Below are positions 1 through 64,000 of a DNA stretch of 64,000 nucleotides, one piece after another (positions within the stretch are counted from its first letter, which is position 1; every line of letters begins with the position of its first letter). Source of the DNA: Planctomycetaceae bacterium (GTDB lineage Bacteria; Planctomycetota; Planctomycetia; Pirellulales; Pirellulaceae); NCBI GenBank assembly GCA_018660825.1, contig JABJJO010000152.1, forward strand, positions 1 through 64,000. The letters are read 5' to 3'. The translations under genes and the position numbers were made by a program. The notes below the pieces were generated by a model that did no database searches, was not told where the DNA came from, and saw nothing but the letters and a program-made list of their open reading frames with translations.

Positions 1-2
1 AA

Positions 3-233
3 GTAACCGATACCGGTATTGGGATTCCCGTGGATCATCAGGATCGAATTTTTGAGCGATTTTACCGCGTCGACAAAGCTCGTTCACGTCAATTAGGTGG
101 CACGGGGTTGGGTCTTGCTATTGTAAAACACCTCGTCAACGCTTTCGGCGCCGAAGTCGATGTAATCAGTGCAGCAAACCAAGGCACCACATTTCAAATC
201 ACATTTCCACTCGTCGATGATGCTGATGTGTGA
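3..233 (+). CDS. Sensor histidine kinase, C-terminal ATPase end (partial)
   Basis: This is the last 76 residues of a gene that begins before the window. The visible part is the C-terminal half of a HATPase_c domain. It holds the G1 box (DTGIGIP), the F box ([10 protein letters not shown]) and the G2 box ([13 protein letters not shown]), followed by the last beta strands ([10 protein letters not shown]). In this family the domain binds ATP and phosphorylates a His in the upstream dimerisation domain. The [12 protein letters not shown]...[11 protein letters not shown] wording is typical of PhoR-like kinases, but the input domain lies outside the window, so the stimulus and the partner regulator cannot be told. 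Confidence 0.9.
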
Positions 234-373
234 GAGTGGTGCTATCAAAAAACAAACCCTTATTTTTGGTCGGGCCTGTTGCAAACAAATATCACGCAAT
301 GTATCGGATTTACATTTACTGTTAGACTGTGCGATTGTGTTTTCCCACCTGCCATTGCCTATCACTCTGCTTC

Positions 374-1606
374 ATGTCCACAAATACGAACTCGCCCACC
401 ACACCAGGTAAACTTTATGATCGCTCATTTGCGTTAGCGTTTATTTGCAATCTATTGTTTGTCCCAGCCAACACACTGCTTGTGCATTATGCACAGTGGA
501 TCGATTACTTACGCAAGGATGAACCAGACCTCGCGTTAATCGACCTTGGCTATATCACTTCGAGCGGCCTCATCATTAGCTTTTTAGCGCGACCTTGGCT
601 CGGTCAAATGGTCAATCGCTTCGGCTCAAAAAACATGTGGATGGTCGGTTACGTTTTTTTCCTCGTAGGCTTCCTTTCCAATCTCTTCATTACCGATGTC
701 AACGCGTTTCTTTATATTTCCCGCGGAATCATTTGCTTGGGCGTCGCGTGCGTCTTTACTAGTTCCATTACCTATATCACAGTAACGACGCCCGCCGATC
801 GACGCACCGAAGCGATCGGGGTTTTAGGGATCAGTGGGTTTTTTGGATTTGTTATTGGCCCACTATTGGGAGATTGCATTTTAGGAACTCAACCAACTGC
901 TGAGGATTTCCGGTTATTCTTCTGGACAGGTTCTGGGTCCATATTAACCTCGATGGCGATCCTGCTTTTCATGCCAGCGACCAGTGGCAATCGAGTAAAA
1001 GGTACATTAAGTCTGCGGCGATTTTTAACCACCGTTAAAAAATATTGGCCTGGTAGCATTATCTACGTCAACGCTGCTTTTGGTTTGTGTATGACCGTCC
1101 CGCTGCACTTATTGAAAAAGTTTATTTTAGACAAAGAGCTAACGGCCCCTGTTTTTGGCACAGTTAGATTTATTACTATTTTCTACATTATCTATGCAGG
1201 CTGGGGCATTACGATCCGCTTGCTAGTAAAAAGCGCACCAGACCGCATCGGTCGTCGCAAGGTATTGTTAGTGGGTATTGTTGCGATGGTCGTAGGCTAC
1301 ATCGGTTTTTGTTTTATCACGGAAAACCGTTTATGGGCTCTGATCATCCCCGCATTTTGTTGCGGCACGGGACACGGACTTACGTATCACTGCATGACTT
1401 CCCTAACACTCGAATCATTTCCAGCGAAGCACCGTGGCACCGGAACTGCTCTAGCAATGATGGCTTTTGACTGCTCCGCGGTCGTAGGAATGCCAATCAT
1501 CGCTTGGATTATAGTCGTGGCCGGCTACAACGCGATGTTTCTTGGCATCGCCGCCACAGTCACGCTCGTCGCCGGTATATTCTTTTACCAACACGGAGTG
1601 CGATAG
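374..1606 (+). CDS. MFS transporter, 12-TM family
   Basis: A 410-residue inner-membrane protein of the major facilitator superfamily. Hydrophobic segments run through the whole protein. The loop after TM2 carries a variant of MFS motif A ([14 protein letters not shown]), and the same motif recurs in the second half near residue 288 ([15 protein letters not shown]), as expected from the duplicated 6+6 fold. I start at the ATG at 374 (MSTNTNSP), because the 15 residues that an upstream ATG at 329 would add (Cys-rich, in the leader) do not look like protein. The gene lies 53 bases before tdk on the same strand. The substrate cannot be told; a drug or metabolite exporter of the DHA1 type is the likeliest class. 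Confidence 0.85.
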
Positions 1607-1659
1607 CAGCAAGAGGGGCGGGGACGCCTCCAGCACAGGCATCGTGTACAATATTGCGC

Positions 1660-2277
1660 ATGGCAAAATTGTACTTTTATTACTCAACGATGAATGCTGG
1701 TAAGTCAACAAGTCTGTTGCAAGCCAGCTATAACTACCAAGAGCGAGGCATGGAAACCTTGGTGCTAACACCTGCCATCGACACACGCAGTAGCACAGGA
1801 CATGTATCTTCTAGAATCGGCATCACGACACCAGCAACTATTTTCAATAACACCGACAATCTATTTCATCTCGTCCGGGACATAGCAGCTACAGCCAATA
1901 TTCATTGCCTCCTAATTGATGAAGCTCAGTTTCTAGAAAAAGCACAAGTCATACAACTGACCGACGTTACCGACGAACTCAATATTCCCGTCCTTTGTTA
2001 TGGCTTGCGTACCGACTTCCGAGGAGAACTGTTCCCCGGTAGCAAACAACTACTCGCTTGGGCTGATGACCTAACCGAATTGAAAACCATTTGCCATTGT
2101 GGCCGCAAAGCCAATATGGTCCTCCGCCTCGACAGTGCGGGAAATGTCATCAAACAAGGTGCTCAAATCAAGATCGGCGGCGATGATCAATATGTTTCCG
2201 TGTGCCGCCAACATTTCAAATCAGGCATGGCCTCACGACGAAACGATGAATTAATGCTGGAGGGTTTTGATGATTAA
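1660..2277 (+). CDS. tdk: Thymidine kinase
   Basis: A 205-residue type II thymidine kinase, which phosphorylates thymidine to dTMP with ATP in the salvage pathway. The P-loop is at residues 9-17 (STMNAGKST). The DEAQ motif that binds magnesium and carries the catalytic Glu is at 87-90. A zinc site is seen as C145/C147 (TICHCGRKA) and C182/H185 (VSVCRQH). The length and the [11 protein letters not shown] lasso region fit the E. coli-type enzyme closely. The open frame extends upstream to 1504, but the ATG at 1660 gives exactly the conserved N-terminus ([16 protein letters not shown]). Its last 8 bases overlap the start of the SDR gene, so the two are probably translated together. Confidence 0.96.
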
Positions 2278-3049
2278 CCTAACGGGACATAATGCACTGA
2301 TTACTGGATCCACTCAGGGTGTCGGTCAAGCAATCGCTGTCGCCATGGCACAGGCGGGGGCCAATGTCGTCATCCATGGGCTACATGACGACGACGCAGC
2401 GCAAAGAACTCTGCAACTATGCCAGACAACTGGACAAACCGCAGAATTATTGACGGCTGATCTGGCAAGTGACGTGCAGCAAGCCACACAACAACTATTT
2501 GCCAACGCACTCCAGTTGAATCCCGACATCGACATCCTCGTTAATAATGCTGGCACATATATTGATAAGCCGTTTCTCGAAATGGATTACGCGACGTTCG
2601 ATAAAACGATGCACCTCAACGTGTATGCTGGATATTTTTTAACCCAACATTTTTCCAAACACTGGGTTCAGCAAGCTACCAACGGACGGGTTCTATTTAT
2701 TGGATCGATCAACGGCAAGCTCGCAGAAGACGTACATACCGCCTACGACACTTCCAAAGGCGCTGTAGAAACAATGGTAAAGACTCTTGCCGTTTCACTT
2801 GCACCACTGAATATCCGAGTCAATGGACTAGCACCCGGTCTCTTTTATACGCCTTTGACAGCGCCCGCTTTGGACGATCCCCAATTCTTGCAATGGATGA
2901 AACAACACACACCCAATGGCCAAGTCCCAGCAGCCGACGTCTGTGGCGACGGTGCCGTGTACCTTGTCAGCGACGCAGCGCGACACGTCTGTGGCCATAT
3001 GCTGATGGTCGATGGCGGTATGAGTATTTGGCAACAACCAGAACCGTAA
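2270..3049 (+). CDS. SDR family NAD(P)-dependent oxidoreductase
   Basis: A 259-residue classical short-chain dehydrogenase. The cofactor motif TGSTQGVG is at residues 12-19. NNAG follows in the middle of the Rossmann fold, the catalytic Ser lies in GSING and the YxxxK pair in YDTSK. The C-terminal DGGMS stretch is typical of FabG-like enzymes. The ATG at 2270 overlaps the tdk stop (ATGATTAA); a TTG one codon upstream is possible but less likely. The substrate is unknown. FabG-like and sugar-dehydrogenase roles are both possible from sequence alone. Confidence 0.9.
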
Positions 3050-3112
3050 ACCAGCGGTACTTACACAATCTCATCGCCCGTTCATATAAATTCTTAAAAG
3101 AGCACCAAGATA

Positions 3113-3631
3113 ATGACTAATCTTAATCCAGCACCACAACTGTCCTTGAAAACACATGACGGTACCGTTGTTGAATTGTCCCAGTACTGGGAAAAAATGT
3201 CCGCTGCTTTTTATTTCACACGACACTTGGGCTGAGTCTTCTGTCGTGAGCAGATGGTCGATCTGCAAAATAACCTTGATGATTTTCAGGCAGCCAACAT
3301 CCAACCAGTCGTGTTCGTGATGGGAACCCCAGTGCAAGCGGCTCCACTTGTCGAAAAATATCAACTTACTATTCCGGTTCTTTGTGACCCACAACAAGAA
3401 GCATACAAGGCTTACAACATCCCTCAGGGAACACCATTACAATATCTGGGGTGGCGGGTTTGGTTGCCAGGACTACGAGCGATGTTTCGTGGCGGTATTG
3501 GAAAACCCATTGGCGATGTAACTCAAATGCATGGTACCATTCTTGTTAACACAGACGGAAACATCCAAACCGCGTTTACAGCGAAAAACTCGTCTCACTA
3601 CCCTAGCCTCGCCGACATCACGACGACTTAA
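3113..3631 (+). CDS. Peroxiredoxin-like selenoprotein (UGA read as Sec41)
   Basis: Read through an in-frame TGA at 3233-3235, this gene gives a 172-residue thioredoxin-fold protein of the AhpC/TSA-like Prx-like2 (FAM213/SelL-related) family. The frame is open from ATG 3113 to the TGA (40 codons) and from the TGA to the stop at 3629-3631. The residues around it read FTRHLG-U-VFCREQ, where the family has F.RH.GC.FCRE, so the TGA sits exactly at the first Cys of the CxxC redox motif and the partner Cys44 is kept (TGT 3242-3244). Downstream the family features continue (PVLCDPQQEAYKAYN, GTILVNTDG, HYPSL). A SECIS-like hairpin follows the codon. A nonsense mutation or a base error is the alternative, but it would not explain the hairpin. 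The protein probably acts as a cytosolic thiol/selenol oxidoreductase. It lies 63 bases after the SDR gene. Confidence 0.85.
3250..3266 (+). promoter_or_regulatory. Putative bacterial SECIS element
   Basis: A perfect 6-bp stem (GCAGAT at 3250-3255 with ATCTGC at 3261-3266) closes a five-base loop GGTCG (3256-3260). The stem starts 14 bases after the in-frame TGA (3233-3235) and the loop guanines fall 21-22 bases after it. In the E. coli fdhF SECIS, as I recall it, a GGUCU loop sits at a nearly identical distance. SelB binds such a loop to bring Sec-tRNA to the ribosome. The element lies inside the coding sequence, as is normal in bacteria, and encodes EQMVDLQ. Confidence 0.8.
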
Positions 3632-3666
3632 TCAATCATTCAATCCTAACTGTGATTCAACACTCC

Positions 3667-4413
3667 ATGTACGACCTAATTATCAGTGACATTGACGGTT
3701 GCCTGTCGCCTGAAGATTCCTCGCCAATGAATCTGGAAAAGCTGGCTCTAATTGCCCAACACAACCAATTAGCCTTCCGGCAGGGCGATCGCCCTAAACT
3801 CACACTCTGCACCGGCCGCCCGATTGCGTTTGTCGAAGCCTTATGTCGAGTTTTACAAAACCGCGACATCCCTTGTGTCGCTGAAAATGGCGTTTGGCTA
3901 TTCGACCCGCGCGATAATCAATACAGCATGGATCCTTCCATTACCCCAGACCAACTGGAAATGGTCCACGCAGCAGAACGGTTGTCGTTAGAAATGTTTC
4001 AGGATCAAGGTGTCACTTTGCAACCTGGAAAGTCTGCCTCGGTAACGCTCTATCATCCCGACCCTGAAGTTATTCATGGGGTGATTCCCGTATTAGAAGC
4101 GGAGTTTGCAAAGCGTGAATGGCAATTCCGAGTCTCACCAACACTGTTCTATATCAATTGCGATTTGCCACAGATCAACAAAGCGTCGGGCATCGATCAT
4201 TTACTGGTGCGAACCAACATTGACCCTAGACGTACAGCAGGTATCGGTGACACTTCGAGTGATTTAGCGATTGCGGATCGAGTGGAAACATTTGGCTGCC
4301 CAGCAAATGCTTTTGCCGAAGTCAAAGCGGCTGCTGATTTTGTTTCGCAGTTCGAGCAAATTGACGGAGTCTTAGATTTTATGCAATACCTAGAAAGACA
4401 AAGCGACGCATGA
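3667..4413 (+). CDS. HAD family hydrolase (Cof-like phosphatase)
   Basis: A 248-residue haloacid-dehalogenase-fold phosphatase. Motif I is DLIISDIDGCLS (Asp8 and Asp10), motif II is the Thr in LCTGRP, and motifs III/IV are seen in INKASGIDHLL and GIGDTSSDLAIAD. The cap lies between motifs II and III, as in the C2-capped Cof/sugar-phosphate phosphatases. The ATG at 3667 places motif I at the very N-terminus; a GTG at 3652 would add five residues. The stop overlaps the ATG of the next gene (ATGA at 4410-4413), which suggests translational coupling with the MFS transporter. The substrate is probably a small phosphorylated metabolite. Confidence 0.88.
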   Translation: MYDLIISDIDGCLSPEDSSPMNLEKLALIAQHNQLAFRQGDRPKLTLCTGRPIAFVEALCRVLQNRDIPCVAENGVWLFDPRDNQYSMDPSITPDQLEMVHAAERLSLEMFQDQGVTLQPGKSASVTLYHPDPEVIHGVIPVLEAEFAKREWQFRVSPTLFYINCDLPQINKASGIDHLLVRTNIDPRRTAGIGDTSSDLAIADRVETFGCPANAFAEVKAAADFVSQFEQIDGVLDFMQYLERQSDA

Positions 4414-5633
4414 CTAATCCCGCTCGTATCTGCATACAAATCCTATTGCTGCTATGTTTGGCGCATTTTACCGTCGACATTATTGCTACCACAATTCTGC
4501 CATTGCTGCCTACGATGGAAGAGCAAATGGGATTACAGCCAGAGGGGTTCTTGTATGGGTACATCATCTGGCGGATCACCGATTCGTGTAGCCAAATGGC
4601 ATTTGGTTTTTTGGGGGATCGGTATCGAATTCGTTTTATCATATGGGCTGGACCATTATTGGCGCTTCTTTGTTTTTCCGTAATTGGATATGTCGAATCA
4701 CCGGCGGTGATGGTGACCTTATTGGTTCTTGGTGGTATTGGCATTGCCGCATTCCACCCCGAGTGTGCAGCCACAGCGGGAAATTTATCGCCTGACAACC
4801 GTAGTCGCTTCATGGCTATGTTCGCATTATCAGGTTATCTCGGACAATCCATTGGTCCAATCTACGCCGGCAGCATATCGGACGCGTTTGCCCTTACGTT
4901 TGCCCTTAAAGGGTTAACATGGAATTTTGCTTGGGGATTACCTATCCTGCTAATCGTCACTCTTGGTTTGAGGCGGACACATACAAAACTTGAAACACAA
5001 ACCGCTACGCCAGTGATACCAGACACATTACCCTCGGCACCGTTGCCGACACGCGAAATGTGTTTATTATTCACAAGTGGCATATTTCGAGTCATGCCTG
5101 TACTCGGTATTCCCATTGTTTTATCTTACTTATTAGCTAACAGCGGATTTAACGATATGGATAAAGGGGCCGTCGCTAGTGTTTTCATGGCAGGTCTAGG
5201 AATTGGAGGAATCTCTTGTGCCCTCGGCATCGGGCGGAACCACCAACGACTCATACTGTGGTTGCCTCCATTGCTGGCAACGGTTCCAGTCGTTGCTATT
5301 GGTTACGTGGATTTGGTGCCGTGGATACGTTTAACGAATGGACTATCTCTGGGACCGATACACATCCTAGCTTTAACCATCGGAGCCTTACAGGGAATTG
5401 CCATGCCCGTGTTTATTAGTTTTGCTCAGCAACTGATGCCGGACCGACAGCGGCTAGCTAGTTCTTTAACGATGGGTGTGACATGGGGTACGGCCACGTT
5501 GATATTCTACGCCGCCTTTTCCATTTTTAAATTTAATGGAAACCCACAGGGGATTTATTGGTTCTTTGGTGCCACCTGTCTAATCTGTGCAATCACCAGT
5601 TCTCTTCTTCGTCCGCTAAAAAACAACGCGTAA
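4410..5633 (+). CDS. MFS transporter, fosmidomycin-resistance (Fsr)-like
   Basis: A 407-residue, 12-TM major facilitator. The order of motifs in the first half (AHFTVDIIATTILPLLP in TM1, FGFLGDRYRIR in the 2-3 loop, GIAAFHPECAA near residue 115) is that of the Fsr subfamily, in which the FHPE motif is characteristic. Fsr proteins export fosmidomycin and related compounds, but natural roles are mostly unknown. It starts inside the stop codon of the HAD gene, so the two form a tight pair, perhaps in processing and export of the same class of phosphorylated or phosphonate compound; that last point is inference from position only. Confidence 0.83.
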   Translation: MTNPARICIQILLLLCLAHFTVDIIATTILPLLPTMEEQMGLQPEGFLYGYIIWRITDSCSQMAFGFLGDRYRIRFIIWAGPLLALLCFSVIGYVESPAVMVTLLVLGGIGIAAFHPECAATAGNLSPDNRSRFMAMFALSGYLGQSIGPIYAGSISDAFALTFALKGLTWNFAWGLPILLIVTLGLRRTHTKLETQTATPVIPDTLPSAPLPTREMCLLFTSGIFRVMPVLGIPIVLSYLLANSGFNDMDKGAVASVFMAGLGIGGISCALGIGRNHQRLILWLPPLLATVPVVAIGYVDLVPWIRLTNGLSLGPIHILALTIGALQGIAMPVFISFAQQLMPDRQRLASSLTMGVTWGTATLIFYAAFSIFKFNGNPQGIYWFFGATCLICAITSSLLRPLKNNA

Positions 5634-5766
5634 TGATTCACCGGTTGATGGGTGAAGCATTTTTTGTGAACGGGCAAGGCGTCCATCTTTGGCGGACTCT
5701 AACCCTACGCGCCATGCTAAAATATTCATACATACTTCGCTGCATCATTTCTACACAGGTACTCTC

Positions 5767-7317
5767 ATGATTCGTTGCTTTATTATCTTATTGTTGTTTC
5801 CATCATTAGTGTCCGCTATTGAGATCGATGTCTTGTTAACCAACGGCACCATCTACGACGGGAAATCTCTCGAGAACCGTATAGGAGACATTGCAATTAA
5901 CAATGGTAAAATCATTGACCTCGCAAAAAACAAAACGGTGACCGCAAAGTTAGTCATCGATTGCACGGGCAAGATCATATGCCCTGGTTTTATTGATTTA
6001 CATAATCACAGCGATAACCAAGTCGTTGCTGCAGCCACGCGCGCCAACATAAACTATCTACTCCAAGGATGCACGACCATCGTGACTGGCAATTGTGGAT
6101 CAGGGCCCGTTAACGTCGACAAGTATTACACCGAGATAAACCAAGCTGGCAGCGGTACAAACGTTATCCATCTCCTCGCACAAGGAAGTTTGCGAAGACA
6201 AGTCATGGGCAGCGAACGCCGCAAGGCAACATCAGCGGAACAAGCAGCAATGTTGGAACTCGCTGATAAAGCGATGAGCGCTGGTGCCTGGGGTATGTCG
6301 ACTGGCCTCATCTATGTACCAAGTTCATACGCCGACACAGCAGAAATCACAGCCATTGCAGCCGTCGTCGCCAAATACGGTGGCATCTATGCAAGCCATA
6401 TTCGGGGAGAAGGTAGTGGTTTGATCAACAGTGTCAATGAAGCGATGAAAATTGGACGCGATGCCAACCTGCCAGTGCACATATCACACTTTAAATCTAG
6501 CGGCCGCAATAACTGGGGATTAGTGCGTGTGGCTGCCAAGGCCATCCAAGCTGCACGTGATGACGGTCAACAAGTGACTGCGGACCAATATCCCTATCGA
6601 GCTTCCAGTACTTCACTCAGCGCGACAACCATCCCTACTTGGGCTCGGGCCGGAGGCCAGCAAGCCATGATAAAACGATTCGATGATCCTCAGGATGGTA
6701 AGCGCATACGAATGGCAATTCAAGCGAAACTAGACCGAACCGAAGACGGCGCGTCCATTCGGATTGCTCGCTGCTACCAACAAAAATGGGTTGGTAAAAG
6801 CATCGCTCAAATTGCAAAACTAGAAAACACGCCCGCTCTAGAAATTGTTGAGGTGATCGAACGCAATGGTGGTGCGAGTGTGGTGAACTTTAGTATGGAT
6901 CCCGAAGATGTACGCTTTGTGATGAGTCTCCCGTGGGTGGCCACCGCTTCGGACGGTCGAGCTTATTTGCCCGGTGCCGATAAACCACACCCCAGAAGCT
7001 ATGGCACATTTCCTCGCAAAATCAGCCTCTTTGCACAACAAGAAAAAATCATCTCTGTTGGACATGCTATTCGCAGTGCAACCGGACTGCCTGCTGAGAT
7101 CCTAGGGCTTAAAGATCGTGGCACACTAAAACCAAATATGGTGGCCGATATAGTCGTTTATGATCCGACGACACTACAGGACAAAGCGACGTTTGATGAC
7201 CCTCATCAATACTGCGTAGGCATCGAATATGTGTTTATTGGTGGTGAACTTGCCGTGTACCGAGGTCGACCAACAGGTGCTCTACACGGGCACGCACTAA
7301 AAAAACCGCCTCGCTAA
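5767..7317 (+). CDS. Exported N-acyl-D-amino-acid deacylase (D-aminoacylase family)
   Basis: A 516-residue amidohydrolase with a signal peptide (MIRCFIILLLFPSLVSA). It cleaves the acyl group from N-acyl-D-amino acids if it follows its family. Metal-site signatures are the HxH motif at H79/H81 (GFIDLHNHSD), a Cys in the TGNCGSG loop (C110, the ligand that is special to D-aminoacylases), His in YASHIRGEG and VHISHFKSSG, and the catalytic Asp in ATASDG. HPRSYGTFPR near the C-terminus is also family-typical. The frame is open further upstream to 5689, but the signal peptide fixes the start at 5767. The product probably works in the periplasm on peptidoglycan- or detritus-derived D-amino acids. 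Confidence 0.9.
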   Translation: MIRCFIILLLFPSLVSAIEIDVLLTNGTIYDGKSLENRIGDIAINNGKIIDLAKNKTVTAKLVIDCTGKIICPGFIDLHNHSDNQVVAAATRANINYLLQGCTTIVTGNCGSGPVNVDKYYTEINQAGSGTNVIHLLAQGSLRRQVMGSERRKATSAEQAAMLELADKAMSAGAWGMSTGLIYVPSSYADTAEITAIAAVVAKYGGIYASHIRGEGSGLINSVNEAMKIGRDANLPVHISHFKSSGRNNWGLVRVAAKAIQAARDDGQQVTADQYPYRASSTSLSATTIPTWARAGGQQAMIKRFDDPQDGKRIRMAIQAKLDRTEDGASIRIARCYQQKWVGKSIAQIAKLENTPALEIVEVIERNGGASVVNFSMDPEDVRFVMSLPWVATASDGRAYLPGADKPHPRSYGTFPRKISLFAQQEKIISVGHAIRSATGLPAEILGLKDRGTLKPNMVADIVVYDPTTLQDKATFDDPHQYCVGIEYVFIGGELAVYRGRPTGALHGHALKKPPR

Positions 7318-7353
7318 AATCACTGGTCTAGTGAAACAACGACCATCATCCGT

Positions 7354-8241
7354 TTACATTTTGCCTAACAAGCCGCGTTCTCGCATCCATTGCTCACAGC
7401 GTTGCGGCCAACGATGACTATTGGATGCTGATTTTCGCAAACCATAGCCATGACCACCGGTTTCTGTGATATGCATTTCCGCAGGCACTCCCGTTCGCTT
7501 CAATGCCAACCATAACAAGACACTACTTTCGGGAGTCACGCCGTCGTTATAGGCGTGTGCCATAAACATCGGGGGCGTATCTTTAGTGACTTGTACTTCG
7601 GGTACTAATTTTCCATCTTTGACTAGATACGCAGGATAAACCAACACGGCGAAATCTGGGCGACAACTAATCTCGTCGATCGCATCGATTTCATCATAAT
7701 TTCGTTGGTTATATTTCAGAGCTGCCATCGCAGCTAAATTTCCCCCTGCTGAAAAGCCTAGGATACCAATGCGGTCCTCGGCGATTCCCCACTGCTTTGC
7801 CCGTGCACGAGTAATACTCAGCGTCCGCTGAGCATCTTGTAATGGTGCGTGATAAGGAGGCAAACCGGCACGTCGTGGTACACGATATTTTAAAAGAACT
7901 GCATTAACGCCAATTGTATTCAACCACTCACAAACTTCCGTACCTTCCAAATCAAACGCCAGTATGTTGTATCCACCACCAGGACACACAACGATTGTTG
8001 TGCCTGTGTTCTTGTCTTTTGGAGCAGGATAAAACTGTAACGTCGGCGTCGAAACATTGGAAATCCTCAGTACTTGCTTTTGCCCAGGCTTACTCGGCGT
8101 CGCTTGTTCCTCGCCAATATTGTCTGTTTCCTGAGGTGCGGTGCTGGGCCAGATATTTTCCGGTTTACCCTCGGCCGCTGATATGTCAGGAAGATCAACA
8201 ACCATAAATACCGTTATTAATGTAATCCAGTGCAGGCGCAT
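7354..8241 (-). CDS. Exported alpha/beta hydrolase, BD-FAE / acetyl-xylan-esterase-like
   Basis: A 295-residue secreted esterase-like protein. It has a signal peptide (MRLHWITLITVFMVVDLP...SAAEG), an oxyanion-hole segment (VVCPGGGYNILAFD), the nucleophile elbow GFSAGGN, an acid in YNDGVTPESS, and the catalytic His in GGHGYGLR. This layout matches the BD-FAE/Axe family that removes acetyl or feruloyl groups from hemicellulose. Start choice: the ATG at 8241 is preceded by AAGGAA at good spacing and gives a clean signal peptide; an ATG at 8292 would add a 17-residue polar leader. The gene is convergent with the D-aminoacylase and divergent from the acyltransferase fusion. Confidence 0.87.
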   Translation of the reverse strand: MRLHWITLITVFMVVDLPDISAAEGKPENIWPSTAPQETDNIGEEQATPSKPGQKQVLRISNVSTPTLQFYPAPKDKNTGTTIVVCPGGGYNILAFDLEGTEVCEWLNTIGVNAVLLKYRVPRRAGLPPYHAPLQDAQRTLSITRARAKQWGIAEDRIGILGFSAGGNLAAMAALKYNQRNYDEIDAIDEISCRPDFAVLVYPAYLVKDGKLVPEVQVTKDTPPMFMAHAYNDGVTPESSVLLWLALKRTGVPAEMHITETGGHGYGLRKSASNSHRWPQRCEQWMRERGLLGKM

Positions 8242-8323
8242 GCGAATTTCCTTTTTATAGTTATTTGTGAACAATTGTACATTATAATGCATTCTCTTGT
8301 TTCATTCCCCTCGGTTACCCAAC

Positions 8324-11300
8324 ATGCATACTCGTTTCACGAATCTGATCGGAACACTCGTTCGTAAAGTTGCTCACCGAGTAATTAAACGATTTTACCC
8401 TCGCATCCAAATAACCGGGGCGGAACGAATTCCCAAAACCGGTCCTGTCTTATTTTGCGCTAATCATCCCAATTCACTTGTCGACCCTATTTTAATCGGT
8501 ATCGCCGCTCGCCGTCCCGTCAGTTTTATGGCCAAAGCGCCGCTGTTCAAAACACCCCTACTCGGGCCCATCATTAAAGCGCTCGGAATGGTGCCGGCTT
8601 ATCGAGGCCGCGATGATGCGCGACAAGTAAAAAAAAACAGCGCCAGCCTAGCGCTCGTCGCTAAAGGACTCAAAGCAGGAAGAGCCATGGGCATCTTCCC
8701 CGAAGGCGTATCCTCTGACGCACGGCAACTTGGGATGGTACGAAGCGGCGCAGCGCGGATTGCACTCGAAGCATTCGACAACGGCGTCACGGACCTGGTC
8801 ATCATCCCGCTAGGAATTAACTACGACAAAAAAGAACAGCTGGGAAGTAAGGTTTGGATCGACGTGGGACAACCTCTCGACCTTGCCAGTTGGATCCCCG
8901 AACATTCGCAAGACAATGAGGAAACAATTGCTCCGAGCGATGACAAACGTTTAAGACGTAAACTCACCGAAGAATTAGGCACTGCTCTTAAAAAAGTAGT
9001 CGTCCACGTCAACAATGTCGATTGGGATCCGCTACTTACTGATCTGGAAATTATTTTTAAACGAACAAAACATAAACCGTCCCACCACATACCTGCTCTC
9101 ATGCGCCGCAAGCGAATTGCCGACGGCATTAATTATTATTACGAGCAAAATCCAGCGACCGCCGACGAGATCATTGGAGAAGTTGAATCCTATCATCGTG
9201 AATTGCGCAGTGCTGGATTAGTTATCGACGATCCCATTTTAAATCGCAGTCGAACTTATGCCATCTTCACTTTTTTATGGCAACTCGCAGTGCTTGTACT
9301 CTGGTTTTTGCCAGCCTTATTCGGGTCCATGATGAATATGGTGCCATTTCTCATTACACGCAAAGTTTCGGTAAAGTTTCAGGATGACGGCCAGAAGACG
9401 ATTGCCACCTGGCGACTTGTTTGTGGGATCCCTATTTACCTACTGTGGTATGGGATCATCTATATCACCGTCCTGTACGAAACACACCAATTACCGATGG
9501 CGATGATGATGAATTTCATGTTGCCTATCACCGGTAGCATTGCTTTGCGGTATTGGCCCTTTTTCGCTACATCCATGCGGCATATGGGCCATCAATTCCG
9601 CACGCTTACCAATCGTAAGCAGTTACACGGCCTGCGAGAAAAACTAGCAGGCATCCGAACAACATTAATCGAATACGCAGAAAAGTATGCGGAAATATCA
9701 CCTCGACCCGAGAAAACTCCAATCGTTCGCCCCTTCATGATGCTGTTTGCCAAGGCGATCGGAACCGCCTGTTTTTTGGCAATCGCGTTTGTCATCTATT
9801 TTTATGCGGTGAATCTAGTCAGTTCCAAATTTGCACCAAAAACGGAAGCGACAAATCCATTAGCATCAAAATCATCGACGGAAGTTCATGAATCTCAAGT
9901 TGCAGCAACGAAAGAGCTTATTGCGATTGAACAGGCTTATCGCAACACCCTGCTAAAGGCTCGCAAACTGCTAGCCAGTTTCGTCGCAGGCAATGTCCAT
10001 ATCGAAGAGCAACAAGATAGTGACCAAATTCAAGGCTTGCTGCGACGATATTGTACCTATCGTGATAACTTACTACGAATCTCGCTAACCTATCGACCAT
10101 TTCAAGATGAAACTCTGTTTGTCAATCAGCAATCTCAAGATCGCGCTTTCGTCCTTTTCGTCGCTGCCACACTTTTACGGCATGAGATGTCCGCTAATTT
10201 CATCGAGGCACATGATGATTTTCTACCCGTGCGAAAGTTGCTTAACCGCCCCGAAACACGCTGGGGAATTCCAGCAGGTGTCTTTGATCGCGTTCAGCAC
10301 GAGCTACTTGATACAACCTACCAAGATTTGGTTTTCACCGCTGAAACGGCCTATCTACAACGGCAGAATCAAGTTGAACAGACCACTGCACATGACGCAC
10401 AAACCACGCAACTGCACAATATGATTAAAAATGCTCGAGCGGAAATTGCTAAGATACCTGAGTTTGGTATTAGGGCTGGTGTGAACCGTGCGTTGCGAGA
10501 CGCGAAGGACAATGCTAAAGGTCTGTACAATCACATTAATGCCTTTACCGGAACCGTCATCGGTGACTTCAGAGTTAACCAACGCGAAATCGACAACCTG
10601 ATTGGGCCCGACGACCTACATGGATTTCATCAAGCTTTGAAACCCGGGGACATCCTGATTGAACGACGAGATTGGTATGCCTCGAATGCATTTCTACCTG
10701 GGTTTTGGCCACATGGAGCAATGTATGTCGGAACGGTACAAGAAATGAAAGATGCGGGCGTCTATGAGCTCGTACGTAAAGCTATTCGACAATTCGCTGA
10801 TGAGGAGGCGGCAACCGAAAACGCCGCAAGTAAGGCTCACGCTCAATCCCTACGCGACATTCTTGATGAATTCGAAAGGCCTGGGAACCGCTTTGAAGAC
10901 CATCATGTCATCGAAGCTGTCAGTGAAGGAGTCGTCCTCAACACGATTAAGCATTCAGCTGGTGAGGCAACGTCGGTATGTGCTTTCCGCCCAGTTCTAC
11001 TTTCCAAAGAACAAACTGCCAAAGCCGTTGCTAAGGCGTATTTCTATCTTGGTCGAGATTATGATTTCGATTTCGATTTCGAAAGTCCAAATACATTAGT
11101 CTGCACAGAGGTTGTGTATCGCTGTTACGAAGGTAATCGCGAAGGCTATCCATTGCAATTTAAGCTGTCTACCATCTTGGGAACGCACACTTTACCAGCA
11201 CAAAACATTGTCAAAAGCTATGTCGACGCCGTCCAGCAAAACGATCCAGACAACCAACTACAATTGATTGCTTGGATCGACACAGATCGCCATAAAAAAC

Positions 11301-11542
11301 CATCTTCGACGCTCATGATTTTCAACGGATCGACGAGCGGACCGGATCACATCTTCTTTGAAGAGACGTTAAAACGTCCGGGATTAACATGGGAATGGGA
11401 ACGCCAACAACATGGATTGCGAGCATTAGTAACTAGGCCGACGGAATATCTATTTTACTTGTGTTTTAGCACGACCGTTGGCGCAGCACTTTATCAGGTC
11501 ACGGTCCGACGTCGTCGCCGCAAACGTGCCGAATTGAAATAG
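8324..11542 (+). CDS. PlsC-type acyltransferase fused to a YiiX/LRAT-like (permuted NlpC/P60) domain
   Basis: A 1072-residue membrane protein with two enzyme domains. Residues about 35-235 are an LPLAT/PlsC domain of the GPAT/DHAPAT kind: the H48/D54 motif in ANHPNSLVDP, and FPEGVS at 125-130. A membrane part follows (hydrophobic segments about 312-345, 370-395, 400-420 and 470-495), then a long helical stretch. Residues about 765-950 look like the circularly permuted papain fold of YiiX/YebB and LRAT: LKPGDILIE, His797 in PHGAMYVG, and Cys927 in CTEVVYRCYEG, in the permuted order His then Cys. A last TM helix and an RRRRRK tail end the protein. Both halves belong to families known or predicted to move acyl groups on lipids, so a two-step phospholipid-remodelling enzyme is a reasonable guess. 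The ATG at 8324 is preferred over a TTG at 8297. Confidence 0.8.
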   Translation: MHTRFTNLIGTLVRKVAHRVIKRFYPRIQITGAERIPKTGPVLFCANHPNSLVDPILIGIAARRPVSFMAKAPLFKTPLLGPIIKALGMVPAYRGRDDARQVKKNSASLALVAKGLKAGRAMGIFPEGVSSDARQLGMVRSGAARIALEAFDNGVTDLVIIPLGINYDKKEQLGSKVWIDVGQPLDLASWIPEHSQDNEETIAPSDDKRLRRKLTEELGTALKKVVVHVNNVDWDPLLTDLEIIFKRTKHKPSHHIPALMRRKRIADGINYYYEQNPATADEIIGEVESYHRELRSAGLVIDDPILNRSRTYAIFTFLWQLAVLVLWFLPALFGSMMNMVPFLITRKVSVKFQDDGQKTIATWRLVCGIPIYLLWYGIIYITVLYETHQLPMAMMMNFMLPITGSIALRYWPFFATSMRHMGHQFRTLTNRKQLHGLREKLAGIRTTLIEYAEKYAEISPRPEKTPIVRPFMMLFAKAIGTACFLAIAFVIYFYAVNLVSSKFAPKTEATNPLASKSSTEVHESQVAATKELIAIEQAYRNTLLKARKLLASFVAGNVHIEEQQDSDQIQGLLRRYCTYRDNLLRISLTYRPFQDETLFVNQQSQDRAFVLFVAATLLRHEMSANFIEAHDDFLPVRKLLNRPETRWGIPAGVFDRVQHELLDTTYQDLVFTAETAYLQRQNQVEQTTAHDAQTTQLHNMIKNARAEIAKIPEFGIRAGVNRALRDAKDNAKGLYNHINAFTGTVIGDFRVNQREIDNLIGPDDLHGFHQALKPGDILIERRDWYASNAFLPGFWPHGAMYVGTVQEMKDAGVYELVRKAIRQFADEEAATENAASKAHAQSLRDILDEFERPGNRFEDHHVIEAVSEGVVLNTIKHSAGEATSVCAFRPVLLSKEQTAKAVAKAYFYLGRDYDFDFDFESPNTLVCTEVVYRCYEGNREGYPLQFKLSTILGTHTLPAQNIVKSYVDAVQQNDPDNQLQLIAWIDTDRHKKPSSTLMIFNGSTSGPDHIFFEETLKRPGLTWEWERQQHGLRALVTRPTEYLFYLCFSTTVGAALYQVTVRRRRRKRAELK

Positions 11543-11566
11543 CTCTGAACGTCGCGGGAAAAACAA

Positions 11567-12532
11567 GTGCATCACGATTCTTCATCATTGTCCGTTGACG
11601 CCCACACACATATTATTTGCTGGGGTGAAAATCCAGCTGATGGATTTCTATCACCTTCCACTCAAAAGTCGCTGATCACCAAAATGTTGATTCGGCTCTC
11701 AGGCATTCGTCGCGAAAAAGGTGATACGATGTCCGAAAAGCTTTTGAATCGACTATTTCACGACCTGGAAACAACACAACTCGACTACGTCGTGCTGTTT
11801 GCCCAAGATGCCGTTTATCGTGACGATGGCACAATCGACCTCGCCCAAACGCACTTTTTTGTGTCCAACGATTATGTACTACACTTGGCAACTCGCTCTG
11901 ACAAAATCATACCCTGCTGCAGTATTAACCCCCTGCGCCAAGATGCATTGCAGGAGCTAGACCGCGTGTGGGATGCGGGTTGTCGCATTGTCAAAATCCA
12001 TACAGCAATTCAGGGTGTCAGTCCCGATCTTGTGGCCTTTGATCCGTTTTATAAACATGCTGCCGATATGGGGATGGTGCTAGTTTTTCACACTGGATAT
12101 GAACATTCCTGCAAAGTTATTTCACAAAAATTTACCGACCCCGCAAAGCTACAGCGGGCACTCGATCATGGCGGCACAATCATTGCTGCCCATTGTGGTA
12201 CTTGTGCGTTTTTTGACCGAGAAAATTATTACCCACACTTTATCGAAATGATGAACCGCAACGACAACTTGTATGGAGATACAGCCGTGATGGCTGGGTT
12301 CGTTCGACTCGCTGCTTGTAAACGACTAAGTTTAGAATCTGAAAGTATTACCAGTCGCATTATTCACGGCAGCGACTATCCCATTCCACCGTCACGCATC
12401 CCCCACCTCCGCCGCGCAGGATTCTTTCCGCCAAACCGCAAAAACCTACTCGACCTCGATTTACATATCAAACGAGCCTACAACTATAGCCCCCAATACG
12501 AAAACCTGATCTTGGACCTATTACAAGATTAG
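11567..12532 (+). CDS. Amidohydrolase family 2 (TIM-barrel metal hydrolase)
   Basis: A 321-residue protein with the amidohydrolase-2 layout: an N-terminal metal motif VDAHTHI, CSINPLRQDAL in the middle, a His in LVFHTGYEH, IIAAHCGT, and the final metal Asp in IIHGSDYPIPPS. These enzymes hydrolyse or decarboxylate small carbonyl compounds; the substrate cannot be read. Translation starts at a GTG (11567) 24 bases after the acyltransferase-fusion stop, so the two probably share a transcript. No signal peptide is present, so it should be cytosolic. It ends convergently with the GSDH gene, 17 bases from its stop. Confidence 0.82.
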   Translation: MHHDSSSLSVDAHTHIICWGENPADGFLSPSTQKSLITKMLIRLSGIRREKGDTMSEKLLNRLFHDLETTQLDYVVLFAQDAVYRDDGTIDLAQTHFFVSNDYVLHLATRSDKIIPCCSINPLRQDALQELDRVWDAGCRIVKIHTAIQGVSPDLVAFDPFYKHAADMGMVLVFHTGYEHSCKVISQKFTDPAKLQRALDHGGTIIAAHCGTCAFFDRENYYPHFIEMMNRNDNLYGDTAVMAGFVRLAACKRLSLESESITSRIIHGSDYPIPPSRIPHLRRAGFFPPNRKNLLDLDLHIKRAYNYSPQYENLILDLLQD

Positions 12533-12549
12533 GGCTCCGCGCATTCGTG

Positions 12550-14502
12550 TTAATTTGGCCGGAATTTAAAGATGCTCTTTCCATTCACTGATTCACCTGT
12601 GAAATAAACTTCGCCTTGTTCGTCTAACCCAAAAGCCATGACGGGACTGCCGGTGCCGCGCAGCTGAATATTCTCGATCACTTGTTGCGTTTTAGAATCA
12701 TATCGTAATGCCCAAATCCGACCACTTGTATAATCAGCGAATAAATAACACCCAACCAACTTAGGAAACACTTTGCCGCGGTAAACATATCCGCCAGTGA
12801 CTGACTTTCCGATTTGATGATCGTATTCCCAAACAGGATCCGTGACCTTTACCTGTGGGTTGATTTTTGCATTACCAAAACCGTAACTACCTTCAGCGAT
12901 ACTCCAACCATAGTTAGCACCTTTGCGAAGAATATTAATCTCTTCCCACTGATCCTGCCCAACGTCGGCGATCCAAATATTCCCCGTCAGAGGGTCATTA
13001 GCAATACGCCATGGGTTTCTAATTCCATAGGCGTAGATTTCTGGCAAAGCGCCTTTCGTCTGCAAAAAGGGATTGTCCTCTGGAATCGCATAATTTTTGC
13101 CTGCAGATTTATGATCGACATCAATTCTAAGGATGGTACCCATCGGATTACTTAAATCCTGACCACGGCCTTCGGGATCATTACGCCCACCGCCGTCCCC
13201 AAAACCAATATATAACAATCCATCATTACCAAAAGTCATCGGGCCACCATTGTGATTTGCAAATGGCTGGTCGATCTTCATTAAAATCAATTCACTATCA
13301 CCACTCGCCGTTCCAGTACTTGGGTCCACCGTAAAACGAGAAACATAGCTAAACCGACCATTTTTCAGTGACGATTTATTGGACGTGTAATAAACAAACA
13401 CGTATCCGTTCTGTTTAAACTTTGGGTGGATTGCCATCCCCAACAAGCCCTCTTCGTTTACGTTGGACGCTGCGTCATGAGCTTGTACTCGATCCTGTAT
13501 ATCTAGAATCACTGTTGCTTCCTTAACGTCAGCTTGGTTGTTAATGGCATAAATTCGCCCTCGCTGATCAGCGGCAAATAATCGATTCGTGCCATCTCCA
13601 GGATGAATCAATTCCACCGGACGCAAGACTTGGACGCGTCCGTTCTCATCCGCTCCTTCAAAATCCTCCCACTTTATTTGTGGAAATGCTTCGACAACTT
13701 CTAAGTGCATTTTTGAATCACTCGACTTCGGTGCTGCGCCACCAGCGCGCGGCAAGCGAATCTTGATATTTCGATAAGACACCAAATTGCCATGGTCCTG
13801 TAAACAAATATGGCCTTTGCCGGTTTTCCCAAACTCGGGATATTTCGCAAACTTACTTTTTGCGATTCGCTCAGTCCAGTCCTTTGAATTCATATTAAAA
13901 TGAAAATAGCTAACACCATTAAGCTGTACTTCACAGTCTTTCTTCGCAATTCGTAAATACAATTGGTTCCATTGTCCCGCCGGCCGAGTGGCGTCATCCA
14001 TCGCGATTCCCTGATAGCCAACTTGAGCTTCAAACATCTTTGCCCAATTTGGTTTGCTAGGTTTGTACAGCTGATAAAGCCAGCCTGCTTTCTGTGGGTC
14101 ATGACCGTCAGCGTTATCCTGCACTTGGATTTCGGGTCCCGTATGCCATGGTCGCGCCAATGATTCGGACACGTGGTACATGACACCACTATTACCACCT
14201 TTGGAAATCTTGTAATCCAACGACAATTCAAAATGATCGTATTGCGCAACGGTAATAATGTCTCCCGCTCCAGCAGCTACCCGACTCAGAGCACCATCTT
14301 GCACTTGCCACCCAGCGCTAATGCCATCCTTCTTAAAGTTGCGCCAGCCTGTTGTTGATTTTCCATCAAACAACATCTTCCAACCTGTTAGTTTTTCTGC
14401 GGGAGTTAATCCGTTAAGTGGTACTTCCGCTCGTAGTTCTGTGACTTGCAAGCCATAGACAACAATAACACTGCACAACACATATCCGATAAGGGATTTC
14501 AT
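12550..14502 (-). CDS. Exported DUF1080 (3-keto-disaccharide hydrolase fold) - glucose/sorbosone dehydrogenase fusion
   Basis: A 650-residue secreted protein with a signal peptide (MKSLIGYVLCSVIVVYGLQV). Residues about 35-250 are a DUF1080/LamG-like beta-sandwich (WKMLFDGKSTTGWRNF, NSGVMYHV, GPEIQVQDNADG, HICLQDHGNLVSYRNIKI). Residues about 265-648 are a six-bladed GSDH propeller with family signatures FAADQRGRIYAI, GLLGMAIHPKF, FGDGGGRNDPEGRGQD, YGIRNPWR, WIADVGQDQWEEIN and NYGWSIAEG; such propellers usually bind PQQ and calcium. It is the last gene of a three-gene minus-strand operon, 44 bases after the DUF1501 gene. The pair of domains suggests oxidation and binding of sugars outside the cytoplasm. 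Confidence 0.88.
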   Translation of the reverse strand: MKSLIGYVLCSVIVVYGLQVTELRAEVPLNGLTPAEKLTGWKMLFDGKSTTGWRNFKKDGISAGWQVQDGALSRVAAGAGDIITVAQYDHFELSLDYKISKGGNSGVMYHVSESLARPWHTGPEIQVQDNADGHDPQKAGWLYQLYKPSKPNWAKMFEAQVGYQGIAMDDATRPAGQWNQLYLRIAKKDCEVQLNGVSYFHFNMNSKDWTERIAKSKFAKYPEFGKTGKGHICLQDHGNLVSYRNIKIRLPRAGGAAPKSSDSKMHLEVVEAFPQIKWEDFEGADENGRVQVLRPVELIHPGDGTNRLFAADQRGRIYAINNQADVKEATVILDIQDRVQAHDAASNVNEEGLLGMAIHPKFKQNGYVFVYYTSNKSSLKNGRFSYVSRFTVDPSTGTASGDSELILMKIDQPFANHNGGPMTFGNDGLLYIGFGDGGGRNDPEGRGQDLSNPMGTILRIDVDHKSAGKNYAIPEDNPFLQTKGALPEIYAYGIRNPWRIANDPLTGNIWIADVGQDQWEEINILRKGANYGWSIAEGSYGFGNAKINPQVKVTDPVWEYDHQIGKSVTGGYVYRGKVFPKLVGCYLFADYTSGRIWALRYDSKTQQVIENIQLRGTGSPVMAFGLDEQGEVYFTGESVNGKSIFKFRPN

Positions 14503-14546
14503 AGCTACTTCTTTCCTAGAGAGATAAATAACACAAAAATGGTTTC

Positions 14547-16016
14547 CTACGCGATGATTGCATCAATCGGTCGACCCACTTCTTTTTCAATACGTTTACG
14601 TTCAGGAATTTGCATCCGCGAGGAATCAAGTCCAAGTTGTTTTAACACCGTTGCATGAATATCAGTAATGTAATGACGTCCTTCAACGGCATGAAAACCG
14701 AGCTCATCCGTCGCACCATGCACTATGCCACCCTTGATGCCCCCGCCTGCCATCCAAACACTAAATCCGAAGGGGTGATGGTCACGACCGTTTGAGTTTT
14801 GAGTGCCTGGCGTACGGCCAAATTCCGTCCCCCACACAACCAATGTCTCGTCTAACAAACCACGTTGTTTTAGGTCCGCGATTAAACCGGCAATGGGTTG
14901 ATCAACTTCTTTGGACAACCGAGCATGTCCTGTTTTGAGATTGCTATGAGCATCCCAAGCCCCCGCTCCACCATTGCTGCCATGAAATATCTGGATGAAT
15001 CGCACACCTTGCTCGACCAAACGCCGCGCTGCTAAGCATTGTTGTCCCACTGTCTTTGTCTCTTTTTGATTCAAACCGTACAGGGACTGAGTCGCTTCCG
15101 TTTCATCCTGAAAGCGAACAATTTCCGGAATAGCACTCTGCATCCGAAACGCTAATTCATACGACTTGATGCGGGCCTTCATGGCGGCATCGTCAGGGTA
15201 ATCCTGTTGTGCGATACCGTTGAGTTCGCCGAGTAACTGAAATTGAGCTAACTGTTCTTCTCGGTATATCTCTTTGCCGGGAGCCGCAAAGGGTAACGGA
15301 TTTTTCGGATCTACATTCAATTGCACACCGGCATGTTCTGGCCCTAAATAACTCGCACCATGTGCCTCTTTGCCTCCGCAACAATCAGCAATAGGTGTCC
15401 CCATCACGATGAATTTTGGGAGATTCTCATTGAGGGTGCCTAGGCCGTAGTGAATCCACGACCCAATCGTCGGAAAGAATCCATCCAAGCGATGACGGCC
15501 CGTATGAAACTGTAATTGTGCACCGTGGTTATTATCCGTAGTCCACATGCCACGACAAATCGATAATTCGTCTATCTGTTTGCTTAAGTGGGGCCACCAA
15601 TCGCTAACTTCAATCCCACTTTCGCCATGTTTTCGGTAACCAACTTGCAGTGGATATACATTAGGCCAAATATGGCCATTGGCATCATCAGGAACAACCA
15701 CTCGCAGGTTCTGCTCATTGTATTTATTCGTCAACGCATCTTTAAACGGAGTATCACCAATGCTTTGACCAGCGTACTTATTGAGTACCGGCTTAGGATC
15801 AAAGCTTTCCATATGACTAGTGCCACCGACCATGAACAGCCAAATCACGTTTTTCGCTTTAGGCGCAAAATGTAACCGACCGGGTTCCATGCCACCTTCA
15901 TTCCCAAACCCCTCCTCCGCGAACATGCTTCTGAGAACAACACTCGTAAAACCCATACCGGTACCAGCAAGAAACCGGCGGCGTGCTGCGCGATTTGTGT
16001 GCGAATATTCGATCAT
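14547..16016 (-). CDS. DUF1501 domain protein with Tat signal
   Basis: A 489-residue protein of the DUF1501 family, an alkaline-phosphatase/sulfatase-superfamily fold that is abundant in planctomycetes. The N-terminus is a twin-arginine signal ([12 protein letters not shown]). Family landmarks are [22 protein letters not shown], the [15 protein letters not shown] region, [31 protein letters not shown] and the final [17 protein letters not shown]. The catalytic role is not established for the family. It is the middle gene of the operon, 17 bases after the cytochrome/DUF1553 gene; such pairs are a recurring planctomycete arrangement. Confidence 0.92.
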
Positions 16017-16033
16017 AAATGAATTCCTGTGAG

Positions 16034-19000
16034 TTAACGTATCGTAATGAATTCGTTGTGATTTAACAGAACTAACACCAAATTTTCACAAGCTCGAATT
16101 TGAGGGTCTTCAGCGGCGGCAATATCTACTTCAGCCCCCGAATCAAATTTGGTTAGCACGTCGGGGTTACTTAGTTTTTCGGTCTGTTGGTTAATGAAAG
16201 TCTGGCAAGCGGCAAGTTCACGTTTGCTCGGTGGACGCCCTAAGATTTGATCAAATCCCATCTGAATAAATCTAGGAATATCCTTGTCGTCAAGTTGTTG
16301 GATTATGCTCGCTGCCAATACTCGAGATTGACGCTTGGCTAATGGGCTATTAGCCATCGCCAGTGCCTGTTGCGGAATAATACTGTCTTTTCTTTCATAA
16401 CATTCCTCAGGACTCGCAACATCGAAAAGTTGCAAAAACGTCATCTGTTTTTCGTAGGCTGTTTGGAAATAGACACTGCGTCGATAGTTGGTCATCCCAT
16501 CAGCAAATGGAATTTCCGGGCCTCCCATTTTGAAATCCAACACTCTAGAAACATGCAGTACGCTATCACGCAACACCTCCGCCTCCATCCGACGTGAATT
16601 CATTCGCCACAAGAACTTATTTTTTGGGTCTTGCTGTTTGTTCCGGACTGATTCAGATTCAGCCGAAGAACGCATTTGATAGACACGACTATTCATAATC
16701 AAACGGTGAACATGCTTCATGCTCCAATTATTTTCCATCAACTCAACCGCCAGATAATCCAACAACTCTGGATGTGAAGGCGCTTGGCCATTGAGGCCAA
16801 AATCAAACACGGAGGGCACCAACGCTTTACCAAAATGCCTTAACCAAATATGGTTAATCGCCACTCGAGCGGTCAGCGGGTTGTCTCGTGAAATAATCCA
16901 GTTAGCAAATGCCAGACGCCGACCACTGCTCGTCTGAGGATAAGTCGGACCTAGTGAAGAATACGCAGCACCCACCGCCATTTCTTCTTTGCTAAGTTTC
17001 GCTGCCTTTTCCTTCGCGGTCTTCGCCGCTTGGATGGCATTATTGAGCTTCTTCTTATTTGCCTCATTATCTGCCGTCGCCACTCTCGCTTCCGCTGCAG
17101 TCACTGCCGCTTGGGCAACACCTTCCTCATGTGTTGCCTGCAACCGTTTCATGGTTTGTTCCGCCGAAAATGCGGTTTGATTCAGTTCCACAATACCATC
17201 TGAGGACGACCGTAATTCTCTAAACTTTGCCGTGTCCGCTGCAGTCCGAGTCGCAACAAATATTATTTGTTGTTGTTTCACATCTAGTGCGAGCTTAGCT
17301 ATTTTAACCGCGTGCTCTGCGGAAGCTAACCGATCCGCTAATGGCAAGCTATTTGGAGATTCCTTAGGCGCGCCCGATTTTGGTAATTCCAAAATAGCAT
17401 CTGCAGCTAACGTGCTGATTTTCAATGAGTCGATTGTGCCTTGGCTATCAAACGTCCAAAACTGCAAAGGTCCTTTTGCCCGAACTGGAGCAAAACTCAA
17501 AGCTTGGGCAAACTCGCCATTGAGATACACATTGGCAAGCTGCCCTTGAATCAAAAACCGAATTGATATCTTCTCATTGAGTTTAATATTTTGGGGCAGT
17601 GTGCCATCTTTTCGATACACGACCGCGGCGCCATCTCGCTCGGTAAACTGCGATTTCGGTCCGCCAGCATAGGCACTAACATAAAATCCTAAACAGCGGC
17701 CTGCCTCTTTATCAAAATCAAACCCAACCGATTTCCATTTTTCGCCGCCTCTAATTGTCACGTCAACAGTTAACTCAAAATCCTGTGGCAACTCAGTCTG
17801 CAATTCAATCCGTCGCACCTGTTCGCCCAGTTCATTTTGAACCAATGCTCCATCCTTTATATTCCAATCGCCGTCTATTATTTTCCAACGTTGATTATCG
17901 AGTTCCTCAAAGTCATCCTGCAAAACCACAACTTGTTTTTTAGCAGCAACCAAGGGTTCCTTTTCTCTCTCTTCATCCTTATTATCTTCAGTGACTTTTT
18001 CTTGCATCAATTTCTGCAAGCTGCCCTCTGCCGATTTCAACTGGCTTGTTGCCGACGCCAACTCGTTTTCCGCTCGAACTCGATCCTGTTGTTGTGCCGA
18101 ATCAATGGAACCAGGATAAAACGCTGCCGCGGGTAGTTTCACTGATTCAACTTTAAGTGGTACATCAAACAACGACGGAATGCCGGGCAGTATGACCTCG
18201 TCTTTTTTAGGTGTCCGATCATCGCCTCTCAAAAACACATAGGTTGGGTCGTTCAATCGTTTATCGAACACTCGAGGAATCGTTTGCCCGAGGGGATTCA
18301 CCGAAGATGCGACGATAGAATCGCGAACGTCATGTGTTTCAAAAATAGCACGGTATTGGTAATAGGCTCGTTGGGAAATCGGGTCGTACATATGGTCGTG
18401 ACATTTAGCACAACCGATCGTCAATCCCAAAAACGCTTTTCCGCTATGTTCGATTGTCTTATCAAGCCACGTGTGTCGATTGAATTTATACCAACTGCGA
18501 ACTAAATAACCGGTCGCACTTAATGCTGCGGGATCCGTGGGCGCAGCTTCATCACCCGCCAGCATATGCTGTACCATCGTGGCATAGCTTTTGTCTTTGT
18601 TGAGTGAATCAATAATCCAATCACGCCAGTGCCAAACATGTTTTTGGCTATTGCGAACTTCTGCTTTATATCCTGACCAATCACTGTAGCGCCAAACGTC
18701 CATCCAGTGTCGTCCCCAACGTTCACCATAACGGTCACTTGCTAATAGCTGATCCACTAAATCTGCCATCGCAGTTTCCGATTGATCAGCAAGAAACTGT
18801 TCGACTTGACTCACCGTCGGTGGAATGCCCTTTAAATCCAAATACGCCCGACGGATGAGTGTACGGCGATCGGCAGTTGTGGTTGGTTGTAAACCGTGTT
18901 GCGAGTGACCCGCGGATATCCAACGGTCAATTTCATTTGTATTCCATTTGCCGTCCTTGCTTTGGGGAGCAAGGATTGCCACTGGTTTATCGTATGCCCA

Positions 19001-19384
19001 GTGCTCAATACTAGCGGCATCATCACTGCCAATGGCTCCGTCATCAATCCACTTGACTATAAGGTCGATCTGTTGACTTTTCAGTGGGGGACCACCGGCG
19101 GGCATTAACAAATCTTCTTCTTCGTCTCGCAACACTCGGATTAACAAGCTCGTCTGACTGTTGCCCTTAACAATCGCTGGACCACGAACGCCGCCGGTTA
19201 ACATGGCTGCGATAGAATCGAGACGTAATTCACCCTCTGCTTCAAGTTGGCTGTGGCACTTAAAGCACTTGGCCACCATGATCGGCTTGATATCGCGGAG
19301 ATAATCGACAGCATCTTGGGCATGCATCGCAGAACCGATCCACGATACCATGCAAATCCAAAAGATAATGACAAGTCGATTCAT
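16034..19384 (-). CDS. Planctomycete cytochrome c (PSCyt1)-DUF1549-DUF1553 protein with inserted LamG-like domain
   Basis: A 1116-residue exported protein that leads the operon. After a signal peptide comes a PSCyt1 heme domain with CFKCH at residues 40-44 and a distal Met-rich loop ([10 protein letters not shown]). DUF1549 follows at about 150-360 ([34 protein letters not shown]) and has a second CxxCH ([11 protein letters not shown]). DUF1553 is near 810-1060 ([54 protein letters not shown]). Between the two DUFs lies a beta-rich LamG/DUF1080-like insert (about 488-650) flanked by charged, coiled-coil-like stretches. The protein is thought to be a periplasmic redox partner of DUF1501 proteins; this role is inferred from context, not proven. 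Confidence 0.9.
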
Positions 19385-19615
19385 TATATAACCGTATTTC
19401 CACCCCTAGATTTTGGATTGTCAGATGTACTTATCTAAGTAACCTGCATTGTAATCCAAATTTAAACACCTTGTTAAAAAAACGGGCACTCCGCTCCTGC
19501 AAAACGGGGGTTCATTGTCTTGCCAAACTCGAACGTGCTCGATCGGAAAACCGCTCTTCGTCGGCAAATGGACACCGAGAGCCGCCCCCACACTAATGAA
19601 TTTTGGTGGTGCCGT
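19385..19615. other. Intergenic region between cysC and the PSCyt operon
   Basis: A 231-base gap between two minus-strand genes. It should hold the 3' end of the cysC transcript and the promoter of the cytochrome operon. I find no coding potential and no convincing terminator. On the minus strand there is a run of seven T (A-run at 19476-19482 on the plus strand), but no stable stem precedes it. No consensus promoter stands out. Confidence 0.4.
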
Positions 19616-20275
19616 TTACACGCATGGTATGTGCCGCTGTTGTTCTAAATATTGGACAACCTGATCTGCTAGGGCGGCAGCCTCATCTGGCCCCGCATGC
19701 AAATGCAATTCCGGTGACTCCGGGGCTTCATAGGGGTCGTCGATCCCCGTCATACCTTTAATTTCGCCGGCTCGAGCTTGTCGATATAAACCTTTCGGGT
19801 CCCGTGATTCACAAAGTTCGAGCGATGCATCGACATAAACTTCGACAAAGGCACTCATTTGAGATTCCAGCCGCTGTCGTACCTCTTGCCGGTCGCGACG
19901 ATAGGGACTTACAAATGCGGCCAATGTAACGAGACCAGCGGAGGCAAACAATGCGGCGGCACTGCCCACCCGGCGGATGTTCTCTTGACGATCTTGTGCT
20001 GAAAAACCCAAACCAAATCGCTGTGCAAACTCATCACTGAAATCAGCCAGCATTTCTTTACTTGCCGTAAGACCATGCCGCACGTTGTCGCCATCCAGTA
20101 ATGTCGTGTGGACACCGCGAGCAAAAAGTTTCTGTTCAACGATATTGGCGACTGTGCTTTTACCGCTACCGCTGAGTCCCGTAAACCAGACAACACAACC
20201 GCCATGGCCATTTAACTCAGCATGTTGCTCTGGTGTCACGGAATGTTCGTGCCATGTGATTTGCGTATCGTCCAT
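19616..20275 (-). CDS. cysC: Adenylylsulfate (APS) kinase
   Basis: A 219-residue stand-alone APS kinase, which makes PAPS from APS and ATP. The P-loop is [12 protein letters not shown] near residues 30-41, followed by [11 protein letters not shown], the ENIRRVG helix that binds APS, and [31 protein letters not shown] and [12 protein letters not shown] are the usual C-terminal motifs. Between RHGL and ENIRRVG the protein has about 15 more residues than the E. coli type (a segment around [15 protein letters not shown]). There is no ATP-sulfurylase fusion or neighbour, so PAPS may serve sulfate-ester synthesis as well as assimilation; that is inference. Confidence 0.94.
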
Positions 20276-20317
20276 GCTATCTCCGTCTCTGACTTTCCCA
20301 ATCGATACTTAGCCTAT

Positions 20318-21427
20318 TTATTCGGCTTGAATTCCAGCTAGCTGACATAGTTGAGCATTCATTACGTGTTGAGGACAACTCCAAACCATAAAAAACAGCG
20401 CCTCTTGGCACCAACGTCCGGTTGGATGCCCCGTCACAAATCCAGCACCTTTGGCCGCTGACAATGATGCTTGAGTGGCGCGCAGCACCAAATCATTAGC
20501 TCGTATCCTTAAATCTTCAGCAGCACAGGATGCAATACCAGCGGCTGTGTCTAACAATTCTCCTCGTAGCCCATCCCACTCTGTCCGTAGCGACTGCGCT
20601 GGATCTCGCAAATCATCGCGCTGCTGTGACTCCTTCACAACAAATTCAATTGCCGCGCCAGCCAATCCAATCGCCAACGTTGACGTTTGTAATCCGCCCG
20701 TGCGCGCTCCGATGCCTGCCGCCATTACATTTTCAACAGGGCCACCAAGTAACCATTTTCGATCCACCTCAACGTTATCCATACTTACTCGACCAGTGTG
20801 ACTGGAAGTCAACGCTACCAAACGCGCTGGATCGTGTAGCGTAACTCCCGTTAATGACGTCGGCATGACCGTTAAAATTTGTCTTCCGTCCTCGAGAGTT
20901 GCGCCAATGACCAAGGTTTCGGCTTGAGTGGCTCCGGTAACCCAAGGACAGAATCCGTTGAGGATAAATCCGGTTTCGGTTTCGACGGCAGTCAACACAG
21001 ATTTCGCCAAATGCCGATGACTCGTAGTCAAATGTGAAATACCAACAGTTGAAAACTGGCTGCCGTCTAACAGATTGGGAAGCAATGTTTGCCGCGCATA
21101 GTCGTTGCCCGCCAGAGCAATTCGCTGACAAGCACCAGTGCGTTGAGTGATGATGAAGGTGGTTGTTTGGCAAGCCGCACCAAGTGCTAGGTAGCCTCGC
21201 GCCAAATCAACCGCCGACCAGCCCAAGCCACCATGTTCTTCATCGATAAACCATTTAAAGACACCATACTTACCGCATAATTCTAATTGCTTACGCGGCC
21301 ATGGAATTTCGCCTGATGTCGTTGGGTTATCTAGTTGAGAACTTAAATCGCGCAAGGCATTACACAATAGCACTAAGGCTGGGTCGTCTGGCGATAAAAT
21401 TAGTTCCGAGTCTACAAGTTCATTCAT
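20318..21427 (-). CDS. Acyl-CoA dehydrogenase family protein
   Basis: A 369-residue flavoprotein-like sequence with the acyl-CoA dehydrogenase order: helical N-domain (KYGVFKWFIDEEHGGLGW), beta domain (GISHLTTSHR... LNGFCPWVTGATQAETLVIGA, VSMDNVEVDRKWLLGG), and C-terminal helices (QTSTLAIGLAGAAIEFVVKES, SLSAAKGAGFVTGHPTGRWCQEALFF). It is at the short end for the family, and the usual catalytic Glu is not obvious, so it may be a non-canonical member acting on something other than a fatty acyl-CoA. It is 42 bases upstream of cysC on the same strand and divergent from the UxaA-family gene. Confidence 0.8.
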   Translation of the reverse strand: MNELVDSELILSPDDPALVLLCNALRDLSSQLDNPTTSGEIPWPRKQLELCGKYGVFKWFIDEEHGGLGWSAVDLARGYLALGAACQTTTFIITQRTGACQRIALAGNDYARQTLLPNLLDGSQFSTVGISHLTTSHRHLAKSVLTAVETETGFILNGFCPWVTGATQAETLVIGATLEDGRQILTVMPTSLTGVTLHDPARLVALTSSHTGRVSMDNVEVDRKWLLGGPVENVMAAGIGARTGGLQTSTLAIGLAGAAIEFVVKESQQRDDLRDPAQSLRTEWDGLRGELLDTAAGIASCAAEDLRIRANDLVLRATQASLSAAKGAGFVTGHPTGRWCQEALFFMVWSCPQHVMNAQLCQLAGIQAE

Positions 21428-21524
21428 CTCGTCATTATATCCTCGACAGACACATTTTGAAGGGGCACGTCTGAATACGGATTACCGACACATCTTAAAA
21501 ATGGTACCCTGTATTATAACAACC

Positions 21525-23174
21525 ATGAACAACAAAAATGATTTGACATTGTGCCAGCGGCACTTTGGACAAATACATTATCTTTTAGACAGGAATAAAT
21601 TTGTGCCAAATAAAGTGGACGTAGTTTACCTAGACGCTGAGGACAATATTTGTGTAGCAGCCCGCGATTTACCTGCTGGGCACACCTTAGAAATCGCTGG
21701 CCAACATTTTAGTCTACAACAAGACATCCGTATTGGTCACAAAATTGCTGTCGTTAAAATTCCCAATGATTCACCCGTTTTCAAATATGGACAGCCCATT
21801 GGCATAACGACCGAACCTGTGTCTCCTGGGCAATGGGTTCATATTCACAATGTGCGATACGATGTCCCTGAAGGTGATTATGAAAAGGCGACCCAACACC
21901 CGCCTGTACCGGAACCAATGACCGACCGCACATTTATGGGTTACCGGCGAGCGAACGGTTCCGTCGGCACACGCAATTACATCGCAATTCTTGCCTCCGT
22001 GAATTGTTCCGCTACAGTCGCGCGATATATCGCCAGACATTTCACTGATGAACTATTACAGGAATACTCTAACATCGACGGCGTTGTTGCATTCTCTCAC
22101 GGAGAAGGCTGTGGCATGGAATTTGGTGGCCTACGGCATGAGATGTTGAACCGTGTTATGGGGGGAATTGCGCGGCATCCAAATATCGGTGGGTATTTGA
22201 TCGTTGGACTGGGGTGCGAGCAAGGTACCATTGGTTATCTAGTGGAAAGCCAAAATCTCGTGCAAATTGAAGGGCTCGCAGATTCAGACGATCTAGAAAA
22301 TACTACGGGACAACTCGCTGGACCTCCAACCCTCAGCATGCAAGATCATGGCGGTACAGTGCGGACAGTAGAGTTAGGAATTGAACAAGTCAAGAAGCTA
22401 TTACCATTAGCGAATGCTATAGAACGCGAAGAAATACCTGCCAGTGAAATCGTGTTGGGATTAGAATGTGGCGGGTCCGATGGCAACTCGGGAGTCACCG
22501 CTAACCCAGCATTAGGTGTGGCTAGCGACATGCTTGTTGCCTGTGGCGGCACAGCAGTGCTATCAGAAATGCCTGAAGTTTATGGTGCTGAACATTTATT
22601 AACCGCACGGTCACGTAATGAAGAAGTGGCAGACAAGTTGATTGAACGGATTCGCTGGTGGGAATGGTATACCGATTTGTTTGGCGAAAGTATCAACAAC
22701 AATCCCTCGATGGGAAACAAAGAGGGCGGACTCACGACGATTACCGAAAAATCTCTGGGAGCCATTGCCAAAGGTGGCTCGACGGTTCTCGAAGCCGTTT
22801 ATGAATATGCTCAACCAATTAAGCAACGGGGCTTCGTCTTAATGGATACGCCCGGGTTTGACCCCGCGAGTGTTACAGGAATGGTTGCCGGTGGAGCAAA
22901 TATCGTTGTATTTACGACCGGTCGCGGGAGCTGCTATGGCTGTAAACCAACGCCCTCCATTAAGGTGTCGACCAACACGCCAATGTTTGAGCGAATGAAA
23001 GACGATATGGACCTTGATGCAGGAACCATTTTAGCCGGCCGTACATTAGAAGAAGTTGGTAGCGATATTTTTGATGAAATTTTGGCCGTTGCTAGTGGTA
23101 AGAAAACTCGCAGTGAAATCCATGGCATGGGTGAAGATGAATTTGTACCCTGGACGGTCGGGGCTCAGTTATAA
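21525..23174 (+). CDS. UxaA-family dehydratase (altronate/galactarate dehydratase-like)
   Basis: A 549-residue protein of the UxaA/GarD family, which dehydrates sugar acids such as altronate or galactarate with an iron cofactor. An N-terminal SAF domain (LPAGHTLEIAGQHFSLQQDIRIGHKIAV) is followed by the central domain (GYRRANGSVGTRNYIAILASVNCSA, SHGEGCGMEFGG, GYLIVGLGCEQ) and the C-terminal domain (LGLECGGSDGNSGVTANPALG, LSEMPEVYGAEHLL, VFTTGRGSCYGCKPTPSIKV). The conserved Cys and His residues are present. It is somewhat longer than E. coli UxaA. An ATG at 21501 would add eight residues; I prefer 21525 on N-terminal appearance only. The exact substrate is not certain. Confidence 0.88.
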   Translation: MNNKNDLTLCQRHFGQIHYLLDRNKFVPNKVDVVYLDAEDNICVAARDLPAGHTLEIAGQHFSLQQDIRIGHKIAVVKIPNDSPVFKYGQPIGITTEPVSPGQWVHIHNVRYDVPEGDYEKATQHPPVPEPMTDRTFMGYRRANGSVGTRNYIAILASVNCSATVARYIARHFTDELLQEYSNIDGVVAFSHGEGCGMEFGGLRHEMLNRVMGGIARHPNIGGYLIVGLGCEQGTIGYLVESQNLVQIEGLADSDDLENTTGQLAGPPTLSMQDHGGTVRTVELGIEQVKKLLPLANAIEREEIPASEIVLGLECGGSDGNSGVTANPALGVASDMLVACGGTAVLSEMPEVYGAEHLLTARSRNEEVADKLIERIRWWEWYTDLFGESINNNPSMGNKEGGLTTITEKSLGAIAKGGSTVLEAVYEYAQPIKQRGFVLMDTPGFDPASVTGMVAGGANIVVFTTGRGSCYGCKPTPSIKVSTNTPMFERMKDDMDLDAGTILAGRTLEEVGSDIFDEILAVASGKKTRSEIHGMGEDEFVPWTVGAQL

Positions 23175-23219
23175 CACCACCGTTCAATACCATGTCATCC
23201 GAACAAGAATTATTGATTC

Positions 23220-24275
23220 GTGAAATATTTTGACATCATCAGTAGCCGCTCTCGATCCCCCATAGCAATGCTTGCTCGAGGAGGTCTACACGTATTAGCA
23301 ATTCCCTACGGCATCACCATTTACTGTCGAAATCAGTGGTTCGATAAACAAAGCTCGGCATCCACTCGAATATCAATCCCTGTCATTAGCGTTGGAAACA
23401 TCACCGCCGGAGGAACAGGCAAAACACCGATGGTCGAATTCATCGCGCGGTATTTCCGACAACAGCAGATTCGAGTGACGCTCGTAAGTCGTGGGTATGG
23501 CTCGAAAGATGGTAAACCCAATGACGAAGCGTTGGAACTCGAACGAAAACTTCCGGACGTGCCCCACTTACAAAATCCGGATCGAGTGGCGGCCGCTGAG
23601 CTGGCTATCGCTGAATTCGAAGCCCAATTGATTTTACTGGATGACGCATTTCAACACCGACGGATCAAGCGTGACCTCGATATTGTATTAATCGATGCCA
23701 CCTGCCCTTTTGGCTATGGGTACCTACTTCCTCGAGGATTGCTGCGGGAACCCCTACGTAATCTAAAACGTGCCGACCTGATTGCCATCACGCGGGTTGA
23801 TCAAATAAGTACAGAACAACAACACCGGCTTGAAAAACAAATCCAACGCTTTAATGCAACGGCGGATATCGTTTCGTTCTCACATGCAATTACAGGCATT
23901 GAGAACAATAGCGGCACACAACAGGGGCTATCACATCTCAGTGGGAAACGCGTCGTCGCATTTTGCGGAATTGGAAATCCGCAAGTATTTCAAGACATGC
24001 TAGTGCAACAAGGTCTGCATATAGTCCATTTTGAAAGCTTAGTGGACCACCATGATTATCAGCGCACCGACATCCAGCGATTAGTAAAATTAGCTGAGAC
24101 TCATCAAGCAACCGCATTTGTTTGCACGCACAAAGATCTCGTTAAAATTCAGGTCGATCACTTAGGAACCGCTGAACTTTGGGCCTTGAGTGTTGCCGTT
24201 ACCCCTACAAGCGGGGCGAAAGAATTCACTTCAGCTCTAGACACAATCATCACCACGATTTCAACAGGCGAGTGA
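23220..24275 (+). CDS. lpxK: Tetraacyldisaccharide 4'-kinase
   Basis: A 351-residue LpxK, which phosphorylates the 4' position of the lipid A disaccharide at the inner membrane. An N-terminal amphipathic helix (ARGGLHVLAIPYGITIYCRN) precedes the P-loop at residues 63-70 (SVGNITAGGTGKTP). Family signatures VSRGYGSKDGKPNDEA, LDDAFQHRRIKRDLDIVLID, YLLPRGLLREPLRNLKRAD and VAFCGIGNPQVF all follow in order. Translation appears to start at a GTG (23220). The next gene begins 5 bases after the stop. Together with kdtA at 55818 it shows that the organism builds a Kdo-lipid A-type outer membrane. Confidence 0.94.
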   Translation: MKYFDIISSRSRSPIAMLARGGLHVLAIPYGITIYCRNQWFDKQSSASTRISIPVISVGNITAGGTGKTPMVEFIARYFRQQQIRVTLVSRGYGSKDGKPNDEALELERKLPDVPHLQNPDRVAAAELAIAEFEAQLILLDDAFQHRRIKRDLDIVLIDATCPFGYGYLLPRGLLREPLRNLKRADLIAITRVDQISTEQQHRLEKQIQRFNATADIVSFSHAITGIENNSGTQQGLSHLSGKRVVAFCGIGNPQVFQDMLVQQGLHIVHFESLVDHHDYQRTDIQRLVKLAETHQATAFVCTHKDLVKIQVDHLGTAELWALSVAVTPTSGAKEFTSALDTIITTISTGE

Positions 24276-24280
24276 CATCC

Positions 24281-25051
24281 ATGTCGACGACTACTTTATC
24301 TGAGGCACCCGTATTAATAATTGGAGCGACATCAGGGATTGCCCAAGCAGTTGCGCATCGACTCGCGCGTCAAGGGACATCGTTAGTGTTAGCAGCACGC
24401 AATGATAGTGAACTGCAAGCTATTGCCAATGATCTCAGAATTCGACACGAGATTCCTGTTAAGACGGTCATCTTCGAAGCTTTAGATTTTGAACATCATC
24501 AGAAATTCATCGAAACTTGCTGGTCTGAGGCGGAGTTCGACATGCAGGGCGTTGTCATTTGCCATGGTTCACTTCCGGATCAGAAAGCAGCGGAAGCCGA
24601 TTGGTCCATTGCTCGACAGGCACTTGATATTAACTTTACCTCGGCCGTATCCGTGCTGGAAAAACTTGCGGCAAAATTTATAGCTCAAGGTCACGGTGGA
24701 TACCTCACCGTCCTTTCGTCCGTTGCGGGCGATCGAGGACGACAAAGCAATTACATCTACGGCGCGGCCAAAGGTGGGTTGAGCATTTATTTACAAGGAT
24801 TACGTAACCGCCTGTATCACGATGATATTCATGTTTTAACGGTAAAGCCTGGGTTTGTTTATACCGCAATGACGGCCGCGGTATTAAACGAAAAGTCACC
24901 GTTAGTGGCTTCTCCGAATCAAGTCGCTCGAGATATCTGCCGTGCTATTGCCAAACGCAAAAACGTAATTTACACCCGCTGGTTTTGGCGGTGCATCATG
25001 TGCATCATCATGAAAATCCCTGAATGGAAATTCAAACGTATGAAAATGTGA
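24281..25051 (+). CDS. SDR oxidoreductase, DprE2-like
   Basis: A 256-residue short-chain dehydrogenase. The cofactor motif is LIIGATSGIAQAVA at the N-terminus, the Ser is in LSSVAGDRGR and the YxxxK pair in YGAAKGG. The tail (KRKNVIYTRWFWRCIMCIIMK, then a basic end) is hydrophobic and resembles the membrane-seeking C-terminus of DprE2-type enzymes, which act in polyprenyl-sugar epimerisation in actinobacteria. That assignment is suggestive only. The gene starts 5 bases after lpxK, so it is probably co-transcribed and may act in envelope lipid or glycan synthesis. The start at 24281 excludes an overlapping upstream frame inside lpxK. Confidence 0.85.
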   Translation: MSTTTLSEAPVLIIGATSGIAQAVAHRLARQGTSLVLAARNDSELQAIANDLRIRHEIPVKTVIFEALDFEHHQKFIETCWSEAEFDMQGVVICHGSLPDQKAAEADWSIARQALDINFTSAVSVLEKLAAKFIAQGHGGYLTVLSSVAGDRGRQSNYIYGAAKGGLSIYLQGLRNRLYHDDIHVLTVKPGFVYTAMTAAVLNEKSPLVASPNQVARDICRAIAKRKNVIYTRWFWRCIMCIIMKIPEWKFKRMKM

Positions 25052-25145
25052 ATGCAAACCTGTTTTTCACATATTAAGGTGCTCATTCACAGGCAAAATT
25101 ACTTAGAAAATTACACTGGAAACGCCGATACTACTTACATACGCA

Positions 25146-25151
25146 TATAAT
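25146..25151 (+). promoter_or_regulatory. Candidate -10 box (TATAAT)
   Basis: A perfect TATAAT lies 51 bases before the ATG of the large membrane protein, in a 150-base gap after the SDR gene. No good -35 hexamer is visible at 16-18 bases upstream, so this is only a candidate. Confidence 0.3.
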
Positions 25152-25201
25152 AGTAGCTGACGTACTTTTCTAACCAATCCAATCCAAGTCTGAATCATCT
25201 T

Positions 25202-28200
25202 ATGGCCACTGGTTCTATCTCAACAAACGCTCGCACGGACACCGCAGCAGACTCGGTACAAGTCGCTGATGTCTTGTCTGTAAATTGTCGACGGTTGAAA
25301 TTAGCCGAAGTGGGCATCGTTGCGAGTCGCTTTGCTTTCGTTACCACCGGACTACTACTGTTAGCGTTTGTTATCGACCATTGGGCCTATCTAATTCACA
25401 CTTCCGCATCACTAGGATCGTTCGGACGGTGGATATTCTTCTTGGCACTTGCCATCGTATTTCCAATTGTGCTTGCCAAACAGACCGTGCAACATATCCG
25501 CCGGAGAATCAATCCTTTATTCGCTGCACAGCAAATCGAAATAGACTCTCCAGAAATTAAGAACAGCGTCAGTAATTTTTGGCAACTACGAACACCTTCT
25601 GCCCACGTCCACCCCTCGATTCAACAAGCCATGGCGGCGCGGGCCAACCTAGACCTGACCGATGACCGAATTAATGATGGAATCAACACGCATTCTCTTA
25701 CACTATGGGCCTACGCTGGACTCGCTGCTTTGGCATTGACCGCCATCTATTTCGCTTGGATGCCACAGCCTTCAATACAAACAATCCATCGCATCTTGAT
25801 TCCTTGGGATTCCGTTGCTCGACCGTCTGAGATAACTATCAACAATATTCTCCCCGGTGATGTTGAAGCCCAATATGGTGATGCGCTACAAGTCACAGCA
25901 GAAGTGGACGGCCTGGATGAGGATGAGCCCGTTCGATTGTTTTATCGCGCTGTTAACGGCAGTTCTAGCGGACAACCGATATTGATGACTCCCCGCTCGG
26001 GCACCTCTATCTTTGCAGCCACGATTGCCGACAATAAACCTGGAATCCAACAGTCAATGCAGTATTGGATTGTCGCTGGTGAACCGACTAAGCGAACGGC
26101 GCAATCCAATATATTCCAAATCACCGCAGTCGCTGCACCTCACATTCAAATTCAGTCAATCGAATACGCTTATCCTGCTTACACTCAACTGCCGCGAACA
26201 GTTGTGACAGACCGATTTAATATCGACGCAGTTGAAGGCACAGAACTCACAATCAAAGCGGAATCTAACCAAGTGATTGAAACTGCGTCTCTTTATCTGT
26301 TCCGACCCAATGCAACGCAACCGACAAAACGTAGCGCGACTCAAATAAAAAACAACTCCTGTGAATTCCAGCTAACCCTAGCACTACTCAATGATCAGTT
26401 AACTCCTGAATTTTCGCATTTTGAAATCACATTTTCCACCGCCGACGGTAAAACCAACTCGGATCCGATTCGCTATGGCATTCACGTCCAAACCGACATT
26501 GCACCGGAAATTACCATTGAATCACCCACTGCGAATGAACTTGAAACCGGCCCCATCCAACTCCCACTGAACCAAAAGCTAAAAATCCAGTTTCAGACGC
26601 ATGACCCTGATTACGGACTCGAGAAAATTGAGCTCATAATTCAACACGGCGATCAGAAACCGATAACTAAATCATTGTTTCATCACGTTCCGGGTAGTGA
26701 GGACGTTATCCGCACCAATGTGGTTTTCGATCCGCAAACATTGAATATTGCCGTGGGTAGTCGAGTCATCCTTTTTGCCAATGCCTCTGATAACCGCCGA
26801 ATTTCAGCGCGGCCAGAACCCAATGTCAGTTCGTCGGAACATTTGGTTATCCACATAGTCGAACCTGATAAAAATGGGACTTCCTCTGACACGACAAGCA
26901 ATAGTGGTAACGGCGACAGCGAGCAAACTGACAATCCTGACCAACCAAATCCTCCCGATCAAAACGACTCTCAGTCCGATGACATGCCAGAGAACAACGA
27001 TGGCAATCAAGGGGAATCAACGGCCGACCAAGATGGCATGGGTGGAGGCGAAGGTTCAGAGGGTGAAGCATCCGAGGGCGAGGGTGGAGGCAGCGGTGAC
27101 GGCCAACAAACCGATAAGCCGCAAAATCCTAACGGCGCCCAAAATGGCCCTCAACCCGACGCCCAAGGCGATATGGGTAATCCCAGCGAAAACCCAAAAA
27201 CTGGCAGTCAGTCTTCCGAGTCTGGTGAAGATGGCGGCGAATCCAAGCCGAGCGAAGGTGAACCAAATGGGGAAAATATGAACGACCCAACAAATGGTAA
27301 CACCGGCGACCAAGGTAATCCGAAAGAACAAAAGAATCCGGGCGATCTAGCTACGGGCAATGATGCTGAAATTGGTACTGGTGACAGTTCCCAAGGTACA
27401 CCAACAGGCGAACAGTCCAGTCAAGACGATCAGGCCAATCAAAACGATAACCCTGAACAAGAAACGCAGGGAGCGAAAAACGAAGACTTGCATGACGGTG
27501 AGATTTTCGAACGCACATTGAAACACCTACGAGAAAATCAAGTTCCCCAAGGTAATAAACCACCCATGAACTCCGAGACGGAGGCTGGCACGAATTCGGA
27601 CAACACGCAAATTCAAAAAGATCCCAAAGAAACTCAATCACCTAATGATGCAGACGACCCAAGTAACAATCCAAATAATCAGCGATCACCTACGGAACAA
27701 GAAAATAACACCCCCACTGGTCAGGAAACTCCCATGCAAGGGGGACAAGGAGAAACAACGACTGGTGATTCCAATCCTGCCAACCCAACGGAAACATCTG
27801 AGAATTCAGAGACATCTCAAAACAATCCAAATAACCCTTCCACTGATCCTGCGAATGGCTCAGGAGGAACCGGAACATCCGCAAAGACACTCGGCGAAAC
27901 GGATGGCCCAGAAGAATCAACAAATGGATCTCAGCAGCAACAAGATAACACGGGACAACAAACATCCAACAGATTCGCTGATACCGCCGGCCCAACAGGA
28001 ACAGATCAAGAAAGCGAAACCAATGGTGGGCCACTCAATGACCCCAACAAGCAACTTAAACAAAAACAAATGAACAATATCCTTACGGAACAAGAATTGG
28101 CGGATTTACAGTACACTCGCAAAGCGACCGACTTGGCGCTGCAATACTTAAAAGACAAACAGCACGACCCCGATCAGAAGTTGCTTGATGACCTAGGCAT

Positions 28201-28462
28201 CACCGCCGAACAAATGCGAGAAATGATCGCGCGTTATGAAAAACTCAAAAAAGACAAAACTCCGCAAGGCAAACAAACCTTAGACGAATCGTTACGAGCA
28301 CTTGGTTTGCGCTCTTCTAAGAACCAGACGCCTCGCACGACAAACGTACAGTCTGAAAATATAACAGGTGTTCGTAACAATGGTGTTGTGTCGGGACTAC
28401 CCGCTGAACTCCGCCAGAAATTTCGCTCGTTCCGTAAAGGCACAAACGTGTCGGATGAGTGA
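25202..28462 (+). CDS. Large membrane protein with long disordered acidic/Asn-rich region
   Basis: A 1086-residue protein. Two TM segments lie near residues 45-67 and 77-95, and a third near 170-190. A beta-rich exported part follows (about 195-550), with Ig-like repeats in style (ILPGDVEAQYGDALQVTAEV; EITIESPTANELETGPIQL). Residues about 555-950 are almost wholly N, Q, G, E, S, D, P and T, with no hydrophobic core, apart from a short helical island (DGEIFERTLKHLREN). A conserved-looking helical end follows (ELADLQYTRKATDLALQYLK, LLDDLGITAEQMREMIARYE). I recall similar proteins in planctomycetes next to MoxR/DUF58/vWA genes, but those are absent here. Function unknown; an envelope-spanning structural or scaffold role is a guess. 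Confidence 0.8.
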   Translation: MATGSISTNARTDTAADSVQVADVLSVNCRRLKLAEVGIVASRFAFVTTGLLLLAFVIDHWAYLIHTSASLGSFGRWIFFLALAIVFPIVLAKQTVQHIRRRINPLFAAQQIEIDSPEIKNSVSNFWQLRTPSAHVHPSIQQAMAARANLDLTDDRINDGINTHSLTLWAYAGLAALALTAIYFAWMPQPSIQTIHRILIPWDSVARPSEITINNILPGDVEAQYGDALQVTAEVDGLDEDEPVRLFYRAVNGSSSGQPILMTPRSGTSIFAATIADNKPGIQQSMQYWIVAGEPTKRTAQSNIFQITAVAAPHIQIQSIEYAYPAYTQLPRTVVTDRFNIDAVEGTELTIKAESNQVIETASLYLFRPNATQPTKRSATQIKNNSCEFQLTLALLNDQLTPEFSHFEITFSTADGKTNSDPIRYGIHVQTDIAPEITIESPTANELETGPIQLPLNQKLKIQFQTHDPDYGLEKIELIIQHGDQKPITKSLFHHVPGSEDVIRTNVVFDPQTLNIAVGSRVILFANASDNRRISARPEPNVSSSEHLVIHIVEPDKNGTSSDTTSNSGNGDSEQTDNPDQPNPPDQNDSQSDDMPENNDGNQGESTADQDGMGGGEGSEGEASEGEGGGSGDGQQTDKPQNPNGAQNGPQPDAQGDMGNPSENPKTGSQSSESGEDGGESKPSEGEPNGENMNDPTNGNTGDQGNPKEQKNPGDLATGNDAEIGTGDSSQGTPTGEQSSQDDQANQNDNPEQETQGAKNEDLHDGEIFERTLKHLRENQVPQGNKPPMNSETEAGTNSDNTQIQKDPKETQSPNDADDPSNNPNNQRSPTEQENNTPTGQETPMQGGQGETTTGDSNPANPTETSENSETSQNNPNNPSTDPANGSGGTGTSAKTLGETDGPEESTNGSQQQQDNTGQQTSNRFADTAGPTGTDQESETNGGPLNDPNKQLKQKQMNNILTEQELADLQYTRKATDLALQYLKDKQHDPDQKLLDDLGITAEQMREMIARYEKLKKDKTPQGKQTLDESLRALGLRSSKNQTPRTTNVQSENITGVRNNGVVSGLPAELRQKFRSFRKGTNVSDE

Positions 28463-28754
28463 AGATAGGCGACTCGTAAAAATATTTACGCGTTGTAAAG
28501 TTCGCCCTCCCGAGACCGTTAGTTTTTAGCGGTTATCCAAGATTAGTTGGCTTTGGGCTACACAATATTTGGTAGCAAATTGACTAGGCTTCAGCAGGCA
28601 AACTCTCACTGCTGGAAATTACGTATAATTTAGCCTGTCCGACGTGTCTGCTGGGCACAAGAGGATGTAAACTTAAATATATTACAAATTAAGTAAATTT
28701 TGGTGGTCTCCCCGCGGCCCGACCACCCGCCCTTTCATTCAAGTTTTCAGCAAC
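28463..28754. other. Intergenic leader of nadB with three inverted repeats
   Basis: A 292-base gap without coding potential. It holds three hairpins. The first is at 28515-28533 (ACCGTTA/TAGCGGT, one G-T pair, 5-base loop) and may end the upstream transcript, though no T-run follows. The second is at 28592-28614 (CAGCAG/CTGCTG, 11-base loop). The third is at 28702-28727 (GGTGGTC/GACCACC, with a GC-rich 12-base loop), whose base is 27 bases before the nadB ATG. A TATAAT at 28624-28629 may be a -10 box placing hairpin three in the 5' UTR. No riboswitch class that I know is recognised. Confidence 0.4.
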
Positions 28755-30359
28755 ATGCACAATAGCCAAACACGGTACTTAGTCCCATTTGACCCAAAAA
28801 AATTGAGCCATCGATTTACGGATGTATTAATTATTGGTGGTGGATTAGCGGGCCTGCGAGCGGCCAATGCAGTCGCACCCGAAAACCAGGTGATATTGGT
28901 TACCAAAGAACAACTGCAACAATCCAACAGCAATTATGCTCAAGGCGGAATTGCCAGTGTCACGCACCCCGACGACCATTTTGACAACCACGTGCGAGAC
29001 ACACTAACGGCTGGTGGCGACTTATGCGACCGTGGTGTTGTTGAGATGGTCATTCGCGAAGCACCGGAACGAGTCGCTGAATTGGTGAGTTGGGGAACTG
29101 ACTTTGATCACAGCGATGGCAATCCGCTACTAGGTCGCGAAGGTGGCCACAGCCATCATCGCATTCTGCATGCACTCGGAGATGCCACTGGCAAAGAGAT
29201 CATCCGCGCGATGATGCAATGGACGCAAAAACAGCGCAATATTCAAATAAGTGAAAATGCATTTACCGTCGACTTGCTAACTCACAACAATGCATGCCAT
29301 GGCGCTTTGATATGGGAAAACAATCAACTGACGATGGTCTGGGCCAAGCAGACAATCCTCTGCACTGGTGGGTGCGGGCAACTTTATCGCGAGTCAACCA
29401 ACCCCCAAGTTGCAACTGCCGATGGACACGCCATGGCTTATCGCGCGGGAGCTGAATTGGCCGATATGGAGTTTATGCAATTCCACCCAACCGTTTTGTA
29501 TATCGCTGGCAGTAGTCGCAGCTTAATTACTGAAGCAATGCGTGGCGAAGGCGCCCATTTGGTTGACCAAGATGGGCAGCGTTTTATGCCGGAATATGAC
29601 GACCGGGGCGAACTCGCACCACGCGATATCGTATCCCATGCAATCGTTTGTCAAATGAGCAAGAAACGACATCCCTGTGTTTATCTCGATTTATCACATC
29701 TTGATGCTGATGCTGTCTTACAACGATTCCCTGGGATTGCTGAATCATGCAGACAATTCGGAATCGATATCACCTCCGATAGAATTCCAGTCCGCCCGGG
29801 TGCACACTATATGATCGGTGGCGTCACTGTCGATCAACAAGGGCAAACCAGTTTGGATGGATTATGGGCAGCAGGTGAAGTTACCTGCAGTGGGCTCCAC
29901 GGGGCCAATCGCTTGGCATCAAACAGTCTACTGGAAAGCCTAGTCTATGGTGCTCATGCAGGTACCGGTGCTTCGCACCGCGCGGATCAAATGCCAAAGC
30001 ACTATGAAGTGCTGCCGATTCAAAATGCCCCAATCGAATCCAATCAAGAGTCACTGGACGTTTCCGATATCACTAATTCGCTAAAGAGTCTAATGTGGCA
30101 CAGTGCTGGCGTATTAAGGAATGCTACGGATTTAGAAGATGCCCGAGTAACCATAAATCAATGGGAAAATTATGTGTTAGCAGTACAAATGCCTGACAAA
30201 ACTGGCTGGGAGCTACAAAACATGCTTACTGTAGCCCGTACAATGGTACAATCAGCTCTTACCAGAAAAGAGTCTCGTGGCGTACATTTAAGAATGGATT
30301 TCCCTGAAACTGACAATGCCCACTGGAATCAACACATTCAAACTTCTCGAAATATCTAA
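28755..30359 (+). CDS. nadB: L-aspartate oxidase
   Basis: A 534-residue flavoenzyme that oxidises L-aspartate to iminoaspartate, the first step of de novo NAD synthesis. The FAD-binding Rossmann motif is DVLIIGGGLAGLRAA near residues 23-36. QSNSNYAQGGIASV, GREGGHSHHRILHALGDATG, MEFMQFHPTVLY, RGEGAHLVDQDGQRF, RPGAHYMIGGVTVD and GLHGANRLASNSLLE are the family's signatures in order. The helical C-terminal domain contains a final catalytic-region Arg (ESRGVHLRMDFPETD). nadA and nadC are not adjacent. The gene has its own 292-base leader with hairpins. Confidence 0.96.
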   Translation: MHNSQTRYLVPFDPKKLSHRFTDVLIIGGGLAGLRAANAVAPENQVILVTKEQLQQSNSNYAQGGIASVTHPDDHFDNHVRDTLTAGGDLCDRGVVEMVIREAPERVAELVSWGTDFDHSDGNPLLGREGGHSHHRILHALGDATGKEIIRAMMQWTQKQRNIQISENAFTVDLLTHNNACHGALIWENNQLTMVWAKQTILCTGGCGQLYRESTNPQVATADGHAMAYRAGAELADMEFMQFHPTVLYIAGSSRSLITEAMRGEGAHLVDQDGQRFMPEYDDRGELAPRDIVSHAIVCQMSKKRHPCVYLDLSHLDADAVLQRFPGIAESCRQFGIDITSDRIPVRPGAHYMIGGVTVDQQGQTSLDGLWAAGEVTCSGLHGANRLASNSLLESLVYGAHAGTGASHRADQMPKHYEVLPIQNAPIESNQESLDVSDITNSLKSLMWHSAGVLRNATDLEDARVTINQWENYVLAVQMPDKTGWELQNMLTVARTMVQSALTRKESRGVHLRMDFPETDNAHWNQHIQTSRNI

Positions 30360-30499
30360 AATCTGCAAACTAGCTGAGAATTGAGAAACATTTTCCTCTC
30401 CGCAGACGTATTGAGAATTCGGCAATTGCCTGTTTTAATAAGATAGATAGTAAACCTTCATCCCAACTACACAACCCAGTTTTTCAATAAGAATAACCA

Positions 30500-31351
30500 A
30501 TGACAGCAGAATCAACGACAATTGACGAAACAGCCGAAGCCGGCTTAACCGAAAAAGCACCTGGCGAGTCCACGGCAACAGAAATCACTGGTGCGGCGCC
30601 GACCCAATCCGCAGCTGAACCAAACACAGCGATGATTGAGGCCATCGGGCTTTCGAAGTTTTACGGTGAATTCGCAGCTTCACGCGACGTAAACTTCAAA
30701 ATCAATCGAGGTGAAGTGGTTGCTTTTCTAGGGCCCAACGGTGCCGGCAAAAGTACCACGATGAAGCTCCTCACCGGCTACCTTGCTCCATCGGAGGGTA
30801 TCGCCAAAATAGCGGGCTACAATATGTCCAACCAACGAATCCAAGGACTCCGCAATCTTGGATACCTACCGGAAAACGGTCCGTTGTATCTGGATATGAC
30901 TCCCCACTCCTTGCTGAGCTTTTTTGCGGACGCACGCGGCATGTCACGCAGTCGGCGTAATGACCGAATTGAAGCGGTTGTCAACCTTTGTGATTTAAGC
31001 AGTGTTATTTATAAAGCCATCGGAAAACTATCCAAAGGATATCGTCAACGTGTTGGCATGGCTCACGCGTTACTACACGAACCCGACGTATTAATTATGG
31101 ATGAACCGACTGCCGGCTTAGACCCAAATCAAATCCAAGAAGTTCGTAACACGCTGAGTCGTCTTGGAAAAGATCGTACGATTTTATTGTCAACACATAT
31201 CATGCAAGAAGTCGAAGCGATGGCGAGTCGCGTCATCATGATTAATGAAGGCGAACTTGTTTACGACGGCGCCACATCCTCGTTGGCCGAAGACGGCGAA
31301 ACACTCGATCAAGCCTTCCGGCGATTGACTATTGCTGCCGATCGGATTTAA
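30500..31351 (+). CDS. ABC transporter ATP-binding protein (GldA-like)
   Basis: A 283-residue ABC ATPase. The Walker A motif is GPNGAGKST at residues 78-86, the signature is LSKGYRQRVGMA, Walker B is VLIMDEPTAGLDP, and the switch His is in LLSTHIMQEV. The N-terminus has an extra 45 or so residues rich in Ala, Thr and Glu that most such ATPases lack. The next genes encode the ABC-2 permease/GldG fusion and a DUF4340 protein, the set called GldAFG-like in Bacteroidetes. Here gliding is not implied; these transporters probably act on an unknown envelope substrate. Confidence 0.93.
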   Translation: MTAESTTIDETAEAGLTEKAPGESTATEITGAAPTQSAAEPNTAMIEAIGLSKFYGEFAASRDVNFKINRGEVVAFLGPNGAGKSTTMKLLTGYLAPSEGIAKIAGYNMSNQRIQGLRNLGYLPENGPLYLDMTPHSLLSFFADARGMSRSRRNDRIEAVVNLCDLSSVIYKAIGKLSKGYRQRVGMAHALLHEPDVLIMDEPTAGLDPNQIQEVRNTLSRLGKDRTILLSTHIMQEVEAMASRVIMINEGELVYDGATSSLAEDGETLDQAFRRLTIAADRI

Positions 31352-31483
31352 CTTCTCGTAGTGCATTTGCCGATTGATTTAGCTTACTTCAACAGGCATT
31401 CAATCACAGGCCCAAGTCAAGCTTCAGCAAAACATTTACAAACAACTAGACAACTACACCAATACAACAAGAATATAATAACT

Positions 31484-34396
31484 ATGGAAACCACTGGTAC
31501 CAACCTATTTTTAGCACTGTTTGATCTTCTCTTTCGCGATTTATTAATCGTCGTTGTACTCGCAGCAATCATCGTGCCACTATATTTCACGCGAACTGCC
31601 GCGATTGCTGTCGTCCGCCGCAACTTCAAAGGCTACTTTAGCAATCCTACAGGCTATGTTTTTCTCTGCGTGTTTGTGCTGCTGACTTCGTTTGCCGCAT
31701 TTTGGCCCCACCAGTTTTTCAATGCAAACCTCGCTAACCTAAATCAACTCAATCAGTTCCTGCCACTGATTATGCTCATTTATATTCCGGCCATTACGAT
31801 GAGTATTTGGTCCGAAGAACGACGTGAAAAAACTGATGAACTACTGCTAACGCTACCGGCTCACGATTTCGACATCGTGATTGGCAAGTTTCTAGCAGCC
31901 GCATTGATCTTCACAGTCTCCTTGCTGTTCTCGCAAATCTCGAACTTCCTCGTGTTAGCCTCCCTCGCACGCACTCCTGCAACTTATATCGTCGATCTCG
32001 ACATCGGACTTCTCACCACAAACTACTTTGGCTATTGGCTAATTGGGCTTTCCATGCTGTCGCTAGGAATGGTCGCTTCGTTTTTAACTCGCAACGCAAC
32101 CATCGCCTTTGTATTCGGTCTCGCATTTAACATTCCACTAGTTGCCGCAGCATCTGCTGATGTCATTGCACAATCGTCACAAATTGCGCAAGTCATTTCT
32201 CGCTGGGGCATCTACTCGCAGTTTGAGGATTTCCAACGCGGGATACTTAGCCTGTCTTCCACGATGTATTTCTGCATGATCATTTCCATTGGCCTGTACT
32301 TATGTATGGTCCTGATTGGGAAACGACACTGGTCCGGTAGCTCACATACCAGAGTGCGTATTTGGTTTGGCTTTATACCCATTACATTTACCCACTATTT
32401 AATTCGAACCGCAGCCTTAATCGTCGCCATGCTGTCGCTCACAATTGTATTTGATCAACGCGACTTAGTGCGATTTGATACCACCCGCGGTAAAGTCAGT
32501 TCCCTGTCGGATGACTCAAGAAAACTCATTGCCGACCTTGATCCTGAACACCCGGTCTACATCGAGGCTTTCATCAGTAGCGAAGTTACCAAGGAATACA
32601 TCAAAACACGCTACGACTTAATTTCTATGCTCAAAGAGTTTGATACACATGAGGACATTCACCTCACTATCCTCGATACCCTTGAACCATTTAACGAAGC
32701 CGTCGCTACCGCAGAAGAAAACCATGGCATTCCACTATTAACCGTGTCCGGTGCAAGTGGCAGCCAAGAAATTATCATGGGCGCTGTATTCCGCAGTGGA
32801 CTCCAAAAAGTTGTTGTGCCGTTTTTTGAATATGGAATTCCCGTGGAGTACGAACTTGCCCGTAGTATTGCAACCGTGGCTAAAGGCAAACGCAAAACCA
32901 TTGGCGTGATCGATACGGATGCAGATATTATGGGTGGCTTTAGCTTCGCCGGCGGGCAACCTAGCCGTATTCCACAACAAGCGATCGTAACGGAATTACA
33001 AAAACAATATCAAATGGAAAACGTCGATGCCACGCAAGAGATATCCGTGGGTGACTACGATATGCTGTTCATCGCTCAACCCTCGTCACTCGAAGATGAA
33101 CAATTAACCAACGTCATTCGTGCCTTGCAAGCGGGCATCCCCGCAGTCGTTTTCGAAGATCCGCGGCCAGAAACCATGCAAGTCTCTGGCACGGGGCAAC
33201 CACGTCCACCCGCCGGTGGTGGTGGGATGATGGGAATGGGCGGCGGACAACCTCAGCCCAAATGTAATCTAACACGGCTATGGGATACTCTTGGAATCCA
33301 AATTCCAGGTGCCCTGTCACGCACCAATCCTGGTTTGTACGATCCCGACCTAGTTTGGCAATCCGATAATCCTTACCCGCTACTAAAATATCGAGGCATC
33401 CTTGATACGTGGGTCTTTACCACGTGGCTCGATGGGGAACATCCAATCACCTCCGGCTTACAGGAGCTGTTGTTACCCGTCCCAGGCGCTATTGAAATCG
33501 ATGAAACCAAAAGCCATCTAGAGGTCACCCCACTGGTAACTTCATCCCGTGATGCTGGGACCGTTAAATCTGCGGATTACATGTTAGAAATGCAAGCGCT
33601 ATCCCGCGGTGATCGCGGTGCCCTAGAACGCATCAAGCAATTACAGTCTGAAGGTGACCGCGGCAGTAATAACCTTGCCGTCTATATCGAAGGCGAACCT
33701 GTGGGCGCAGTGGCCAGTGATGACGGTGGTGAAAAACCTGTTATGAAGGTCGTTTATATTGCCGACGTCGATGTCATGTTCAATGCATTTTTATCAATCC
33801 GTGCCAGACCTGCAGCACTACAAGATGTGACATATAAGTTTGAAAACGTCACGTTTCTCCTAAATGTGGTTGACTACTTAGCTGACGAAATGGATTATAT
33901 CGCCATCCGTAAACGAAAACTGCGACACAGCACGTTGAAAACAGTCGAACACGAAGTTGCTATCGAACAGGGCAAGCAAACAGATGCTATCTCCAAATCA
34001 CATAAACTAACTAATAGCAAAATTGAAACTTTGGAAGAAGAACTCGAAAAGGAAATTCAGGAATTTCAAGAAGAAGTTGTGAAATTGCAAGATCCAGCGA
34101 GTACCGAACGCCCTGACCCAGGCATGGTGCGAGCAAAGTTGATTAATCTTTCGAGTCGCCAGCAAGAAAACCAACGCAAGGTTCAGGTAACTCGCATTCA
34201 AGAAGAGCGAAATCGTGATAAACAAATCGCGACCATCAAACGCGAAAGTGAAAGTAAACTCGCAGCTCTACGTAATCGCTACAAACTTGCCGCGGTACTT
34301 ATTCCACCAATACCTCCACTATTGATCGCAATCATCGTGTTTTTTGTCCGTCGACTTCGCGAACGTAAAGGAGTTGCTAGTGCACGGTTACGGTAA
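31484..34396 (+). CDS. GldF-GldG-like fusion: ABC-2 permease joined to a periplasmic domain
   Basis: A 970-residue membrane protein. The first half is an ABC-2 permease (NFKGYFSNPTGYVFLCVFVLL, MSIWSEERREKTDELLLTLP, FLAAALIFTVSLLFSQIS) with six or so TM helices. The second half begins with another TM (YLIRTAALIVAMLSLTIVFDQ) and continues as a GldG/IFT52-like extracytoplasmic domain (SDDSRKLIADLDPEHPVYIEAF, SVGDYDMLFIAQPSSLEDEQL). A Gly/Met/Pro-rich loop (PPAGGGGMMGMGGGQPQPK) interrupts the domain. A coiled coil (KIETLEEELEKEIQEFQEE) precedes the last TM and a basic tail. I start at ATG 31484; a GTG at 31361 would add a polar, non-hydrophobic 41 residues. It pairs with the ATPase upstream. Confidence 0.88.
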   Translation: METTGTNLFLALFDLLFRDLLIVVVLAAIIVPLYFTRTAAIAVVRRNFKGYFSNPTGYVFLCVFVLLTSFAAFWPHQFFNANLANLNQLNQFLPLIMLIYIPAITMSIWSEERREKTDELLLTLPAHDFDIVIGKFLAAALIFTVSLLFSQISNFLVLASLARTPATYIVDLDIGLLTTNYFGYWLIGLSMLSLGMVASFLTRNATIAFVFGLAFNIPLVAAASADVIAQSSQIAQVISRWGIYSQFEDFQRGILSLSSTMYFCMIISIGLYLCMVLIGKRHWSGSSHTRVRIWFGFIPITFTHYLIRTAALIVAMLSLTIVFDQRDLVRFDTTRGKVSSLSDDSRKLIADLDPEHPVYIEAFISSEVTKEYIKTRYDLISMLKEFDTHEDIHLTILDTLEPFNEAVATAEENHGIPLLTVSGASGSQEIIMGAVFRSGLQKVVVPFFEYGIPVEYELARSIATVAKGKRKTIGVIDTDADIMGGFSFAGGQPSRIPQQAIVTELQKQYQMENVDATQEISVGDYDMLFIAQPSSLEDEQLTNVIRALQAGIPAVVFEDPRPETMQVSGTGQPRPPAGGGGMMGMGGGQPQPKCNLTRLWDTLGIQIPGALSRTNPGLYDPDLVWQSDNPYPLLKYRGILDTWVFTTWLDGEHPITSGLQELLLPVPGAIEIDETKSHLEVTPLVTSSRDAGTVKSADYMLEMQALSRGDRGALERIKQLQSEGDRGSNNLAVYIEGEPVGAVASDDGGEKPVMKVVYIADVDVMFNAFLSIRARPAALQDVTYKFENVTFLLNVVDYLADEMDYIAIRKRKLRHSTLKTVEHEVAIEQGKQTDAISKSHKLTNSKIETLEEELEKEIQEFQEEVVKLQDPASTERPDPGMVRAKLINLSSRQQENQRKVQVTRIQEERNRDKQIATIKRESESKLAALRNRYKLAAVLIPPIPPLLIAIIVFFVRRLRERKGVASARLR

Positions 34397-34504
34397 CTAC
34401 GGCAACACATAAATAGTAACCAACGACGGTACTCAGCATTTTGTACTTCCTCAGTAAACAACATCACATCATTTAAACTTTCAAATATTAAAGTATCGAT
34501 AATC

Positions 34505-36304
34505 ATGAACAATCTTGTCCAAACTATTATCTACGTTTTATTCGCAACTGCCGCTGTTGTTGCCGCCGTTATCACTGGTGCGGCGAACACCAGTGGTGGT
34601 GACCATGACCAACTTAAAATAGCGCGAGAAGAAATTGGAAAGGACGTCTTTACAAATTTCACCGCTGAGAATGCCGTCGAGTTAGAAATCACGACCTACG
34701 ATGAAGAAGCAGCTCGACTAAAATCCTTTTCGGTAAAAAGAGATGATCTCGGACAATGGGTCATTCCATCACACAATGATTACCCCGCTGATGCGGAACA
34801 GCAAATGTCCGCTGCCGCGACTGCATTTAATGCCCTCAAAATCGCCGACCTAATTGGCACAGAACAATCGCTGCACGCGGAGTTCGCCGTGATCGAACCG
34901 AACTCCGATACGCTCGAAGTATCAAACACTGGTGTTGGAACACTGATCACAGTCCGTGATGACCAAGGCATTGAATACTCGCTAATCGTCGGCCATAAGG
35001 TCGATGGCGGAAACGCTGCAGGCGCGGACCCGCGCATGCAGCAATTGTTCTACGCAGCCCGGCGACCAAGCGACGAAATCACGTTCACCGTTGATCTCAG
35101 TATGGATGTCTTTGATACGGATTTCTCCAAATGGATCGAGAATAATTTATTAGATATTAACGGTTTAGATCTAACCACTATCGACATTAATGACTATGCC
35201 ATTTATCAAACACAACAAGGACCAACTCTTGCCCCGCGGTCCAATTCCAGTCTCTCACTGGATGAAACCGATAACATCTGGCAACTAAATTCTATGCTGC
35301 AATACGATGACCAATCCTCCGAACCCTCTGTGATTACGCTGACGGATGAAGAAGAATTGAACAGCGAACGTATCGACACGCTGAAGACGGCATTGGAAAA
35401 CCTTGAAATTGACGATGTCGCCCGCAAACCAGAATTTTTACGTTCTGATCTGCGAGCATCCAATGAATCACTTTCCACACCTGGCGTGATTTCCGCGCTC
35501 GGCCAACTCGGACTCTATGGAGATCCCAGTACCGAAAAAGATGGCTTGATGGAACTCAAAAGTGCCAATGGTGAAATTCATGTTTCACTGAAAACAGGCG
35601 TAAAATACATATTGAGATTTGGCGAAGTCGACACTGAGACAGCAGGCGATGAAACGGTTAAGCGATTCTTGTTTGTAACCACTCGACTCGATGAGGCGAT
35701 AATCCCCCGGCCAGAACTTTCTCCATTGCCGGAAGGACCAGCAAACCCAGCAGCCACTGAAAAGAAAGACGAAGAAGCCACTGACAAGCCTGAGACCCCA
35801 GCGCCAGAAGAAGGTTGTCAGGATGAACCGGCGGCGACGACAGAAACTCCCGCGGCCGACGCGGATGACACCCCGCCGCAGGAAGGCGAGCCCACAGAAA
35901 AACCTGAAGCAACACCAGCGAAAACAGAAGAACCAGCCACAACGGAAAAAGAAGACGAAGGCAAACCTGAATTAGCACCTGTGCAATTAACACCGGAACA
36001 ACTAAAAGAACTCCGCGATCAAATCACCAAAGAGAACGATCGCCGAACGCAAGAGTACCAAGATAAATTGGATACGGCTCGGAATCGAGTTCGTGAACTC
36101 AACGAGCGATTTGAAAAATGGTACTACTTGATCGATGAAAAAGTCTACAATCAAATCCATCTATCTAATACAGATTTAATCATGGCTAAGAAATCAACGC
36201 TGGAAGACATCCAAGGACTCGGCGAGGGTGGTTTAGACGCACCTGGCTTGCCGGGACTTCCAAATATCCCCGGATTGCCAAGCCTAACACCTCCTCAACC
36301 TTAG
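34505..36304 (+). CDS. DUF4340 domain protein with acidic linker
   Basis: A 599-residue protein anchored by an N-terminal TM (TIIYVLFATAAVVAAVITGAA). DUF4340-type beta repeats follow (ENAVELEITTYDEEAARLKSFSV, WVIPSHNDYPADAEQ, ADLIGTEQSLHAEFAV, YSLIVGHKV), and are repeated after residue 200. A Pro/Glu/Thr/Ala-rich linker lies at about 405-490, then a coiled coil (LKELRDQITKENDRRTQEYQD). The end is a Gly-Leu-Pro repeat (PGLPGLPNIPGLP). It is the third member of the GldA/GldFG/DUF4340 operon. DUF4340 proteins usually accompany these transporters and are thought to be their extracytoplasmic partner; the mechanism is unknown. Confidence 0.87.
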   Translation: MNNLVQTIIYVLFATAAVVAAVITGAANTSGGDHDQLKIAREEIGKDVFTNFTAENAVELEITTYDEEAARLKSFSVKRDDLGQWVIPSHNDYPADAEQQMSAAATAFNALKIADLIGTEQSLHAEFAVIEPNSDTLEVSNTGVGTLITVRDDQGIEYSLIVGHKVDGGNAAGADPRMQQLFYAARRPSDEITFTVDLSMDVFDTDFSKWIENNLLDINGLDLTTIDINDYAIYQTQQGPTLAPRSNSSLSLDETDNIWQLNSMLQYDDQSSEPSVITLTDEEELNSERIDTLKTALENLEIDDVARKPEFLRSDLRASNESLSTPGVISALGQLGLYGDPSTEKDGLMELKSANGEIHVSLKTGVKYILRFGEVDTETAGDETVKRFLFVTTRLDEAIIPRPELSPLPEGPANPAATEKKDEEATDKPETPAPEEGCQDEPAATTETPAADADDTPPQEGEPTEKPEATPAKTEEPATTEKEDEGKPELAPVQLTPEQLKELRDQITKENDRRTQEYQDKLDTARNRVRELNERFEKWYYLIDEKVYNQIHLSNTDLIMAKKSTLEDIQGLGEGGLDAPGLPGLPNIPGLPSLTPPQP

Positions 36305-36369
36305 TCGATTGCTGTTTGCCATCTGCCTATGGTTCGTTGTTTTGACATAATTGAAACCGGCCGTGTTAA

Positions 36370-37641
36370 ATGTCTCAAACCAATCACAACCTACAATCTG
36401 CAACGCGCTCAGAAATCGAGCAGCATCAGCTACATAGGCTGAACCATCTGTTGGCTGAAATCTTACCGGCGAATGATTTCTACCATAAAAAATTGGGGGT
36501 TGACGATTTACAACTCAACGATTTATCCGAACTCGCAGACTTACCCTTTACGACTAAACATGAATTGATCTCCAATAATTCAAAGAGTAACTCCGCAGTC
36601 AACCTTTCCTACGCCACCGAGCAGTATGTTCGGTTCCACCGCACTTCAGGCACAACCGGATTGCCGCTGGTTATCTTAGATACTGCCACGGACTGGCAAT
36701 GGTGGATCGACACATGGCAGTACGTGCTGGATGCGGCCGGCATTACAGAACAAGATCGAGCTTTCTTAGCGTTTTCGTTTGGCCCTTTCATTGGATTCTG
36801 GTCTGCTCACGATGCGATCGTTGCTCGTGGCGCTATGTCCATTCCTGGAGGCGGCCTGCGGTCATTAGCAAGATTGGAATTAATCGAGTCGAGCGGTGCC
36901 ACGCTACTTTTCTCGACCCCCACCTATGCATTACATCTAGTCGAAGTTGCCAAAGATCAAGGCATTAATTTACATGACAATAGCGTTACGAAAATTATTG
37001 TCGCGGGCGAGCCAGGTGGTTCTGTTGCGACTATCCGAGCGCGAATTGAAGAAGCTTGGGGCGCGACTCTGTTTGACCATGCGGGAGCATCTGAAATTGG
37101 ACCTTGGGGTTTTACTAGCGCAGACAGAACCGGTCTTCATGTATGTGAAGCCGAGTTCATTGCTGAGTTCATAGACGTCGAAACGAACTTGCCAGCAAAG
37201 ACTGGCGAATTAAGTGAACTTGTCCTAACGACACTCGGCAGATCCGGTTGTCCTGTTATTCGCTATCGAACCGGAGATCGCGTCCTTCACGAGTTCCGAG
37301 AATCCAATAGTTTTGTTCATCTTGCGGGGGGAGTACTAGGACGGGCCGATGACATGTTAGTCATCCGCGGCGTCAATATATTCCCCGCCTCCTTAGATGA
37401 AATCATGCGTAGTTTTGATGACGTTATCGAATACCGCATAACAGCGACTCGTAGTGGCGAACTCGATCAACTCGCAGTCGAAGTTGAAGATACTGTAAAT
37501 GACGTTCAACAAATTGCTGATACGATTGAAACTCGTTTGGGCCTACATGTCCCCGTTAGCTGTGTCTCCGCAAACTCACTGCCCCGATTTGAAGGAAAAG
37601 CCAAACGGTTCATCGATCTCCGTGGTGAATCCACGAATTAA
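36370..37641 (+). CDS. AMP-dependent ligase, phenylacetate-CoA ligase-like
   Basis: A 423-residue adenylate-forming enzyme of the PaaK/CapK type. The ATP loop is FHRTSGTTGLPL, followed by AGEPGGS, a DHAGASEIGPWGF motif that holds the adenine-binding part, the RYRTGDRV motif, and the C-terminal domain hinge (GRADDMLVIRGVNIFPASLDEI). These enzymes join aryl or acyl acids to CoA. No phenylacetate-pathway genes are near, so the substrate is open. The next gene starts 54 bases later and the three genes to 39311 may form one transcript. Confidence 0.9.
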   Translation: MSQTNHNLQSATRSEIEQHQLHRLNHLLAEILPANDFYHKKLGVDDLQLNDLSELADLPFTTKHELISNNSKSNSAVNLSYATEQYVRFHRTSGTTGLPLVILDTATDWQWWIDTWQYVLDAAGITEQDRAFLAFSFGPFIGFWSAHDAIVARGAMSIPGGGLRSLARLELIESSGATLLFSTPTYALHLVEVAKDQGINLHDNSVTKIIVAGEPGGSVATIRARIEEAWGATLFDHAGASEIGPWGFTSADRTGLHVCEAEFIAEFIDVETNLPAKTGELSELVLTTLGRSGCPVIRYRTGDRVLHEFRESNSFVHLAGGVLGRADDMLVIRGVNIFPASLDEIMRSFDDVIEYRITATRSGELDQLAVEVEDTVNDVQQIADTIETRLGLHVPVSCVSANSLPRFEGKAKRFIDLRGESTN

Positions 37642-37695
37642 CACATTTTCGTTTTCTCGGATCAATCAACCTTTGAAACAATCTTTCCCATCAAC

Positions 37696-38991
37696 ATGAC
37701 AACACCCAATCCCACATTGTCGACGGCTCTCATTGAGCACTGCCGCTCGCAATTTCCAGCATTGGCTCGACGGCATGACGACCAAGAGGCAGTCTACCTC
37801 GATGGTCCCGCGGGAACTCAAGTTCCTCAATCGGTCATCGACGCAATTTCACACTATTATTCCACCTGTAATGCAAATCACGGAGGGCTGTTTGCGACAA
37901 GCCGCGAAAGTGACACACTGGTAGCAGAGGCTCACCGAGCCCTCGCTGATTTTGTGGGTGGTGACGATCCGGATGAAATTATATTCGGCGCGAATATGAC
38001 AACCATCACCTTCGCCTTTTCTCGAGCACTTTCTCAGCAATGGCATTCCGGCGCTAACATTGTCGTTACACAGCTCGATCATGACGCGAATGTCTCCACG
38101 TGGGCACTTGCCGCCCAAGACCGAGGCGTTGACGTTCGCTATGCTCAAATCAACCCCGCCGATTGCACTCTCGATGTCGACGATCTCAAAAGCAAAATAG
38201 ACCAACGTACTCAATTAGTTGCGGTCGGCCTTGCCTCTAATTCATCAGGGTCAATCAATCCAGTTGCGGAAATCTGTCAATACGCGCGGCAATACGACGC
38301 ATTGTCCTTTATTGATGCCGTCCATTATGCCCCGCATCGGCTAATCGATGTCCAAAAAATCGGTTGTGACATGCTTGCCTGTTCAACCTATAAATTTTTT
38401 GGACCGCATATTGGAGTTCTCTGGGGAAAAAAATCACTGCTGACAAAACTGCGACCATACAAAGTAGAACCCGCAGCAAATAATACGCCAGACAAATGGA
38501 TGACCGGTACACAAAATTTTGCTTGCTTGTGTGGGGCTCGGGCTGCCGTTGATTACATCGCAAACATCGGACACAGTGTAGCCGATGACGGGTCGCTATC
38601 ACGACGATCTGCCCTGCAAATTGCTTATAAAGCTATCGAAGATTATGAGAATACATTGTGCCAACGACTATTGGCGGGACTGGAAAACATCGCGGATAGT
38701 AACGGCATAACGATCCATGGTATATCAACCAATGGCGACTTAAGGAATCGAGTGCCCACTGTTTCGATCTCTCATCCGACTTGGACATCCGCACAACTTG
38801 CGGAAGCACTCGGTGATTATGAAATCTATACTTGGCATGGGAACTATTATGCGTTGCAGTTAACTCGCGCACTACAACTTGAGCCAGAGGGCATGCTAAG
38901 ATTGGGACTCGTGCATTACAATACACCACAAGAAGTTGACCGATTATTATTGACGCTGTCCGCCATCCTCAAAGACGACCCACCCGCATGA
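37696..38991 (+). CDS. Cysteine desulfurase-like class-V aminotransferase (TIGR01976 type)
   Basis: A 431-residue PLP enzyme. YLDGPAGTQVP opens the fold, ANHGGLFATSRESD and FGANMTTITFAFSRAL follow, DHDANVSTW and LASNSSGSINPV are family-specific, SFIDAVHYAPH carries the PLP Asp/His, and CSTYKFFGPHIGVLWG holds the Schiff-base Lys. The pattern is that of the TIGR01976 'cysteine desulfurase-like' group, whose physiological role is unclear; it is not IscS, SufS or SelA. Its stop overlaps the DUF971 start (ATGA at 38988-38991), so the two are coupled. A link to sulfur or Fe-S delivery is only suggested. Confidence 0.88.
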   Translation: MTTPNPTLSTALIEHCRSQFPALARRHDDQEAVYLDGPAGTQVPQSVIDAISHYYSTCNANHGGLFATSRESDTLVAEAHRALADFVGGDDPDEIIFGANMTTITFAFSRALSQQWHSGANIVVTQLDHDANVSTWALAAQDRGVDVRYAQINPADCTLDVDDLKSKIDQRTQLVAVGLASNSSGSINPVAEICQYARQYDALSFIDAVHYAPHRLIDVQKIGCDMLACSTYKFFGPHIGVLWGKKSLLTKLRPYKVEPAANNTPDKWMTGTQNFACLCGARAAVDYIANIGHSVADDGSLSRRSALQIAYKAIEDYENTLCQRLLAGLENIADSNGITIHGISTNGDLRNRVPTVSISHPTWTSAQLAEALGDYEIYTWHGNYYALQLTRALQLEPEGMLRLGLVHYNTPQEVDRLLLTLSAILKDDPPA

Positions 38992-39311
38992 GCGAATATC
39001 CTACCGCGCTGGAGTTAACCCCAGATGCGCATTTAAGCATTACCTGGAATGATGACAGTGAATCACGAATTGCATTTGCTGTATTACGCAAACACTGTCC
39101 ATGTGCTCATTGCCGAGTTGCCGCTCGAAAACCACAACCTGCTGAACTATTACCAGTGCTCAGTGCCGCCGAAGCGCAACCCTTAATCATCGAATCCATG
39201 AAGCCGCTCGGTAATTATGCCTATGTCATCGCCTTTAGTGACGGTCACGATAGTGGCATCTATGAATTCACCTTGTTACGAGAACTTGGGCAAGCATCGG
39301 CAGCGTCCTAA
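38988..39311 (+). CDS. DUF971 (gamma-butyrobetaine hydroxylase-like N-terminal) protein
   Basis: A 107-residue small protein of the DUF971 family. It shows the expected order: L-TPDAHLSITWNDDSES, the zinc motif LRKHCPCAHCR, then MKPLGNYAYVIAFSDGHDSGIYEFTLLREL. In eukaryotes this fold is the N-terminal domain of gamma-butyrobetaine hydroxylase; free-standing bacterial forms are often next to Mrp/ApbC Fe-S carriers. Here it overlaps the cysteine desulfurase-like gene by four bases, so the two may work together. The precise role is unknown. Confidence 0.92.
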   Translation: MSEYPTALELTPDAHLSITWNDDSESRIAFAVLRKHCPCAHCRVAARKPQPAELLPVLSAAEAQPLIIESMKPLGNYAYVIAFSDGHDSGIYEFTLLRELGQASAAS

Positions 39312-39386
39312 AAACATTCGCTTCTCACCTTGGCTGATTAATGCCGACAACACGGTATTACCACTTCAGAAAAAACCACCTCACTC

Positions 39387-40664
39387 ATGACCGACCAACC
39401 CACCACAGGTTCACGTCTCGTAATTTTCCTCGTCGTCTTTATCGACTTGCTGGGATTTGGACTCGTGCTTCCCTTATTACCCGTCTACGCCGAAGAATAT
39501 AGTCACGATGAAACGGGAATCCAACTTGGCATGTTGATGGCAAGTTTTTCGATCATGCAGTTTTTGTTTGCCCCGTTCTGGGGGAAATTATCCGACCGTT
39601 ATGGTCGCCGGCCCATCTTAATGGTTGGTTTGTTAGGATCAGTCGTGTCCTACTCCCTGTTTGGATTTGCTACTACACTCACTGATCCAAAAATTACGCT
39701 GATGCTGCTTTTCGTAACTCGTATCGGAGCAGGAATCTCAGGTGCGACCATTTCCACCGCTCAGGCCTATATCGCCGACACGACAACACCAGAAACTCGT
39801 AGCAAAGGCATGGCATTGATCGGCATGGCATTTGGCGCTGGTTTCACGTTCGGACCGCTACTTGGCATGATTGCACTTATTGGCCGAGACGATAAACCCG
39901 GTCCCTGGCCAGGTTATGTGGCCGCTGTTCTCTCTGCATTTGCCCTGTTCCTTGCCATCGTTAAACTTCCAGAATCGCGCACCATCGACAGTGCTTCGGC
40001 CGCGCGTAAGCGATTTGACTTGCCCGCTTTTAAGCAGGCAATTGGCATCCCCTCGATTGGATTAATTCTGCTGGCAAGTTTCGTCTGCATATTCTCGTTT
40101 GCAAATTTTGAAACGACATTGTCTTTGTTGATTAAAGGAACTAACAATCAAATCACCGCTGCACCATTCCAGTTTTCAAACGTCGAAATCTGCGCGACCT
40201 ATGCATTCATCGGCATCATGCTTTCATTGGTACAGGGTGGTGTTGTACGGCAAGTGTCGGGTCGTATTAAGGACGCCACGATGGCCACGGGTGGGGCGCT
40301 GTTACAAATCATTGGGTTTTCCGTAATGCTACTTGCGATGAACTTCGAAAATGCTTGGATTTTGTTTGTCGCCCTTGGCATTGTGACCACTGGATTTGCC
40401 TTCATGCAACCTTCCCTGCTGGCGCTGTTGTCACGACGAAGCAATCCAGAACAACAAGGCGTTATCATGGGTGTGGGGCAAAGTGTCAGTTCACTAGCCC
40501 GTATCATCGGATCAGGAATCGGCATCCCACTGCTCACTATCCATCTGAATCTGCCTTACTTCGTTGCTATTGGTTTAATGACATGTGGAGTTTTGGTCAT
40601 CATCTGCGCCGGACGCACTGGAAACGACTATAGTGACTCACTTCAACTCCGCACAAGCGACTAA
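39387..40664 (+). CDS. MFS transporter, TetA-like (DHA1)
   Basis: A 425-residue, 12-TM drug:proton antiporter-like protein. TM1 reads VVFIDLLGFGLVLPLLPVYA, motif A is GKLSDRYGRRPILMVG, motif C-like text is SGATISTAQAYIADTT, and GAGFTFGPLLG follows in TM5. The second half has RRSNPEQQGVIMGVGQSVSSLARIIG. This is the common TetA/YcaD-type order. The substrate cannot be told. It is 75 bases after DUF971 on the same strand. Confidence 0.9.
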   Translation: MTDQPTTGSRLVIFLVVFIDLLGFGLVLPLLPVYAEEYSHDETGIQLGMLMASFSIMQFLFAPFWGKLSDRYGRRPILMVGLLGSVVSYSLFGFATTLTDPKITLMLLFVTRIGAGISGATISTAQAYIADTTTPETRSKGMALIGMAFGAGFTFGPLLGMIALIGRDDKPGPWPGYVAAVLSAFALFLAIVKLPESRTIDSASAARKRFDLPAFKQAIGIPSIGLILLASFVCIFSFANFETTLSLLIKGTNNQITAAPFQFSNVEICATYAFIGIMLSLVQGGVVRQVSGRIKDATMATGGALLQIIGFSVMLLAMNFENAWILFVALGIVTTGFAFMQPSLLALLSRRSNPEQQGVIMGVGQSVSSLARIIGSGIGIPLLTIHLNLPYFVAIGLMTCGVLVIICAGRTGNDYSDSLQLRTSD

Positions 40665-40720
40665 AATATAGGTAAACTAATAGAAACCATTCATTCACAA
40701 CATCCATAGGATTTCACGTT

Positions 40721-41962
40721 ATGCGTTGCTTTGCTTTATTCATGATTGCCTTATTCTTTAGTCAACCAGTGCACAGCCAAGAATGGACACGCTTCCATGG
40801 TCCCAATGGCCAAGGTGTTGCGAAGCTAAAAACATTTGTATCAACCTGGTCCGAAAAAGAAACACTCTTTAAAGTCGCGTTACCGGGGATCGGTCATTCG
40901 TCACCAGTCGTCTGGGGTGAAAAAGTGTTCCTGCTCAGCGCGGACCCCACGACCGCCGAACGTCACATTTTGTGTCTTGATGCCGCTACGGGGAAAATAC
41001 AATGGCAACGCAATTTCAAATCAACGACGCATAAGCTGCATTCCAGATCCAGCTATGCATCGAGCACTCCGACCGTCGACAAAGACCTTGTGTACTTCGC
41101 TTGGTCAGATCCACAACACACCTATGTCAAAGCGTTCTCTCACGATGGTAATGAAGTTTGGACACGTGACTTAGGTACCTGGTCGAGCCAACATGGTTTT
41201 GGTACTTCACCAGTCATTTATAAAGACATGCTGTTTCTAAATGCTTCGCAAGCTTCAATGCAACTGCCTGAGGGGATTGAGCCCGGCGATAGCTTTGTCT
41301 ATGCCTTAGACAAAAACACCGGTGAGCAGCGTTGGAAAACACCACGTGGCAGCGCCTCGGCCAGCTACAGTGTGCCTGCGATATACTCCGGAAAAAACGG
41401 TGATGAGTTGATATGCACCAACACCACAGATGGCATGTATAGTCTCAACCCGTTCACTGGGAAACAGAATTGGGGCATTATTGCCTTCAATAAGCGAACG
41501 GTTTCGTCACCCATTTTTGCGGACAATCTCATCTTGGGTTCAACGGGATCCGGCGGCGGTGGCAACTCAGTAGTCGCAGTTGAACCTGGTACTACACCAA
41601 TAATCCGCTTCAAACTCGAACGCTCCGCACCCTATGTGCCAACTTCCGTCATTAAAGATAATTTATTGTTCTGTTTTTACGATAAAGGCATCCTATCTTG
41701 CATCGATCTAAAATCTGGAGAGACTTTGTACCAACAGAGATTGGATTGTGCTTTTTCAGGTTCACCAATTCGCGTTGGTGATAAACTCTATTGCATCGAC
41801 GAAGAAGGTGTCGTTCATGTCATCGCGGCGAGTCAAGAATTCAAAGTTCTGGGGAAAAATCCATTGGGTGAGGCAAGCCGCAGCGTTCCTGCAGTGTCCG
41901 GCGGTCGCATGTATTTCCGCACCTATTCGCACCTTCTCTGTGTTGGCGCCAAAAAGAGCTAA
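40721..41962 (+). CDS. Exported PQQ-like beta-propeller protein (BamB-like fold)
   Basis: A 413-residue secreted eight-bladed propeller. A signal peptide (MRCFALFMIALFFSQPVHS) is followed by EWTRFHGPNGQG, which is the typical opening of planctomycete PQQ-repeat proteins. Blade repeats with the AxDxxTGxxxW pattern are seen as CLDAATGKIQWQRN, AFSHDGNEVWTRDL, ALDKNTGEQRWKTP and CIDLKSGETLYQQ. No clear catalytic residues or PQQ ligands can be argued. The TAGGATTT stretch before the ATG is a fair ribosome site. The 5-oxoprolinase gene starts 7 bases after the stop. Confidence 0.88.
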   Translation: MRCFALFMIALFFSQPVHSQEWTRFHGPNGQGVAKLKTFVSTWSEKETLFKVALPGIGHSSPVVWGEKVFLLSADPTTAERHILCLDAATGKIQWQRNFKSTTHKLHSRSSYASSTPTVDKDLVYFAWSDPQHTYVKAFSHDGNEVWTRDLGTWSSQHGFGTSPVIYKDMLFLNASQASMQLPEGIEPGDSFVYALDKNTGEQRWKTPRGSASASYSVPAIYSGKNGDELICTNTTDGMYSLNPFTGKQNWGIIAFNKRTVSSPIFADNLILGSTGSGGGGNSVVAVEPGTTPIIRFKLERSAPYVPTSVIKDNLLFCFYDKGILSCIDLKSGETLYQQRLDCAFSGSPIRVGDKLYCIDEEGVVHVIAASQEFKVLGKNPLGEASRSVPAVSGGRMYFRTYSHLLCVGAKKS

Positions 41963-41968
41963 ATCAAC

Positions 41969-44900
41969 GTGACTGCTCCTCAATATGAGTTTTCGATCGA
42001 TGTCGGTGGTACATTCACCGATTGCATTGCACACTCGTCAGCAACTATTAAGCGTCACAAACTATTAAGCTCTGGACGTACACTAGGCAACATCGAAGAA
42101 CTTGTTACAGAGGCTATCCACGACCGTCTCCGAGTTAACGATCCGGTCGGGTTTTGGGTTGGAACCCAGTTGTCTATTATTAATGTAAATGGTATCGATG
42201 ATGACACAAAACGAACCATTATTGCCTCGGACTCTGCTGGCACACTTACACTCGATTCTCCACTCCCGACCTCGGTGATCGGACAGTCCTATGAAATTCA
42301 GACAGAATTATCAGCGCCCATTATTGGAATACATCACCTATTAGGCATTCCTCTTAACGAATCACTCCCGCCTATCAATCTACGGCTCGGTACCACGCGT
42401 GGCACTAATGCGCTATTAACTCGCACCGGATCCAAAACCGCACTCGTAACGACAGTCGGATTCAAAGACCTGCTTGAAATCGGAAACCAAAACCGACCTA
42501 AGCTATTTGAATTAAACATACAAAAAACCATTCCACTTATCACAACTTCAATTGAGATAAGTGAACGCATCGACACGCATGGCAACATTCTACAATCCAT
42601 CGATCGAGATCAAGTACGGCTCCAGCTAGCTAGGTTATTTGCTGAGGGAATTGAGTCGCTGGCCATATGTTTGCTCAACAGTTTTGTTAATCCAGAACAT
42701 GAACAAGTGATCGCTGAGATCGCCAATGAATTTCCGTTCGCGTCGGTCTCTATTTCATCCCGTGTCAGTCCTCTCATCAAGATGGTTCCCCGCGCCGACA
42801 CGACCGTACTTGACGCTTATTTAAATCCAGTGCTAAATGCCTATCTCAAACAACTTCGTGCAGCCCTTCATGTTGATTCAAATGTGCGTTTGCTGACTTC
42901 TGCTGGTGGGCTCATTCCAGCAGATCAATTCAGTGGCAAAGACAGCATTCTCTCGGGACCTGCGGGTGGTGTCGTTGGATTTAGTCACGCTGCTAAAAGG
43001 GCGGGATACACACGGGCGATCGGATTTGATATGGGCGGAACCAGCACGGACGTATCGCGGTTCGGCGGAACTTATGACTACGAATATGAAACGGAAAAGT
43101 CCGGTGTTCGAATTGTTACACCCATGATGGCTATTGAAACCGTTGCTGCTGGAGGGGGATCCATCTGCGGTTTTGATGGAATAAAACTAACCGTTGGCCC
43201 CACCAGCGCTGGCGCAGACCCCGGCCCCGCCTGTTATGGAAAACAAGGACCATTGACAGTCACGGATTTAAATTTGATTCTTGGGAAACTGCCCGTCACT
43301 GACTTCCCTATCCCGCTTGATAAAGATGCTGCGCTGGCCAAGCTAAAAGAGTTGCACCATACCATCGAATTTGAAACTTGCGGCAATCATGACCTAATCG
43401 AACTTGCAGAAGGGTATTTACAGATCGCAAATGCCAATATGGCTCAAGCAATTCGTACTGTTTCGATCGCCCGCGGATATGCACCCGAGCAATATCTATT
43501 GGTTAGCTTTGGGGGTGCCGGTTCTCAACATGCCTGTAGCATCGCTGATTCGCTTGGCATGAAAACTATTCTAATTCATCCCGAAGCAGGAGTACTCTCC
43601 GCAGTCGGGATCAGACACGCGGAAATCACACATCAATGCCAACAAGGAATCTATAAAACGTTCAATGATGCATTGCTTGCCGATATTTCCGGTTCGATAC
43701 AGCAATTGACACGCCAAGCAATTAAAGCCGTCACAGAAGCTAATGTTTTGGAGCATTGCATCGAAGTTACCATTAGCAGTGAAATACGTTTTACTGGAGT
43801 TGATCAAGCAATAGAGGTCCCGCTGGCAACCTATACAGTAACAGAAGCGTTTACAAATAACCTTTCAGCAACCGACCTCATTTCTCTATTTCATATTCGA
43901 CACAAACAGCGATATGGTTACACGCATTCAGATAAGTCTTTGGAATTAGCCACCATCCGTGTTACCGCTCGCAGTAAATCGCCACAACCTGATATGCAAT
44001 CGGAAAAAGTAGCGGTTGTTTCAGTTGATCCCATTGAGTCACAACGAGTCCGATTCGCTGGGCAATGGGTCGATACACCACTGTTTCGCCGCGTTGACTT
44101 ACCCTTAGGAGCGGTTATCACAGGGCCAGCGATAATCAGTGAATCACATTGCACGACCGTCGTGAACCCCAACTGGACCGCAACACTATTGAGCCAAGGA
44201 GAATTACTACTAGAGTCTCAAGCAAGTACAAACAGTTCGCATATTGTGCCCACGACAACGGATACAGATATAGAACCCGACCCGATTCAACTTGAAATAT
44301 TCAACAATCATTTTGCCACCGTCGCCAAACAAATGGGCATCACATTGCAGAATACTTCCAGCAGTGTAAATGTCCGTGAGCGACTCGATTTCTCATGTGC
44401 CATCTTCACCTCCGATGGCGAACTGGTCGTCAACGCTCCCCACATACCGGTACATTTAGGGGCCATGGGTGAGACGGTGCGAGCGATCATTGCAGAACAA
44501 CTTGATAATTCCGAGAGCATTCACGCAGGGGACGTATTTGTTACAAACGATCCGTACCGGGGAGGATCTCATTTACCGGATATCACAGTGGTCACACCAG
44601 TGTTCGATGATGATGCGTTGTTGTTTTTTACTGCCAGCCGCGCCCACCACAGCGAGATCGGTGGAATTACACCTGGTTCTATGCCTCCGTTTTCAACAAA
44701 TTTGGCTGAGGAGGGAGTGTTAATCCGTTCGTTTAAGCTACTAACCGCGGGTCAATCGCACGAGGATAAATTACTACAAATTCTCTACGACCATCCATTT
44801 CCGTCACGCACACCGCAGGTAAATTTGGCGGACATTCGAGCACAAGTTGCGGCAAATCAACAAGGTGTCAATGATCTACAGCAACTGCTAGACAGGATGG

Positions 44901-45844
44901 GTCAGCAACACGTTTTAGCGTATATGCAATTCATCCAAAGTGCGGCGGAATTAAAAACACGGCAAGCCATTGGAGCCTTGGCCGATGGTGTGTATAGCCA
45001 TACCGATTTTTTAGACGAACATGCTGCTGGCCACCATGAAGCGCAGATCCAAGTCACCATCACCGTTGAAGGAGACAATATCACATTCGATTTTTCCGGG
45101 ACATCGGACGTGCTGCCATCAAACCTAAACGCCAATTCCGCAATTGTCACTGCCGCCGTGATGTATGTGATGCGCTGCTTGATTAACGAAGATATTCCTT
45201 TGAATGCCGGAGTCTTGAAGCCTGTAAAAATATTGACCCCTCGAGGTTTATTGAATCCCGGCGACCATGATGACCCACATCAATGCCCCGCAATTGTGGG
45301 TGGAAATGTTGAAACATCGCAGCGCATCGTTGACGTCCTTATTGGTGCTTTGGGTTTAGCGGCAGGTAGTCAGGGCACAATGAACAATCTACTTTTCGGC
45401 GATGATAATTTTGGTTACTACGAGACTATTTGCGGAGGTGCCGGCGCGACCGCCGAAGCCGCTGGCGCTGGCGCTGTGCATACTCATATGACCAACACAC
45501 GTATAACTGACCCAGAAGTTCTGGAACGAAGATATCCAGTTCGTCTCGATGAATTTTCCATTCGCCGTGGATCTGGAGGCGTGGGAAAACATGCTGGCGG
45601 TGACGGTGTCATTCGACATATCACTTTTTTAGCTCCCTTAACAGTCTCCCTGCTCTCCACCCGACGAGGTGAGTTCACTCCGGCAGGAATGGAAGGGGGC
45701 GGCAATGGCAAAGCAGGAGCGAACCTGCTGAGGCGACGGGACGGCAGTGAACAACTACTGGCGGGCTGCGAACAATGTACCGTTGAAGCAGGCGACCAAA
45801 TCACCATTAAAACTCCTGGCGGGGGCGCTTGGGGTGTGGCATAA
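41969..45844 (+). CDS. 5-oxoprolinase-type HyuA-HyuB fusion
   Basis: A 1291-residue ATP-dependent hydrolase in which HyuA-like and HyuB-like halves are joined, as in eukaryotic 5-oxoprolinase (about 1290 residues). The HyuA part has FSIDVGGTFTDC near residue 8, LRLGTTRGTNALLTR, SGPAGGVVGF, GFDMGGTSTDVSR, and AGGGSICGFDG. The HyuB part starts at about residue 770 (DPIQLEIFNNHFATVAKQMG, FTSDGELVVNAPHIPVHLG, DVFVTNDPYRGGSHLPDI, RGSGGVGKHAGGDGVIR). Between residues about 50 and 110 there is a segment (PVGFWVGTQLSIINVNGIDDD and following) that I do not recall in other members. The start is a GTG. It opens 5-oxoproline to glutamate, or a related lactam or hydantoin. Confidence 0.9.
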   Translation: MTAPQYEFSIDVGGTFTDCIAHSSATIKRHKLLSSGRTLGNIEELVTEAIHDRLRVNDPVGFWVGTQLSIINVNGIDDDTKRTIIASDSAGTLTLDSPLPTSVIGQSYEIQTELSAPIIGIHHLLGIPLNESLPPINLRLGTTRGTNALLTRTGSKTALVTTVGFKDLLEIGNQNRPKLFELNIQKTIPLITTSIEISERIDTHGNILQSIDRDQVRLQLARLFAEGIESLAICLLNSFVNPEHEQVIAEIANEFPFASVSISSRVSPLIKMVPRADTTVLDAYLNPVLNAYLKQLRAALHVDSNVRLLTSAGGLIPADQFSGKDSILSGPAGGVVGFSHAAKRAGYTRAIGFDMGGTSTDVSRFGGTYDYEYETEKSGVRIVTPMMAIETVAAGGGSICGFDGIKLTVGPTSAGADPGPACYGKQGPLTVTDLNLILGKLPVTDFPIPLDKDAALAKLKELHHTIEFETCGNHDLIELAEGYLQIANANMAQAIRTVSIARGYAPEQYLLVSFGGAGSQHACSIADSLGMKTILIHPEAGVLSAVGIRHAEITHQCQQGIYKTFNDALLADISGSIQQLTRQAIKAVTEANVLEHCIEVTISSEIRFTGVDQAIEVPLATYTVTEAFTNNLSATDLISLFHIRHKQRYGYTHSDKSLELATIRVTARSKSPQPDMQSEKVAVVSVDPIESQRVRFAGQWVDTPLFRRVDLPLGAVITGPAIISESHCTTVVNPNWTATLLSQGELLLESQASTNSSHIVPTTTDTDIEPDPIQLEIFNNHFATVAKQMGITLQNTSSSVNVRERLDFSCAIFTSDGELVVNAPHIPVHLGAMGETVRAIIAEQLDNSESIHAGDVFVTNDPYRGGSHLPDITVVTPVFDDDALLFFTASRAHHSEIGGITPGSMPPFSTNLAEEGVLIRSFKLLTAGQSHEDKLLQILYDHPFPSRTPQVNLADIRAQVAANQQGVNDLQQLLDRMGQQHVLAYMQFIQSAAELKTRQAIGALADGVYSHTDFLDEHAAGHHEAQIQVTITVEGDNITFDFSGTSDVLPSNLNANSAIVTAAVMYVMRCLINEDIPLNAGVLKPVKILTPRGLLNPGDHDDPHQCPAIVGGNVETSQRIVDVLIGALGLAAGSQGTMNNLLFGDDNFGYYETICGGAGATAEAAGAGAVHTHMTNTRITDPEVLERRYPVRLDEFSIRRGSGGVGKHAGGDGVIRHITFLAPLTVSLLSTRRGEFTPAGMEGGGNGKAGANLLRRRDGSEQLLAGCEQCTVEAGDQITIKTPGGGAWGVA

Positions 45845-45912
45845 TCGAACACGCGCCGCGGACTGAAACATAACTGGTATATTATCAAACCCCCTTCTAT
45901 TACAATGCCCAC

Positions 45913-46884
45913 ATGAATAATGTTATAGATTTCAAGCCACATTGGGGCCTCCGTGGCGCTAACCGCCAAACAATTATGGGGATGTTATTACCGAGTCGTC
46001 ATAAACCGTCCTCGCCGCAACAACACACCGTGATGCTGGATGATGGCGAGCAATTATTTCTCTATGAAAATGGGCCCCACGATTGCGAACGGCCAAACAT
46101 TGTCTTAGTGCATGGACTCGGTGGGTGCTATACCTCTGGTTACATGCAACGAATAAGCGCCAAGTTATCGCAAGGCGGGCGGCGGGTATTTCGCGTGAAC
46201 CTACGGGGATGCGATGAGGGAATGTCCCTCGCACGCAAAACGGCACATGCGGGGTGCTCGCAGGATCTAGCGAATGCCGTCACATGGATTCAGCAATTCA
46301 CCGGTCAGCATGATATTGCCATTGCAGGGTTTTCCTTAGGCGCGAACATATTGTTACGGATGCTAGCACAACATCAGCAATATCCAGATTTGTCAATCAT
46401 CAGGGCAGTTGCCTTTGCACCACCGATTGATCTAGCGTATGGCTGTCAACAATTGAGTATTCGCCACCGCGGGTTGTACGATCGATATTTTCTGAAGGGA
46501 TTGCGTCGAAATCTCAAGCGTCGGCGGTTGATGTACCCAGAGTGCCCTTATAGCACTTTAAATCCATTCCCAAAAACACTCGAAGAATTTGACGACCGTT
46601 TTACCGCACCACTCAATGGATTTGCTGGAGCAGTCGACTATTATCAGCAAAGCAGTAGCAAGTATCAGTTGCACGAGATTCAAGCGACGACAACAATTAT
46701 TTACGCCGACGATGATCCGATCGTTCCGTCTGAAGTGTTTGCGGACGTGGAACTATCCAAGTCGACCAAAATGTACTGCACAACACACGGCGGTCACTTG
46801 GGCTATTTGTCACAACGCCAATCCTCTGGTGACCGTCGCTGGATGGATTCAACAGCAATTGATCTACTTACGAACATTCCATAA
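45913..46884 (+). CDS. YheT-like alpha/beta hydrolase
   Basis: A 323-residue cytosolic hydrolase of the YheT/EMB8 group. FKPHWGLRGANRQTI at the start is the group's signature. The oxyanion strand is VLVHGLGGCYTSGYM, followed by VFRVNLRGCDEGMS. The triad is the Ser in IAGFSLGANIL, the Asp in IYADDDPIVP and the His in THGGHLGYL. The family's substrate is not settled; short-chain esters are the usual guess. It begins 68 bases after the oxoprolinase and is convergent with the sialidase gene. Confidence 0.9.
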   Translation: MNNVIDFKPHWGLRGANRQTIMGMLLPSRHKPSSPQQHTVMLDDGEQLFLYENGPHDCERPNIVLVHGLGGCYTSGYMQRISAKLSQGGRRVFRVNLRGCDEGMSLARKTAHAGCSQDLANAVTWIQQFTGQHDIAIAGFSLGANILLRMLAQHQQYPDLSIIRAVAFAPPIDLAYGCQQLSIRHRGLYDRYFLKGLRRNLKRRRLMYPECPYSTLNPFPKTLEEFDDRFTAPLNGFAGAVDYYQQSSSKYQLHEIQATTTIIYADDDPIVPSEVFADVELSKSTKMYCTTHGGHLGYLSQRQSSGDRRWMDSTAIDLLTNIP

Positions 46885-46924
46885 ATGATAATTGGTGTTA
46901 ATTCATGGTCACAAACAAATCCAC

Positions 46925-48652
46925 TTATTTCAATGCCCAAGCCTTGGCATGCTCGTCAAGTTCGGACAGCTTTAGATGTACGGTCACAACATAGGCTGCT
47001 TCACCTTTCGTCCAATGTCCGTAGGTTGTCGTGACCAGAGTATCATCAGGTAAGAGTTCTAAGCCCGGATAAGCACAATCTGCGCCCTTAGTGTTATCCA
47101 TTAAGCGAACGCGGTACTGGCCTTCACGCCCTAACATGATATCTTCAAATGTGCCCACCCAAGCGACCCAATCACCTTTGGTAGGGCTGGTATGCGTGGT
47201 ATCTCGGAACGTGATGAACAATCGGCCATCGGCCGTATATTTAGCAATGTGGCGGTCACCCGTTAAACTTGCCGGTAACTCCTGTGGCTCACTCCAGGTT
47301 TTGCCTTCATCGGTCGATTCAATCATAAACGAATTCAAACGACGGCTATTCTCACGCAAGAACACCACAATCTTCTTGCCGTCAGGTGACCGCGTAAAAC
47401 CTGGCTCACATAAATGTGCAATCTCATGAGTAGCAATCACTGTCGGATCTGACCAAGTCATGCCACCATCCGATGAACGAACACTGTAAACAAAGAACTT
47501 ACCTGCCTGACCACTTCCTTTAATAAAACGTCCATCGTCATGGAACAACGCAACGTAGTCTCCGTTGTTCATACGAATTATACATCCCATCGCAACAATG
47601 CCACCGTAATCTCCAATCGGCTCGAGTTCAGACCACGTTGCCCCGTTGTCTTCCGAATAGGCCATGCGGATTGGATATAACCCCGAGAACATTACTAAAC
47701 GCTTCTTGCCTTGTTTATCTACCGTTGGAAAAATCGTCGGCACTTCTTTACTCGTCGCCCAACTTCTAGGTACTGCTAGTCGAGGTGACCAAGTCTTACC
47801 TGCATCGCCGCTCTTCTTCATAACAATGGCACCGCGACCATGACCTTTGGGGTAAACCGCGATGATGGTCTTGTTATCTTCCAGCAGGACCGTTGTCGGG
47901 TGTCCCAAATACTGGCCTTTTTCACGGTCTACAATCGTCTGCCGAAACGTTTGCCCAGCCAAATCAATTGTTGGAATCGAATATCCTCGACTCTTCGGTT
48001 CAGGAGCTTTAACCAACTTATCCGCTGAAATCGAAAGTGATGTGATTTGCATCGTACTGCGCCATGGTGAGAAACCCCAATTCCCAAAGCGCCCGCTCGA
48101 TTCAATAGTAATCAACTTCTTGCCATTAATCACAAATGAAAGCATCTTACCTTGTCGCTGTACAACAAAATCGATCCAGCTACCTCGTTGAAAATATTGT
48201 TTGCTAGCACCTAAATTCTTTAGTCCACCTCCAAACGCGGGGCCGCTTAAAAATACTTCGTTCGCAAGTGCACCTTCAAATCCAAAAAATCCACCGTTAA
48301 AGAAAAAACCAGCCGCGGATTTCTCTTGATTCACCATTCGCAAACGAGCCTGAATTTTAAAGTCACCTGTCGGGACATGTACTCCCGCCACCAATCGAGC
48401 ACCCTGACCTGTTCCTTGAAATACTGACACTTTAGCAGGGCCAACGATTGATGTTTGCCAAGCATCTCCGGCTAGCTGAACTGCCAAAACTGAGCGGACC
48501 GCAACGGAGTGTCCAGCGCGAACAAGCTCCACGGATTCACCCCACAAATTGGAATCGATCCCAATCCCACCCACCAGCACTGCCACAACAACTACTGTTC
48601 GGTAGATTGATTGTTGAAAGATGCGATAACGGTTTACTGTTAGCTTAATCAA
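46925..48652 (-). CDS. Exported sialidase / BNR-repeat protein
   Basis: A 575-residue exported protein. A hydrophobic leader (YRTVVVVAVLVGGIGIDSN) is followed by a LamG/DUF1080-like sandwich at about 80-210, then a six-bladed sialidase propeller. Four Asp boxes are visible: SGDAGKTWS, SEDNGATWS, SSDGGMTWS and STDEGKTWS. Catalytic-type motifs are LGHPTTVLLEDNKTIIAVYP (first-Arg region replaced by a His-rich loop), FLRENSR and YPGLELLPDD. This is the GH33-like family often found in planctomycetes; true sialidase activity is not certain. It is convergent with the YheT gene and divergent from prc. Confidence 0.86.
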   Translation of the reverse strand: MIKLTVNRYRIFQQSIYRTVVVVAVLVGGIGIDSNLWGESVELVRAGHSVAVRSVLAVQLAGDAWQTSIVGPAKVSVFQGTGQGARLVAGVHVPTGDFKIQARLRMVNQEKSAAGFFFNGGFFGFEGALANEVFLSGPAFGGGLKNLGASKQYFQRGSWIDFVVQRQGKMLSFVINGKKLITIESSGRFGNWGFSPWRSTMQITSLSISADKLVKAPEPKSRGYSIPTIDLAGQTFRQTIVDREKGQYLGHPTTVLLEDNKTIIAVYPKGHGRGAIVMKKSGDAGKTWSPRLAVPRSWATSKEVPTIFPTVDKQGKKRLVMFSGLYPIRMAYSEDNGATWSELEPIGDYGGIVAMGCIIRMNNGDYVALFHDDGRFIKGSGQAGKFFVYSVRSSDGGMTWSDPTVIATHEIAHLCEPGFTRSPDGKKIVVFLRENSRRLNSFMIESTDEGKTWSEPQELPASLTGDRHIAKYTADGRLFITFRDTTHTSPTKGDWVAWVGTFEDIMLGREGQYRVRLMDNTKGADCAYPGLELLPDDTLVTTTYGHWTKGEAAYVVTVHLKLSELDEHAKAWALK

Positions 48653-48782
48653 AGGAAGCAGTGCTCCAATATGAACTGAATATGCATGATTTACGTAAAG
48701 TGTACTTCACTGTTGACTGTCTATCTTGCATCTAGCCGCTAGAACAAGTACCATTTCAACCTACAGTGAATGATATATTTAC

Positions 48783-48788
48783 TATAAT
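48783..48788 (+). promoter_or_regulatory. Candidate -10 box upstream of prc
   Basis: A perfect TATAAT lies in an AT-rich stretch about 98 bases before the prc ATG. The -35 region at 17-base spacing (CCTACA) is weak. If it is used, transcription would start near 48795, just before the inverted repeat at 48805-48818. Confidence 0.35.
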
Positions 48789-48804
48789 ATATGTGACTCG
48801 CAAA

Positions 48805-48818
48805 TTGGTTTTAACCAA
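48805..48818 (+). repeat. Inverted repeat in prc leader (TTGGTT/AACCAA)
   Basis: TTGGTTTTAACCAA is a perfect 6+6 inverted repeat with a two-base centre, 67 bases before the prc ATG and just downstream of the candidate -10 box. A closely similar site (TGGTTATTAACCA) is upstream of secA at 52008. It may be an operator or only an AT-rich palindrome. Confidence 0.35.
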
Positions 48819-48885
48819 CCACATTCTTGTCTAAAGCTATTTATAAACGATTTTTTCAACAATTCAACCGAATTGGAAAACAGAT

Positions 48886-50943
48886 ATGCGCAGGCTTCCA
48901 CTTTGCCGAACTCCCTCTAAGATCCTCATCGCTCTATTACTGATTGCGTCGTTTTGCCCGAACATTACTGCTGAGAGCATTGGTGAACCATCTGCCAAAG
49001 ACCGTCAAATCACTTTAACCGTACGGATTTTGATGACCCGTCAACATCTAACAAAACATAAGTTAGATGACGAAATATCCCAACGTGCACTGGTTACGTT
49101 TCTAAAAGCACTTGATCCCATGAAACTCTACTTTCTGCAGAGTGACATTGATGAGTTTGATGCCAAGAAGAACGATATCGACGACATGATTAACGACGGT
49201 AAATTAGAGTTTGCTTTCACTGTATTTGATCGCTTGATGGAGCGAATGGTGGTAAGTGTTACGGCTGCCAATCGCATGATTGATGAAAAACACGATTTTA
49301 CTGTCGACGAATACCTCAGCACAGATTGGGACAATCTGACATACGCAGCCGATCGGACTGCGCTCGACGATCGCTGGCGTAAACGAATCAAATACAATCT
49401 ACTCGTTCTCAAGGGTGATGAAACGGAAGGAGATGAAGCGCGACAACGATTACACCGTCGCTATAACAGTTTGCTCAAACAGATGCAACAAACCAAGACC
49501 GACGAGTTGCTCGAGATGTTCCTCACTGCGGTCACCACCAGTTATGATCCACACACAACCTACATGTCACCGACGACTTTGGAAAACTTTGAAATCCAAA
49601 TGCGGTTGAATCTTGACGGCATCGGTGCACAACTGACTCTCGAAGATGGCTACACTAACATCACCAAGATTATTACTGGGGGCGCGGCCGACCAACAAGG
49701 TGACCTAACCGTTAAAGATCGAATCGTGAGTGTTGGACAAGGTGCTGATGGTGAAATGGTTGACGTTATCGACATGAAGCTGAATGACGTCGTTGCCAAA
49801 ATCCGAGGCAAAGCGGGGACCACTGTACGCTTAGGAATTATCCACGATGGTAGTGCTGAAACTGTCGAAGTAAAAATTGTGCGTGCGAAAATTCAATTAC
49901 GCGATAGTGAAGCAAAAGGTAAGATTATCGAGCATCAACTTGGGGCCGATAGCAAAACCTACAAAGTTGGGATCATCAATTTGCCTTCCTTCTATATGGA
50001 TATGGAAGCCGCTCGCAAAGGCGTCAAGGATTATCGCAGCACAACACGCGACGTCCGAGTCATCATCGATGGCTTCAAAAAAGATGGCGTCGATGCGATT
50101 GTGATGGATCTATCAACCAACGGTGGTGGAAGCTTAACGGAGGCCATCGATTTAACAGGCTTGTTTATCGACCAAGGAACGGTTGTCCAAGTAAAAAGCC
50201 CTAGTGGAGAGGTACAGCAATATGACGATCGCAATCCCGGTACCGCCTGGGACGGCCCACTAGTTGTCGTCTGTAGCAAATTCAGTGCAAGCGCCAGTGA
50301 AATTTTCGCTGGAGCTATAGCAGATTACGATCGCGGGATTGTGGTCGGTGACTCCGCTACGCATGGTAAGGGAACTGTTCAAAGCCTGCTTGAACTCGGC
50401 TCGCAACTGTTCCGCATTGCTAATCCGCCCAACTTAGGCGCCTTGAAAATCACGATGCAACAGTTTTATCGCCCTAGCGGGGAAAGCACTCAGTTGCGTG
50501 GAGTCAAATCCGATGTCATCTTGCCATCGATTACCGACCATATGGACGTCTCTGAATCCGATTTGGATTATCCAGTCGCGTTTGATGAAGTCGATGACAC
50601 GGTCAAGGAATCGCTTGGTTTGCGAGATGCCGCACTCATTGAATCACTAACAGCAGCATCCGCCAAACGAATTGCTGCCTCTGAAAAGTTCCAGAAACTG
50701 CTGGAGCAAATTGGGAAGTATAATGAACAGCGGAAAGAGAAGCAAATAACGCTCAATGAAGAAAAATACTTTGCTGAACGGAAAACTCGTGACGCGGAAA
50801 AAGAAACGCGCGAAGCTCTACGCGACAAAGTAAATGGAGAAAGTGAAATTTTCCCGACTACGTTTTATAACTCTGAAGTGCTCAACATCACGGTTGAATA
50901 CATCAAACAAGTTGCCGGAAAAATTAAACTAGCCGGCAAGTAG
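48886..50943 (+). CDS. prc: Carboxy-terminal processing protease (tail-specific, S41)
   Basis: A 685-residue S41 protease with a signal peptide (ILIALLLIASFCPNITA). N-terminal helical domain (MTRQHLTKHKLDDEISQRALV, KALDPMKLYFLQSDIDEF) is the Prc type. A PDZ follows (LDGIGAQLTLEDGYTNITKIITGG). The catalytic region has KFSASASEIFAG at about 465-476 with the nucleophile in it, and Lys495 in THGKGTVQ, the Ser/Lys dyad. A DUF3340-like C-terminal part (VAFDEVDDTVKESL, then a charged coiled coil and FYNSEVLNITVEYIKQVAGK) ends it. It degrades or trims periplasmic proteins and those with nonpolar tails. Confidence 0.94.
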   Translation: MRRLPLCRTPSKILIALLLIASFCPNITAESIGEPSAKDRQITLTVRILMTRQHLTKHKLDDEISQRALVTFLKALDPMKLYFLQSDIDEFDAKKNDIDDMINDGKLEFAFTVFDRLMERMVVSVTAANRMIDEKHDFTVDEYLSTDWDNLTYAADRTALDDRWRKRIKYNLLVLKGDETEGDEARQRLHRRYNSLLKQMQQTKTDELLEMFLTAVTTSYDPHTTYMSPTTLENFEIQMRLNLDGIGAQLTLEDGYTNITKIITGGAADQQGDLTVKDRIVSVGQGADGEMVDVIDMKLNDVVAKIRGKAGTTVRLGIIHDGSAETVEVKIVRAKIQLRDSEAKGKIIEHQLGADSKTYKVGIINLPSFYMDMEAARKGVKDYRSTTRDVRVIIDGFKKDGVDAIVMDLSTNGGGSLTEAIDLTGLFIDQGTVVQVKSPSGEVQQYDDRNPGTAWDGPLVVVCSKFSASASEIFAGAIADYDRGIVVGDSATHGKGTVQSLLELGSQLFRIANPPNLGALKITMQQFYRPSGESTQLRGVKSDVILPSITDHMDVSESDLDYPVAFDEVDDTVKESLGLRDAALIESLTAASAKRIAASEKFQKLLEQIGKYNEQRKEKQITLNEEKYFAERKTRDAEKETREALRDKVNGESEIFPTTFYNSEVLNITVEYIKQVAGKIKLAGK

Positions 50944-51050
50944 CGGCAGAGGGCTAAGCAATATCAACGCTTGAGAAGTATCTCCGTTTTGTCACATTCG
51001 TGTCAATCTGTAGTTGATGCTGTAAAAACTGGCAGTTTCGCGAATATGCT

Positions 51051-51860
51051 CTATTGAATGTTTAGGTCGATTTGCATACCGTCATAGCCTAATTCCATAG
51101 ATGGTGGTAAAGCTGCATTGACTACATCGTGATCTAGGTCGTGTGAAATATGTGTGAAAATCGTTCGCGCTGCGCCAATGTTTTCTGCTGCGTCAATTGC
51201 TTCGTCTAATCCAAAATGAGTGACATGTGGTTTATGCCGCAAAGCATCGAGTATCAAACAATCAAGTCCTTCAAGCAACGGCCAGCTTGATTCTGGGATT
51301 TCATTCGTATCGGTGCAATAGGCAATATTGCCAATACGAAAACCTAGTACTTCAAAACATGGACCGTGTTGCAATCGAATCGGTGTCACCGTTGTGCCCA
51401 ACACTTCGAACGACTCAGTGGTGATCGACCTTAATTCGAGTTGAGGAATCGAGCCGGGGTGCGTTTGTTTCTTATTGCTAAACGCGTAGTCATAAGATTG
51501 CCTAATTCTTGCTTCAACGGCGGCTTCACAATATAGTGGAACGGCATGGCCCAGATAGAACTGAAACAACCGGAGATCATCCAAACCAAAAATATGGTCG
51601 GCGTGTTCGTGTGTATACAGGACGCTATGGACGATGCCAATTTTCTCTCGTAATAATTGATGTCGTAAATCCGGCGGGGTATCAATGAGGAGGTTACCTT
51701 GCTCGAGTCCAAATACGACACTACAACGAGTCCGCTTGTTTCGCAAGTTTAAACTGGTGCAAACATCGCAACCACATCCAATCGACGGGACACCGACAGA
51801 CGTGCCAGTCCCTAACAGAATCATTTTTCCTCGTATGTCTGTGGTCACTACCGGTTTCAT
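51051..51860 (-). CDS. PhnP-like metallo-beta-lactamase-fold hydrolase
   Basis: A 269-residue MBL-fold protein. ILLGTGTSVGVPSIGCGCDVC is the family start, with the Cys pair that binds a structural zinc in PhnP. The metal motif THEHADHIFGLDDLR (HxHxDH) follows. The second half has YCTDTNEIPESSW, LIDALRHKPHVTHFG and FTHISHDLDHD. PhnP acts on cyclic phosphates, but the homologues outside phn operons often have other, undefined roles, such as cyclic phosphodiesters. There are no phn genes near. It is convergent with prc and divergent from secA. Confidence 0.88.
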   Translation of the reverse strand: MKPVVTTDIRGKMILLGTGTSVGVPSIGCGCDVCTSLNLRNKRTRCSVVFGLEQGNLLIDTPPDLRHQLLREKIGIVHSVLYTHEHADHIFGLDDLRLFQFYLGHAVPLYCEAAVEARIRQSYDYAFSNKKQTHPGSIPQLELRSITTESFEVLGTTVTPIRLQHGPCFEVLGFRIGNIAYCTDTNEIPESSWPLLEGLDCLILDALRHKPHVTHFGLDEAIDAAENIGAARTIFTHISHDLDHDVVNAALPPSMELGYDGMQIDLNIQ

Positions 51861-52133
51861 AAAACCCTCTGTCTTCCAACTACTACAAACCGCATCATTA
51901 TATTTTCAGGTGAGAATACTTTAACCGGCGTTGACCCTTTATAACTGCTCCATTAGGCTACCAACAGTTATCTTAACTCTATAAAATAACTAGTTTAGGC
52001 TAGTTAGTGGTTATTAACCAACAATTCACGTCTCAAACAATGCAAACCATGAATGATCATCAATAGGCGAGAATTTTAGCCCGCTTGATTCAACGTCGGT
52101 CGCGCTAACAAATCACAATATCTACAGGCAGCA
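51861..52133. other. Divergent intergenic region, PhnP-like gene / secA
   Basis: A 273-base gap without coding potential. It should carry the promoters for both neighbours. TATAAA at 51980-51985 is a possible -10 for secA. Two inverted repeats follow: ACTAG/CTAGT at 51989-52004 and TGGTTA/TAACCA at 52008-52020. A TTGACC at 51931-51936 has no good -10 at the right spacing. Confidence 0.4.
52008..52020 (+). repeat. Inverted repeat in secA leader (TGGTTA/TAACCA)
   Basis: TGGTTATTAACCA is a perfect 6+6 palindrome with a one-base centre, 113 bases before the secA ATG and downstream of a TATAAA. It differs from the site in the prc leader by one inserted base and the flanks (both continue AAC). Confidence 0.35.
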
Positions 52134-55100
52134 ATGGATACAATCATAAGAATCTGGGAATTAATCAAAGCTTTTTTTCTCAGTATTGTCAATGTATTTG
52201 ACCAAGTAGTAACGTCAACATTTGGATCGTCTAATAAACGTCAAGTTGATCATTACAATGAGGAAATTGAGGGCATTAACGCGCTTGAACCTAAGTATCA
52301 AGCGATGTCTGATGATGAACTGCGCGCGCAAACTGAATTATTTCGCGAGCGGCTAAAGACTGGCCAAACACTCGAGGACATTCGTAACGAGGCATTTGCC
52401 GTAGCGCGGGAAGCAGGCCGACGTTATCTAGCAATGCGACATTACGATGTACAGCTCATCGGAGGTTTAGTCTTGCACGACGGGAAGATCGCCGAAATGG
52501 TCACCGGAGAAGGCAAAACGCTCGTCGCCACATTACCTGCTTATCTGAATGCCCTCGATGGCAAAGGCGTCCACGTTATCACCGTCAATGACTACCTAGC
52601 GCGGCGTGATATGGAATGGATGGCTCCGTTATTTCTAGGACTCGGACTGACAATCGGCAACATCCAAAGTGACATGCCAGTTCGCGAACGCCAGGATTCC
52701 TACGCCTGTGACATCACCTACGGTACAAACAACGAATTTGGCTTCGATTATCTACGTGATAACATGCGTCCAGCAGCTCGCGGCGATGAGCGTTTTCCGC
52801 CGCACCAGCAACAAAGCCAGGGTATGCTGACCTATGCCATTGTTGACGAAGTCGACAATATCTTAATCGACGAAGCCCGTACGCCATTGATCATCTCCGG
52901 CCCTGCTCATGACAATCTGCAGAAATATGCAGATGCTGACAAGCTAGCGCGGCAACTAAAAAAAGATGATCACTTTGTCGTCAACGAAAAAGATCATAGC
53001 GTCAATCTAACGGATGAAGGAATTCGTCACGCCGAAAAATTAGCTGGTGTTGAAAGTTTCTATACGGCCGGAAACATGGAATGGCCACACTTAATCGACA
53101 ACTCACTCAAAGCGCATTTTCTCTACAACACCGATGTCAACTATGTTGTCCGCGACGACAAAATCATCATCGTTGATCAATTCACGGGACGCTTGATGGA
53201 TGGGCGACAATGGTCTGACGGATTGCACCAAGCAGTGGAAGCCAAAGAAGGTGTGAAAATCAAAGAGGAAACTCAAACGCTGGCAACGATTACACTACAG
53301 AACTATTTTAAACTCTACAAAAAAATCTCTGGGATGACCGGTACCGCTCTCACAGAAGCCCGCGAGTTTTGGGATATTTACAAAATGAATGTCGTGGCTA
53401 TCCCCACAAACCGGCCTATGCAGCGAGCTGAATTTCGCGATGTGATTTATCTGGAAGAACGCTACAAATTCAAAGCCGTCGCCGACGAAGTTGAACAGAT
53501 GAACAAATGGGATACGCTCATCATGAACAATGGTGATGAAATCATCGGCAAGGTCGAATCTGAAAACGAGGGCACCGTAGTACTACTGGCTGCAGATACA
53601 CGCAAACGCGAATCATTCCAACGCAGTGACATCAAGCAAATCAACGTTGCCGGACGTCCCGTCCTCGTCGGAACCGTTTCTATTGAAAAAAGTGAATTGA
53701 TTTCCGAATACCTTGATAAACGCGGAATCGAGCATGAAGTTCTCAATGCCAAGAACCACGGACGTGAAGCCGATATCATCGCACAAGCAGGCCGTCGCAG
53801 CGCCGTCACAATTGCTACAAACATGGCGGGACGTGGTACAGACATTGTCCTCGGCGGGAATCCAGAAACATTGGCATGGTCGCGTCTACAAAACACATAC
53901 CCCACGCGACTTGATGTACCACAGCAAGAATGGGATGACCTGATTCGCGAAATTGACAACGAATATGATATGTCGGCCGAAGGAGAGGGAATCAAAGAAA
54001 TCGGTGGCCTCCATGTAATCGGCACCGAACGTCACGATGCCCGTCGTATCGATTTGCAATTGCGTGGACGTTGTGGTCGCCAAGGTGATCCTGGCAGCAG
54101 TCGCTTCTTCTTGTCACTCGACGATGATCTAATGCGGATCTTCGGAGGCGACTCCATTAAAGGCCTCCTCGGTCGCTTCGGTATGGGAGAGGAAGAACGT
54201 ATTGAAAGCGGAATGGTTTCGCGCAGAATTGAAAGTGCTCAAAAGAAAGTCGAAGAGCGGAACTTTGAAATTCGTAAAAACCTACTCGAATACGACGAAG
54301 TGATGGATACCCAGCGAAAACGATTATATGCCTATCGTCAAGAAATCCTCGATGGCGATAACGTTTCCACGAAGATCACCGATTGCCTCGACGAACAAAT
54401 CACTTACTACCTCGATCTTTTCCTAGACCCAAACTACGGAGTCGATTCCTTTGCGACGTGGGTGAATGGCCAATTCGGCATGAAGGAAGAATCCCGCCTG
54501 TTCGCTGGAATGGATTTCGAACAGGCTCAAGATGAAACGCGCCGTCTTGCCGAGCGAGCGGCACGCATTCGCATTCGTGATGGTATCGAAGAAAACCTAC
54601 CGTCCGATTTTGACGAAGAAGAATGGAATTGGGAGGCCTTAGCCAAGCTAGTTAATAATAGTTGGAACACGAGTTTACGAACACGCGATTTGAAGGAAAT
54701 TCATATCGATGATCTCGAAATTGAACTGCATGAGATGGCCGTGCGGGCAATTGGCCAAGCTGACTTAGCCGAATCCGAAGCGTTCTTACAAGAAGACTAT
54801 GGAAAACAAGCGTTGGCCTCTTGGGTTAAAAATAAGTTTGGCTTTGAAATCACTGATGAAGACATCAGAGATTCGAGTAACGAAGTATTGGTCGATTTAA
54901 TTCACCAACAAGCATTGGAGATGTACACACATAAAGAAGCTGAATATCCCGTCATGGCTAGTATTTATCATTTCACCGAAGGCCGCGATGGTCGTCTAGA
55001 TCGGGAAGCACTTGTGAAATGGGCGGCCGAACGATTTGATGCAGATATTGAAATGGACAGTTTCCGCAGCATGCAACGAAATGAAATTCGGGAAATGCTT

Positions 55101-55805
55101 GTAGATCTAAGCTTGGCAAGCCAAAAACGATCAAACAACCACCGCAATTGGGTCGCCGAGCAAATCAGTAAACACTACGACGAACAATCTGAAAATAGTC
55201 GTCTCGATCGTGTTGCCAATGAAGGTGAAATTGCCACCATTTCATTGTGGTTACGTGACCAAGTCGAATTTGAAATCGACGTAAAACAACTCGGCGAGCT
55301 AAATCGCAAACGACTATTGCGCGCAATGTCTTCCGCCGTCGAAGATAAGCACCATCAGGAAATGCGACGAATGGAACGGTCGTTGCTACTGCAAATCGTC
55401 GATATGGCTTGGAAAGATCACCTATTAACGATGGATCGCCTACGCAGTTCCGTCGGATTACAAGGTTATGCACAGAAGGATCCCAAGGTTGAATACAAAC
55501 GTGAAGGGATGAAACTGTATGACGATATGTGGTTTTCGTTGGGCGAACAAGTTACCGACTTGATCTTCCGTATGGAACGCCTCAATGAAGATTTTATCGG
55601 ATCCACTTGGATTGAATCCTCTGCTTCTCATGACCAGGCTCAATCGTCATCGGACATCGCACGCGAGCAACAGGGCACTAACACGGGTGGTCGCGGTGGA
55701 GATCCAGCCAAGACGATTCGCAATGTTGGGCCCAAGGTCGGTCGCAATGACCCCTGTCCTTGTGGTAGCGGGAAAAAATACAAAAAATGTTGCCTCGGAA
55801 AATAG
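52134..55805 (+). CDS. secA: SecA preprotein translocase ATPase, expanded form
   Basis: A 1223-residue SecA, the motor that drives preproteins through SecYEG; E. coli SecA has 901. Walker A is GEGKT at 125-129, DEVDNILIDEARTPL holds Walker B, and RGRCGRQGDPGS is the second ATPase motif. The C-terminus has the zinc motif CPCGSGKKYKKCC. Two features lengthen it. An insert of about 48 residues at 459-506 (IMNNGDEIIGKVESENEG) lies between EVEQMNK and GRPVLVGTVSIEKSE, at the start of the second nucleotide-binding fold. From about 773 to 1075 the helical-wing region has about five copies of one unit. RSLLLQIVDMAWKDHL then returns to the normal scaffold helix. kdtA starts 12 bases after the stop. 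Confidence 0.97.
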   Translation: MDTIIRIWELIKAFFLSIVNVFDQVVTSTFGSSNKRQVDHYNEEIEGINALEPKYQAMSDDELRAQTELFRERLKTGQTLEDIRNEAFAVAREAGRRYLAMRHYDVQLIGGLVLHDGKIAEMVTGEGKTLVATLPAYLNALDGKGVHVITVNDYLARRDMEWMAPLFLGLGLTIGNIQSDMPVRERQDSYACDITYGTNNEFGFDYLRDNMRPAARGDERFPPHQQQSQGMLTYAIVDEVDNILIDEARTPLIISGPAHDNLQKYADADKLARQLKKDDHFVVNEKDHSVNLTDEGIRHAEKLAGVESFYTAGNMEWPHLIDNSLKAHFLYNTDVNYVVRDDKIIIVDQFTGRLMDGRQWSDGLHQAVEAKEGVKIKEETQTLATITLQNYFKLYKKISGMTGTALTEAREFWDIYKMNVVAIPTNRPMQRAEFRDVIYLEERYKFKAVADEVEQMNKWDTLIMNNGDEIIGKVESENEGTVVLLAADTRKRESFQRSDIKQINVAGRPVLVGTVSIEKSELISEYLDKRGIEHEVLNAKNHGREADIIAQAGRRSAVTIATNMAGRGTDIVLGGNPETLAWSRLQNTYPTRLDVPQQEWDDLIREIDNEYDMSAEGEGIKEIGGLHVIGTERHDARRIDLQLRGRCGRQGDPGSSRFFLSLDDDLMRIFGGDSIKGLLGRFGMGEEERIESGMVSRRIESAQKKVEERNFEIRKNLLEYDEVMDTQRKRLYAYRQEILDGDNVSTKITDCLDEQITYYLDLFLDPNYGVDSFATWVNGQFGMKEESRLFAGMDFEQAQDETRRLAERAARIRIRDGIEENLPSDFDEEEWNWEALAKLVNNSWNTSLRTRDLKEIHIDDLEIELHEMAVRAIGQADLAESEAFLQEDYGKQALASWVKNKFGFEITDEDIRDSSNEVLVDLIHQQALEMYTHKEAEYPVMASIYHFTEGRDGRLDREALVKWAAERFDADIEMDSFRSMQRNEIREMLVDLSLASQKRSNNHRNWVAEQISKHYDEQSENSRLDRVANEGEIATISLWLRDQVEFEIDVKQLGELNRKRLLRAMSSAVEDKHHQEMRRMERSLLLQIVDMAWKDHLLTMDRLRSSVGLQGYAQKDPKVEYKREGMKLYDDMWFSLGEQVTDLIFRMERLNEDFIGSTWIESSASHDQAQSSSDIAREQQGTNTGGRGGDPAKTIRNVGPKVGRNDPCPCGSGKKYKKCCLGK
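54450..55355 (+). repeat. secA: Five diverged protein repeats in SecA helical-wing region
   Basis: Copies start near residues 773, 835, 893, 959 and 1034 (spacing 58-75). Each core of about 40 residues has the pattern ALAxWVxxxFxxEI, a short turn, then a helix ending xLxxxAxxx: FATWVNGQFGM, ALAKLVNNSWN, ALASWVKNKFGFEI, ALVKWAAERFDADI and TISLWLRDQVEFEI. The third resembles the single unit I recall in E. coli SecA (LKNDFDLDLP...ILAQSIEVYQRKE). The copies are diverged in DNA. Confidence 0.6.
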
Positions 55806-55817
55806 AGAGACCCGCCA

Positions 55818-57095
55818 ATGCCTTGGTTACGGAACCTCGTTTACCTACTGCTCATTGTCCTAGTGTTGCCCAAACTCATTTACTCTGCCCTGCGGCATGG
55901 AAAATACCGTCAAGGATTCGCGGAAAAATTTCTGGGCCTCGTCCCCCGAACTCAAATCGATGCCAGTAAGCGTTGTATTTGGTTTCATGCTGTCAGCGTG
56001 GGCGAGGTCAACTTATTACAAACGCTGATTTACGAAATCGAACAACGGAATCCTCAATGCCATTGCGTCATTAGCACCACTACGCGTACTGGCTATGAAC
56101 TCGCTCGAGAAAAATATGCCCCCCGCACCGTCTTCTATTGTCCACTCGATTTCTCCTGGGCCATCAAATCCGCACTTAGACGAATACAACCCAATCTACT
56201 CGTACTCGTCGAACTAGAACTGTGGCCCAACCTCATCCATTTTGCCACGAAACAAACTAAGGTTGTGGTGGTCAACGGTCGACTCAGCGAAAATAGCACT
56301 CGAGGATACCGGCGGCTGGGATTCATTATTAAATCAACCGTCCGTCAACTCGATCATATCGCTGTCCAAAATAATGAATACTATCAGCGTTTCCTTTCAA
56401 TTGGTGCCACGACCGCACAACTTACCATTACTGGTTCAATTAAATTTGACGGGGCACAAGCGGATCGGAAAAACGAACAAACCGTTGAATTACAGAGACT
56501 CGCAGGAATTTCCGCTACCGATTTCGTCATCGTCGCCGGCTCAACTCAAGTCGAAGAAGAAGAAATTAGCCTGCAGGTAGTGCAGCAGTTAATTCCCAAC
56601 ATTCCGCAACTGAAACTAGTCATCGTTCCGCGACACCCTGAGCGATTCGATGACGTTGCACGAGCCATCGAACAAACCGGTCTTCTCACGCGTCGGCGTT
56701 CAACCATCATCAAGCCAGTCGATCCTAGTACCAAGGTCATTCTCGTCGATGCCGTCGGAGAACTCGGAGCTTGGTGGGGCTTAGCCGATATTGGATTCGT
56801 TGGCGGCAGCATGGGTAAACGCGGCGGACAGAATATGATCGAACCTGCGGCCTATGGCGTTGCCGTTTGTTTCGGACCCAATACAATCAATTTTCGTGAC
56901 ATTGTCGAAATGCTGTTGGCCGACGATGCCGCGCAAGTTGTGCATGATCACTCTGAATTTGAGCAATTTGTGTTGGCCGCAATCAAGGATCCTACGACGG
57001 CGAACCAAATGGGCCAACGTGCCAAACTGCTCGTCCATGCGCAACAAGGAGCTACCACGCGCAGTGTCGACATTTTATTTTCATTGCTCGACTAA
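55818..57095 (+). CDS. kdtA: 3-deoxy-D-manno-octulosonic acid (Kdo) transferase
   Basis: A 425-residue WaaA/KdtA that adds Kdo to lipid IVA. An N-terminal membrane anchor (LVYLLLIVLVLPKLIYSALR) is followed by GKYRQGFAEKFLG, the catalytic Glu63 in FHAVSVGEVN, VISTTTRTGYELAREK, LVELELWPNL and VNGRLSENSTRGYRRL. The second GT-B half has ITGSIKFDGAQ, IVAGSTQVEEEEI, LVIVPRHPERFDDVA and FVGGSMGKRGGQNMIEPAAYG. It begins 12 bases after secA, an unusual partner for it but a consistent envelope theme. With lpxK it shows a Kdo-lipid A pathway. Confidence 0.95.
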   Translation: MPWLRNLVYLLLIVLVLPKLIYSALRHGKYRQGFAEKFLGLVPRTQIDASKRCIWFHAVSVGEVNLLQTLIYEIEQRNPQCHCVISTTTRTGYELAREKYAPRTVFYCPLDFSWAIKSALRRIQPNLLVLVELELWPNLIHFATKQTKVVVVNGRLSENSTRGYRRLGFIIKSTVRQLDHIAVQNNEYYQRFLSIGATTAQLTITGSIKFDGAQADRKNEQTVELQRLAGISATDFVIVAGSTQVEEEEISLQVVQQLIPNIPQLKLVIVPRHPERFDDVARAIEQTGLLTRRRSTIIKPVDPSTKVILVDAVGELGAWWGLADIGFVGGSMGKRGGQNMIEPAAYGVAVCFGPNTINFRDIVEMLLADDAAQVVHDHSEFEQFVLAAIKDPTTANQMGQRAKLLVHAQQGATTRSVDILFSLLD

Positions 57096-57098
57096 TCA

Positions 57099-57121
57099 CC
57101 GCAAATACATCTATCTTGCGG
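57099..57121 (+). other. Inverted repeat after kdtA
   Basis: CCGCAA and TTGCGG are exact inverses with an 11-base loop, just after the kdtA stop. No T-run follows, so termination by this hairpin alone is doubtful. The rest of the 157-base gap to metK holds no visible SAM riboswitch. Confidence 0.3.
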
Positions 57122-57252
57122 GGCTCTGTGTGGTTGTCGATTCGGGAAAATGCAAACTATAATCACAGCTTGCCGAAAACTTTCCAATATTTCATTTGCC
57201 CCTAATTATTCATCTACATTTTACCCGTTGTGCCAAATAAGGAAATTCATCC

Positions 57253-58413
57253 GTGACATCCGGAAAATACTTGTTCACTAGCGAATCCGTCAGCATGGGA
57301 CACCCCGATAAACTTGCTGACCAAATCTCTGATGGTGTTCTCGACGCACTCATTGCCGAAGATCCCTACAGCCGTGTTGCGTGTGAAACACTGGTCACGA
57401 CAGGAATGGCGATGATCGCCGGAGAAATTACGTCCAAAGCTGAAATTAATTACCCAAAAATTGTCCGCGATGTCATCCGCGAAGTGGGCTACACCGACGA
57501 TGAAATGGGCATAGCAGCTGATACCTGTGCTGTCTTGACTTCGATCGATGCACAGAGTCCTGACATTGCTCAAGGCGTAAACGAAGATGCAAAATCTGAT
57601 AAAGCTATCGGTGCCGGCGACCAAGGCCTCATGTTTGGTTTTGCCTGTCGCGACACTCCCGATCAACTGATGCCGTTAACAATCGCTCTATCACATCAAA
57701 TCCTAGATCGTCTTAACCAAGCGAGATTTTCCAGTGAAGTCGATTGGTTGCGGCCCGACAGTAAAAGCCAAGTCACTGTTGAATATGATGGCTTTAAGCC
57801 AGTGCGCATCGACACGGTGGTTGTCAGCACCCAGCATACGCCTACCGTAGAAAATGATGATATCCACGAATTTATTATCAACAAAATAGTAAACCCCGTA
57901 TTACCGGCCGATATGCTCGACGATAATATTACCTATCACATCAATCCGACCGGACGTTTTGTCACGGGTGGACCACATGGCGACTGTGGATTGACGGGAC
58001 GCAAGATTATCGTCGACACGTACGGCGGCTGGGGCCGACATGGCGGGGGCGCGTTCAGTGGCAAAGATCCCACTAAAGTTGATCGTAGTGCGGCCTACAT
58101 GGCTCGTCACGTTGCTAAAAATATTGTCGCTGCTGAATTGGCTGAACGCTGCGAAGTACAACTTGCTTACGCGATCGGTGTCGCGGACCCCGTAAGTATT
58201 CATGTTGATACACAAGGCACAGGCCAAGTCCCTGACAGCCAAATTTGCCAAGTGATTCGAGATTTCTTTTCACTAGCACCTAGCGGTATCATCAAATATC
58301 TCGATTTACGAAAACCAATTTATCGCAAGACTGCTGCCGGTGGTCATTTCGGCCGTAGCGAATTCAGTTGGGAATCAACCGATCGCGCCGAGGAATTAAA
58401 GTCACAGTTCTAA
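57253..58413 (+). CDS. metK: S-adenosylmethionine synthase
   Basis: A 386-residue methionine adenosyltransferase. [23 protein letters not shown] is the ATP-binding start, [12 protein letters not shown] is the P-loop-like motif, and [28 protein letters not shown] carries the phosphate-binding residues. Length and order are standard. The start is a GTG (57253) preceded by AAGGAA at 11 bases. The enzyme supplies SAM for methylation in the cytosol. Confidence 0.97.
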
Positions 58414-58469
58414 ACACAGCAATCTGGATTCTATTGACGCCCGACGCCTACGTGCATTAACCTTCCACG

Positions 58470-59312
58470 ATGTCTAGTATTGCTGTTCTACCCACCGGTT
58501 CCCCCACCAGCACATTGTTCGCCGTTATTCGACGCGGAGGAATGTTTGCCACGGCGATATTTGTAATGCTGGCTCAAGCAGTCCTCATTGTCAGAAACCC
58601 TGCGGGCACAACCACACTTAATCCGTCCTTTTTGTACGCCACACTTGTCGCTATCCTGTGCATCAACGGTGGCATTCGCCTTTGTACTTTCCACCCCCGC
58701 GACTCTCAAGCATCTTGGTTGAGTCGCGTTGTTTGGGTCACTCCGAGTATCATTGCCTGGGAAACGTTTATATTGATCTCCAACGCTACCGTCAGTAGCA
58801 GTCTCGTTGTTATGACCGGATTATTACTCGTCGTCGTCGAATGCAATTGGTGGATCGTTTCCTTAAGAAGACAATCGTCAAAACGACCACAACAGACAAC
58901 CATCATCAAACAACAACTACTGTTTGACACAATCGATTCGCCACCAGCATTCGCGGCAGACATCCTACCCCTAGATAATACCAACGAGATTGCCACAACA
59001 TTGGCACTCCACGCTCAGCAGTCTTGGACTCGATTTTCCGATGACTCTGGTGAATCTATTACGGCCATCGAACGTGTACTCTTTGAACCTGGACAACGCC
59101 ATCAAACGATTTATTTTTCGTTTGTGCCAAGTTTGATAGCGGTCCCCGAAATTACCACACATATTGTGGAAGGACCGCCTGCAACCATTCGTCTCGACGA
59201 AACACAAACATTTGGTGCTCGTTTGGAACTGAAACTCGGCCAAAAATATGAAGAGCCTATTGAATTAATTATCCAAATCGAGATGGTAGCGGTACGAACG
59301 GTCGCCGCTTGA
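58470..59312 (+). CDS. Hypothetical membrane protein
   Basis: A 280-residue protein that I do not recognise. Four hydrophobic stretches occupy the first 125 residues (GGMFATAIFVMLAQAVLIV, FLYATLVAILCINGGIRL, VVWVTPSIIAWETFILIS, SSLVVMTGLLLVVVECNWW). A soluble domain follows, with beta-like strands near the end (RHQTIYFSFVPSLIAVPEI, TFGARLELKLGQKYEEPIEL). It starts 56 bases after metK on the same strand. No catalytic motif is visible. Confidence 0.75.
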   Translation: MSSIAVLPTGSPTSTLFAVIRRGGMFATAIFVMLAQAVLIVRNPAGTTTLNPSFLYATLVAILCINGGIRLCTFHPRDSQASWLSRVVWVTPSIIAWETFILISNATVSSSLVVMTGLLLVVVECNWWIVSLRRQSSKRPQQTTIIKQQLLFDTIDSPPAFAADILPLDNTNEIATTLALHAQQSWTRFSDDSGESITAIERVLFEPGQRHQTIYFSFVPSLIAVPEITTHIVEGPPATIRLDETQTFGARLELKLGQKYEEPIELIIQIEMVAVRTVAA

Positions 59313-59364
59313 TGAATTTTGATTTAAGATAGAGAACCTGAAAACTCTATTTACCGAGAACCTT

Positions 59365-59478
59365 ATGGCACGATGGCCCCGGAAATTTTGGACGTCCCTA
59401 TTTACCTATGGATTGATCTTCGTGGTTTTCCCAACGTTAGCTTATCTAGCCTTTCGCTGGGTTCGTGGTGAACTATAA
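59365..59478 (+). CDS. 37-residue single-TM small protein
   Basis: A short frame from ATG to TAA encodes 37 residues. MARWPRKFW is basic, then a hydrophobic helix (FTYGLIFVVFPTLAYLAF) and RWVRGEL follow. The composition is that of an inner-membrane microprotein with both ends basic. A moderate GAGAACC lies before the ATG. It is 52 bases after the hypothetical membrane protein and just before a long hairpin. Homology is unknown; the case rests on composition and position. Confidence 0.5.
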   Translation: MARWPRKFWTSLFTYGLIFVVFPTLAYLAFRWVRGEL

Positions 59479-59485
59479 CGAATAC

Positions 59486-59535
59486 TGTCGCTATTGATGT
59501 GTTTCGGTGAAATCAACACACTATCAATAGCCACA
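59486..59535 (+). other. Long imperfect hairpin after the 37-residue ORF
   Basis: GCTATTGATGTGTT (59490-59503) pairs with AACAC (59515-59519) and ATCAATAGC (59523-59531), with a three-base bulge (ACT) and an 11-base loop. After one C-C mismatch, three more pairs extend it (TGT 59486-59488 with ACA 59533-59535). There are about 17 pairs in all. It has no T-run on the plus strand, so it may be a processed 3' end or a structured leader for the next gene rather than a simple terminator. Confidence 0.5.
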
Positions 59536-59580
59536 CAAAGCAGATGTGCAAATATCTAGGAGCGGGATTAACATTTGGCC

Positions 59581-61023
59581 ATGACCCCAACGCTGTCATC
59601 AATCGTCGAGCAACTCCGACAAGCAGGACATTCACACCTGCTCGATTTCGTAGACCAACTTAACGAAACCGAACTTCAGTCACTGTTGCAGCAAATCGCA
59701 TATCTTGATTTCGAATTAGTTAATCAACTATTTACTAAATTTCGAGATGCAAACAATCCGCTCACTTCAAATATCAGTGCCACAAGCAGTCTTGATATCA
59801 GACCACCGGACGCATTGCGGTTAGATCAGGACAATACACCCAGCGGTGTTACGCGTAGTCAAGCGGTAATTGAAGGCGAACGCTTATTACGTGCCGGTAA
59901 AGTTGCGGCATTAATTGTTGCCGGTGGCCAAGGATCCAGACTAGGATTTGATAAACCTAAAGGGATGTTTCCCATCGGTCCAATTTCCCAGCGAACACTG
60001 TATGAAATGCTGGTTTATAAAATCGACGCCTTACAGCGACATTACGAAACCACAATCCCACTGCTGATCATGACCAGTCCCAGCGTACATGATGAGACGA
60101 TAAGCTATTTTGAAGAACATGATTACTTTGGATTGAGTGATTCAATCGAGTTTTTTTGTCAAGACACACTGCCGGTTGTTGATTCTCAGTCTGGCCAGAT
60201 ACTTCTGCAATCACCCCACACCATCAGCGTAAGTCCCACTGGTCATGGGGGTATGATCGCAGCACTGGTCGCGGACAAACTACTCGATAAATGTCAACAA
60301 GCTGGTATCGAGCATTTCTTCTTTGGGCAAATTGATAATCCACTTTCGCCAATTTGCTGTGCTGAACTCATTGGTTTTCATAGTTTGACAGATTCCGCAG
60401 TGACACTTCAAGCGATCACAAAACAGAATGCACAAGACAAGACGGGAAACATTGTCCAAATCGATGACCGCATTCAGATGATTGAATACACTGAAATGCC
60501 ACCACAACTTGCCGCACAAACAACCGCCGATGGGCAACTAAATTTCTGGGCCGCCAACATCGCCGTGCATATATTTCAAACGTCATTTTTGCAACAACTA
60601 GCCCAAAATCCTACGGCCCTGCCTTTTCACCCCGCACACAAAACTGTGGCACACATTGATCATCTCGGGAATCAAATCGATCCAGCAGAGCCGAATGCTA
60701 TTAAATTTGAGCGGTTTATTTTTGACTCGCTATCGGTGTCACCCAAAACCACAGTTATTGAGGCGGACCGCAACCTCGTATTTGCGGCTGTCAAAAACCC
60801 CGTGTCGGCCAGTTTCAATACCGTCGACACCTGCCGACACGCTATCTCTGCGTTACACCGCAATTGGCTCATCGCAGCGGGTGTTCAAGTAGACGCGAAT
60901 ATTACAGTTGAAATCGACCCTTGCTGGGCTCGTAATGCTCAACAGGTCAGTGAGCGCTCTGATTTACCACCGACCATAACGGCGGATATATTCTTAACAT
61001 CATCCAGCTCCACCGCGAGGTAG
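59581..61023 (+). CDS. UDP-sugar pyrophosphorylase (UDPGP family, UDP-GlcNAc/UDP-Glc type)
   Basis: A 480-residue nucleotidyltransferase of the UDPGP type. The nucleotide motif is IVAGGQGSRLGFDKPKGMFPI at about 111-131, followed by LIMTSPSVHDETISYFEEHDYFG, SPTGHGGMIAAL, FFFGQIDNPLSP, and VVQIDDRIQMIEYTEMP-like and WAANIAVHIFQ. It makes UDP-GlcNAc or UDP-glucose from UTP and the sugar 1-phosphate; which one is not settled. The ATG at 59581 is 18 bases after an AGGAG; a TTG at 59575 is closer to it. manC begins 7 bases after the stop. Confidence 0.88.
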   Translation: MTPTLSSIVEQLRQAGHSHLLDFVDQLNETELQSLLQQIAYLDFELVNQLFTKFRDANNPLTSNISATSSLDIRPPDALRLDQDNTPSGVTRSQAVIEGERLLRAGKVAALIVAGGQGSRLGFDKPKGMFPIGPISQRTLYEMLVYKIDALQRHYETTIPLLIMTSPSVHDETISYFEEHDYFGLSDSIEFFCQDTLPVVDSQSGQILLQSPHTISVSPTGHGGMIAALVADKLLDKCQQAGIEHFFFGQIDNPLSPICCAELIGFHSLTDSAVTLQAITKQNAQDKTGNIVQIDDRIQMIEYTEMPPQLAAQTTADGQLNFWAANIAVHIFQTSFLQQLAQNPTALPFHPAHKTVAHIDHLGNQIDPAEPNAIKFERFIFDSLSVSPKTTVIEADRNLVFAAVKNPVSASFNTVDTCRHAISALHRNWLIAAGVQVDANITVEIDPCWARNAQQVSERSDLPPTITADIFLTSSSSTAR

Positions 61024-61030
61024 TCATTCT

Positions 61031-62119
61031 ATGGTTTATGCCGTCATCATGGCCGGCGGGTCGGGCACTCGATTCTGGCCAGCAAGCCGCAAACAATCGC
61101 CAAAACAATTACTGAGCATTGACGGCCAACAAACACTACTAGAAGCAGCGGTCGCTCGACTCGATAATCTAGTTGCCTGTACGGATACACTTGTTGTTAC
61201 AAATCACCGTCTCGTGGCTGCTGTGCGTGAGCTACTACCAGATTTACCGCGCACGGCGATATTAGGGGAACCAGCAAAGCGAGATACCACCGCCTGTATC
61301 GCCTTAGCGGCCGGTCTATTGAACATGCGGGACTCCGCTGCAACGATGTTGGTCATGCCTGCCGACCATTTGATTAAGCCGATCGAAGATTTTCAACACG
61401 CGGTCAAGCAAGGGATCCAATTGGTCAACACCGATCCGAATCGGCTCGTTACCTTCGGAATTAAACCCAGCTATGCAGCGGAGTCGTTCGGATATATCCG
61501 CCAAGGCAATAGCATTTCAACAGCAGAAAACCAGGGAAATGACACCGCGTTCGAAGTCCATGAATTTTGTGAAAAACCAGATCAAACCACGGCCCGCCGA
61601 TATCTCGAACATGGCGGATACTATTGGAATTCCGGAATCTTTATTTGGCGGACAACTACAATTCTCAAAGCTATTGAGGAAAATGATCCCGCATTAATGG
61701 AACATATCAACGTTATCTGCAATGCCTATGAGAGCCCTGAGTTTGAAGAAATATTTCAACGTGAGTTTTCCGCGATTAAGGGCAGGTCTATCGACTACAC
61801 AGTTCTGGAAACGCACGATAACGTCGTCGTCATTCCGACTGCATTTGAATGGAATGATGTGGGTAGTTGGCAGTCAATTGAATCCCTATTCCCCGTGGAT
61901 GAAAACAACAATACGATCATCTCGAAGCATGTTTACGTAAAATCCACAAATAATGTAGTATGGACATCCGAGGACCACTTAGTTGCCACGGTGGGTATTC
62001 ATAATTGCATCATTGTCCATACGGCCAATGCCACGTTAATTGCCAATAAAGATGATGAAGAATCTGTACGAGAAGTTGTTACTATAATCGAATCACTTGG
62101 TTGGGAAAGTTTCTTGTAA
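61031..62119 (+). CDS. manC: Mannose-1-phosphate guanylyltransferase
   Basis: A 362-residue enzyme that makes GDP-mannose from mannose-1-phosphate and GTP. The signature is IMAGGSGTRFWPASRKQSPKQ near residues 6-26, followed by LGEPAKRDTTACIALAA, MPADHLI, FGIKPSYAAESFGYI, FCEKPD, YYWNSGIFIW and SIDYTVLE. It lacks the C-terminal phosphomannose isomerase domain of some ManC proteins. With the UDPGP gene it forms a sugar-nucleotide pair. The next gene starts 21 bases later. Confidence 0.93.
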   Translation: MVYAVIMAGGSGTRFWPASRKQSPKQLLSIDGQQTLLEAAVARLDNLVACTDTLVVTNHRLVAAVRELLPDLPRTAILGEPAKRDTTACIALAAGLLNMRDSAATMLVMPADHLIKPIEDFQHAVKQGIQLVNTDPNRLVTFGIKPSYAAESFGYIRQGNSISTAENQGNDTAFEVHEFCEKPDQTTARRYLEHGGYYWNSGIFIWRTTTILKAIEENDPALMEHINVICNAYESPEFEEIFQREFSAIKGRSIDYTVLETHDNVVVIPTAFEWNDVGSWQSIESLFPVDENNNTIISKHVYVKSTNNVVWTSEDHLVATVGIHNCIIVHTANATLIANKDDEESVREVVTIIESLGWESFL

Positions 62120-62140
62120 GCTAACCGTTATGATGACATC

Positions 62141-63154
62141 ATGAAATATTTAACCACCCTACTACTATTCAGTTGCGTTATAAGTTGTAACGCTCTTCTT
62201 CTACTAGGACAGCAGCGCGGTCAACCATCTGAAAACCCTCCAGGTAAATCCAATCCAGTGACCGACTTCATGAAATCTCCACTGCACTTCAATTTACGAA
62301 CCAAAACGATTGGCGGTAAGCAGTTCTGGACAGATCTACGCATACAGGAGGGTTGGAGAATTCAGCAAAACATTTTTACCCAGCATTATCGATTGCTCGA
62401 TCCAAAGGACATCCGTCATGAGTGGGGTGCGCTCAATAAATGCGAAGCGACCTTTAACCGATTTATTAGACTGGGATATATCCGTCCGTATAAAAAACGA
62501 GTCATTATTTTGTTGCATGGCATTATTCGTGCCCGGGGTTCAATGGATTCGATGGATAAATACCTACGCGAACGAATTGCCGGCAGCGTGCTCAACATGG
62601 CCTACGCCAGCACACGTGACACACTAGAACATCATGCTGAGGCGTTGCACAACGTACTAGCAAATATCCCCGCCGAATGTGACATTTCTTTTGTTTGTCA
62701 CAGCATGGGAAACCTTGTCGTGCGTAGGTTTTTTCACCGGTGGCAAGATTCTAGGATTACTCGAGTGGTGATGCTAGCACCACCCAATCAGGGTTCTGCA
62801 TTAGGAACGATGTTTCATAATTATCAGCTATTCGAAACAGTGTGGGGTATTTCGGGACAAGAAATCACTGCCGGATTTGAAGCACTCAAAACGAAGTTAG
62901 CCGTACCGCCATGTGAATTTGGTATCATTGCGGGAGTCTATTCCGGTAAGATCCTACAGAACAATTTGCTAGCGGGAGCAAATGACCTAGTGGTAACTGT
63001 CGAAGAAACAAAACTTCCTGGTGCCAGAGATTTTCGTTCAGTCGCCACAACTCATACTCGCATCATGACTAATGTTGAAGTCCAACGCTTGACCACCCTT
63101 TTTCTCCAACGTGGATATTTCGAAACCGCCACGACGCGCACACCACTTAAGTAA
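62141..63154 (+). CDS. Exported lipase/PGAP1-like alpha/beta hydrolase
   Basis: A 337-residue alpha/beta hydrolase. A signal peptide-like start (YLTTLLLFSCVISCNALLLLG) contains a Cys that could be a lipobox. VIILLHGIIRARGSMDS is the oxyanion region and VCHSMGNLVVRRF is the nucleophile elbow. The catalytic Asp and His are less clear; TTHTRIM near the end may hold the His. The profile is that of lipases and PGAP1-like proteins. It starts 21 bases after manC and 12 bases before ruvX, so the three are probably co-transcribed. Confidence 0.78.
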   Translation: MKYLTTLLLFSCVISCNALLLLGQQRGQPSENPPGKSNPVTDFMKSPLHFNLRTKTIGGKQFWTDLRIQEGWRIQQNIFTQHYRLLDPKDIRHEWGALNKCEATFNRFIRLGYIRPYKKRVIILLHGIIRARGSMDSMDKYLRERIAGSVLNMAYASTRDTLEHHAEALHNVLANIPAECDISFVCHSMGNLVVRRFFHRWQDSRITRVVMLAPPNQGSALGTMFHNYQLFETVWGISGQEITAGFEALKTKLAVPPCEFGIIAGVYSGKILQNNLLAGANDLVVTVEETKLPGARDFRSVATTHTRIMTNVEVQRLTTLFLQRGYFETATTRTPLK

Positions 63155-63166
63155 TCATTAAAACGC

Positions 63167-63592
63167 ATGCCCAATTTCCCAACTCTAGGTCGATTAGCCG
63201 CTATTGATTTTGGTACTGTCCGTATCGGAATTGCGATTACGGACCCTAGCCGCAATTTTGCGAGCCCACTGGAGAACTACAATCGGTCTGACCTGCACGG
63301 CGATGAACTGCGCTTTCAACGACTTGTTGAAGAAGAAGATATCGTTGGATTCGTGGTTGGATTACCTATCAATACCGATGGGCGAGAAACACCCAAAAGT
63401 CGCGAAGCCCGTTCCTTTGGTGACTGGCTAACCGCAGTTACACAAATACCTGTGGTCTATCACGACGAACGATTCTCAACATCCATGGCTCACGAATTGA
63501 TGATTGCGGCGAGTGTTAAAGCCAGCAAACGTAAGAAGCATCTCGATATGATAGCCGCACAACAAATCCTGCAATCTTACTTATCGCAATAA
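63167..63592 (+). CDS. ruvX: Holliday-junction resolvase-like RuvX (YqgF family)
   Basis: A 141-residue RNase H-fold protein. RLAAIDFGTVRIGIAITD (metal Asp), VGFVVGLPINTDGRETPKSREA, VVYHDERFSTSMAHE and the KKHLDMIAAQQILQSYL end with a catalytic Asp are in the usual order. The family is linked to 16S rRNA 5'-end processing and once to Holliday junctions. It is convergent with the PDZ protein gene. Confidence 0.95.
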   Translation: MPNFPTLGRLAAIDFGTVRIGIAITDPSRNFASPLENYNRSDLHGDELRFQRLVEEEDIVGFVVGLPINTDGRETPKSREARSFGDWLTAVTQIPVVYHDERFSTSMAHELMIAASVKASKRKKHLDMIAAQQILQSYLSQ

Positions 63593-63616
63593 CACACGTT
63601 TGAACCAGCTTTGTGC

Positions 63617-64000
63617 TTATTGCTCGTTGCTGACTGGATCAGCTTTTTTCATTTCGTCGATCAACGATACGAATAATTCGGCGGGCAACGCATAGGAAGA
63701 AACACGGGAGGCTCGAGCAATGTTAATGCCAACCGTTTTTCCCGCTAAATCAACAATCGGACCGCCACATTCTTCCGGTTGTAAAACCGTATCATGTTGC
63801 AACACTGACTCAAAACCAGTGCGCCGTTTACTTAACGCACCGCCTAATTTTTGCTGTTCCACCGCGCGCGTACCCGCTATGTCCGATTCCCGTCCAAGTA
63901 TTGGTTCGACAGCCATCTCTTCGCCAGCGCGAATAATTAGCAACCTAATTTTTTCACCTGGTAGATGAGCTCGTACTACCTTGATCAATTCATCACGGCT
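63617..64000 (-). CDS. PDZ / trypsin-fold protein, C-terminal part (partial)
   Basis: The 127 last residues of a gene that begins beyond the window. The first 40 residues are a PDZ end (SRDELIKVVRAHLPGEKIRL). A C-terminal stretch then matches the second beta-barrel of HtrA/DegP-like proteases: FESVLQHDTVLQPEECGGPI aligns with the IQTDAAINPGNSGGPL region, followed by VDLAGKTVGINIARA. The catalytic Ser is replaced by Cys (codon 63767-63769), giving ECGGP. The order PDZ then protease-like barrel is unusual and suggests a second, perhaps inactive or cysteine-based, trypsin domain. The N-terminal part is not visible. Confidence 0.7.
   Translation of the reverse strand, partial: SRDELIKVVRAHLPGEKIRLLIIRAGEEMAVEPILGRESDIAGTRAVEQQKLGGALSKRRTGFESVLQHDTVLQPEECGGPIVDLAGKTVGINIARASRVSSYALPAELFVSLIDEMKKADPVSNEQ

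Follow-up and report, generated by a model that had tools for sequence, protein, structure and literature searches.

A SelL-related redox protein gene with an in-frame UGA, very probably read as selenocysteine, in an uncultured planctomycete

A peroxiredoxin (Prx)-like gene of a marine Planctomycetaceae bacterium (GenBank assembly GCA_018660825.1, contig JABJJO010000152.1) is interrupted by an in-frame TGA at its redox motif, which raises the question of whether this codon ends translation or is read as selenocysteine (Sec). The gene lies in a stretch of 64,000 nucleotides (positions 1 to 64,000 of the contig, here called the window), which was analyzed together with the remainder of the genome and with related genomes.

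A single reading frame interrupted by one TGA

When TGA was translated as U, positions 3113 to 3631 of the forward strand formed a single frame of 172 codons, closed by a TAA stop at 3629 to 3631. This frame contains exactly one in-frame TGA, at codon 41 (3233 to 3235), where a UxxC motif opens (RHLGU41VFC44RE); the Cys that closes the motif, the proposed resolving Cys, is encoded by TGT at 3242 to 3244. The only product of the standard code in the list of open reading frames, and thus the product of a standard gene caller, is a 125-amino-acid ORF at 3254 to 3631, from which the active site is missing. A first-pass annotation of the window had described one continuous Prx-like gene split by a TGA at codon 41, with the TGA where a CxxC motif begins, the second Cys kept, and a 125-residue ORF without the active site left to ordinary gene calling. 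This description was borne out, and the domain matches reported below span both flanks of the TGA. Its placement of the UGA at the redox Cys holds as far as the first position of CxxC is concerned, but the active-site (peroxidatic) Cys of true peroxiredoxins aligns with C44, not with the Sec.

The gene is flanked on the same strand by a short-chain dehydrogenase (SDR) gene upstream (2267 to 3049) and a HAD hydrolase (Hydrolase_3) gene downstream (3652 to 4413), both of which are syntenic throughout the genus. As far as the compared stretches extend, the gene order in the genus is thymidine kinase, SDR, the selenoprotein gene, HAD hydrolase, and MFS transporter. Nothing in the gene neighborhood across the genus pointed to functional membership of the SDR in the selenoprotein system. 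No second convincing candidate emerged when the 64,000-nucleotide window was scanned for further UGA codons within redox-like motifs.

Protein family and predicted fold

For profile searches, Cys was put in place of the TGA. The read-through product was above the cut-offs of the Pfam models AhpC-TSA (66.7 bits, residues 5 to 152), Redoxin (39.9 bits), and AhpC-TSA_2 (PF13911; 41.0 bits versus a cut-off of 27, residues 50 to 155), as well as the NCBIfam model NF040769, SelL-related redox protein (122.1 bits versus a curated cut-off of 120, residues 6 to 170). NF040769 was also matched by all 24 aligned relatives. The best match by sequence profile in the PDB, nearly full length, was human prostamide/prostaglandin F synthase (PRXL2B; 9us9, 52.7 bits), in which the CxxC motif aligns with U41/C44. 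The assignment to SelL-related and Prx-like2 proteins made in the first-pass annotation was therefore right, with NF040769 above its cut-off and PRXL2B as the closest solved relative by sequence, and the alignment to the AhpC/TSA and Prx-like2 families that it had proposed as a check gave scores above the cut-off for AhpC-TSA, AhpC-TSA_2, and NF040769.

AlphaFold2 predicted a thioredoxin-like peroxiredoxin fold (pLDDT, 93.6; pTM, 0.89), and a Foldseek search placed 9usa at rank 4 with a TM score of 0.75. In comparison with the BCP-type peroxiredoxin 2cx3, C44 aligned with the active-site Cys and U41 with a Ser.

Conservation of the TGA codon and selection on both sides of it

The TGA was found at the same codon in all nine genomes of the genus, within the motif RH(L/I)GUVFCREQM. 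This conservation, together with the inclusion of both flanks in one AhpC-TSA match and in one NCBIfam match, confirms that the arrangement is far from chance. At column 41 of the alignment the genus has TGA and five other sequences (L048, L049, L038, L041, and L042) have Cys; the 10 columns that are invariant over 24 sequences are L22, F35, R37, H38, U/C41, C44, D92, D135, Q138, and G141. In the tree, the window protein and its genus formed one group (support, 100/99) adjoined by a set of UPxC and Cys proteins whose grouping had weak support, and a ULPC clade and a CTFC clade of Cys proteins were more distant.

The nearest relative, L055, is 90% identical to the window protein. In comparison with L055, dN was 0.022 and dS 0.386 upstream of the TGA (dN/dS, ∼0.06), and dN was 0.055 and dS 0.371 downstream of it (dN/dS, ∼0.15), so that both halves of the gene are under purifying selection; because dS was saturated for many pairs of more distant members of the genus, these ratios come mainly from this closest pair.

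A hairpin downstream of the TGA

Bacterial SECIS (bSECIS) elements have been modeled as a stem of 4 to 16 bp with a loop of 3 to 9 nucleotides that carries a G in one of its first two positions and lies 16 to 37 nucleotides from the UGA (PMC13188914). A hairpin at 3250 to 3266 falls within all of these limits. It starts 14 nucleotides past the UGA, and its 6-bp stem (GCAGAU at 3250 to 3255 paired with AUCUGC at 3261 to 3266) encloses the loop GGUCG (3256 to 3260), which is 20 nucleotides past the UGA. No Rfam match was obtained in the SECIS stretch, and the hairpin was therefore evaluated by covariation. In 12 orthologues with TGA the hairpin was intact in every sequence, with 72 of 72 cells paired, and two pairs had undergone compensatory changes (GC, CG, and AU at pair 21/31; AU, GC, and GU at pair 22/30). 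For the window clade, covariation scored 0.323, compared to 0.135 for shuffled alignments and no more than 0.081 when the position of the hairpin was slid. In 2,000 trials in which synonymous codons were exchanged and the amino acids kept, an average of 52.4 and at most 63 of the 72 cells were paired, and the observed value was never reached. Of the six stem positions, just two and three can pair in the two nearest Cys homologues, from which the hairpin is absent. When folded by itself, the window sequence gave a hairpin of ordinary stability (z, −0.56); the case for a SECIS element rests on covariation, not on single-sequence stability.

The ULPC clade (L021 to L047, evaluated over the TGA and the 51 nucleotides after it) has a different hairpin, with the loop AGUU located 25 nucleotides from the UGA and a covariation score of 0.551 compared to 0.228 for shuffled alignments. 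In the window clade the loop is GGUC or GGUU, 20 nucleotides from the UGA. This difference suggests relocation of the SECIS element within one family. A tentative extension, to which we give somewhat less than even weight, is that the genus, with those planctomycete relatives that carry the TGA (U-V/P-x-C followed by RE-Q/H; GGUC/GGUU loop at 20 nucleotides), might constitute an undescribed selenoprotein subfamily of its own, distinct from the ULPC one (AGUU loop at 25 nucleotides), and that two SECIS placements evolved in one protein family.

Selenocysteine machinery

The genome of the window (4.94 Mb, 96.6% complete) was searched for selA, selB, selC (tRNA-Sec), and selD. A tRNA-Sec of 96 nucleotides was found on contig C22 (29322 to 29417) with Infernal and RF01852 (63.9 bits versus a gathering score of 47), and its anticodon loop, CUUCAAA, gives the anticodon UCA. 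ARAGORN detected no tRNA on this locus (L001), at which the Infernal match is clear. The same contig carries selA (535 bits) and selB (335 bits for the main piece, 371 when joined), and selD is located on contig C110 at 40163 (349 bits). The first-pass annotation had named the absence of these genes as grounds for giving up its reading; as all four are present in the window's own genome, these grounds fall away. The selD gene has an in-frame TGA of its own in the motif SCAGUAGK (SCAGUAGKLPQ on the forward strand of L062, from position 1128, contig C110), and SelD is therefore probably itself a selenoprotein. Another probable selenoprotein is encoded on contig C206 (L060, 340 to 1521, forward strand), where an N-terminal repeat region is followed by a redoxin domain with an in-frame TGA in GDTUPVCHGQL; it scored 58 bits with NF040769, below the cut-off.

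The survey was extended to 99 genomes, comprising that of the window and those of its relatives, in which a TGA-bearing member was counted if it was full length and above 100 bits. Such a member was present in 28 of the 99 genomes. By hand count, a tRNA-Sec of at least 60 bits was present in 55 of the 99, and in 26 of the 28 with a TGA gene; the two exceptions were G003, whose assembly is 69% complete, and G008, in which selD contains a TGA in frame. In G003, a member of the window's genus, selA, tRNA-Sec, and selD were all below the cut-off. No selA was found in two further members of this genus that keep the TGA gene, G006 (which has tRNA-Sec and selD) and G008 (selD). The missing selA in these three genomes is probably due to assembly gaps at the selB-selA locus. 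Neither of the genomes with the closest Cys versions (L048 in G050 and L049 in G025) had a selD over the cut-off or a tRNA-Sec over 47 bits. One further genome, G026, has a homologue without TGA (C1, 8417567 to 8418064, reverse strand) together with tRNA-Sec and selA; its selD match lies in an open frame of 797 amino acids and has no TGA.

Occurrence in other phyla

A search for the TGA motif pattern RHxGU..CRE(Q/H), with one genome per species, returned UxxC-TGA loci on at least 119 genome contigs, and all of those listed were homologous to the window protein. Among the 119 loci listed, 111 had a model-conforming stem of at least 6 bp, compared to 27.7 expected from synonymous shuffling. The listed loci were labeled Desulfobacterales, Myxococcota, Acidobacteriota, Chloroflexi, Actinomycetota, Chthonomonas, and Planctomycetota. 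In plasmids, only distant relatives were found, with less than 35% identity among the matches listed, nearly all of them from Rhizobium. Sixteen members (L066, L067, L083, L084, L099, L103, L108, L110, L111, L112, L130, L157, L162, L164, L168, and L175), mostly from Myxococcota and Deltaproteobacteria, continue for ∼370 to 490 residues after the Sec codon and may therefore be fusions of the redoxin domain with a long domain at the C terminus.

Alternative readings of the TGA

If the TGA were a genuine stop, produced by a recent nonsense mutation (a pseudogene) or by a sequencing error, only fragments would be made, which agrees with the output of a standard gene caller, the 125-amino-acid ORF that begins at ATG 3254. 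We consider this very improbable because the TGA is kept in all nine assemblies of the genus and across phyla, which led to the rejection of pseudogene formation and sequencing error as candidates, because dN/dS is low on either side of the codon, because the downstream hairpin covaries, and because the active-site motif would disappear. The same ATG might instead serve for re-initiation after a 40-amino-acid leader, so that the locus would encode two proteins, and within the genus this codon (M48) is indeed conserved. It is, however, replaced by Val in the TGA-bearing relatives L058, L059, and L063 and by other residues elsewhere; re-initiation would also cost the protein its UxxC motif and some of the thioredoxin fold and would leave the covariation of the SECIS and the co-occurrence with tRNA-Sec unexplained, and we regard it as even less probable than a genuine stop. 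Equally remote is decoding of the UGA as Trp or Cys, through either a suppressor tRNA or reassignment of the codon: the frame would be open whichever residue was inserted, but UGA serves elsewhere in the window as an ordinary stop (the HAD hydrolase gene ends with TGA), the site aligns with Cys rather than Trp, and the full Sec machinery is present along with a SECIS element.

Recoding at codon 41, as judged from sequence, is well supported by the conserved frame, purifying selection on either side of the TGA, covariation of the SECIS, the machinery, and the fold prediction. We therefore hold it very likely that the gene encodes a selenoprotein of the SelL-related/PRXL2 (Prx-like) family in which TGA is read as Sec; this confidence belongs to the selenoprotein reading, and the redox cycle outlined below is drawn from the family as a whole.

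Proposed mechanism

Translation would start at 3113. SelA would form Sec-tRNA(Sec) from selenophosphate that SelD supplies, and at UGA 3233 the hairpin at 3250 to 3266 would recruit SelB with Sec-tRNA(Sec), so that Sec is inserted at position 41. Sec41 would then act as the attacking nucleophile on a peroxide or disulfide substrate, Cys44 would resolve it as a selenenylsulfide, and thioredoxin or a similar reductant would re-reduce the selenenylsulfide. This redox chemistry is the most likely one given the predicted fold and the UxxC motif. By analogy, we infer that the product may be a thiol/selenol oxidoreductase or a peroxide-reducing antioxidant enzyme; peroxidase and disulfide-oxidoreductase activities are equally compatible with the tests.

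Relation to known selenoproteins

Prx-like selenoproteins with UxxC were catalogued in 2006 (PMC1794560), and in 2008 225 'Prx-like 1' sequences were counted in the GOS data, in a study that called SelL a Prx-like protein (PMC2398784). Prx-like thiol:disulfide oxidoreductases have been predicted as selenoproteins with high confidence (PMC13188914) and are also included in a review (PMC9312934). Selenoproteins of planctomycetes were reported in 2016 for the Porphyra-associated P1 and P2, with formate dehydrogenase and formylmethanofuran dehydrogenase named in the main text (PMC4807772); the full list is in the supplement of that report and may include a SelL-type member. The statement of the first-pass annotation that it knew of no described planctomycete member of this type thus overstated the novelty, given the 2016 report as far as its main text goes, the catalogues of UxxC proteins, the NCBI model, and the frequency of the TGA motif in several phyla. 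Since NF040769 exists, NCBI can already name the family, and the window protein is a real, ordinary member of a widespread and already named bacterial family. Literature searches on SelL with Planctomycetes and on NF040769 found nothing, and no biochemical work on bacterial SelL-related proteins was found. The locus shows clearly how naive gene calling can cut a selenoprotein short and lose its active site, and a conserved redox selenoprotein is thereby added for an uncultured genus of planctomycetes. Matched Sec and Cys versions of one family, with and without SECIS and Sec machinery, are available in the larger set of sequences, and with them the order of Sec/Cys exchange and the gain and loss of SECIS elements become testable.

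The window protein is a full-length match to NF040769 (residues 6 to 170 of 172 to model positions 2 to 170 of 173) at just 2 bits over the cut-off, and belongs to a divergent UVFC branch, whereas the top-scoring planctomycete members have ULPC. The SelL family is defined by a Prx-like fold with Sec as the first residue of the redox motif, and SelL of aquatic animals has two Sec residues in a UxxU motif that form a diselenide. The window protein shares the Prx-like fold and the Sec at the first position of the motif but has UxxC (U41-V-F-C44) with a single TGA, and it is therefore SelL-related rather than SelL. In place of the PxxxTxxC motif of typical peroxiredoxins it has RHLGUVFC, with C44 at the position of the active-site Cys. 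It resembles the Prx-like thiol:disulfide oxidoreductases and GOS 'Prx-like 1' in Pfam domain (pfam00578) and UxxC motif, a comparison made by domain and motif; that label is broad. The resemblance to PRXL2/FAM213 includes a score over the PF13911 gathering score, with UxxC replacing CxxC; however, identity to the human enzyme (9us9, 9usa), which uses Cys, is 19%, and a shared substrate need not be expected. As described in the main text for P1 and P2 (PMC4807772), the genome of the window belongs to the same phylum and likewise combines complete Sec machinery with several selenoproteins.

Follow-up and report, generated by a model that had tools for sequence, protein, structure and literature searches.

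Peroxiredoxin-like selenoproteins with a UxxC motif are a known family (PMC2398784; PMC13188914), and selenoproteins of planctomycetes are already known as well (PMC4807772). The current model of the bacterial SECIS comprises an apical loop of 3–9 nt, a stem of 4–16 bp, a G among the first two loop bases, a distance of 16–37 nt between the UGA codon and the apical loop, and a minimum free energy of at most -7.5 kcal/mol (PMC13188914). In the fdhF SECIS of Escherichia coli, the GGUC of the apical loop lies at +19 to +22 after the UGA, as checked in the E. coli sequence collection. This element also has an extended lower stem and a bulged U17 that is needed for SelB. Here we describe a member of the SelL/Prx-like UxxC family from an uncultured member of the Pirellulaceae, no description of which was found in the literature, together with a hairpin that is almost certainly a bacterial-type SECIS within the coding region of the gene. 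The gene lies within a stretch of 64,000 nucleotides (contig JABJJO010000152.1, positions 1 to 64,000), hereinafter the window; positions refer to its forward strand, on which all features of the gene and the hairpin are located.

The Selenoprotein Gene and Its Predicted Product

The open reading frame at 3113–3631, translated with TGA as selenocysteine (Sec), encodes a protein of 172 aa that is identified by profile matches and homologs as a SelL-related redox protein (AhpC/TSA, thioredoxin fold). The in-frame UGA (3233–3235) is almost certainly read as Sec at residue 41, the position of the catalytic Cys in the Cys-containing homologs, and opens a UVFC motif (residues 41–44), the Cys of which (TGT, 3242–3244) is the invariant column C44 of alignment A1. 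With C replacing U, the protein matches NF040769 of NCBIfam (SelL-related redox protein) at 122.1 bits, near the limit set by the cut-off of 120, and with the stop left in, as in the genome search, the score is 113.2 bits. The match to PF00578 (AhpC-TSA) has an E-value of 2.4e-18, same-genus homologs are 52–53% identical along the frame, and a search of PDB sequences found no relative at E 0.001. The protein shares with the SelL/Prx-like UxxC selenoproteins (NF040769; PMC2398784) the AhpC/TSA fold, a U-x-x-C motif whose Sec takes the position of the catalytic Cys, and the side-by-side occurrence of Sec and Cys forms; it has a single Sec, in contrast to some Prx-like 2 sequences, for which UxxU has been reported. 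Family membership and the UxxC motif point to a redox role. The present analysis settles how the gene is to be read; a standard annotation would probably end it at the UGA or begin it at the internal ATG at 3254.

The Selenocysteine Machinery

The genome to which the window belongs (221 contigs, 96.6% complete) encodes the whole Sec machinery: SelB (C22:37577; 371 bits, full ORF of 676 aa), SelA (C22:39619; 535 bits), tRNA-Sec (C22:29322–29417, i.e., L009:1501–1596; 63.9 bits with the Rfam model, anticodon loop CUUCAAA) and SelD (C110:40163–41083, L092; 349 bits, with an in-frame TGA). The tRNA-Sec gene is found by Rfam and missed by ARAGORN.

Of the 31 genomes that encode the Sec form, 26 yield a selA hit above the cut-off. 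The remaining genomes (G352, G224, G345, G330 and G336) were searched for tRNA-Sec together with G356, and it scored over the cut-off in all six and in none of the six same-family Cys genomes tested. SelA is present in some other Cys genomes, as expected if these encode other selenoproteins. Separately, SelA-like genes (E 1e-42 to 1e-83) were observed in genomes of Pirellulaceae that encode the Cys form (G035, G055, G005, G075, G292, G090, G016, G027, G051, G230, G031 and G083), with no tRNA-Sec over the cut-off in any of the six tested among these carriers; these genes are perhaps SelA paralogs with another role.

The Hairpin Downstream of the UGA Codon

The UGA is followed by a 14-nt spacer (3236–3249), the 5' arm GCAGAT (3250–3255), the apical loop GGUCG (GGTCG in DNA; 3256–3260) and the 3' arm ATCTGC (3261–3266). 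The resulting stem is an uninterrupted 6 bp preceded directly by an A, the distance from the UGA to the loop is 20 nt, and GGUC spans +21 to +24. The initial annotation, which delimited the element at 3233–3266 and thereby took in the UGA and the spacer as well, had described a perfect six-pair stem 14 nt past the UGA with GGUC at 21–24, and direct reading of the sequence confirms this observation to the base.

All features of the hairpin lie within the bacterial SECIS model, with a loop of 5 nt, a stem of 6 bp, a G in the loop start and 20 nt from the UGA. The energy is near the limit, the 48-nt stretch folding at -8.4 kcal/mol, just barely below -7.5, and the bare 17-mer at -6.9. Furthermore, there is an in-frame Sec UGA upstream, inside the coding region, a Sec machinery in the genome, and conservation of the hairpin confined to the Sec forms (see below). 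With the fdhF SECIS of E. coli the element shares GGUC in the apical loop and a SelB-dependent system in the genome; however, its loop starts at +21 rather than +19, i.e., 2 nt further from the UGA, and it has neither the extended lower stem nor a bulged U below the upper stem. The hairpin had originally been said nearly to match fdhF, described as having GGUCU at 19–23, and this likeness holds to within 2 nt, the last U of that string being the closing base. The hairpin therefore belongs to the bacterial SECIS as broadly modeled but lies outside the strict fdhF type, and it is well supported as a further example of an already known kind of element.

Taken as a single sequence, the hairpin is suggestive, and it is the comparative evidence that is decisive. 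The folding energy of the 48-nt stretch does not differ from that of shuffled sequences (z = -0.04), and single-sequence folding was dropped as a weak proof. A perfect 6-bp stem in the exact register follows only one of the 2353 TGA triplets of the window, the one at 3233, and a Watson-Crick-perfect SECIS-like stem in any allowed register follows 0.5% of them. It had also been pointed out that the amino acids of this stretch could be encoded in many other ways; this is correct, but the stem arises in 2.6% of random synonymous recodings with the amino acids fixed, so that the argument contributes no more than a roughly 40-fold factor. The Rfam scan of the window yielded no family at the gathering score. 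A covariance model of the element, which was built with the 3233 site itself included, scores this site at 47.8 bits in its own genome, the next candidate reaching 18.3 bits; four of the other candidates were inspected and have broken frames.

Hairpin Conservation in Sec and Cys Homologs

The search for homologs covered 397 genomes of the class and found forms read through one TGA as well as forms without it. Among the loci fetched, the column of Sec 41 holds TGA in 32 (30 distinct) and TGC or TGT in 24 others. A separate scan of named genomes, the pattern of which had Cys at the Sec site and could detect Cys forms only, showed that one Cys-form relative from the same taxonomic family is Blastopirellula marina.

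At least five of the six pairs are present in the register of the window in 21 of the 30 distinct Sec homologs, and all six in 18. Among the 24 Cys homologs, none has five pairs and the maximum is four, so that the equally stable hairpin in Cys-containing relatives, proposed at the outset as a refutation, is absent. The mean number of pairs is 5.07 for the Sec set versus 2.1 for the Cys set, and in a scan of all 6-bp registers, this one (start at 18, loop of 5) is the best paired in the Sec set, with no comparable register in the Cys set. We denote this geometry class A (stem columns 18–23/29–34, G as loop base 2); the spacer between the UGA and the stem has the same length in all class A homologs, and the second loop base (column 25, position 3257) is G in 17 of 17 aligned class A sequences. 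Within the genus, the stems include GCAGAT-GGTTC-ATCTGC and GCAGAT-GGTCA-ATCTGC; both arms are identical at a protein identity of 52–67% downstream of the UGA, although synonymous substitution is close to saturated (dS either exceeds 2 or cannot be computed). Beyond the genus, the stem recurs with other sequences, e.g., GCACGT-GGTCG-ACGTGC, ACACCT-CGTCG-AGGTGT and CCACCT-CGGCG-AGGTGG.

Across 25 distinct Sec rows, 87.3% of the cells are paired, with 19 two-sided changes distributed over four of the six pairs. The covariation score of the Sec rows is 0.370, compared with 0.131 ± 0.032 in shuffles (0 of 500 reach it) and 0.042–0.119 when the partner is slid; in the Cys rows 35.4% of the cells are paired and the score, 0.083, is under that of their own shuffles. 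Unprompted, RNAalifold returns exactly the 3250–3266 helix from the Sec rows. In the protein tree, class A rows fall in separate parts, such that four changes are needed, and the Cys rows L037, L038 and L040, nested beside the Sec rows L041 and L023, lack the stem. Hence the presence of the hairpin follows the Sec codon and not the gene.

These observations bear on an alternative in which the TGA simply terminates translation, either as a normal stop codon or as a nonsense mutation of a gene in decay, and the hairpin arose by chance. The unexceptional folding energy would fit such a scenario, and a downstream reading frame could begin at the ATG at 3254. Nevertheless, TGA occupies the equivalent site in homologs of several families with the protein constrained on both sides of it, the hairpin covaries, and the genome has the complete Sec machinery, all of which makes this explanation very improbable. 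Conversely, the Sec-restricted stem, the compensatory changes and the complete machinery bear out the original proposal that the hairpin supports Sec insertion.

Another explanation is that the hairpin is no RNA signal and is kept only as a by-product of the conservation of amino acids, given that a small number of recurring residues (E-Q/H-M/V/L-V/G-D/E-L/V) encode the stem. This possibility was addressed with a synonymous null, in which codons were drawn at random among synonyms according to the usage of each gene (2000 trials). In the Sec set, the encoded residues by themselves yield 3.6–4.0 of the 6 pairs, above the approximately 2 of the Cys set, which speaks in favor of this explanation. 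However, the observed 5.07 pairs compare with 3.95 ± 0.14 under the null (maximum over the 2000 trials, 4.40), an excess of about 8 standard deviations, and 18 perfect stems are observed versus 2.4 expected (null maximum, 8), whereas the Cys set agrees with its own null. Moreover, two-sided changes preserve the pairs, and a raised null is just what a constraint of the RNA on the amino acids would produce. Conservation of the protein as the sole cause is thus highly unlikely; rather, because the null of the Sec set is raised, the data suggest that the RNA also steers the choice of amino acids in the stem region.

A role in transcription termination, attenuation or mRNA stability, which any stable stem past a stop codon could have, is exceedingly improbable given that there is no U-run 3' of the stem (CAAAAUAACC), that the hairpin sits within a conserved frame and that it tracks the Sec codon and not the gene.

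Under the SECIS interpretation, and by analogy with SelB and the SECIS of E. coli, we infer that SelB binds the hairpin and that Sec is inserted at 3233–3235. SelB with Sec-tRNA-Sec would bind the stem-loop via the apical loop, with its invariant G as the second base, and would deliver selenocysteine to the ribosome halted at the UGA; the ribosome would then go on through the opened hairpin to the TAA at 3629–3631. The predicted product is the 172-aa thioredoxin-fold protein related to SelL, with U-x-x-C as its active site. Drawn from one bacterial class, the homologs analyzed here constitute a compact set of a single protein in its Sec and Cys versions, in which the bacterial SECIS can be read from covariation instead of single folds.

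Other Hairpin Geometries

Of the 30 distinct Sec homologs, nine do not form the helix at the position seen in the window: three carry another helix in a shifted register, and the remaining six none that fits the model. The Sec clade of L054, L055, L070 and L075 (support 100/98) forms only 4–5 pairs in the register of the window and has, shifted 5 nt downstream, a perfect and strongly covarying stem capped by an AGUU loop. This second geometry, class B (stem columns 23–28/33–38, with the AGUU loop at a distance of 25 nt from the UGA), is also found in a likely second selenoprotein gene of the same genome, which encodes HEAT-like repeats and a redoxin domain with the motif YGDTUPVC (L079:358–1476; G000:C206, TGA at 6104) and in which the hairpin TCGCGC-AGTT-GCGTGA follows the TGA. 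In the class B clade and this gene together, 30 of 30 cells are paired, and three pairs show two-sided changes.

The selD gene of the same genome is likewise a likely selenoprotein gene, with its in-frame TGA in CAGUAGK. Its hairpin, ATTGCACA-GGT-TGTGCAGT, represents a third geometry, with a GGU loop approximately 32–35 nt past the TGA.

Six Sec rows of a single genus (L057, L061, L064, L068, L071 and L076) and two single rows (L053 and L077) have no conforming hairpin, in agreement with the remark in a review that the model does not cover every bacterial SECIS (PMC13188914). The genomes of these eight rows have selA or tRNA-Sec.

In our estimation, there is about an even chance that the SECIS moved within one family, from class A to class B in one clade, that the three geometries of the genome studied here are presumably read by one SelB, and that a few Sec homologs decode UGA without a conforming hairpin. 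The shift between the two registers offers a natural test of the freedom that SelB allows.
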